From a virus: a stretch of 25,872 nucleotides of DNA. The position numbers and the translations under genes were made by a program. This document shows, one piece after another, positions 1 through 25,872 of the stretch (position 1 is its first letter; every line of letters begins with the position of its first letter). The notes below the pieces were generated by a model. The model made no database searches. It saw only the letters and a list, made by a program, of their open reading frames with translations, and was not told the origin of the DNA. The DNA lies in IMG/VR virus record IMGVR_UViG_3300042520_001718, positions 1 through 25,872 of that record, one strand, 5' to 3'.

Positions 1-184
1 TGCGGACAGTGATGTCACCCTTCATCGTGTTGAGAGCGTCGATGAACTCATTAGCTGTGACACCAGCCTGATCCTCATACCATCGTTCAGCGAGGATGTA
101 GTCGTACAACTCGATGGTGTTGCCGTTGACATTAACAACAGTTTCGACTTTATTACTTACGTCTCTATTGAGTACAAATTTCAT
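1..184 (-). CDS. ClpP-like prohead maturation protease (N-terminal part)
   Basis: The first 61 codons of a gene that runs off the left edge. It starts with an ATG overlapping the portal stop codon (ATGA), so it is translationally coupled to the portal gene. The visible part contains IELYDYI, then GVTANEFIDALNTM, then DITVR. This is the beta-strand and helix pattern at the N-terminus of phage S14 (ClpP-like) head maturation proteases, just before the usual INSPGG motif, which would lie outside the window. The order terminase, portal, ClpP-like protease is standard for HK97-type head modules and supports the call. The catalytic Ser, His and Asp are not in the window, so the family rests on the N-terminal pattern and gene order. 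Confidence 0.7.
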   Translation of the reverse strand, partial: MKFVLNRDVSNKVETVVNVNGNTIELYDYILAERWYEDQAGVTANEFIDALNTMKGDITVR

Positions 185-1995
185 TGTGCTGATCCGATTT
201 GCTGAAGGAAGCGAGTATGCCCGTCTTCACTTGACAGGATGTTATTGACAGGAGAGTAAAGCCACGAATCAATCAATTCATCTACTGTGGAGAATGGAGA
301 TACATCTGGAAGAATGTCTGCCCATTCGTTGAATGTGTTGGTCAGGTTGTGTGTGAACTTGTCCGTGTAGAACTCAGACATAGAAGCTTTGAACTCTTCT
401 ACGTCTGAGTATTTTGATTGTTTCTGGTCAAACACTTTACGTTCGTAAGCCTGCAGACCATTGACTACAGCTATGAAAGCGTTCTTAGCTACACGCAGCT
501 TCTTATCGAGATTCTGATCATCAGGACTCTTATCGAGAGAGTCTGAAGGCGGTTTGACTTCTTCTTCTTTCTTAGTTTGCTGCATCTCCATAGACTCTTT
601 AGGCGACATGTAATTGTCGTTGTCGAGAGTGAGCTTACGAATCTGCTGATCCATCATGTCATTAGCCAGCAGAGCTTTGTCACGCAGAGCAATGCTGTGG
701 TCAACTGTCATGAGGTTGGCAGGTACGTAACGCAGAGCGTTGTTAGCATCTGTAGGATCTATCTGCATTCCGAGTAGGTTACAGATTTCTGTTCTGTCCA
801 TAACTCCAATTTCAAAGAAGTTTCGCAGGGCTTGCGAGAATTCATTGATGATGGTACGGAATAAGTAAATGAGGTTGAATTCAAAACTGTATTGGAGTTG
901 ACTTGAGAGAGGTAACAATTCATTGCGAATCTGTCTCCCTAAGCTACTGATGAATGGATGTAAGCCGGTTTGAATGAACAGGTGGATGAGCTTACCTACA
1001 TCGCTGCTACTACCGCTACTGCCCATGTGAGAGTGGAGCAGTTCGGGAGGAACATTGAACCAACGTGATACGTCCTCTACAGAGAATGCTCTGGTTTCGA
1101 TGAACTGTAACTGCTGCATAGGAATTGCAACGTTTACAGGCTTCAAACCTTGTTCGAGAATACGTGTCTTGAACGCATCTTCCATTGCTGCGTTAGGATG
1201 AGATTCGAAGAAGCTTTCAACACGTTTCAGAACATCAGGAGCTAACCTGTTTTCTGTGGTCAGATATGTCTGGTTCTTGTGACCATTCTTGTAGAAGTGT
1301 ACGCCATACTCTTCAGAGTTTTCGTACATGTTGAATGATCGGCCTGCATTCTCGATGATGCCAAAACCTCTGTGGTTTGGTTTGTCGGGAATGTCAGACT
1401 TGATATGTACCATGTGCTCCCGAGGAAGCAACATATATTGAGGATTGGCATCCTCTTTAGTGTTGCCTGTCTCAATGCGGTAGATGAGCGTACCTTTGCG
1501 AGCTACAGCACCTGTAGCCAACTGCTCTGTACCATCGGCATAGTAGATGTTGCCACGAGGTATACGTGAAGGGTGGACGTGGTAAATACGAAATGTGCGT
1601 CCCTGACTGTCGAACTCACGTATAGCGTAATAGTTGCCATCAAGGAGTCGGTCATAGATCATGTCTCCCAACATCGCATCAGCTGAGTAATCAGGGTTTG
1701 CGTAATGAAGAAAGATTTTAACAGCAGGGTGATCAGCTGTATTGAGTTGTCTGTCAGGCTTTCCTGAAGGACTAATACGAATAACAGTACGAGGAAGACT
1801 ACCAATCGAACCTGTATAGAGGTTGACAGCACAGAACACAGCAGAGAGCTTGAGGCTGCTGTCTGCTGTGTGTTGACGACTACGCCACATGAAACTGAAC
1901 AGGTCTCTTCCGGAGAGAGCAGACGTAGCAGCATTCAGAACCTGATTTAACAGGCCGATAGAGTTGTCACGTCGTCGGAAGGGATTCCAGCTCAT
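181..1995 (-). CDS. HK97-type phage portal protein
   Basis: Portal protein, the dodecameric ring at the capsid vertex through which DNA is packaged and ejected. The N-terminus (MSWNPFRRR) and the segment around residues 45-75 (SLKLSAVFCAVNLYTGSIGS, then LPRTVIR) match the start of the HK97/Phage_portal family. Next come DHPAVKIFLHYANPDYSAD and LLDGNYYAI, typical of the same family, and the wing/stem region extends to about residue 440. At 604 aa it is longer than most HK97 portals (about 400-450 aa). The extra C-terminal 150 residues are charged, rich in Lys, Glu and Asp, and look helical. The start overlaps the end of the large terminase gene by 29 nt. Base composition is lower in GC than in genes to the right of about 4.4 kb. 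Confidence 0.93.
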   Translation of the reverse strand: MSWNPFRRRDNSIGLLNQVLNAATSALSGRDLFSFMWRSRQHTADSSLKLSAVFCAVNLYTGSIGSLPRTVIRISPSGKPDRQLNTADHPAVKIFLHYANPDYSADAMLGDMIYDRLLDGNYYAIREFDSQGRTFRIYHVHPSRIPRGNIYYADGTEQLATGAVARKGTLIYRIETGNTKEDANPQYMLLPREHMVHIKSDIPDKPNHRGFGIIENAGRSFNMYENSEEYGVHFYKNGHKNQTYLTTENRLAPDVLKRVESFFESHPNAAMEDAFKTRILEQGLKPVNVAIPMQQLQFIETRAFSVEDVSRWFNVPPELLHSHMGSSGSSSDVGKLIHLFIQTGLHPFISSLGRQIRNELLPLSSQLQYSFEFNLIYLFRTIINEFSQALRNFFEIGVMDRTEICNLLGMQIDPTDANNALRYVPANLMTVDHSIALRDKALLANDMMDQQIRKLTLDNDNYMSPKESMEMQQTKKEEEVKPPSDSLDKSPDDQNLDKKLRVAKNAFIAVVNGLQAYERKVFDQKQSKYSDVEEFKASMSEFYTDKFTHNLTNTFNEWADILPDVSPFSTVDELIDSWLYSPVNNILSSEDGHTRFLQQIGSAQ

Positions 1996-3904
1996 TTGCT
2001 TCTCTCAATCCTGATATGTTTGTGATCATTTGCTGACCAGAATACATGTGTCCTCCGATAGCCATTAACGATGCGACAACACCGTCAATCTTATCTGTGG
2101 ACTTCTGTTTGTTTGGTCTCATCTGATCATTGTTGTTTGTTGTCATTGTCACGTTTCCCATCATCCATCTAAGGACAGGATTGGAACCGTGAAACAATTC
2201 TTTGTTCTCTATATCAGCTTGGAGCTTCCGACAAGGACCATTCATCCCTACGTAGGACTGTGGGTATTTCTTTGCTTGTAGCCCTGCGTTGTAGAGAGTT
2301 TCGTAAATGAAGTTTGAACCCCACGCATCAAAACAGACGAGTTGAAGGTTTCTGAAGTAGGTGCATATACCTTTTTGGCTACCGTCACCTGTCAGAGTTT
2401 TGGCTATATCTCGTTCAGATATGGATGCGAGGGGAGTATTATTGATTAAGCCTGACTTGAACCATCTGTCATAAGGAAGACGTTCCTCAACACTTCGTTT
2501 GTAAATGGATTCAGCTGGAACCCAGAACCACGGCATTACTACCCCTTCACTGGGGAAGTACAAACTGAAGGAAGCAATGTCATTTACTGAGGAGTTATCG
2601 TAGCCCCCGTAACATTCAACATCCTGCAGTTCTTCAAGCTTTCTGAAGTACCATGTGAAGTAACCTTGAAACTCAGTGAGATAGAGGTCTATCTGACTGT
2701 TATTGAACCATTCATTGTCTGCTGCAAAGTTATGCCACAGACGATGATTATAAAGCAGAGTTTTGATTTCGTCAATTGATAATAAATGGTTCTCAGTGTG
2801 GTTGCCGTTAGCCCATACCCACGTCGGAATCCATACCGTTTCTGTCTTAGTGCGAATGTTGAGATGAAGACGTAAGAACCTATTCAGCAGAACAGGATTT
2901 GATTTACATTGACGAATGTTACGTTCGAAGTATTCGGCGTAGATAGAGACGCCGTAGTTGGGATTAGCTTTCTTCCATGTACGTTCATCTTCAAAGTCAT
3001 CGTCTACTGTCGCTTCATATATCACTGGAAGGAAAGAAACGTCAGACATCTCACCAGAGGCGATGCGTTTGGCACGTTCGTACAATTCGTTGCATGTTGA
3101 TGGTCTGTCATAGTCTGCTGTAGTTGTGTAGATTGTGAGAGATTGTCTACGAGCTGCTGTACCTGTCAACATTACGTCAATAAGCTCGCTGCTCTTGTGT
3201 GCGTGTACCTCGTCTACGTAAGCAAAGTTAGGTGACAGTCCGTGTTTTGTTTCAGCAATAGCAGACAACACTTTGAACATGCTACCGTCTTTAGCATGTT
3301 CAAAGCTCTTTGTGGATCTATTAACTTTGTTCTGACGTAGACGATTGAGCAGGTTTGGATTCTGCTCAATCATGTACGCTGTGTGACGAAAGTTAATAGA
3401 TGCCTGCTCAATGTCAGCAGCACAACAGAAGTTCTGTGATCGTTGTTCCTTATCTACGTAGAACATATAGAGCGTTGGAATTGCTCCGAACGAAACCGTT
3501 TTGCCGTTCTTGCGAGGCACCAGAATGAATGCTTCTTTAAACCGTCTGTAACCTGTTTCTTTATGCTTCCAACAGAATATATTGAAGTACACTGCCCATT
3601 GCCAGAGTTCTGGGATGAATGGTAGTCCTGTTAATTCACCTTCAGGATAGACACATTCATTGATAACAAACTCTACAAACTGGTGCATTTCATCTAAGTC
3701 GAAGTAGTAGTCTTCCGCTTCACGGAAAACATCGTACATCGGAATCATACGCAACAGTTCAGAGAGCCTCACAGACTTGTATTCATATCCTACAAGTCTG
3801 TGATTTTTTCTGATCGGAACAGGCACATCCTGAGAGATTTTCTTATTACCACCTCTTAGGAATTTGTCGTACCTAACAGCTTTGCTTGGGGCAGAAGTTG
3901 TCAT
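1967..3904 (-). CDS. terL: Terminase large subunit
   Basis: DNA-packaging motor ATPase and headful or site-specific nuclease. The Walker A motif VPRKNGKT lies at residues 129-137 and Walker B (FAYVDEVHAHK) near 227-237, with D231 and E232 as the expected metal-binding and catalytic pair. The C-terminal RNase H-like nuclease domain shows candidate acidic residues at GGYDNSSVNDIAS (D436), CFDAWGSN (D526) and DKIDGVVASLMA (around D604-D607). The length of 645 aa is within the range of Terminase_1 proteins, slightly long, with an unusual Trp- and Asn-rich stretch near residues 385-425 that may be an insertion. No small terminase subunit is recognisable next to it. The gene starts with an ATG overlapping the preceding stop (ATGA). 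Confidence 0.95.
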   Translation of the reverse strand: MTTSAPSKAVRYDKFLRGGNKKISQDVPVPIRKNHRLVGYEYKSVRLSELLRMIPMYDVFREAEDYYFDLDEMHQFVEFVINECVYPEGELTGLPFIPELWQWAVYFNIFCWKHKETGYRRFKEAFILVPRKNGKTVSFGAIPTLYMFYVDKEQRSQNFCCAADIEQASINFRHTAYMIEQNPNLLNRLRQNKVNRSTKSFEHAKDGSMFKVLSAIAETKHGLSPNFAYVDEVHAHKSSELIDVMLTGTAARRQSLTIYTTTADYDRPSTCNELYERAKRIASGEMSDVSFLPVIYEATVDDDFEDERTWKKANPNYGVSIYAEYFERNIRQCKSNPVLLNRFLRLHLNIRTKTETVWIPTWVWANGNHTENHLLSIDEIKTLLYNHRLWHNFAADNEWFNNSQIDLYLTEFQGYFTWYFRKLEELQDVECYGGYDNSSVNDIASFSLYFPSEGVVMPWFWVPAESIYKRSVEERLPYDRWFKSGLINNTPLASISERDIAKTLTGDGSQKGICTYFRNLQLVCFDAWGSNFIYETLYNAGLQAKKYPQSYVGMNGPCRKLQADIENKELFHGSNPVLRWMMGNVTMTTNNNDQMRPNKQKSTDKIDGVVASLMAIGGHMYSGQQMITNISGLREANELESLPTT

Positions 3905-4638
3905 GGATTTTCTACAAACTTAAATTGAGTGGTCTTAAATGTCTTCTGAGCATCAGCAGCAGTCCAAATGAACTTCAATCTACCTTCGTAGGTGAATTCT
4001 GGTTTGCCTAGAGCTGTTACTGAAGAAGGAAGAGTGATGCTAACGACACTGGCAGTGTAAGTACACGTACCAGACAGGTGCATGGATGATGGATCGCCTG
4101 TGCGGTAGGCTGTGAACTCAATATCAGCATCATCAAAGTCGAGGCTACCCATGCTTGTGATAGGATCGCCTTCAGCATCGAGGATGGTTACTTCGATCTC
4201 ACCACTATCTGAGTCGTAGCTATCACCGACAATCAGTTCAGAAGGGAATCCAGAGATTGTACCAACATCAAGAACCGCAGCTGCTGTTAAAGCTACATTA
4301 GCCTGAGCTGTGCCGATGAGGTCTGTTTTAGCTTTAACAGCAAGCAGAGTAGTTTGAGAAGCATCACCAGCACTGGTAGTCGGGTATCCATCTAGAACTA
4401 GTGTGCTGCCGACCGCTAACCACCCATCCCGTACCGGCCCGACAGCATCATGCAACCGAGCCGACGCAATGTCGGAAATCGTTTCTGCGACGGTTGCAAC
4501 GAATCGCCCTGAAGACGCCGGAGACTCTGACAACGCATCGCCGCCTGTGTTTATCAACACGCCTGCGGTGGTGTAGAGGTAGAGCGTCAGGCCGGTTTCA
4601 CCAGTAAGTTCTGGTGCTGTCCATGCAATGTCAGCCAT
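3901..4638 (-). CDS. Putative phage structural or appendage protein
   Basis: A 245-aa protein without catalytic motifs, probably a virion structural protein given its place just before the terminase gene and after fibre-like genes. The first ~83 residues (MADIAWTAPELTGETGLTLY onward) have a small beta-rich pattern that includes GRFVATVAETIS. The second half (GEIEVTILDAEGDPI, then YEGRLKFIWTAADA) resembles an Ig-like or baseplate-type beta-sandwich. Codon choice changes within the gene: the N-terminal third (right of about 4390) is GC-rich like genes to its right, and the C-terminal part is AT-richer like the terminase and portal genes. This suggests recombination inside the gene. Exact function not recognised. 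Confidence 0.75.
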   Translation of the reverse strand: MADIAWTAPELTGETGLTLYLYTTAGVLINTGGDALSESPASSGRFVATVAETISDIASARLHDAVGPVRDGWLAVGSTLVLDGYPTTSAGDASQTTLLAVKAKTDLIGTAQANVALTAAAVLDVGTISGFPSELIVGDSYDSDSGEIEVTILDAEGDPITSMGSLDFDDADIEFTAYRTGDPSSMHLSGTCTYTASVVSITLPSSVTALGKPEFTYEGRLKFIWTAADAQKTFKTTQFKFVENP

Positions 4639-4795
4639 TGTCGGTCTCTGGTGTTGGTGGTGATTTGAGTGCGTCGATCAGTGACAAGGCAGTGGCACCA
4701 ATCTGCTGAGATTCTTCGAGTGACTTGCCCTGCTGCAGAGCAGCTGCACCGATGCGAACGAGCTGTTCAATCTGATTGATTTGTTCTGGTGTCAT
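4631..4795 (-). CDS. Small hypothetical protein, 54 aa
   Basis: Begins MTPEQINQIEQLVRIGAAAL and is predicted to be mostly helical and soluble, with a Pro-rich acidic tail. The ATG at 4795 overlaps the stop of the previous gene (ATGA), which favours it over an in-frame codon further upstream, as does the coupling pattern of the whole cluster. Its stop overlaps the start of the next gene. It could be a small virion or chaperone-like component. No family is recognised. Confidence 0.65.
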   Translation of the reverse strand: MTPEQINQIEQLVRIGAAALQQGKSLEESQQIGATALSLIDALKSPPTPETDNG

Positions 4796-5238
4796 GGGGT
4801 TGGTTCTTCTGGTTCTGGAGTAGGCACTTGCCATGCGGCTTTTAACTCTCCGACGATGATACGAAACTGAGGTGTGCCCGGCGTTCCCTCAGTCGATAGC
4901 TCCCACGCAGGAGACAAGTATGCTTCTGGAAGGATATCTTCAGTACCTTCTGCACCGAGCAGTTGGGTACAGAGGGTACGAATTGTCAACAAAATCTCAT
5001 ACGCAGCCTCACGCATTTGAATCAGAGACTGCAAATCGATGGCATCCACCACCGCCTGCTGCTCAGCCTGAGTGCGGGATGCACCTTTACCCGGCTCACT
5101 CACTGACCATGTGCTGTGGTAGCCATGCTTCAGATCCTGAATGATCTTCTGGACCGTTTGGTTGGCCAGAATCGTGATGTTGTCCGCTATCTGAACCGCT
5201 GGAAATGGTGTTGTCGGACGTGTGAAAATCTCTGTCAT
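4792..5238 (-). CDS. Hypothetical phage protein, 148 aa
   Basis: Starts MTEIFTRPTTPFPAVQ. The ATG at 5238 sits 7 nt after AGGAG, so it is preferred to the TTG two codons upstream. The protein is mixed helical, with a central segment rich in Gln, Ala and Leu (around residues 55-100), and ends in a Pro/Glu tail (PTPEPEEPTP). It lies in the appendage gene cluster and overlaps its downstream neighbour by ATGA. It may be a small structural or assembly protein. No characteristic domain is seen. Confidence 0.7.
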   Translation of the reverse strand: MTEIFTRPTTPFPAVQIADNITILANQTVQKIIQDLKHGYHSTWSVSEPGKGASRTQAEQQAVVDAIDLQSLIQMREAAYEILLTIRTLCTQLLGAEGTEDILPEAYLSPAWELSTEGTPGTPQFRIIVGELKAAWQVPTPEPEEPTP

Positions 5239-5240
5239 GA

Positions 5241-5765
5241 TCAAACTCCTAATAGAGCCAGCATTGCAGCTGGGTTTATGCTTGGGGAAGCTGCAGCAAC
5301 GTAAGTGATGTCTAAGTACACCACGTCAACATATAATTCCGCATCCCCGTTTGCTCCGTAGTAAGTTAACTCTACCGCAGGGGCAGAACCGGATATCTCC
5401 CCATAAGATCCTGTGAATATACAATCTATCCATGACCATAGACCGCTACCGAACGAAGTAGACGGCGTTCCTGTGTACCATGTTCCGTTGAGCCGTATCC
5501 GAACCTGTGAAATATAACCATCTGTGTTTCCGTCTGCTCTACCATATATCCATAATCGAGCGGAACTTATCGTTCCTGACCCGGATGGAGCTTGACATCC
5601 CCACTGCTGGGCAGCACCAGATGACAGATCACCAGACTGGTACGCATAGTCTACTTGCGATCCTGCTGTTGGGTTCGTAACCACGTCATCGACAAGACCG
5701 AAGCCACCTCCACCACCCCATCCTGAGTTTATGTTACTGTTTGGTCGTACAATTTCGCTTGGCAT
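5241..5765 (-). CDS. Putative tail fibre or appendage protein (beta-rich)
   Basis: A 174-aa protein opening with IVRPNSNINSGWGGGGGFG. This resembles the 'RPNxD..SGW' opening of beta-jelly-roll modules often found on phage fibres and other surface proteins. It is rich in Gly, Ser, Tyr and Trp, as expected for an extracellular beta-sandwich, and has the repeated-strand look of carbohydrate-binding or DNRLRE-like modules (ISSARLWIYGRADG, then VDVVYLDITYVA). Its start codon overlaps the stop of the 489-aa fibre gene. It probably decorates or completes the fibre. The specific fold is inference. Confidence 0.65.
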   Translation of the reverse strand: MPSEIVRPNSNINSGWGGGGGFGLVDDVVTNPTAGSQVDYAYQSGDLSSGAAQQWGCQAPSGSGTISSARLWIYGRADGNTDGYISQVRIRLNGTWYTGTPSTSFGSGLWSWIDCIFTGSYGEISGSAPAVELTYYGANGDAELYVDVVYLDITYVAAASPSINPAAMLALLGV

Positions 5766-7234
5766 CAGTTTTTCCCCGTGTGCCAGCCGAGGTAAGTCCC
5801 TGAGCCGGTTCGTTGAAACATGATGCTGTCAGTTTTATCAATCGCCGTGCTGATTGTAGGGGCGGCACCAGAGTCAGTCAGCCATGTGATGCCGGATGGC
5901 CATGTCACGGTGCCCGGCGTACCTGATCCCGAAGTTTGCAGTACCAACAGGAATAACTGGTTCGCTGAGTCACCCGAGAACGCAATCGTGATGTTCCCGG
6001 TTGTTGGTCGGGTAACACGATGCAGGTTGCTGCCTGTGTCACTCAACAGCAGCGTTGCCGTCGCAGCACCGGCGGGCGTGTAGGTGCTCCATGTAGGAGC
6101 ATGTACCAGCGTTCGCTGCGTCTCACCTGATGCGTAAAACACCTGTGGGTTTCGTCGTGTCGTGCCATCCGAGCCACGGTAGACCAGATTGCCTGCCGTG
6201 TTGCTGGTCATTTCAATGGAAAACAGGCCGTTTGTGGATAGTGTGCGTGAAGCTGACGGCGTGATAGTTAAATCGCCCTCAATCGTCGTGCTTCCACATC
6301 GAAGCGAAGTCCAAACGCTCCCGGCATGATTAGTGATCGCGAGAACATTTAATGTGCCCCAGCCCAACTTCACATTACGGTCTGAGGACGCATTGAACAA
6401 AGTAAGAACTGCGTCTGCGTTCGCAGACATTCTCGTTCTGCCAGTCCAGCCGACAAGGGCCGCTGCAGAATACTCAATCGTACTATCTGTGGCCACACTC
6501 AGCCCACTCGTGAATGTTCCAGCAGAATTAAAATGACCTAACTGCAGGCTTCGATTTGTGCCACCAGCAGAACCAATAGCGGAACCGATCTGCATTGCTG
6601 AGGCGGTGGCTTTGAGGCAGAGGGATTCGAATGAAGTGGCTGAAGTGTATGTGCCAAACACTTCAGCCTGCATAGCAGTGAGACCATTGCGAATCGCAAG
6701 GTTTCCGCTGGTAGTAATCGCACCGCATGAAATTGAAGCCGTAGCATTCCCCCATGCCCCATTACCAAATGCAAGTGAGTTGGCAGCGAGTCTAGAAATC
6801 CCTACATCTGCTGAGGTTATGACGTTAGCCGATGTTGAAGAAAATCCTAGTACAGATCCCTGCCGTACCGTGACTTCATTGACGTTTCCTGACCCAATAA
6901 TCTGAGTGCCAGCAATCGCTAAAAATACATTCGCGGAAGAGGTGGTTCCGAGACCTGTTGAAGAACCACTTCGATATACTGTTGAACCAAATTGGACAGT
7001 TCCACTCGCCGTAATCGCCCCACACGTTAAAGCATTCGCCCCGAGCGATAACGCACCCGTCAGCGTACCACCTGAGAGGGGTAGATAACTGATTCCGCTC
7101 GCTTCGATGATGGTTTTTAACTCAGCCGACGTGAGGGCTTTGGCTCGCGTGTTGCTGCTGCCGACAGGGTTACCGACGATCAGGCCAGCGTTGACGCTGC
7201 GAATTGCTGTAGGAGGTAATGCGAGCACGCCCAC
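5765..7234 (-). CDS. Tail fibre-like protein
   Basis: A 489-aa Gly-, Ser-, Thr- and Ala-rich protein. It contains ISYLPLSGGTLTGALSLGAN, the classic 'LPLSGGTLTG' motif of tail fibres and fibre-like repeats. After it come many short beta-repeat segments in which GAITASG/GAITTSG motifs recur (about residues 70-180), suggesting a trimeric beta-helical shaft. The C-terminus has a compact module (SGDSANQLFLLVLQTSGSGT onward, ending LGWHTGKN) also seen at the ends of phage-associated fibre proteins. The start is GTG at 7234, preceded by GAAGGG at a suitable distance. It probably contributes to host recognition. The receptor is unknown. Confidence 0.8.
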   Translation of the reverse strand: MGVLALPPTAIRSVNAGLIVGNPVGSSNTRAKALTSAELKTIIEASGISYLPLSGGTLTGALSLGANALTCGAITASGTVQFGSTVYRSGSSTGLGTTSSANVFLAIAGTQIIGSGNVNEVTVRQGSVLGFSSTSANVITSADVGISRLAANSLAFGNGAWGNATASISCGAITTSGNLAIRNGLTAMQAEVFGTYTSATSFESLCLKATASAMQIGSAIGSAGGTNRSLQLGHFNSAGTFTSGLSVATDSTIEYSAAALVGWTGRTRMSANADAVLTLFNASSDRNVKLGWGTLNVLAITNHAGSVWTSLRCGSTTIEGDLTITPSASRTLSTNGLFSIEMTSNTAGNLVYRGSDGTTRRNPQVFYASGETQRTLVHAPTWSTYTPAGAATATLLLSDTGSNLHRVTRPTTGNITIAFSGDSANQLFLLVLQTSGSGTPGTVTWPSGITWLTDSGAAPTISTAIDKTDSIMFQRTGSGTYLGWHTGKN

Positions 7235-7237
7235 GGT

Positions 7238-7327
7238 TTATGACCCTTCATCGTCTTCAACACCGAAACTCAGATACCAGATCGTTTTGATCACGTTGCA
7301 CAACAAACGGAAAGAGGCCTTGATCAA
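7238..7327 (-). CDS. Possible 29-aa hydrophobic peptide (TTG start)
   Basis: A short frame starting with a TTG that overlaps the stop of the PAS gene (TTGA) and ending with TAA 3 nt before the fibre gene's GTG. It encodes a partly hydrophobic, basic-then-acidic peptide (MIKASFRLLCNVIKTIWYL, then SFGVEDDEGS). It fills the only gap between two otherwise adjoining genes and follows the coupling pattern of the cluster. It could be a small membrane peptide of the lysis or superinfection type, but nothing beyond position and hydrophobicity supports this. Confidence 0.35.
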   Translation of the reverse strand: MIKASFRLLCNVIKTIWYLSFGVEDDEGS

Positions 7328-8028
7328 TCTACTGCCACCCACCGAGGTTGGCTTAAGTCCAACCCGTGCAATCGTGCTTCCTGCACTGCCGGTGGTTTAC
7401 TCAACTGCACCTCAATCAGTCCCACTTTCTCTGCGATATCCAGAATGTTGTTCACCCCGAATATCGACATGATTACGACCAGCACAGCGAACGCGATTTT
7501 TGGGTGTTTCATACTGACTCTGATCGTCGCATTGATCCAGTTTTCCTCCTCGGTGCGTGTGGTCAATGTGCTGATATGCTGATTCATCTGTGACAATTGT
7601 TCCTGTATTTTTTCACACCGCTGCATTGCCTCGCCGAAGGCACTGGCGGTCCCGTTTTTTAATGGATTCCAATTACACACAGCGAACTCGAAATTTCCGA
7701 TAGCTGGCTTACGCTGCACAAACAATTGGCCCCATTCGGGCTTTCCGCCTTTCGGGACATATTGCTTAGTGATTAAGTATTCCCGGATTCTACCCGCCTT
7801 AAGTTCACCAGCCGCGTCTATGTCGGCCTGCAAATCCGCTCCCTCTGCACTTAGCTTTTGCCAGCCTGCTTTTTTTAGCTCACTGATTGAGGAATACCCG
7901 GTCCATTGCAGAAATGCTGCGTTAGCCCAGTAGATTTCGCCATCCGCACCGGAGATTAAATAGCACGACGGCATCTCCTGCAAAATCTCAACCAGAACAC
8001 TCACAGGTTGTTCATCAATATTCCACAT
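7324..8028 (-). CDS. Membrane-anchored PAS-domain protein
   Basis: A 234-aa protein with a PAS-like sensory domain at about residues 8-125: EMPSCYLISGADGEIYWANA is a typical PAS start, followed by FLQWTGYSS, a central helix, and the strands REYLITKQYV, WGQLFVQRKP and FEFAVCNWNP. Residues about 130-160 look coiled coil. One transmembrane helix follows (KIAFAVLVVIMSIFGVNNIL) and then a tail of about 40 residues. There is no kinase, cyclase or DNA-binding output domain. PAS domains are rare in phage structural regions. The protein may sense or signal at the host membrane, or the PAS fold may be reused as a structural or lysis component. Function is unknown. Confidence 0.7.
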   Translation of the reverse strand: MWNIDEQPVSVLVEILQEMPSCYLISGADGEIYWANAAFLQWTGYSSISELKKAGWQKLSAEGADLQADIDAAGELKAGRIREYLITKQYVPKGGKPEWGQLFVQRKPAIGNFEFAVCNWNPLKNGTASAFGEAMQRCEKIQEQLSQMNQHISTLTTRTEEENWINATIRVSMKHPKIAFAVLVVIMSIFGVNNILDIAEKVGLIEVQLSKPPAVQEARLHGLDLSQPRWVAVD

Positions 8029-8160
8029 ATTCTTTGTCCGGTCTCCAGGTGTCTCCGCGATTCAGTTACCGGAACGTTCCTTGCCTGCGGTATTGTCTTT
8101 CCGGACTCCGCAGGCTTTTTTTTATTTCCACCGTACCATTAGACAGAGATCACCTCCCCT
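8029..8160. other. Intergenic gap with hairpin and palindrome
   Basis: The 132-bp gap between the PAS gene and the small membrane protein gene. It holds a perfect 10-bp palindrome (GGAACGTTCC, 8071-8080) and the hairpin listed separately at 8083-8123. No coding frame is supported. It probably also contains the leader of the PAS gene. No clear sigma70-type promoter is seen. Confidence 0.5.
8083..8123 (+). terminator. Intrinsic terminator-like hairpin on the plus strand
   Basis: Stem GCCTGCGG (8083-8090) pairs perfectly with CCGCAGGC (8108-8115) around a 17-nt loop and is followed by eight T residues (8116-8123). As written it would stop plus-strand transcription, opposite to every gene nearby. 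On the minus strand it is an A-tract followed by a hairpin, which is not terminator-like. It may block antisense transcription. Confidence 0.6.
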
Positions 8161-8463
8161 CTATGGTTCCTGAGTTTGCTCCCAAAGCCAGCGAGCGATT
8201 TCAAGAGCTAACGTTTTCCAGATCAATGACAGAATCAGCCATCCAATCGGCAAGGCCATTCGCACTGCCTCATCCCGCGTTTTCGGAGGATTGTCTGACA
8301 ACATCGCACGAAAAAACTTGTCTGCAACATCGTTGACGAGCCTGCGTTTTCGTTCCCGGTTCCTTCTATCACGCTCACCCATAGCCATTGCGTGACAACC
8401 GAAATGCCTTTCAGCGTCTTCGGTGATTTGCCGTATTTCTCTGTGCAGAAATGCTGCGGTCAT
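8161..8463 (-). CDS. Small membrane-associated protein, 100 aa
   Basis: Starts MTAAFLHREIRQITEDAERH, with a basic region (RDRRNRERKRRL, about residues 31-42). Near the C-terminus is one hydrophobic segment (IGWLILSLIWKTLALEIARW), probably a membrane helix or amphipathic anchor. The ATG overlaps the stop of the upstream lipoprotein gene (ATGA). Single-helix proteins beside lipoproteins and a peptidase could belong to a lysis set (holin- or spanin-like), but no family signature is visible. Confidence 0.6.
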   Translation of the reverse strand: MTAAFLHREIRQITEDAERHFGCHAMAMGERDRRNRERKRRLVNDVADKFFRAMLSDNPPKTRDEAVRMALPIGWLILSLIWKTLALEIARWLWEQTQEP

Positions 8464-9434
8464 TTGAACCTCACAGTCAGGTCAGGAGCACCTGAAAGCA
8501 GCAGCGTGACTGACCGTGCTGCCGAGTCGTACTGAATGCCACGCAATGCCGCAGTCCACTTCGCTCGCCATTTCGTCAGCGTGATTTTGGCCGGTGGTGT
8601 CAGCGTGATCGTTTTTGCCGTGTCGCTGATAGTGCGGGTCGATGCCGACCAATCGAAAGCGATGCCAGCTGTCGCGTTTGCATATCGGCCCGTTTCAAAT
8701 ATTGTGAATACCGCCGCCGTCGCGACGTCCGGTGCATCGATGTCGATATTGAGCAGGCTTCCGAACGGCTGCTGTGCCGCTTCGTCGGACAGGTGTGCGG
8801 TCAGAGCAGCGGTAACAGTGTCAACCGTTACCGCTCCCCCGATCACTTCACACGCAACAGGCGTGCTTTCATCGCGAAACGTTTTGAGCGTGTTGAACCA
8901 TGTCAGCAACGTCTCATTCGATTTTGCCCCGGGATAGCTTGCCGACTTGTCGTATGGGATCCATCGCGGCACACCGCCCATTGCTGCCGCAGTTTCGGCG
9001 TTCACTTTTTCGATTGCGTACAGATCAGAAGGAATCTTTTCCTGCGAAAGAATTCTTTCTTGCGTGATACAGCCACCGCAGACAAAAGAACCATCTGATG
9101 TGTAGAGCGTTGCCACCGGCCCTGACTGCACCGCACGGCTGAACGTTATCGACGGCTCTGAAATCGGCTCGATAAAATCAGAACCAGCGGGATCTGGAAG
9201 CCCGGAGGCAGGTTGCGGTGTGTCCTCCGGCTCAGGTTCAACCGCTGGTTCTGATTCGGAAGGTTCGTTAAATTTCGTGCGGATGGCCTGCAGTGCGATA
9301 GTGTTCGGGATTATTGGCTCATCCTCCACGAATACCGATGCGGCGCGAAGCTGCTGCTTCGCTTCTTCGATGCTGGCCTGTTGCGTTGCATCAACGCATC
9401 CCGTCAGCAGGATGATTGCAATGAGATAACGCAT
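8460..9434 (-). CDS. Putative lipoprotein, 324 aa
   Basis: The N-terminus MRYLIAIILLTGC is a short signal peptide ending in a lipobox (LTGC, Cys13), so the protein is probably lipid-anchored after export. Residues about 45-90 are a Pro/Glu-rich linker (EPEDTPQPASGLPDP). The rest shows a CGGC pair and two likely folded regions, with no catalytic motif recognised. The start ATG has a GAGG 7 nt upstream and lies 1 nt beyond the peptidase gene. A phage-encoded lipoprotein next to a cysteine peptidase and a second lipoprotein suggests action at the host envelope, as an exclusion, entry or lysis factor. Confidence 0.7.
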   Translation of the reverse strand: MRYLIAIILLTGCVDATQQASIEEAKQQLRAASVFVEDEPIIPNTIALQAIRTKFNEPSESEPAVEPEPEDTPQPASGLPDPAGSDFIEPISEPSITFSRAVQSGPVATLYTSDGSFVCGGCITQERILSQEKIPSDLYAIEKVNAETAAAMGGVPRWIPYDKSASYPGAKSNETLLTWFNTLKTFRDESTPVACEVIGGAVTVDTVTAALTAHLSDEAAQQPFGSLLNIDIDAPDVATAAVFTIFETGRYANATAGIAFDWSASTRTISDTAKTITLTPPAKITLTKWRAKWTAALRGIQYDSAARSVTLLLSGAPDLTVRFK

Positions 9435-9435
9435 A

Positions 9436-10263
9436 TCAGATCCTCAGTGATTTTTTCAAATCATCTAAGCTAAAGGATCTCGGTTTAACGTTCGGCATGT
9501 CAGAAACACCGACAAACACGGACCAACGTGCGCCCAACATTTGTGTGATTGCATTCGGAGACCACTCAGCCCAGCCTGTATTGCCCCAGCCTTTGCCCCA
9601 CGAATTCATCATCCAGCAGTACGGCCGACCCTGTGAGTCTTTGCGTTCCGATAGCGAATACAAACTGATGGCATGCCCGCCACCCTGAGCCCCGCTGTAG
9701 TTGTTGACCACCGCAGCATCGACGCTTGAATTCCATGTGATCCCGAGATGCACCGCACCCTGTCCAGATCCAAGAAACGTGCGAATCCCGTCGTAACTGG
9801 TCAGCTTGTAGGATTTGCCAATCTTGTATGTTGCTGCGTCTTTTCGCAGTTCCTCTATCGGTCGTGGCCGCGTTGGCTCGTATCGCCCGGAATAAGGCCA
9901 GAGTTCTTCACGGCAGATACCGAATTCCGTCGCCAGTCGAATGCCGCCTTCAATCGTGCTTCCACGGTCTCCGCTGATCTGGTCAAGTCGCTGCGTCTCG
10001 TAGTAACCGTACGCGCGGCTCAGCTGTAGGTCTTCATCGCGTGTTGCGATGACGTAACACCACTCGCATGAGGAGCTGATGGAATGCCCCTGACAACTTC
10101 CAACCGAGCCCTGTTGCTCTACGCGCAAAACTGACCGAGGATCTACGCTGACTTCGTTGTAAGTGCCACGCATGGCAAGCACTGGATCTTCCGCCGGCAA
10201 GGCAGCAAGCACGTCAAAGCGTTCCAGATCGATGCGCCAGCCGCCTGTGTGGTGTTCGTTCAC
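9436..10263 (-). CDS. C1A papain-like cysteine peptidase
   Basis: A 275-aa protein with the papain signature. The oxyanion Gln and nucleophile are in QQGSVGSCQGHSISS (Q51, C57), the catalytic His is in GGGHAISLYSL (H197), and the Asn is in MMNSWGKGWGNTGWAEW (N220). All four active-site positions are present, so it should be active. There is no obvious prodomain or signal peptide; the first 40 residues lead straight into the mature-like domain. The start is GTG, overlapping the previous stop (GTGA), with GGAGG 7 nt upstream. C1A enzymes in phages are uncommon. Possible roles are cleavage of host envelope or S-layer proteins, lysis, or virion protein processing. No murein hydrolase is seen elsewhere in the window. 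Confidence 0.88.
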   Translation of the reverse strand: MNEHHTGGWRIDLERFDVLAALPAEDPVLAMRGTYNEVSVDPRSVLRVEQQGSVGSCQGHSISSSCEWCYVIATRDEDLQLSRAYGYYETQRLDQISGDRGSTIEGGIRLATEFGICREELWPYSGRYEPTRPRPIEELRKDAATYKIGKSYKLTSYDGIRTFLGSGQGAVHLGITWNSSVDAAVVNNYSGAQGGGHAISLYSLSERKDSQGRPYCWMMNSWGKGWGNTGWAEWSPNAITQMLGARWSVFVGVSDMPNVKPRSFSLDDLKKSLRI

Positions 10264-10640
10264 GGCTTCACCTCCAGTTTCGCAGCCAGTTCGCTTTCTG
10301 TGTTCGTCGCAATGGCTTCTGCAACAACGTCCGTATAGGCTCCGAGATCATCAGCCCGATTGCGAAAACGCTGCTTATTGAACCATTCCCCGGCAAGCCG
10401 CCGGCCCTCGTCTGTCGCACCGTCAAACGGCTGCTGTGCCAGTTCTTTCAGGACAGCAATCTGAGTCTTACGGTCGGCGTCATAGGCATCCTGCAGAACG
10501 TCGCTGACAACTGGTGCCGGTGGTTTTGGGTCTGGTGTTGGTGCAGCGTCACGGTTGAAATACCAAACGCCAGCCACTACCAGGATAAACAGCAGCAGCG
10601 GATTTGACTCCGGCTGCTCACTTGCTTTTGCTGCTGGCAC
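10260..10640 (-). CDS. Small single-pass membrane protein
   Basis: Probably starts at GTG 10640, which lies 6-7 nt after an AGGGGG Shine-Dalgarno and just inside the end of the upstream lipoprotein gene; a longer in-frame ATG exists at 10667 without better support. The 126-aa product has a transmembrane helix near residues 13-28 (NPLLLFILVVAGVWYF), a Pro-rich linker (APTPDPKPPAPVV), then a soluble helical domain rich in Asp, Glu and Ala. The topology (short N-terminus, one helix, external or cytoplasmic helical domain) resembles spanin- or anchor-type proteins, but no conserved motif is seen. Confidence 0.65.
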   Translation of the reverse strand: MPAAKASEQPESNPLLLFILVVAGVWYFNRDAAPTPDPKPPAPVVSDVLQDAYDADRKTQIAVLKELAQQPFDGATDEGRRLAGEWFNKQRFRNRADDLGAYTDVVAEAIATNTESELAAKLEVKP

Positions 10641-11031
10641 TGGCCACCCCCTTGACCTCAGGTGCAACGCCTGCAGCTGTCGATATCAGCCCCAGAATCT
10701 GAGCCTTTAACGCTGGATCGTTCGTCTTGCTGAGCAGGTCCGTCAAGATCGCGATGAATTCAGCAATCGTCAGTTCGTTCGGCGTGTCGTCCGGTGTTGC
10801 GGGTTTTCGCAGTATTCCGAGTTTCTGCAGGATGCTGACGATTGGCTGAAGTGCAGCCAGTACCGGTTTGAGCAATGACTGGAACGGGGTCAGCAGTGCC
10901 GCACCGATAATTGCAATCGTCTGCCAATTGAGATTGGTCAGGTCGATTGAGACGCCTGCCTTGTCTTCTGCGGTGCAGCCGGTCAGACCGCAGAGGAAAC
11001 CAGCGACTACAAGCCACAAATATGATTTCAT
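10618..11031 (-). CDS. Putative small lipoprotein
   Basis: Starts MKSYLWLVVAGFLCGLTGC, a signal peptide ending in a lipobox with Cys19. The ATG at 11031 overlaps the upstream stop (ATGA) and follows an AGAGG sequence, so the longer in-frame extension upstream is unlikely. The 137-aa product then has a hydrophobic segment (TIAIIGAALLTPFQSLLKPV) and a helical region with Leu and Ile periodicity (FIAILTDLLSKTNDPALKAQ), so it may be embedded in or lie along the membrane. It forms a pair with the larger lipoprotein downstream, on either side of the peptidase gene. Confidence 0.68.
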   Translation of the reverse strand: MKSYLWLVVAGFLCGLTGCTAEDKAGVSIDLTNLNWQTIAIIGAALLTPFQSLLKPVLAALQPIVSILQKLGILRKPATPDDTPNELTIAEFIAILTDLLSKTNDPALKAQILGLISTAAGVAPEVKGVASASSKSK

Positions 11032-11300
11032 TGGTCGAACCTCTTTCCGCCCGGAAATGAAAACCGGGCTTTTGGCGTTTGGTAGCTTTCGAGTGCCTCG
11101 CCAGCATCGTTGCACCGCACACCCAGTGCCCGGAGTGTTCTGGTTTCAGACCAGCCCTCACGGATTTTTTCGGCACGTGCGTAGATGATTGCGGTGTTGA
11201 GTTCGAAATCGGCTTGAGCAGGACGCATTGCAGGAACCGGCATCAATGCCAGTTCAGCGTCTATTCGCGTTGTCGTCTCACGATTGCGGTCGACAAACAT
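11028..11300 (-). CDS. Hypothetical protein, 90 aa (first gene of the late run)
   Basis: Starts MFVDRNRETTTRIDAELALM and contains a helical middle (FELNTAIIYARAEKIREGWS). It appears to be the first gene transcribed from the promoter-like sequence at 11366-11394, and its stop overlaps the small lipoprotein ATG (ATGA). The Shine-Dalgarno is weak, so an internal start is possible. No domain is recognised. Confidence 0.6.
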   Translation of the reverse strand: MFVDRNRETTTRIDAELALMPVPAMRPAQADFELNTAIIYARAEKIREGWSETRTLRALGVRCNDAGEALESYQTPKARFSFPGGKRFDQ

Positions 11301-11458
11301 TGTGGCGCATCCCGAACGCGGTCACACCGTGCGGTTCTGGCACGGGACAGGCGGTTTGGGACTTGGAGCATCGCAGATTTTTGGAAGTTGTCAACAGTGG
11401 AATTTCCGCTGCGGTGGTTTTTGTTTGTGGTGTTGTACAGTAGTTTTAAAACCCGTTT
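11301..11458. other. Non-coding leader upstream of the late genes
   Basis: No convincing gene is present. The stretch contains the candidate promoter and one outlying GGGACAGG copy (11344-11351) of the repeat found in the neighbouring candidate origin. Confidence 0.5.
11366..11394 (-). promoter_or_regulatory. Candidate promoter for the envelope/structural gene run
   Basis: On the minus strand a perfect TTGACA (11394-11389) is followed at 17 bp by ATGCTC (11371-11366), a weak match to TATAAT. It faces the leftward genes beginning at 11300. The -35 is strong and the -10 poor, so an activator or another sigma factor may be involved. Confidence 0.35.
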
Positions 11459-11760
11459 CGACCTGTCCTCCTGTCCTTCTGTCCCAAGGGGTAAAGGTAA
11501 AAAGAAAGAGACAAGGAGACACCCCCAAAGGTCAGGACAGTAGGACAGATAGTATATTTATTATTATTATTATTATTATTACTATATAAAACACTAGGTT
11601 TTCGTTCATTTCTACCTGTCCCAATTTGTCCGGGACAGGTCGGGACAGGTCGGGACAGGTTTTTAAATTTTTCGTCGATTTTTGAATGTTTAGGCAAAAT
11701 AAAAACCCGCAGGTAAACTGCGGGTTTGGAGCATTTTTGGGACAGGTCGCATCTGTCCCG
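11459..11760. repeat. GGACAG iteron-like array with AT-rich tract (candidate origin)
   Basis: About eleven copies of GGACAG(G) or its complement lie in 300 bp: 11462, 11470, 11479, 11534, 11542, 11614, then three exact tandem 10-bp units (CGGGACAGGT at 11631-11660), and a hairpin-forming pair at 11739-11759. Between the groups is an AT-rich (TTA)n tract (about 11553-11590). Clustered short repeats, one helical turn apart in the tandem part, next to an easily melted region and directly beside the primase-polymerase gene are what an iteron-type replication origin looks like. A regulator-binding region is the alternative. Confidence 0.55.
11694..11727 (-). terminator. Intrinsic terminator after the primase/helicase gene
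   Basis: AAACCCGCAG (11703-11712) pairs with CTGCGGGTTT (11718-11727) around a 5-nt loop. On the minus strand the stem is followed by a T-rich run (TTATTTTG), suited to end the leftward replication transcript just past 11764. Confidence 0.8.
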
Positions 11761-11763
11761 TTT

Positions 11764-13947
11764 TTACGTCACCTGAGTTTTCGGTTTCTTGTACACTACT
11801 TTCTTTTTGACCTGCGTTTCAATTTCAATTTCACCATGAGACGACAACCATTCTGCGGCAGCGGAAAACTCACTGGCTGTAATTGACCGGTACTCCCTAA
11901 GAAGTGACCTGCGGTCGACTTCACCGAGGATATCGACAGCAGCCCTGAGAATCTTTTTCGCTCGTTCGTGCTGCACATCTACGACGTTTTCGCGGATTAG
12001 TCCGCATGCCACTCGCCCGAGCCAATTTGCCAAACGAATTCCCCAATCGATATCCTGCAATTCGACTCTTAAAAACTGCCAGTCAATCAACGCAGGATTG
12101 TCCGTCATTCGTGCGCAACGGTGAACGATCGCCAGTTTCATTGCCCTGGCGTTTACTCGCCCCCAGATTGCTGCACGTGACTCCGATTCCCTTTGCATTT
12201 TCTCATCGATCTTGTCGCTGTGCTGATTCCAGCGTTCCAGAGCATCTTCACGCATCTCTAAAATAGGTGGCATGGGATCATCTGGGTTCAGTGCGTGCGG
12301 AGTCCACAGGAGCCATTCACGGACGTCTGATGACAGCGTTTCCGGAACAGCATGAAATCGTGCGTTCCGTTTTCGTGGCCGTTCCTGCACTGGCCAGAAC
12401 GCAATTCGACCGAGTAAGCCATCCTGAACCTGTTTCGAATCAACTGATTCAAATATTTGGCCTGTCGTCAATCCCAGCAAAACCAAATGCGGCTGCTTAA
12501 TTTCGTTTCTGGTTCCGTCAGCGTGTGCAGCACCGCCATAGATTCCAGATGATTTTCCGTACAGTTTTAAAAGGTGAAGCCCGATAGCCTTTGCGTGTCC
12601 ATTGTTGGATTTCTTATCCAGAATGGCCTCAAGCACTTTTCCGAACTCATCACACACCCACACCGCACACGGAATAACGCTGACAGCTTTAAGAAGTCCG
12701 TTTCCTGACTGAACATCTGGTGGAAGCATCGGTGTCTCATTTGGTGATGCTGCGTGCAAGATTTTCGAAAGCGTCGTCTCGCAGTTTTCTTTCCCGGAAG
12801 CTGTCGGAGCCATCACAACGTTATAATCATTTGTCCTCATGTCCGTATGTGACGTGATCCGACGCCCGAAGATTGTTTCGCACAGACTGACGGCGCAAGC
12901 CAATCCCATTACGTGAGAAAGCCTGTGGGCATTCAGGCAGTAATATTCATAGACGTCTCGCAACAGCCCGGATTCAGGAACTGAGTTCGCACAGAATTCC
13001 TCGTCATCGAAATCTTCAGTTCGCGGCTCGCCCAGGATTCCAGAAATATCCACTGTGGAATAATCAGATTGAAAATCAGGCAATGGCCGATTCAGTTTTC
13101 GTTCCCGTGGCGTACCGTTCTGCATCGCTGACCGGCATAATTTTTCAATCTCGAAATCAGACAACGGGTCTGGATTTGTGCGGTTCCAGTCTCTCAGCAG
13201 GTCGTACACTTCCGCAGCGGTCAACCTGTCTCCATCGGAATCAAAAGCGTACAAGTGCCCGGCAAGTCGGAATCCGGTGGAATTCCGAGATCCTTCCGAG
13301 GTTCCATTGCAACTTTGTACGTATTCTCGAGCGCGTCTTAAAACAGGGCGTTCCAGAGTGACAGGCTGAATTTCTCGGATCGTTTGAACTTTGGGTTTTT
13401 GTGGTTCTGGCTGTTTTTGCTTTTCGCTCAGATACTCCTCGCAAAGCCATTCTAACGCCTGTTGACCGTCGCCGATCGTCTCGTTTCCGCTGTAAACGTC
13501 GCCCGTCATCGTCCAGAATCTGGTTCTGTCGTAACATTCAATTTGCTGTTTACCGTCTGCGATCTTGTGAAGGCTGCGACTTCCGGCAGTTTTTCGAGCA
13601 CGTGTCAGAATCTTGATTCCGCTTCCGCTCGGGCTAACTTCAGCGTAGCCGATGCCGTCGAACCGGAACAAAATCGGCCAGGCCCATTGCCGAATTTGTC
13701 CATCTTCGTCAATGCAGTTATCGAGATCGATTCCGGTATATGGTTCTGTGATCTCGAAAGCCAACCCGGAAAACAGTGGAGCACAATCAACAGCCGTTTC
13801 GAAATCCGTCCATGTTTCTGGATCATTCGACTTTGCAGCGGCTCCATTGATCTGCACAGGAATCTTAGTCTTGTCTGTCTGTTTCCAGACATGCCACTGC
13901 CGGAGGTGTTTCAGTTCTTCAGGAATCCGTTCGTAATTGTTTGTCAT
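11764..13947 (-). CDS. Primase-polymerase / DUF3987-type helicase fusion
   Basis: A 727-aa replication protein. The N-terminal part matches the archaeo-eukaryotic primase (NrS-1-like) pattern: opening IPEELKHLRQWHVWK, motif I GIDLDNC (D74, D76), motif II SPSGSGIKI (about 105-113), motif III IECYDRTRFWTMTG (about 136-149). A linker follows, then a DUF3987-like P-loop domain with Walker A APTASGKE (about 380-387) and Walker B AVWVCDEFGK (about 428-437). It probably makes primers or extends them and unwinds the replication fork. The ATG at 13947 overlaps the preceding stop (ATGA) and has GGAAG upstream, so it is preferred to an ATG four codons earlier. The His usual in motif II appears as Lys. 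Confidence 0.85.
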   Translation of the reverse strand: MTNNYERIPEELKHLRQWHVWKQTDKTKIPVQINGAAAKSNDPETWTDFETAVDCAPLFSGLAFEITEPYTGIDLDNCIDEDGQIRQWAWPILFRFDGIGYAEVSPSGSGIKILTRARKTAGSRSLHKIADGKQQIECYDRTRFWTMTGDVYSGNETIGDGQQALEWLCEEYLSEKQKQPEPQKPKVQTIREIQPVTLERPVLRRAREYVQSCNGTSEGSRNSTGFRLAGHLYAFDSDGDRLTAAEVYDLLRDWNRTNPDPLSDFEIEKLCRSAMQNGTPRERKLNRPLPDFQSDYSTVDISGILGEPRTEDFDDEEFCANSVPESGLLRDVYEYYCLNAHRLSHVMGLACAVSLCETIFGRRITSHTDMRTNDYNVVMAPTASGKENCETTLSKILHAASPNETPMLPPDVQSGNGLLKAVSVIPCAVWVCDEFGKVLEAILDKKSNNGHAKAIGLHLLKLYGKSSGIYGGAAHADGTRNEIKQPHLVLLGLTTGQIFESVDSKQVQDGLLGRIAFWPVQERPRKRNARFHAVPETLSSDVREWLLWTPHALNPDDPMPPILEMREDALERWNQHSDKIDEKMQRESESRAAIWGRVNARAMKLAIVHRCARMTDNPALIDWQFLRVELQDIDWGIRLANWLGRVACGLIRENVVDVQHERAKKILRAAVDILGEVDRRSLLREYRSITASEFSAAAEWLSSHGEIEIETQVKKKVVYKKPKTQVT

Positions 13948-14507
13948 TTTCGCTTCCACGGTGAAGTAATACGCCCTGCGTGATTTACTTCTGTCACTTC
14001 AATAAACAACACTTTTTCAATTTGATCGAGACGCTGCTTCAGATCAGCGACCTCGTTTTCAAGTTGCTCAATTCTCATTTCGTGTTTTGTTTTGTTTTCT
14101 GTTGTTTGGATCTCAAAAAATTCCGAGTGATAATTAATCTCCCAACTCTCTGTTAAACTGCTGAATTTCTCCTTTGCTTTTTTGTGGTGTTTCAAAATCC
14201 ATTTGGGTGTGTCAACGCACGTATATGAATGCTCGTCAAGAACCTTTGCAGCAATGAGAAAGCAATACATGTCGTCTGATCTGTACTCACCATTTAGATC
14301 CGGCACATATGCCATATACAAAGAACTGTATTTGTCTCTTCGTAATCCTGCAGGGTCGATGATTTCATCGATTTCATATCTGGTTATCCGTTTCGGACGT
14401 GTTTCTAAAATGAACTTCCTGATCGTTAATAAATCTGTTTTCCATACAGATTCCCATGGAGTGAAATAATCCGTTTGTGTTGCTTCGCTTATTGCTTCAG
14501 TCATCAT
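13944..14507 (-). CDS. Hypothetical protein with C-terminal coiled coil
   Basis: About 187 aa starting MMTEAISEATQTDYF at an ATG 8 nt after GAAGGA; an ATG 9 nt upstream lies too close to that site. The middle (YEIDEIIDPAGLRRDKYSSL, then a Tyr-rich stretch) is of unknown fold. The last 50 residues form a heptad-like helix (MRIEQLENEVADLKQRLDQI), a likely coiled coil for oligomerisation. The gene is clearly more AT-rich than both neighbours, suggesting separate acquisition. Its place between helicase and primase genes suggests a replication accessory, but this is inference. Confidence 0.65.
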   Translation of the reverse strand: MMTEAISEATQTDYFTPWESVWKTDLLTIRKFILETRPKRITRYEIDEIIDPAGLRRDKYSSLYMAYVPDLNGEYRSDDMYCFLIAAKVLDEHSYTCVDTPKWILKHHKKAKEKFSSLTESWEINYHSEFFEIQTTENKTKHEMRIEQLENEVADLKQRLDQIEKVLFIEVTEVNHAGRITSPWKRK

Positions 14508-14519
14508 GTCACACATCCT

Positions 14520-16229
14520 TCAAAACGGGACTTCATCCCCAAAGTCATTCACCAGTGTTTCCGCTTGCTCTGGCTGCGTTTCTTCCAGCCACTCTTCCGG
14601 CATCTCGTCCACGAATTCCACGCTCTTGATTCGTGTGTACTTGCCGTCCTTAACTGTCGTGATCTTCGACGGCATCCGGCAGGCACCACGATCCAGCAGG
14701 TCAATTGCTTCCGCGATCGTCTCGGGCACTTCGCTCAGTGAATGCTGCTCCCACCACAGGCAGGCTTTCACACGTGCGAAGTTCTGGTGCTCGAGACACA
14801 CCCATTCAGAAACGTGTTTCGCTGTCAGGTTGCCGCTGGGAACGTCAACCGGCTGGCACTCGTAATCAATCCGCAGCGTCGGTGGTGCTTCCGGATCGTT
14901 TTTCTTGTAGTGCGTTCCCCACTTGCAGGATTCCACCAGCCACGTTTCCGGCGGGACTTCGCCCGTCAACTGTGAATCCGTGTCAGCGTTTGCCTGATGT
15001 CTGCCGGGAAATCTGAACCCGCATTCCGGGCACTCCGGCTCACCGGCTGGCACGTCGAGTTTGCAGTTCAGGCATTCTCGCCCGCGTCCGTTGCGTTCCT
15101 GTGGTTGTGCAGATCCCGGCTTTGAGCCTCTGGCCCGCCCATAGTTCCGATCGTCAAGACTGCCGTGCCGCTCGATGTTGTTTCCGAAATCGAGAATCAG
15201 TGCGTTTGTTTTGGATTCATGCTTTCGCAGTCCACGCCCGACCATTTGAGCGAACAGCCCAGGGCTCATCGTCGCTCGAAGTATTGCGATAGCATCGATG
15301 CACGGAGCGTCGAAGCCCACACAAAGCACATCGCAGTTCACTAACCATCGTAATTCACCGCTTCGAAATTGGCTGATGTAGGCCGCCCGCTCGATCGGAA
15401 GCGTTTCGCCTGTGATGACTGCGGTCTGCTCGCCCGTCAGTGTTCGCAGGAAATCTGCGACATTCTCCGCATGAAGAACACCGGAACAAAAAACCAGAAT
15501 TGACTTTCGGTCGTGGCACTTTTCAACGATCTCCTGACACGCTGTCAACACCGTGTCAGCACCACCGAAGATTCGTTGCAGATCGGATTCAACGAACTCA
15601 CCGCCCCGCAGTTTCAGGCTGCTGGTGTCGATTACCTGCTCTGACGGCTTGTTTGTGATCTCGCAAAGAAACCCTTCTTTGATCAGATCACCGGTAAACG
15701 CTTCAAAACAGATCCGCTGGAACAGTTTTTTCTTTCCGCAGATCGGCCCTTCACCGGTCCTGAACGGCGTCGCAGTCAATCCAGTAACTCTGGCCGTCGG
15801 ATTCAGTTCGATGACGTCAGCAAGGAATTGCCCATACATAGACTCTTCGGCAGCACTCACCAGATGAGCTTCGTCGATGATAATCAACTGCCGTTCGCCG
15901 ATCTGTGCGGCCTGCCGGTACACGGACTGGATGCCTGCGCACAGAATCGGCTGCTGAGTCTGTTTCGAGTTCAGCCCGGCTGAATAGATTCCGACCGGGA
16001 TCTCTGGCAGCAGAATCCGGATCTTCTCCGCGTTCTGCTGGATCAACTCTTTTCGGTGCTGCAATACGATTACCTGAGCCCCGAATTCGATAGCCTGTTT
16101 CGCCAGCATGGCGATTACCAAACTTTTCCCGGCCCCCGTAGGAAGGACTACGAGGGGGTTTCCCGGCTGAGTCGCGAGGTAATGCCATGCTGCGTCATTG
16201 GCTGCGGTTTGATACCAGCGGGGGATCAT
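14520..16229 (-). CDS. SF2 DNA helicase (UvsW/RadD-like) with zinc knuckle
   Basis: A 569-aa superfamily 2 helicase. Motif I is VLPTGAGKS (28-36), motif II IIIDEAH (117-122), motif III LTATP (151-155) and motif VI QMVGRGLRK (328-336). After the helicase core lies a four-Cys zinc-binding segment (C386, C389, C400, C403, ending CPECGFRFP), as in phage and RadD-type helicases. The C-terminal 150 residues contain a further domain (residues about 430-540) of unknown function. Likely roles are branch migration, fork restart or recombination-dependent replication. Its ATG overlaps the methyltransferase stop (TAATG). Confidence 0.9.
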   Translation of the reverse strand: MIPRWYQTAANDAAWHYLATQPGNPLVVLPTGAGKSLVIAMLAKQAIEFGAQVIVLQHRKELIQQNAEKIRILLPEIPVGIYSAGLNSKQTQQPILCAGIQSVYRQAAQIGERQLIIIDEAHLVSAAEESMYGQFLADVIELNPTARVTGLTATPFRTGEGPICGKKKLFQRICFEAFTGDLIKEGFLCEITNKPSEQVIDTSSLKLRGGEFVESDLQRIFGGADTVLTACQEIVEKCHDRKSILVFCSGVLHAENVADFLRTLTGEQTAVITGETLPIERAAYISQFRSGELRWLVNCDVLCVGFDAPCIDAIAILRATMSPGLFAQMVGRGLRKHESKTNALILDFGNNIERHGSLDDRNYGRARGSKPGSAQPQERNGRGRECLNCKLDVPAGEPECPECGFRFPGRHQANADTDSQLTGEVPPETWLVESCKWGTHYKKNDPEAPPTLRIDYECQPVDVPSGNLTAKHVSEWVCLEHQNFARVKACLWWEQHSLSEVPETIAEAIDLLDRGACRMPSKITTVKDGKYTRIKSVEFVDEMPEEWLEETQPEQAETLVNDFGDEVPF

Positions 16230-17171
16230 TATTCAACCTCCGCAAATAGCGTCCGCTGTGACGTGCTTTCATGCTGCCGCACTGCCTGTGCCAGATTCTT
16301 CAACGCCTGCGTGTGATATTCCGGCTTCAGTTCGCACCCGTAAAACCGCCGCTGGTCCGGTATGCTTCTGCCAGTCTTCGGCGACTTGCCGCCAAGACTC
16401 ATAAACCCTTCTGACCCAATACCCGTAAACGGCGAAAACACGATCTCGCCCGGATTCGAATAAAGCAGCACACAACGTCGAATGACTTCCAACTGCAGCG
16501 GGCAAATGTGCTTAGTGTCTTCTTCAGACTTCGCTGCGGCAGTGTTCAGCGTGTCGGTTTCCTGCACGTCATCCCAGCACCCTTCAGCCCACTTGATCCA
16601 GTCGTTTCGGCTGACCTGATTTTTCGCGTTGATCGGGACTGCGTTTTCACCGGGCTTCCGAAACTTGATCAGGTAATCCTGCAGCGTTCCGCGTTGCTTC
16701 GAGCGATCTGATTCCAAACCAGCAAACTGAAGTTCCCGCGATCGTGTTCGGATCGCTTGTGCCTGCGGATTCTTTCTGACGCTCCAATCGTATTCGTAAA
16801 TCAAGCCAGCCCGTTCCCCGAGCCGAATATTAGTTCCTCGAAAGTCGCACAAACCGATTCCACCGCTCCGCTTCATTCGTGGAATCTGGCAGACGTGTAC
16901 GATGGCTGCGCGTCCGGGTTTCAGAACTCGCATCAATCCAGCAAACAGAAACGACAGGTGAACAGTCGCCTCTCCACTCATTGAATCCACGTTACCGATG
17001 TCAGATTCTGAATCGGTGTATGCGTACAGCGAAGGGAAATGGCGGAGAGAAGATTGCGAAGTCTACTGACTCCGCAGGCATACTTTCCGCGTCCTTTCTT
17101 TCAAGCATGTGTGAAATACAATCACCATGATGGACAGCCCACTGCTGCCCGTCTTTGAGTAGTTCATTCAT
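16229..17171 (-). pseudogene. DNA methyltransferase, SPPF type, broken by a one-base frameshift
   Basis: Reading from ATG 17171 gives WAVHHGDCIS, then ESVDFAIFSPPFP, the catalytic motif IV of N4/N6 amino-methyltransferases, but this frame ends at 17001 after 56 codons. The adjacent frame gives SLYAYTDSESDIGNVDSMSG, exactly the family's continuation, then LMRVLKPGRAAIVHV, and near the end FSPFTGIGSEG (motif I, SAM binding) and FYGCELKPEYH. Removing one base in the run TTTCCCTT (17032-17039, minus strand) joins the parts into about 313 aa, the usual length. It is either a sequencing error, a true mutation, or +1 recoding at CCC-T. The intact enzyme would methylate DNA, perhaps for protection from host restriction. 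Confidence 0.8.
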
Positions 17172-17264
17172 TTATTCCATATCCTTTATAAAAATCGAAG
17201 CTGTGTTTTTAGAACTGTAAACCCAGTAGTGGCACGCCTCACATTTACATGCGAATACATGCAT
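17172..17264 (-). CDS. 30-aa Cys-rich peptide with strong ribosome site
   Basis: A small frame starting MHVFACKCEACHYWVY and ending in TAA directly before the methyltransferase ATG. GGGAGG lies 6 nt before the ATG, one of the best ribosome sites in the window. The motif CxCxxCH could bind zinc or iron. It overlaps the last 20 nt of the SNF2 helicase gene in another frame. It may also couple translation to the methyltransferase. No family is known. Confidence 0.55.
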   Translation of the reverse strand: MHVFACKCEACHYWVYSSKNTASIFIKDME

Positions 17265-18735
17265 GACCGACCTCCCTGAATAACTGTTCTTGTTCTTTGG
17301 TATCTGATTCAACGCGATCAGCTTTTCGCAGAACGTTGTCGACAAAAGGAATCTCCAGTTCTGTCACTGGAATATGGACATTCAATGGACGTGTTGACCC
17401 GATACGGTTTGACCGCTTCACAGCCTGATAGAATTCTTCGTATGAGTCTTTCAGACCTGAAAACACCTGCCGAGTACACACCTGTAGATTTAACCCGAAC
17501 CCGAGGATGCGCGGTTTACTGATAAGCACTTTCACGTCGCCACGTTTAAATGCGTCAATGTGCTCCAGTCGTTTCGCTTCCGGTGTTTCTCCTTTAATGC
17601 TGACCGCTTCCGGAAATGTATCTTCCATCAACTCCTGTTCGTCGTTGTAGTTGCACCAGATGATGGTTGATTCCCCCGGCCAACTGTCGACCATCGCTCT
17701 GATGTGCGAAGGCTTATTGGTCGGCATTCCTCCTTTGCCTTTCGCGATCTGCGACAACTTCCCGCGTTCACCGATGCCGCCGATCTCATTAGTTATCAAT
17801 GATCCGGTCAGTGACTGCGCCGCCTTCCGTTGCTCTGGTGTCAGTTCAATGTGGTCAATATGAATGTGAATCGGTGGTGTTGTCCCGACGTTGTCGCACC
17901 ATCCATAGGTTGCCGGATTCGTTAGGAAAATTGACCAGTCAGCCAGAGACCGATAGAACGGCTTCAGGGCATGTGGTTTCAGTTCCCAGCGGTTCTGAGT
18001 CTCACCACGATTGATGAAATACGTGGCGAGAAACTCATTCACTGTTCGGCAGCGATCCAGAAACACAGCGTGATTCGCGAACTCAATCCGATCGTTCGGA
18101 GCTGGTGTGCCAGTCGCACACAACTTCCATTTCAGCCCTCGCCCGAGTTCAATCAAGCGGTTGCCGTATTCACCGTAGTGAGACTTCAGCATTGAAGACT
18201 CATCGAGAATCAGCCCGGCCAGATTACCGGGTATCAGTCCTTCCCGAATCGCTTCGTAATTGGTGACCGCAATCTGAGTGTTCAGGCTGTCGTTTGATTC
18301 CAGCCAGTTCTGTAAGTCAAACGCTCGGACCTGACCAATATCGAACCGTTCACCGTACCAGCGAAATGCTTCCTGCAATGTCTGCGACACAACCATCAAC
18401 GGGGATACGATCAGGATTTTTCCGCCGTTGCAGTTCTTTGCAGCGTGCCGAGCAAACTCCAGAAGCATCAGCGTTTTACCGAGTCCACAATCTGCAAAGA
18501 TTGCATACTTCCGTTTCTTCAATGCCAGAGAAACGATATCACGCTGATAATCAAACATCCCTTCTTTCGGCTCGTATTGAGTGTCGTCAGACTCAGCATC
18601 TGCGACACCAAACGCAGCAGCATATTCATCAGATATCTCTGCTGCGTTTCCGACGAACCGATACACCGGGCATCGCCGGACCTTCAGGAATGTTTCGTAG
18701 TCAGTGATTGAGGACGTGTTAAATCGGATTCTCAT
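17245..18735 (-). CDS. SNF2-family helicase/ATPase
   Basis: A 496-aa SNF2-like superfamily 2 protein. Q-region FDYQRDIV, motif I FADCGLGKT (80-88), motif II LILDESSMLK (175-184), motif III CATGTPAPND (206-215), and motif VI near QAVKRSNRIGS. SNF2 proteins of this compact phage type usually sit next to an SPPF-type DNA methyltransferase, as here, and are thought to remodel or translocate on DNA during replication or packaging. The start ATG overlaps the preceding stop (ATGA). All catalytic motifs appear intact. Confidence 0.9.
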   Translation of the reverse strand: MRIRFNTSSITDYETFLKVRRCPVYRFVGNAAEISDEYAAAFGVADAESDDTQYEPKEGMFDYQRDIVSLALKKRKYAIFADCGLGKTLMLLEFARHAAKNCNGGKILIVSPLMVVSQTLQEAFRWYGERFDIGQVRAFDLQNWLESNDSLNTQIAVTNYEAIREGLIPGNLAGLILDESSMLKSHYGEYGNRLIELGRGLKWKLCATGTPAPNDRIEFANHAVFLDRCRTVNEFLATYFINRGETQNRWELKPHALKPFYRSLADWSIFLTNPATYGWCDNVGTTPPIHIHIDHIELTPEQRKAAQSLTGSLITNEIGGIGERGKLSQIAKGKGGMPTNKPSHIRAMVDSWPGESTIIWCNYNDEQELMEDTFPEAVSIKGETPEAKRLEHIDAFKRGDVKVLISKPRILGFGLNLQVCTRQVFSGLKDSYEEFYQAVKRSNRIGSTRPLNVHIPVTELEIPFVDNVLRKADRVESDTKEQEQLFREVGHACIRM

Positions 18736-19520
18736 CGCGTGTTCCTCACTGCCTTAACGATCTCGCTGACAGCTGCCTGAATTTCCATGAACGCCGTTTC
18801 CGACCAATACGGATTTCCGATCCGTTCGAGTTCATCACGTGCATCCGTCAATAACGCTTCACCGAATGCTTCGGCCTTCTCAATCTCCGGCTTAAGTGCT
18901 TCGGCACATCGCTGGTCAGCCGCCCGGCGTTCGGCTTCACGTGCTTCGATTTCGCGCCGTTCGTTCTCCGCTCGCAGTCGCTGCAATTCTTCGCGATCCC
19001 TGCGCAACTGTTCCTCTTCGATTTTTCGTGCTGCAGCTTTCTGAGTTTCCGCTGTCAGCAGTGCTTCAAAAAATCCGTCATCCATCACGTCCAGTGCGTT
19101 CAGATCGACGCCAACAACACCGATGGCAGCCAGTCGGTTAAGTCGACTTTGCAGCCGTTCACGCTTCTCGGCTTCCTTCTGCTGCTTTTCTTTCAGCCGT
19201 TCCGCTTCGTAGTTCTCTTCCTCTGCCGACAGCCTGCCTTCGATCGGTTCGATTTCGCTGATCAAGCGATTCATTTCGGCATTGATAGCTCGCTGATACT
19301 TCAACGCACCGGAATTCAGATCCTGAGCGCGTTTTTTAATCGCAATCCGAATTTTTTTGACCGTCTTGCGTGCTTCAGTGACGGCCTTGATGCCGACCGT
19401 TGCAACGGTCAGATTTCCAAATTCACGGACCTGAGCAATCGCAAGTTCATCCGGTCGAAACTCTGCCAGCGTCGAAACGATCAGAGCGTCAACTGGAGCC
19501 GGTGTTTCTTCAATAATCAT
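18732..19520 (-). CDS. Coiled-coil protein of the recombination block
   Basis: A 262-aa protein. The N-terminal 45 residues are a small domain; long charged helices follow (TEARKTVKKIRIAIKKRAQD, then a strongly heptad-like stretch rich in Glu, Arg and Ala from about residue 95 to 215). The C-terminus is helical. Proteins of this kind are common between ssDNA-binding and helicase genes in phages, sometimes called DUF1351-like, and may bridge DNA-repair factors. The ATG overlaps the upstream stop (ATGA). No enzymatic motif is seen. Confidence 0.7.
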   Translation of the reverse strand: MIIEETPAPVDALIVSTLAEFRPDELAIAQVREFGNLTVATVGIKAVTEARKTVKKIRIAIKKRAQDLNSGALKYQRAINAEMNRLISEIEPIEGRLSAEEENYEAERLKEKQQKEAEKRERLQSRLNRLAAIGVVGVDLNALDVMDDGFFEALLTAETQKAAARKIEEEQLRRDREELQRLRAENERREIEAREAERRAADQRCAEALKPEIEKAEAFGEALLTDARDELERIGNPYWSETAFMEIQAAVSEIVKAVRNTR

Positions 19521-19993
19521 CTGAGAAATCCTTTCATCAATTCGGAACGGGAAACAAAAACTTCAATCTGTCGGTCAACGGTCAGGAATGACCATGCGCC
19601 TTGGTAGTCAGCCCAACACCAGAATTCACGGTCACCGGTCTCTGTGTCCATTTCGTACACGATCGATTCTGTGACCAGAATGCCGAGCTTCTCCTGCAAC
19701 AGTGCATCGCAATAATCCTGAAACTTGCACAGGTCGGCATTCTTGAACTTGCGAGGAACGTCACTTGTCAGGATCTCGTGTGCGTCGTGATACAGTCCCC
19801 ACAGTTGCACCTGCGCAGGCTGTTCGCTGAGTGCGTCAAACACGTTCAGCGAATGACTCAACACCGAGCACAGCGGGTGCTGACCACCAAATCGGCCAAT
19901 CCGTGAAAGGCACTCAGCCACCCATTGCGGATCTTGCACACATCGACTTGACCATGTTTCAGGATCGTCGATGTAATTCGGCCATTTACTCAC
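19517..19993 (-). CDS. YfbR-like HD-domain phosphohydrolase
   Basis: The best start is GTG 19993, preceded by AAGGAG at 7 nt, giving 158 aa; longer in-frame starts overlap the upstream terminator and are unlikely. The HD-domain ligands are visible in SVLSHSLNVF (H47), GLYHDAHEILTSDVP (H69, D70, D78) and a distal Asp. The last segment closely resembles E. coli YfbR, a 5'-deoxynucleotidase. A phage copy would shift dNMP and dNTP pools or supply nucleosides during replication. A terminator and a hairpin that pairs the start codon lie directly upstream (see 19988-20063). Confidence 0.8.
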   Translation of the reverse strand: MSKWPNYIDDPETWSSRCVQDPQWVAECLSRIGRFGGQHPLCSVLSHSLNVFDALSEQPAQVQLWGLYHDAHEILTSDVPRKFKNADLCKFQDYCDALLQEKLGILVTESIVYEMDTETGDREFWCWADYQGAWSFLTVDRQIEVFVSRSELMKGFLR

Positions 19994-20014
19994 AGCGTGA
20001 CTCCTTCCGTGAGT
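19988..20014 (-). promoter_or_regulatory. Hairpin covering the HD gene's start codon
   Basis: On the minus strand ACTCAC (20014-20009) can pair with GTGAGT (19993-19988), which contains the GTG start; the AAGGAG ribosome site (20006-20001) sits in the loop. Alternative pairing GACTC/GAGTC exists in the same region. This may limit translation of the HD gene. Confidence 0.35.
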
Positions 20015-20018
20015 CGGT

Positions 20019-20063
20019 AAAAACAGCCCGGCAGTGCGAGCTGTAGACAAACACTGCCGGGCT
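20019..20063 (-). terminator. Intrinsic terminator or attenuator before the HD gene
   Basis: A perfect 12-bp stem, AGCCCGGCAGTG (20025-20036) with CACTGCCGGGCT (20052-20063), and 15-nt loop. On the minus strand it is followed by G then five T (20024-20019). It lies between the ssDNA-binding gene and the HD gene, so it should lower expression of the downstream replication block. Confidence 0.75.
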
Positions 20064-20102
20064 TTCAGGAGGGCCATCGCAACGCACGACAGCCAATCGA
20101 GA

Positions 20103-20594
20103 TCACTGTTTCGCGAATGGATTCGCTTTGGCGGCAGGTGCTGAAGCAGGAGTTTCAAACGCTTCCTGCATCATGTTGGTCTGCTGCTGAGCGTTTGATT
20201 CGGAACGGGACTTGTAGCCCTTGATCTCGTTTCGCGGGTTTCCGTTCTGGTCTTTGCCGATCGCAACCTTGATCGTCAGCGGTCGGTTGTGCAGTTCCTC
20301 GCTGTGCTGCGGGTTCTCAATACCGGCTGCCACGCAGACTGCTTTCAGTTGCGCACGTCCGATTTGCTGAGCCTGTGCCGATTTGTTGACGATGTTCAGC
20401 CCGTCGAAAAGTGTTCGGTTCTGAAACGGACCATTCAGAATCTGCAGTTTCAGTTCCAACCGCTGCCCGGTGTTGTCTTTCGTCGGCTTCTTTTCGCTGC
20501 TGACAATCACCGCCGGATATTCGCCTGCCGGAATCGGTTCAAACGATCCTCCCGGCTGAACGTTTTTCAAATCAAGATCCATCAAACTCGCCAT
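20103..20594 (-). CDS. DUF669-family ssDNA-binding-like protein
   Basis: 163 aa with the DUF669 pattern: an N-terminal FEPIPAGEYPAVIVSSEKKP, then TGQRLELKLQILNGPFQNRT, then AQAQQIGRAQLKAVCVAAGI, a beta-rich core, and a low-complexity C-tail rich in Gln and Ala ending NPFAKQ. The flexible tail with terminal residues is reminiscent of SSB. DUF669 proteins accompany Sak4/RecA-like ATPases in phages and are believed to bind single-stranded DNA. Here the ATPase gene is directly upstream, which fits a functional pair. Confidence 0.85.
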   Translation of the reverse strand: MASLMDLDLKNVQPGGSFEPIPAGEYPAVIVSSEKKPTKDNTGQRLELKLQILNGPFQNRTLFDGLNIVNKSAQAQQIGRAQLKAVCVAAGIENPQHSEELHNRPLTIKVAIGKDQNGNPRNEIKGYKSRSESNAQQQTNMMQEAFETPASAPAAKANPFAKQ

Positions 20595-20599
20595 GTCAA

Positions 20600-21376
20600 C
20601 TACCCTGCTTTCTGTACTGGAGAAACTGAAACACCCTTCACGCTGTCATCACTTTTCGGAAACCACTTCGCATAGTCAGCCCATGAAAACCCGATCTCCG
20701 CTGGCATGCCTTCCAGCCGATTCTTTGCCAGGCATGCCGCTGATTCCTGTGTTCTCAGGTATCGCTCTGAATTGCCGACAGCAATTCCTCGTTCCTTGTT
20801 AAACCCGAGATCCTCTTTTCGGACGAAGACGCGATACGAGGCAAATAACACTTCGTCACACCATTCCTGAAGCATCGCTGATGCACTGTCATGCAGTGCT
20901 GGCTGATAGCGGTCGTATGAATCGGTTTCCGGGTCACTGTGTTTTTTGATTGCACAGTGAGCCAACAGAATGACGCCGATTGACTTTTCTTTTCGCAGCC
21001 AGTCGAGCTTAAATGTGATCTCGTCCCAGTACTTCAGCGCAGATTTGTAGCCATTGCCAAAGCCGATATCCGCGAAGTCTTTTCCGGCCTTCTTCGCGAC
21101 TTCAGCGTGAATCAGACCTTCCAGCCAATCGGCTGAGTCAATCGCGATGTGCTGGTATTTGTGCTTGTCGTTTGCAAGCCATATCAACGCTTCGTTAACT
21201 GATTCCAGTGACTGCAGATGCTCCGTTCGTTCGCAGTCAATGTCGTCAAGTCCGTCCTCCAGATTCAATAACAGGCAGTTCGGTGCCTGTGCCGCCCATG
21301 TGCTTTTACCGATGCCGTGAACGCCATAGAGCAGCGTTCTGCGCGGTTTGGTTTTCTTGCCACTAACAATCTTCAC
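20600..21376 (-). CDS. RecA-like ATPase (Sak4 type, AAA_24)
   Basis: The best start is GTG 21376, with AAGGAG 9 nt upstream, giving 258 aa. Walker A is LLYGVHGIGKST (about 15-26), followed by LLLNLEDGLDDID; Walker B-like is HIAIDSADWLE. The later segment (VILLAHCAIKKHSDPETDSY, DRYQPAL) matches phage NTP-binding proteins of the Sak4 group, which act as single-strand annealing recombinases together with SSB-like partners. The gene overlaps the upstream nuclease-like gene by 14 nt. It acts in recombination or repair; strand annealing rather than exchange is family knowledge. Confidence 0.85.
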   Translation of the reverse strand: MKIVSGKKTKPRRTLLYGVHGIGKSTWAAQAPNCLLLNLEDGLDDIDCERTEHLQSLESVNEALIWLANDKHKYQHIAIDSADWLEGLIHAEVAKKAGKDFADIGFGNGYKSALKYWDEITFKLDWLRKEKSIGVILLAHCAIKKHSDPETDSYDRYQPALHDSASAMLQEWCDEVLFASYRVFVRKEDLGFNKERGIAVGNSERYLRTQESAACLAKNRLEGMPAEIGFSWADYAKWFPKSDDSVKGVSVSPVQKAG

Positions 21377-21719
21377 TGGTCTTCTCTCCTTCTTTGAAAT
21401 CACTCAAAAACACTTCCACTTCACGACACTTCCATCTCTTTGTTTTCTTATTCTTCGCCCACCCATGCACGAAAATTCTGTGACCGTTTTCCACCCATTC
21501 TTTCGCCAATGGTGACGCTGAAATCTTTTTGATTCGTGCTGAGACATTGCTTCCGCTTGTCACCTGAAAAGCCATCATCTTCGGAGCGATGACAAGCAAA
21601 TCGATAAAACCGAACAGATCCTGCCGAATGCGTGCGAATGGGTTCCAGTGCTCGACAATGGCGACCGTCATTCCGCACTTACGAATCTGTGCAAGTGAAC
21701 GCTGAGTGGGTGAACTCAC
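21363..21719 (-). CDS. PD-(D/E)XK-like nuclease family protein
   Basis: 118 aa from GTG 21719 with GGAAGGA upstream; the start overlaps the CsrA stop (GTGA). The core DLFGFIDLLVIAPKMMAFQV, then TSGSNVSARIKKI, resembles small phage PD-(D/E)XK/VRR-type nucleases: Asp in 'FGFID' and the (E/Q)xT-type motif, here Q instead of the common E, with Lys downstream. The C-terminal WVENGHRIFVHGWAKN fits the family. A resolvase or repair endonuclease is likely. The Q substitution makes catalytic activity uncertain. Confidence 0.65.
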   Translation of the reverse strand: MSSPTQRSLAQIRKCGMTVAIVEHWNPFARIRQDLFGFIDLLVIAPKMMAFQVTSGSNVSARIKKISASPLAKEWVENGHRIFVHGWAKNKKTKRWKCREVEVFLSDFKEGEKTSEDC

Positions 21720-21883
21720 TTGCCATCCTTCCGGTCGTCTTGCACTTCCGCCCGCAAAACAGTTACATCTTTCGGAGCATGCACACCAACTCGAACACGC
21801 TCGCCTTTTATCTCCATAATCGTGACGACGATTCCGCCATCAATCACGATCGATTCGCCGACCTTACGACCCAGAACAAGCAT
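21716..21883 (-). CDS. csrA: CsrA-family RNA-binding regulator
   Basis: A complete 55-aa CsrA. It begins MLVLGRKVGESIVIDGGIVV and continues with VTIMEIKGERVRVGVHAP and DVTVLRAEV, matching the conserved family order, with the RNA-binding segments LVLGRKVGE and VRVGVHAPK both intact. GAAGGGA precedes the ATG by 6 nt. CsrA dimers bind GGA motifs in mRNA leaders and block or aid translation. A phage copy may reset host post-transcriptional control or regulate phage mRNAs. It overlaps the preceding 90-aa gene and the following nuclease-like gene, so it is part of the early/DNA-processing operon. Confidence 0.92.
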   Translation of the reverse strand: MLVLGRKVGESIVIDGGIVVTIMEIKGERVRVGVHAPKDVTVLRAEVQDDRKDGK

Positions 21884-22136
21884 TGCAGTTCCCTTCGCTA
21901 ATGACCTTGAGAAATCTGTGAGTAGCAGACATACTGACAGCAATCTGACCGCGTTTTCGCAGCACTGAAACAGCCACATTGGTGACTTCAGTTCCGTCCT
22001 CAAAACGCCACATGTCCGTCTTGCAGAAGTACGGCGCAAAGAATCGGCCGCTGTTTCGCAGTCGCTGTTTGCAGACGTGGCCAGCTCGTAGCTTTCGCAG
22101 CACTGCATCTGCTCCGAGTCCTTTCACTTTTGACAT
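21864..22136 (-). CDS. Hypothetical 90-aa protein
   Basis: Starts MSKVKGLGADAVLRKLRAGH at an ATG preceded by AAGGAAG at 5 nt, a strong ribosome site. The central MWRFEDGTEVTNVAVSVLRK segment looks like a small winged or beta-hairpin fold followed by a helix, possibly nucleic-acid binding (basic residues RKLRAG and LRKRGQ). It overlaps the csrA start by 20 nt. Function unknown. It is the first gene of the DNA-processing operon. Confidence 0.6.
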   Translation of the reverse strand: MSKVKGLGADAVLRKLRAGHVCKQRLRNSGRFFAPYFCKTDMWRFEDGTEVTNVAVSVLRKRGQIAVSMSATHRFLKVISEGNCNACSGS

Positions 22137-22220
22137 TAAGACTTCCTTTCTTTTTTCTAAGTTGTTCGAGTCGTGGCAACCGGTCCATGGTCATTAAGAG
22201 CGTGTCACGGCTCACCACGA

Positions 22221-22263
22221 TTCCGCCGCCGGGAGTCGAACCCGGCGCAGACCGTCAGCGGAA
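22221..22263 (-). other. Collapsed tRNA-like element (acceptor and T arm only)
   Basis: On the minus strand TTCCGCTG (22263-22256) pairs with CGGCGGAA (22228-22221) as an 8-bp acceptor-like stem. Inside it, CCGGG-TTCGACT-CCCGG is a perfect T arm with the canonical TTCRANY loop. The D and anticodon arms are missing; only about 10 nt (ACGGTCTGCG) join the two stems. The acceptor start TCCGCTG recalls tRNA-Asn. It may be a degraded tRNA, a tRNA-derived attachment core, or a tRNA mimic. A full tRNA cannot be drawn. Confidence 0.4.
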
Positions 22264-22329
22264 AAAACACTGGAAGCGGTCAATCAGAATCATTGATCCT
22301 GAGTCCCAAAACGCAGACCGCCTCCAGTG
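22262..22329 (-). terminator. Long hairpin with U-run (terminator or small RNA)
   Basis: CACTGGAGGCGGTC (22329-22316) pairs with GACCGCTTCCAGTG (22281-22268) over 14 bp on the minus strand, with one G-U pair, and is followed by six T (22267-22262). Inside is a second 7-bp hairpin, TCAGGAT/ATTCTGA, also with a G-U pair only on this strand. Both wobble pairs point to a minus-strand RNA. It ends the transcript of the 31-aa membrane peptide gene, whose stop is 13 nt upstream. Confidence 0.65.
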
Positions 22330-22341
22330 CGGAGAATGCGT

Positions 22342-22437
22342 TTAGTCGCGGTCGTTTCGACGCAAGTTTTCGTCAGTGATTACCCAGCAGACGATGCCGC
22401 CGAGCACAGCGAAAAATATGGCTATGAATTCATTCAT
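22342..22437 (-). CDS. 31-aa single-pass membrane peptide
   Basis: Begins MNEFIAIFFAVLGGIVCWVI and ends in a charged tail (TDENLRRNDRD), i.e. one membrane helix with a short cytoplasmic C-terminus. GGAG lies 8 nt before the ATG. It is followed by the long hairpin at 22262-22329 and preceded by the hairpin at 22469-22517, so it looks like an independently processed or regulated small gene. Possible holin-like or inhibitor peptide; unknown. Confidence 0.55.
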   Translation of the reverse strand: MNEFIAIFFAVLGGIVCWVITDENLRRNDRD

Positions 22438-22464
22438 GGGACACACTCCGTTATGAGCGTTGAG

Positions 22465-22517
22465 AAAACGCGGCCTCAGTCGCAGCAGTCGGACAGAGCC
22501 ACTGGCTGAGGACCGCG
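22465..22517 (-). terminator. Hairpin with T-run after the zinc-ribbon gene
   Basis: CGCGGTCCTCAG (22517-22506) pairs with CTGAGGCCGCG (22479-22469) with one bulged base, followed on the minus strand by TTTT (22468-22465). It separates the zinc-ribbon gene from the membrane peptide gene. Confidence 0.5.
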
Positions 22518-22521
22518 AAAT

Positions 22522-22548
22522 GATGCACCGAAAACAATCCGGTGCATC
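22522..22548. repeat. 9-bp inverted repeat after the zinc-ribbon gene
   Basis: GATGCACCG (22522-22530) and CGGTGCATC (22540-22548) form a perfect stem with a 9-nt loop, starting 9 nt past the zinc-ribbon stop codon. No clear T-run follows on either strand, so it may stabilise the mRNA end or bind a protein. Confidence 0.5.
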
Positions 22549-22556
22549 GTGCTGTT

Positions 22557-22676
22557 TCAATTGCGGCGATACGCACCGCAAGAACAAATGGACGCGGTCC
22601 CAGCAGACTTAGGGTTCACAGTGCCACACGCAGGGCACTTCCGGGCATCTCGCAGGCGACGAAGAAAAGCAAACAT
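22557..22676 (-). CDS. 39-aa zinc-ribbon protein
   Basis: Starts MFAFLRRLRDARKCPACG and contains CPACG and CSCG, i.e. CxxC and CxC pairs about 13 residues apart, a compact zinc ribbon. GGAGG lies 7 nt before the ATG, a very strong ribosome site. The basic N-terminus (RRLRDARK) could bind nucleic acid or phosphates. One of the three operator-like palindromes (22722-22737) lies 46 nt upstream, so its expression is probably controlled by the helix-turn-helix protein encoded next to it. Confidence 0.6.
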   Translation of the reverse strand: MFAFLRRLRDARKCPACGTVNPKSAGTASICSCGAYRRN

Positions 22677-22721
22677 TGTCTGTCCTCCAATGTGTTTTTG
22701 TTTCAATTAACGCAACAGATA

Positions 22722-22737
22722 TTTACGACTCTGTAAA
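22722..22737. promoter_or_regulatory. Operator-like palindrome (site 1)
   Basis: TTTACGACTCTGTAAA, with the 5-bp arms TTTAC/GTAAA shared with the perfect palindrome at 23008-23023. It lies between the helix-turn-helix gene and the zinc-ribbon gene. Confidence 0.5.
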
Positions 22738-22749
22738 CCAGAGTCAATC

Positions 22750-22953
22750 TCACTCTACCATATTTTTTTTATTTTTCAAAAAATTTTTGACACGGCGCAA
22801 ATCTGCAGCGGTCAAAATCCATGCAGTACCGGATTCGGCCTTGCGCCCGATTGCTCCGCCTGCAGCGATGAGGATTTGTCGAACCCGTGCGTCAGTGCAT
22901 CCCAGTTGTGCGGCTGCTGATTTCGCGGTGTAGAGTGGTGATGTTTTTTTCAT
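22750..22953 (-). CDS. Small helix-turn-helix DNA-binding protein, 67 aa
   Basis: MKKTSPLYTAKSAAAQLGCT begins a helix-turn-helix (about residues 7-30: TAKSAAAQLGCTDARVRQIL). A small beta-wing follows (GRKAESGTAWILTAADLRRV), as in MerR/excisionase-like or phage regulator folds, and a Lys-rich tail. It has no clear Shine-Dalgarno and a short predicted leader of about 27 nt. Two operator-like palindromes lie just upstream and a third downstream, which fits a repressor or Cro-like switch that controls itself, the leftward small genes and perhaps the divergent cassette array. Confidence 0.72.
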   Translation of the reverse strand: MKKTSPLYTAKSAAAQLGCTDARVRQILIAAGGAIGRKAESGTAWILTAADLRRVKNFLKNKKNMVE

Positions 22954-22961
22954 GCCGTGAG

Positions 22962-22977
22962 TTTACGATATGGAAAA
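22962..22977. promoter_or_regulatory. Operator-like site (site 2)
   Basis: TTTACGATATGGAAAA matches the perfect palindrome at 23008-23023 at 13 of 16 positions. It lies close to the predicted transcription start of the helix-turn-helix gene. Confidence 0.45.
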
Positions 22978-22986
22978 ATAAAATCA

Positions 22987-23014
22987 ATAATAAAGATTGA
23001 CGAGTGGTTTACAA
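22987..23014 (-). promoter_or_regulatory. Candidate promoter of the helix-turn-helix gene
   Basis: On the minus strand TTGTAA (23014-23009) and TATTAT (22992-22987) are separated by 16 bp. The -35 lies inside the palindrome at 23008-23023, so binding there should block it. Confidence 0.45.
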
Positions 23015-23025
23015 TATTGTAAAAA
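22997..23025 (+). promoter_or_regulatory. Candidate promoter of the cassette array
   Basis: TTGACG (22997-23002), 17 bp, then TAAAAA (23020-23025) on the plus strand. It faces the cassette genes and overlaps the palindrome at 23008-23023, so it may be repressed together with the divergent promoter. Confidence 0.4.
23008..23023. promoter_or_regulatory. Perfect 16-bp operator palindrome (site 3)
   Basis: TTTACAATATTGTAAA, a perfect palindrome, is placed between the divergent helix-turn-helix gene and cassette array and overlaps both candidate promoters. Confidence 0.6.
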
Positions 23026-23042
23026 TTGAGAGGTAACGATAC

Positions 23043-23249
23043 ATGATAGGATTGAACCCCATGACAACACCAACCCCCGCCCACCATATTCTCGCAGCTA
23101 CCGGCAACACCGATCATAGCCCATGCAAACGTTGTGATGGCCCAGGGCGAGAATTGCATGTGTGCCCGTTCGAGCAAGAAATCAACAACGATGAAACACC
23201 GTGCAACTGTTGCGCGAAATGTACTGACGATTGCAGCATGGAAATTTAA
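23043..23249 (+). CDS. Cassette 1: small Cys-rich protein
   Basis: 68 aa starting at ATG 23043, 9 nt after GAGAGG; an internal ATG at 23061 would give MTTPTPAHHILAA. The C-terminal half is rich in Cys: CKRCDGPGRELHVCP, then CNCCAKCTDDC, likely two zinc-binding knuckles. It is the first gene of the plus-strand array. Its internal start region (TPTPAHHIL) vaguely resembles the N-terminal tags encoded by the attC-like sites further on, so it may stand on a decayed site. Function unknown. Confidence 0.6.
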   Translation: MIGLNPMTTPTPAHHILAATGNTDHSPCKRCDGPGRELHVCPFEQEINNDETPCNCCAKCTDDCSMEI

Positions 23250-23253
23250 GTCC

Positions 23254-23343
23254 GCATAACGACGGCATTCACCGGGTTGCGGCCGGTGACTTTAACTCTT
23301 CAAGAACCGTGACCCGCAACTCCGGTGGAATGCTTTGTTATGC
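23254..23343. repeat. attC-like recombination site 1
   Basis: 90 nt with ends GCATAAC and GTTATGC, which are exact complements. The inner stem is GCATTCACCGGGTTGCGG with CCGCAACTCCGGTGGAATGC; the right arm has two extra unpaired bases (T and G), at the two places where the other three sites have theirs. It lies between cassettes 1 and 2. Confidence 0.8.
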
Positions 23344-23621
23344 CGCCTTGTCTGTGGTATCAGGAAGCATTGCCGGGCAAAGACTGTTGTAACGGACCTC
23401 CGAACTATCGGTGCGAACACTGCGAGCCAGACGGCTTCTGTGAGTCGTGCGATAGTTTCGAGGGTCGGGGCATAGAACAGATTTGTGAGTACGCTTCGAC
23501 GTGTGACGAATGCGGTGAACTGGTGCATCACGATCAGCAACGGATACCGCCGGACTCCAATGATCAACTCGGTTACTGCTGGCTGTGTCGTCCTGATTTG
23601 TTTGAGGATGAGTCGGCATAA
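23325..23621 (+). CDS. Cassette 2: Cys-rich zinc-knuckle protein
   Basis: Up to 98 aa. It starts at GTG 23325 inside the right arm of attC-like site 1, or at ATG 23340 at its end; neither has a good ribosome site, and an in-frame TGA lies just upstream. The body has many CxxC pairs (CCNGPP, CEHCEPDGFCESCD, CDECGEL, CWLCRPDLF), suggesting two or three zinc knuckles and a protein- or nucleic-acid-binding role. The gene's stop codon TAA is part of the R box of site 2 (GCATAAC). It resembles phage zinc-finger proteins in general style; no named family. Confidence 0.65.
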   Translation: MECFVMPPCLWYQEALPGKDCCNGPPNYRCEHCEPDGFCESCDSFEGRGIEQICEYASTCDECGELVHHDQQRIPPDSNDQLGYCWLCRPDLFEDESA

Positions 23622-23706
23622 CGCTATTTTCACCGGGCAACCGGGAAAGGAATTTCAATGTCAAAGAACGCTTTACCGGTTGCTCCGGTGCAAAATATTG
23701 TTCACA
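23616..23706. repeat. attC-like recombination site 2
   Basis: 91 nt from GCATAAC to GTTCACA. The stem TATTTTCACCGGGCAACCGG pairs with CCGGTTGCTCCGGTGCAAAATA (two parts: CCGGTTG, T-bulge region, CCGGTG, C-bulge, AAAATA). The left box supplies the stop of cassette 2, and the loop supplies AAAGGA and the ATG of cassette 3 (23658). The right outer box is only partly complementary to the left. Confidence 0.75.
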
Positions 23707-23987
23707 CGCCGGGACCGTGGGGCGTGGAACAAACGACTGTGAGCAATTGGATTGGACGCATGCGGGCAGATGGTTCCAAGGTGGAGTACATCGTAGCCCA
23801 TACCGACCGCGATTCACTGCGAGATGATGTTCTGGTCCGGAATGACGCGAACGCTCGGCTGATTGCGGCGGCTCCGGAACTGCTTGAGGCGTGCAAGGCA
23901 GGATTGAAAGCGTGCGAGGCTTCTGGCTTTTTGGGGCCAGTGGAAATGATGCAGCGTGCAATTTCAAAGGCTGAGTCAGTCGTGTGA
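23658..23987 (+). CDS. Cassette 3: phage-type 'HTPGPW...IAAAPELLEA' protein
   Basis: 109 aa. The ATG lies in the loop of attC-like site 2 behind AAAGGA, and the first residues (MSKNALPVAPVQNIVH) are encoded by the right arm of that site. The body starts HTPGPWGVEQ and ends with DANARLIAAAPELLEACKAG, the hallmark of a small protein family found in very many phages and prophages, of unknown function. The C-terminal half is helical. The stop TGA forms part of the R box of site 3. This shows that at least one cassette carries a typical phage gene. Confidence 0.82.
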   Translation: MSKNALPVAPVQNIVHTPGPWGVEQTTVSNWIGRMRADGSKVEYIVAHTDRDSLRDDVLVRNDANARLIAAAPELLEACKAGLKACEASGFLGPVEMMQRAISKAESVV

Positions 23988-24073
23988 ACGCTTGGCTTAA
24001 CAGGGTTGCGGACGAACGACTATGAAAGCAGAACACGGCATGACCGCAACTCCTGTTCAAGCCATTGTTACCC
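23983..24073. repeat. attC-like recombination site 3
   Basis: 91 nt from TGTGAAC to GTTACCC. GGCTTAACAGGGTTGCGG pairs with CCGCAACTCCTGTTCAAGCC; again the right arm has two extra bases (T and C). The left box supplies the stop of cassette 3. The loop carries ATG 24022. Confidence 0.75.
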
Positions 24074-24105
24074 TGCTTTTTCTGCGACTTTCACCAATCT
24101 GGTAA
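24022..24105 (+). CDS. Short leader frame starting in attC-like site 3
   Basis: 27 codons beginning MKAEHGMTATPVQAIVTLL; the start sits in the site's loop at the position used by cassettes 3 and 5, and the tag core TPVQ is conserved. It ends at TAA 24103, about 115 nt before the next real gene. It may be a leader peptide, or the remnant of a tagged gene whose body was lost or replaced. Confidence 0.35.
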   Translation: MKAEHGMTATPVQAIVTLLFLRLSPIW

Positions 24106-24221
24106 AATCTTTCCGAATAGTATTGTATTCGTGGGACGAATAGGCGATACTTCTTTTGTCGCAACGAAGAAGTTCAGCGAACGACTGACACGGGTTGTGC
24201 GACGCACACGGGAATAGAGCA
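24106..24221 (+). other. Structured leader of cassette 4
   Basis: About 115 nt without a gene. Three small hairpins follow each other: ATTCGT/ACGAAT (24127-24141, GGG loop), CTTCTT/AAGAAG (24150-24172), and TGTGC/GCACA (around 24196-24208). They form the leader of the gene starting at 24222 and may regulate it. Confidence 0.4.
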
Positions 24222-24518
24222 ATGATTAACTTCGACGGAATCATTATTGGAACAGAATCAGAAGTTGCTTCTTTCGGTTCAGATCTGTGCTGGAACTACA
24301 CCGATGGTGGAGTGGTGGTAAAGAATGGTGACGCAATCGCGTGTGAGTTTGCGACAAGATTTGCAAGCCGTGACGGCCTCCGCGTGATTGACGCGATCCG
24401 CAAGTCGTCTGAGGGGTTCCGGGTTCAGGTTAGTGATCACGGGTGCGGACGCAAAAGCGTGCAGGTTTTTAATGCAGATGGTTCACTGGCGGCTGATGCA
24501 AGCGTTGGTGAAGAATGA
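24222..24518 (+). CDS. Cassette 4a: hypothetical 98-aa protein
   Basis: Starts MINFDGIIIGTESEVASFGS at ATG 24222 with AGAG upstream; a TTG start 27 nt earlier is less likely. The product is a small alpha/beta protein with SSEGFRVQVSDHGCGRKSVQ near the C-terminus. No family is recognised. Its stop overlaps the ATG of the next gene (ATGA). It is the only cassette gene that does not begin in its attC-like site; a leader of about 115 nt intervenes. Confidence 0.6.
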   Translation: MINFDGIIIGTESEVASFGSDLCWNYTDGGVVVKNGDAIACEFATRFASRDGLRVIDAIRKSSEGFRVQVSDHGCGRKSVQVFNADGSLAADASVGEE

Positions 24519-24742
24519 AAGACCCGATGAGCTTGCGGCTCGGCCCTCTGGCCGGGCCGCTTTTGTTGCGATGTGAAAGCACTGGAGAAACACCCAGCGA
24601 CGTGCTACGGTTAGCACTGGCAAAAGAGCTGGGGCTTGAGCCTCCCGCGATGCCACAAGGCTTCGCGGCGATGTCGGAGAAGACTGCGGCAAAGGCTCGG
24701 AAGAAGTCTGCGAGAACGAGACGGGCCGCTAAGTCAGGGTAA
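24515..24742 (+). CDS. Cassette 4b: small RHH-like basic protein
   Basis: 75 aa. The segment ETPSDVLRLALAKELGL looks like the helix-turn-helix of a ribbon-helix-helix protein; the C-terminus is very basic (KTAAKARKKSARTRRAAKSG). It is coupled by ATGA to the gene before, the arrangement of antitoxin-like or regulator pairs. Codons 7-17 also form a strong GC hairpin followed by TTTT (about 24535-24565), which could act as a terminator for the upstream gene. The TAA stop is part of the R box of attC-like site 4. Confidence 0.6.
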   Translation: MKDPMSLRLGPLAGPLLLRCESTGETPSDVLRLALAKELGLEPPAMPQGFAAMSEKTAAKARKKSARTRRAAKSG

Positions 24743-24826
24743 CGACGGCATTCACCGGGTGTGAGGGAGCGACTATGAATACTGAAAACGGGCAACCGAA
24801 CACTCCGGTGCAATGCGTTGTTATCG
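24737..24826. repeat. attC-like recombination site 4
   Basis: 90 nt from GGGTAAC to GTTATCG. GCATTCACCGGGTGT pairs with ACACTCCGGTGCAATGC; the right arm again has two extra bases (T and C). The left box supplies the stop of cassette 4b. The loop carries GAGGGAG and the ATG of the next gene (24775). Confidence 0.8.
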
Positions 24827-25599
24827 TGCCTTCTGTTGTCAGTTTCGGCGCAGGAACGAACTCCACAGCGATTCTGCAGGGTATGCTGGAGCGTGGAGAA
24901 AAGCCGGACGCGATTTTGTTTGCCGACACAGGAGGAGAAAAACCGAAGACGTACCAGCACTTAGAACGCATGAAGCAGTGGTGCAAAGATGTCGGCTTTC
25001 CGGAAATGATCGTAGTGCGATACAGCGACACAAGTCGACATGCAAGCCTTGAGGATGAGTGCCACAACAATGGAACACTTCCCAGTAAGGCGTTTGGCTT
25101 TGGTGGATGTTCACAGAAGTGGAAACGATACCCAATGGATAAATGGGTGAAGGCGTGGCCTACCGCACAAGCGGCATGGGAAGCCGGAAACCGCGTGCAA
25201 AGAGTAATCGGAATTCACTACGGCGAAACACGGCGTGGAAAGATTCCGGACGATGCACAGTTCACATATCGATTCCCGTTGAGGGAATGGACGTGGGGAC
25301 AAGAGGAGTGTGAGGCCGCGTGCGTGCGTGCGTGCGGATACGTGCCTGAAAAGTCAGCGTGCTTTTACTGTCCAGCGATGCGAAAACCGGAAGTGCTCGC
25401 ACTGGCAAAAGAGCATCCAGAATTATTTCAGCGAGCGGTTGAAATGGAACAGAATGCACGAGAGGCAGGGGGGCTCGATGTTGTGAAGGGACTTGGGAGA
25501 CACTGGAGTTGGGAAAGCCTCGTTAAAGCGGACAACGCACAGATGAGATTGTTTGTTGAAGACGGTCTTTCGATGTGTGAAACGTGTGTCGATTGGTAG
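24775..25599 (+). CDS. Cassette 5: PAPS reductase-family (PP-loop) enzyme
   Basis: 274 aa. The ATG lies in the loop of attC-like site 4, 5 nt after GAGGGAG, and the first residues (PNTPVQCVVIV) come from its right arm. The PP-loop is VVSFGAGTNSTAILQGML, in place of the usual SGGKDS(T), followed by ILFADTGGEKPKTYQHLERM. Conserved Cys occur in GFGGCSQKWKRYP and KSACFYCPAMRKPE, as in phage PAPS-reductase-like or DndC-like proteins with an iron-sulfur or zinc site. Possible roles are sulfur metabolism or DNA/RNA thio-modification; which one cannot be told. It is followed by a strong terminator. No further attC-like site was found downstream. Confidence 0.82.
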   Translation: MNTENGQPNTPVQCVVIVPSVVSFGAGTNSTAILQGMLERGEKPDAILFADTGGEKPKTYQHLERMKQWCKDVGFPEMIVVRYSDTSRHASLEDECHNNGTLPSKAFGFGGCSQKWKRYPMDKWVKAWPTAQAAWEAGNRVQRVIGIHYGETRRGKIPDDAQFTYRFPLREWTWGQEECEAACVRACGYVPEKSACFYCPAMRKPEVLALAKEHPELFQRAVEMEQNAREAGGLDVVKGLGRHWSWESLVKADNAQMRLFVEDGLSMCETCVDW

Positions 25600-25627
25600 T
25601 CACGATAACTTTGAATTATCAGCCGCA

Positions 25628-25745
25628 GTGATATCCCATCCGACCCCGCAAAAACGCGGGGTTTTTATTCGCCCTGATGGAATATCACTCGCAGAGTCAG
25701 GTACATGATAATGCCTCGCAACTGATATTCAGAAATATCACTCGC
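25628..25745. repeat. Four ATATCAC-type repeats in inverted and direct order
   Basis: GTGATATCCCATC (25628-25640) and GATGGAATATCAC (25676-25688) are inverted copies around the terminator. AATATCACTCGC occurs exactly at 25681-25692 and 25734-25745, and a diverged inverted copy (CGCAACTGATATT) at 25718-25729 pairs with the last one. They could be binding sites of a regulator or replication protein. Confidence 0.5.
25644..25668 (+). terminator. Intrinsic terminator of the cassette array
   Basis: CCCCGC (25644-25649) and GCGGGG (25656-25661) form a stem with an AAAAAC loop, followed by TTTTTATT. It ends plus-strand transcription from the PAPS-reductase-like gene. Confidence 0.85.
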
Positions 25746-25872
25746 GCAGGATAAACACAGCGAGCCGCTGCGATTTCTCGTAACGGCTCTCCCGGTGCTG
25801 TGGTTGTGGCCTGCATGCCTCTACGACGGTCGGTGCTTTCAGGGTTGTGGCAGCTCTGCTCGTGAATCTGTG

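Follow-up and report, generated by a model that had tools for sequence, protein, structure and literature searches.

Integron attC sites and inverted gene cassettes in a phage genome: evidence for a mirror-image cassette array

The right part of a phage genome fragment very probably constitutes an integron cassette array in a phage-adapted 'mirror' layout, in which the genes are inverted relative to their attC sites; it would be an integrase-less member of its kind. The window, i.e., the whole stretch of DNA analyzed here, is the complete IMG/VR virus record IMGVR_UViG_3300042520_001718 of 25,872 bases, which is classed as linear and probably a fragment. Integrons are viewed as bacterial platforms with cassettes in which the gene stands ahead of attC. 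In a canonical cassette, the gene precedes an attC site that lies on the same strand.

An earlier note on this DNA had proposed an attC array within a phage and no integrase in the record. This proposal is supported by covariance-model matches, by the flanking phage genes, and by the lack of a match to the integron integrase profile TIGR02249. It did not cover the inverted orientation, the link of each attC site to its downstream gene, the attI-like end of the array, and the integrases of related phages.

Results

The array lies between phage modules

The left 22 kb of the window codes, on the minus strand, for portal, terminase, primase, helicases, a methyltransferase, a Sak4-like annealing protein and CsrA. 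A short plus-strand operon begins at 23.0 kb and holds all four elements. Upstream of the operon are a perfect 16-bp palindrome, TTTACAATATTGTAAA (23008–23023), which judging by its sequence is a possible operator, and promoter-like sites at 22962–23090, none of which gives a firm promoter call. A 68-aa Cys-rich ORF (23043–23249, plus strand) sits just 5' of the array and is not a cassette, as neither an attC site nor a complementary box precedes it.

A separately deposited twin contig, IMGVR_UViG_3300044644_001101, overlaps the window from position 19432 to its end with 99.95% identity over 6.4 kb, which amounts to three mismatches in this array-containing region. Rightward, the twin runs on into genes for the tail tape measure, head/capsid, protease, portal and terminase (packaging). 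With phage genes on both sides in window and twin combined, the array is placed between the replication and the structural modules. The terminase/portal end of the twin (L283:13007–13258) matches the window (4397–4648) in a 252-nt stretch only, at 90% identity, and this single match indicates that the phages are mosaic and that both records are fragments. A search for empty sites with the 937-aa protein 3' of the array matched only the twin and one contig whose sequence stops short of the array. The search for a host through prophage-like relatives gave no host call, as primase relatives were only distant (24–35% identity) and occurred in 12 of 392 Planctomycetota genomes; the attC family points to a Planctomycetota-like host. 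The CsrA-like regulator (PF02599, E = 1.4e-19) forms the C-terminus of a 130-aa phage ORF at 21716–22108 on the minus strand.

The four elements match the attC model

Four elements of 90–91 nt had been described, each bounded by NNNNAAC on the left and GTTNNNN on the right, folding into a long imperfect stem, and carrying two extra bases at the same positions of the right arm (plus strand). Our analysis confirmed each of these properties. The elements are located at 23254–23343, 23616–23706, 23983–24073 and 24737–24826; the ends of the middle two differ by a 1-nt choice of register (23706/23707 and 24073/24074). They show R''/R' boxes with inner stems, two extrahelical bases on one arm, and a match to the covariance model (CM) described below. 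A structural scanner written for this analysis (AAC / X / P6 / Q stem that has two single-base bulges / GTT) found only these four elements in the 25.9 kb, with scores of 16.1–21.5, and five shuffles of the window yielded one match at 12.2. On shuffled sequences of 83 loci (0.95 Mb), one match scored at least 14. The z-scores for folding as single-stranded DNA were –6.6 and –5.8 for sites 1 and 2, and –3.2 and –2.3 for the remaining two.

The CM was trained on 47 bacterial chromosomal attC sites aligned in the canonical strand. Chromosomal arrays had been collected from bacterial genomes by the same general pattern, without regard to strand, and most of the record titles name Planctomycetota. 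A CM search, which had been suggested as a check, matched exactly the four elements, all on the minus strand, with 75.7 bits (E = 5.9e-23) for site 1, 64.0 bits (E = 4.6e-19) for site 2, 67.0 bits (E = 4.8e-20) for site 3 and 67.8 bits (E = 2.5e-20) for site 4. The next-best match elsewhere in the window had an E-value of about 1, and an Rfam scan of the window revealed no family matches. As far as sequence alone can decide, the four elements are genuine attC sites of integrons. As a record that has two or more attC sites and lacks intI, the window falls into the CALIN class (attC clusters lacking an integrase).

The genes are inverted relative to their attC sites

All cassette genes of the window are encoded on the plus strand and all attC sites on the minus strand. 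Each attC thus stands 5' of its gene, which is not the arrangement of a canonical gene cassette. The strand assignment is based on the contrast between 64–76 bits on the minus and at most 23 bits on the plus strand (23.1 bits for site 1) and on the two extrahelical bases, which in all four sites occupy the same positions and mark the minus strand as the canonical top strand. When applied to resistance integrons of classes 1 and 2, the same CM recovered attC sites on the strand of the genes, as is correct, so the strand calls are meaningful; the scanner likewise placed nine of nine attC sites from two resistance plasmids (pSTM6-275 and R721) on the gene strand.

Further viral contigs were gathered by strand-blind DNA patterns and by primase similarity, and the coding strand of each inter-attC segment was scored with codon models trained on long ORFs. 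This scoring replaced an earlier longest-ORF count, which had left 50 viral cassettes ambiguous. Within the one attC sequence family covered by the sample, 121 viral cassettes were inverted, 4 canonical and 7 ambiguous, as opposed to 7 inverted, 170 canonical and 35 ambiguous among the (mostly Planctomycetota) chromosomal cassettes. All six resistance-integron cassettes scored from plasmids were canonical (0/6 inverted). Counted per locus, 50 of 51 viral loci were mostly inverted, and 55 of the 56 decided chromosomal loci were mostly canonical (6 ties). Of 44 further records, 6 had the primase of the window, and each of two distinct terminase families occurred in 6 of 50, indicating that the phages are not one lineage. 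We conclude that inversion is general in phage arrays with the attC family studied.

Cassettes are exchanged between phages at the AAC box

Four cassettes are common to different phage contigs with 98.8–99.7% identity. In all four pairs, the upstream attC is kept (0.79–0.99 identity) and the downstream attC is unrelated (0.55–0.63; background 0.59). The identity starts at the AAC box of the upstream attC, or within that attC, and ends at the next AAC box; two pairs diverge in the left half of the upstream attC. In chromosomal and plasmid arrays, where the genes point the other way, it is again this side of attC that moves along with the segment. The 4-nt cassette ends are perfectly complementary in 68% of the viral and 69% of the chromosomal cassettes. 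The paired arms of a single integrated attC show this in 14–19% (14% for the viral set) and shuffled controls in 4–9% (9% for the viral set). Such complementarity is the predicted mark of units that circularize and re-insert.

Contigs L298 (from position 1970) and L299 (from 1827) share 9168 nt at 99.87% identity; this stretch begins with the AAC of the closing box, on whose other side the cassettes are unrelated. This is a natural cassette exchange at the predicted point, and the two contigs form an ideal pair for testing recombination. For the array of the window itself, exchange is visible only indirectly, namely, through L003, L015 and L023, which carry its attI-like flank at 83–86% identity with other cassettes and are not near-identical phages. 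No recent cassette transfer between phage and chromosome was seen; the only similarity, of 32–39%, was to one chromosomal cassette. The natural recombinants and the gene neighborhood point to an IntI mechanism.

Not all shared cassettes kept an entire attC. In L003 (7078–7159) and L010 (2469–2548), which share cassettes, attC is kept in its right half only, and L208 and L228 have a gene in common but neither of its attC sites. Half-kept and replaced attC sites suggest that attC cores can also be swapped inside the hairpin.

Four cassette units in the window

The boundaries of the window cassettes follow the breakpoint rule derived from the shared cassettes and from L298/L299, and all four units, which read on the plus strand from AA^C to AA^C, have complementary ends. 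Unit 1 (23260–23621; ends GTTATGC / GCATAAC) comprises attC1 and a Cys-rich 98-aa ORF (23325–23621), with a GTG start within attC1 and a TAA stop that overlaps the next AAC box. Unit 2 (23622–23988), with the ends GTTCACAC / GTGTGAAC, consists of attC2 and a 109-aa ORF (23658–23987). This ORF matches phrog_1273 (E = 3.5e-15) from residue 16, the point at which the part encoded by attC is over. Unit 3 (23989–24742; ends GTTACCC / GGGTAAC) holds attC3, a leader (24022–24105) and ORFs at 24222–24518 and 24515–24742, the latter with a stop overlapping the AAC box. Unit 4 (24743–25608) is composed of attC4 and a 274-aa PAPS-reductase-like ORF (24775–25599) that matches phrog_424 (E = 1.2e-29) from residue 21 onward, again right behind the residues encoded by attC. 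The earlier note let the array end at 24826. This end was not borne out, as the fourth cassette closes at CGATAAC (25603–25609), the exact complement of GTTATCG (24820–24826), and is followed by an attI-like site and a hairpin.

In the viral cassettes overall, Pfam analysis of 50 proteins revealed seven N6/N4 DNA methylases, two C5 methylases and two GIY-YIG proteins as well as HNH nucleases, RusA, a dCTP-deaminase-like protein and the Lar anti-restriction protein. PHROGs added three PAPS-reductase-like proteins, and many cargo proteins had no match. Counter-restriction is a plausible, though not demonstrated, common theme of the cargo.

The array ends in an attI-like site followed by a terminator-like hairpin

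By canonical geometry, attI is expected where the array ends in the 3' direction of the plus strand. After the closing box, the window reads AACTTTGAATTATC at this place, and seven other phage contigs have AACTTTGAATTAT behind cassettes that differ. The attI-like site (25603–25625, minus strand) reads ctgataattcaaaG^TTATCG on the minus strand and is conserved beside different cassettes in eight phage contigs. The minus-strand motif AAT-N4/5-G^TT, which is short, was found at 19 of 24 listed array ends, related phages included, compared to 2.9% of GTT sites in general. It is common to bacterial attI sites beside intI, e.g., gtctaataacaaG^TTCGCC in L272. The window thus has a conserved attI-like R-site, a candidate attI, at the expected end of the array.

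An intrinsic-terminator-like hairpin (25642–25663, plus strand) closes the plus-strand operon and is kept together with the attI-like site in L003, L015 and L023. The genes of the window read toward the attI-like end. A simple consensus scan of positions 25603–25872 for a Pc promoter that reads from attI into the cassettes revealed no promoter-like site. In phages L031, L049, L208 and L210, direct and inverted repeats of 20–30 nt adjoin the attI-like site; they resemble repeats beside intI in the host locus L279 and are possibly accessory sites of the integrase.

Related phages encode an integron integrase

The earlier note had reported no integrase in the window. Indeed, TIGR02249 had no match in the 25.9-kb record, which hence lacks the intI of a complete integron, and the overlapping twin contig contains no integrase either. 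The enzyme would thus come in trans or from another part of the genome, or it has been lost. Among 78 screened phage records, all of them fragments, an integron integrase above the cut-off was present in only two, with 282 and 267 bits compared to the curated cut-off of 265. A dedicated search identified two more phage contigs with an integron integrase, resulting in four related contigs in total, L298 and L299 among them.

The two phage IntI proteins above the cut-off contain the catalytic residues, are 66% identical to each other and 28–38% identical to bacterial IntI, and have the Vibrio integron integrase 2A3V as the closest solved structure. All four contigs have the order cassettes, attI, intI on one strand, with intI directly past attI. 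The intI genes of L296 and L297 begin within about 100 nt of attI and are directed away from this site.

Translation probably starts inside attC

With attC 5' of its gene, the loop can hold a ribosome-binding site and a start codon. On the plus strand, the loops of attC2 and attC4 read AAAGGAATTTCAATG and GAGGGAGCGACTATG, respectively, each with a Shine-Dalgarno (SD)-like sequence and a start codon. Both sites code for about the first 15–18 residues, MSKNALPVAPVQNIV for attC2 and MNTENGQPNTPVQCVVIV for attC4. A relative of the fourth gene in L025, which is not part of a cassette and has its own ATG start, matches with 90% identity from residue 19 only. In attC3, the plus-strand ATG at 24022 opens merely a 27-codon leader, and a near-identical attC in phage contig L005 opens genes for 231 and 279 aa.

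An SD sequence plus ATG on the gene strand was present within 50 of 204 distinct viral attC sites versus 9 of 281 chromosomal ones (p = 8e-13). Shuffling of the loops gave an expectation of 9.4 for the 204 viral sites and of 7.5 for the chromosomal sites, which are thus at chance level. A plus-strand ORF spans 64 of the phage cassettes. In 48 of these it starts inside attC, in 26 its stop codon overlaps the AAC box that follows, and only half use ATG; the latter two proportions make this layout a tendency. These data suggest that translation of the cassette genes starts inside attC.

Discussion

In the model that we favor, attC leads each basic unit and its gene comes next, pointing the other way relative to attC than genes do in canonical bacterial cassettes. 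A phage promoter upstream would drive one-way reading through the cassettes up to the terminator at the attI-like end. Each incoming cassette would bring its own SD sequence and ATG, and the residues encoded by attC would become the N-terminus of the protein. IntI would fold the coding strand of attC and cut at AA^C, and cassettes would be inserted at the attI-like site or exchanged. The integrase may act in cis in some relatives; where it acts in trans, it may come from a host resembling Planctomycetota, a second phage infecting the same cell, or a part of the phage genome that lies outside the record. We infer that the sites are enzymatically active, that this phage has such a source of integrase, and that the inverted layout confers an advantage.

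We lean toward a broader view, in which phages, probably those of Planctomycetota, maintain an integron lineage of their own. This lineage would have its own specialized IntI and an attI where the operon ends (3'), and it would draw on a distinct pool of inverted cassettes, in which attC serves as translation start and N-terminal coding sequence. This system would trade accessory genes such as those for DNA methyltransferases, anti-restriction Lar, nucleases and PAPS-reductase-like proteins, and phages without intI would use it in trans.

The alternative that a piece of an ordinary host chromosomal integron was captured by, or misassembled into, a phage contig would explain why the attC family is that of Planctomycetota chromosomes and why the record has no integrase. 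We consider it largely refuted and give it next to no credence: host arrays of the same family are oriented oppositely (170 versus 7) to the viral ones (121 versus 4), dozens of other viral contigs are inverted likewise, the terminator and attI-like end are common to other phages, and the overlapping contig continues from the same array, at 99.95% identity, into tail and capsid genes. Misassembly and host contamination were rejected on the grounds of the twin contig, the orientation opposite to host arrays, and the array end shared among phages. The repeats could also be regarded as phage regulatory hairpins, i.e., as terminators or devices of translation control instead of recombination sites, because they are located at gene starts, about a quarter have an SD sequence plus ATG in the loop, and the operon layout implies that each repeat is transcribed. 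Yet their bulges and boxes fit the attC model with E-values of about 1e-20, the units move with breakpoints at the AAC box and have complementary ends, and some phages encode an integron integrase at the array end. A purely regulatory function, which we hold to be very improbable, was rejected for these reasons; the attC hairpins may nevertheless have an additional regulatory role.

That only 28–38% of the residues are identical between phage and bacterial IntI would leave room for an enzyme that uses attC in the opposite polarity, for which the genes would be 'canonical'. This reading has a very slim chance of being correct, as bacterial and plasmid arrays have their breakpoints at the box with the same position relative to the bulges, and attI is on the same side as in bacteria; the genes alone are flipped. 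We attach more weight, without considering it likely, to a decayed remnant whose sites were used in the past, in a phage that now has neither integrase supply nor recombination. The integrase is missing from both record and twin, and the array region of the latter differs by just the three mismatches mentioned above. However, the four sites still score high with the CM and have lost neither their complete boxes nor either of the extrahelical bases, the cassette ends are exactly complementary, and relatives with the same attI-like flank hold different cassettes. A mirror-layout cassette array without its own integrase gene remains our preferred reading.

Bacterial integrons trade antibiotic-resistance genes, and the phage array would be a set of similarly swappable cassettes with the genes facing the opposite way. 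Rule-breaking arrays in phages, together with the bacterial control of the same attC family, suggest that phages run a cassette economy of their own instead of merely ferrying cassettes. Rules that assume the order gene, then attC, would pair each attC in an inverted array with the wrong gene. It now becomes testable how, and in which orientation, an attC is added to a gene, how an attC hairpin can act as recombination site and translation start alike, and whether phages exchange counter-defense genes by site-specific recombination.

The presence of attC clusters in phages is by itself not new. The earlier note considered them little described, but attC clusters and integrons have been reported in 21 phages, e.g., Tetrasphaera phage TJE1, and of the six phage attC sites assayed in that study, IntI1 recombined five (Qi et al., 2023; PMC9892861). 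As presented in the available text of that report, these phages resemble ours in having attC clusters in their genomes, often without intI; inverted cassettes or translation starts inside attC are not reported in that text. TJE1, one of the three virulent phages tested there, differs in having canonical genes, with gene and then attC on the same strand. In the open-access literature, we found no description of inverted phage cassettes or of a mirror architecture, and what appears to be new is the inverted architecture with its consequences.

The sedentary chromosomal integrons of Planctomycetota have the attC family and a similar attI R-site (AAT-N5-G^TT) in common with the phage arrays, but their genes are canonical (170 versus 7), and SD plus ATG occurs in their attC sites at chance level. 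The class 1 and class 2 mobile integrons (pSTM6-275, R721) share the crossover box and the attC geometry, in which the two extrahelical bases are spaced six apart, whereas the gene orientation relative to attC is opposite in six of six cassettes scored. In the 'reverse' integrons of the Treponema type, intI is transcribed toward attI (PMC3607928), and intI and cassette genes share one direction, as they do in the phages. In L296 and L297, by contrast, intI points away from attI, so they are not reverse integrons of this type; the cassette genes are what flips. A few inverted cassettes with starts inside attC (7 of 212 segments scored as inverted) are found in the chromosomal arrays L093, L119 and L178, and these could be phage-derived.
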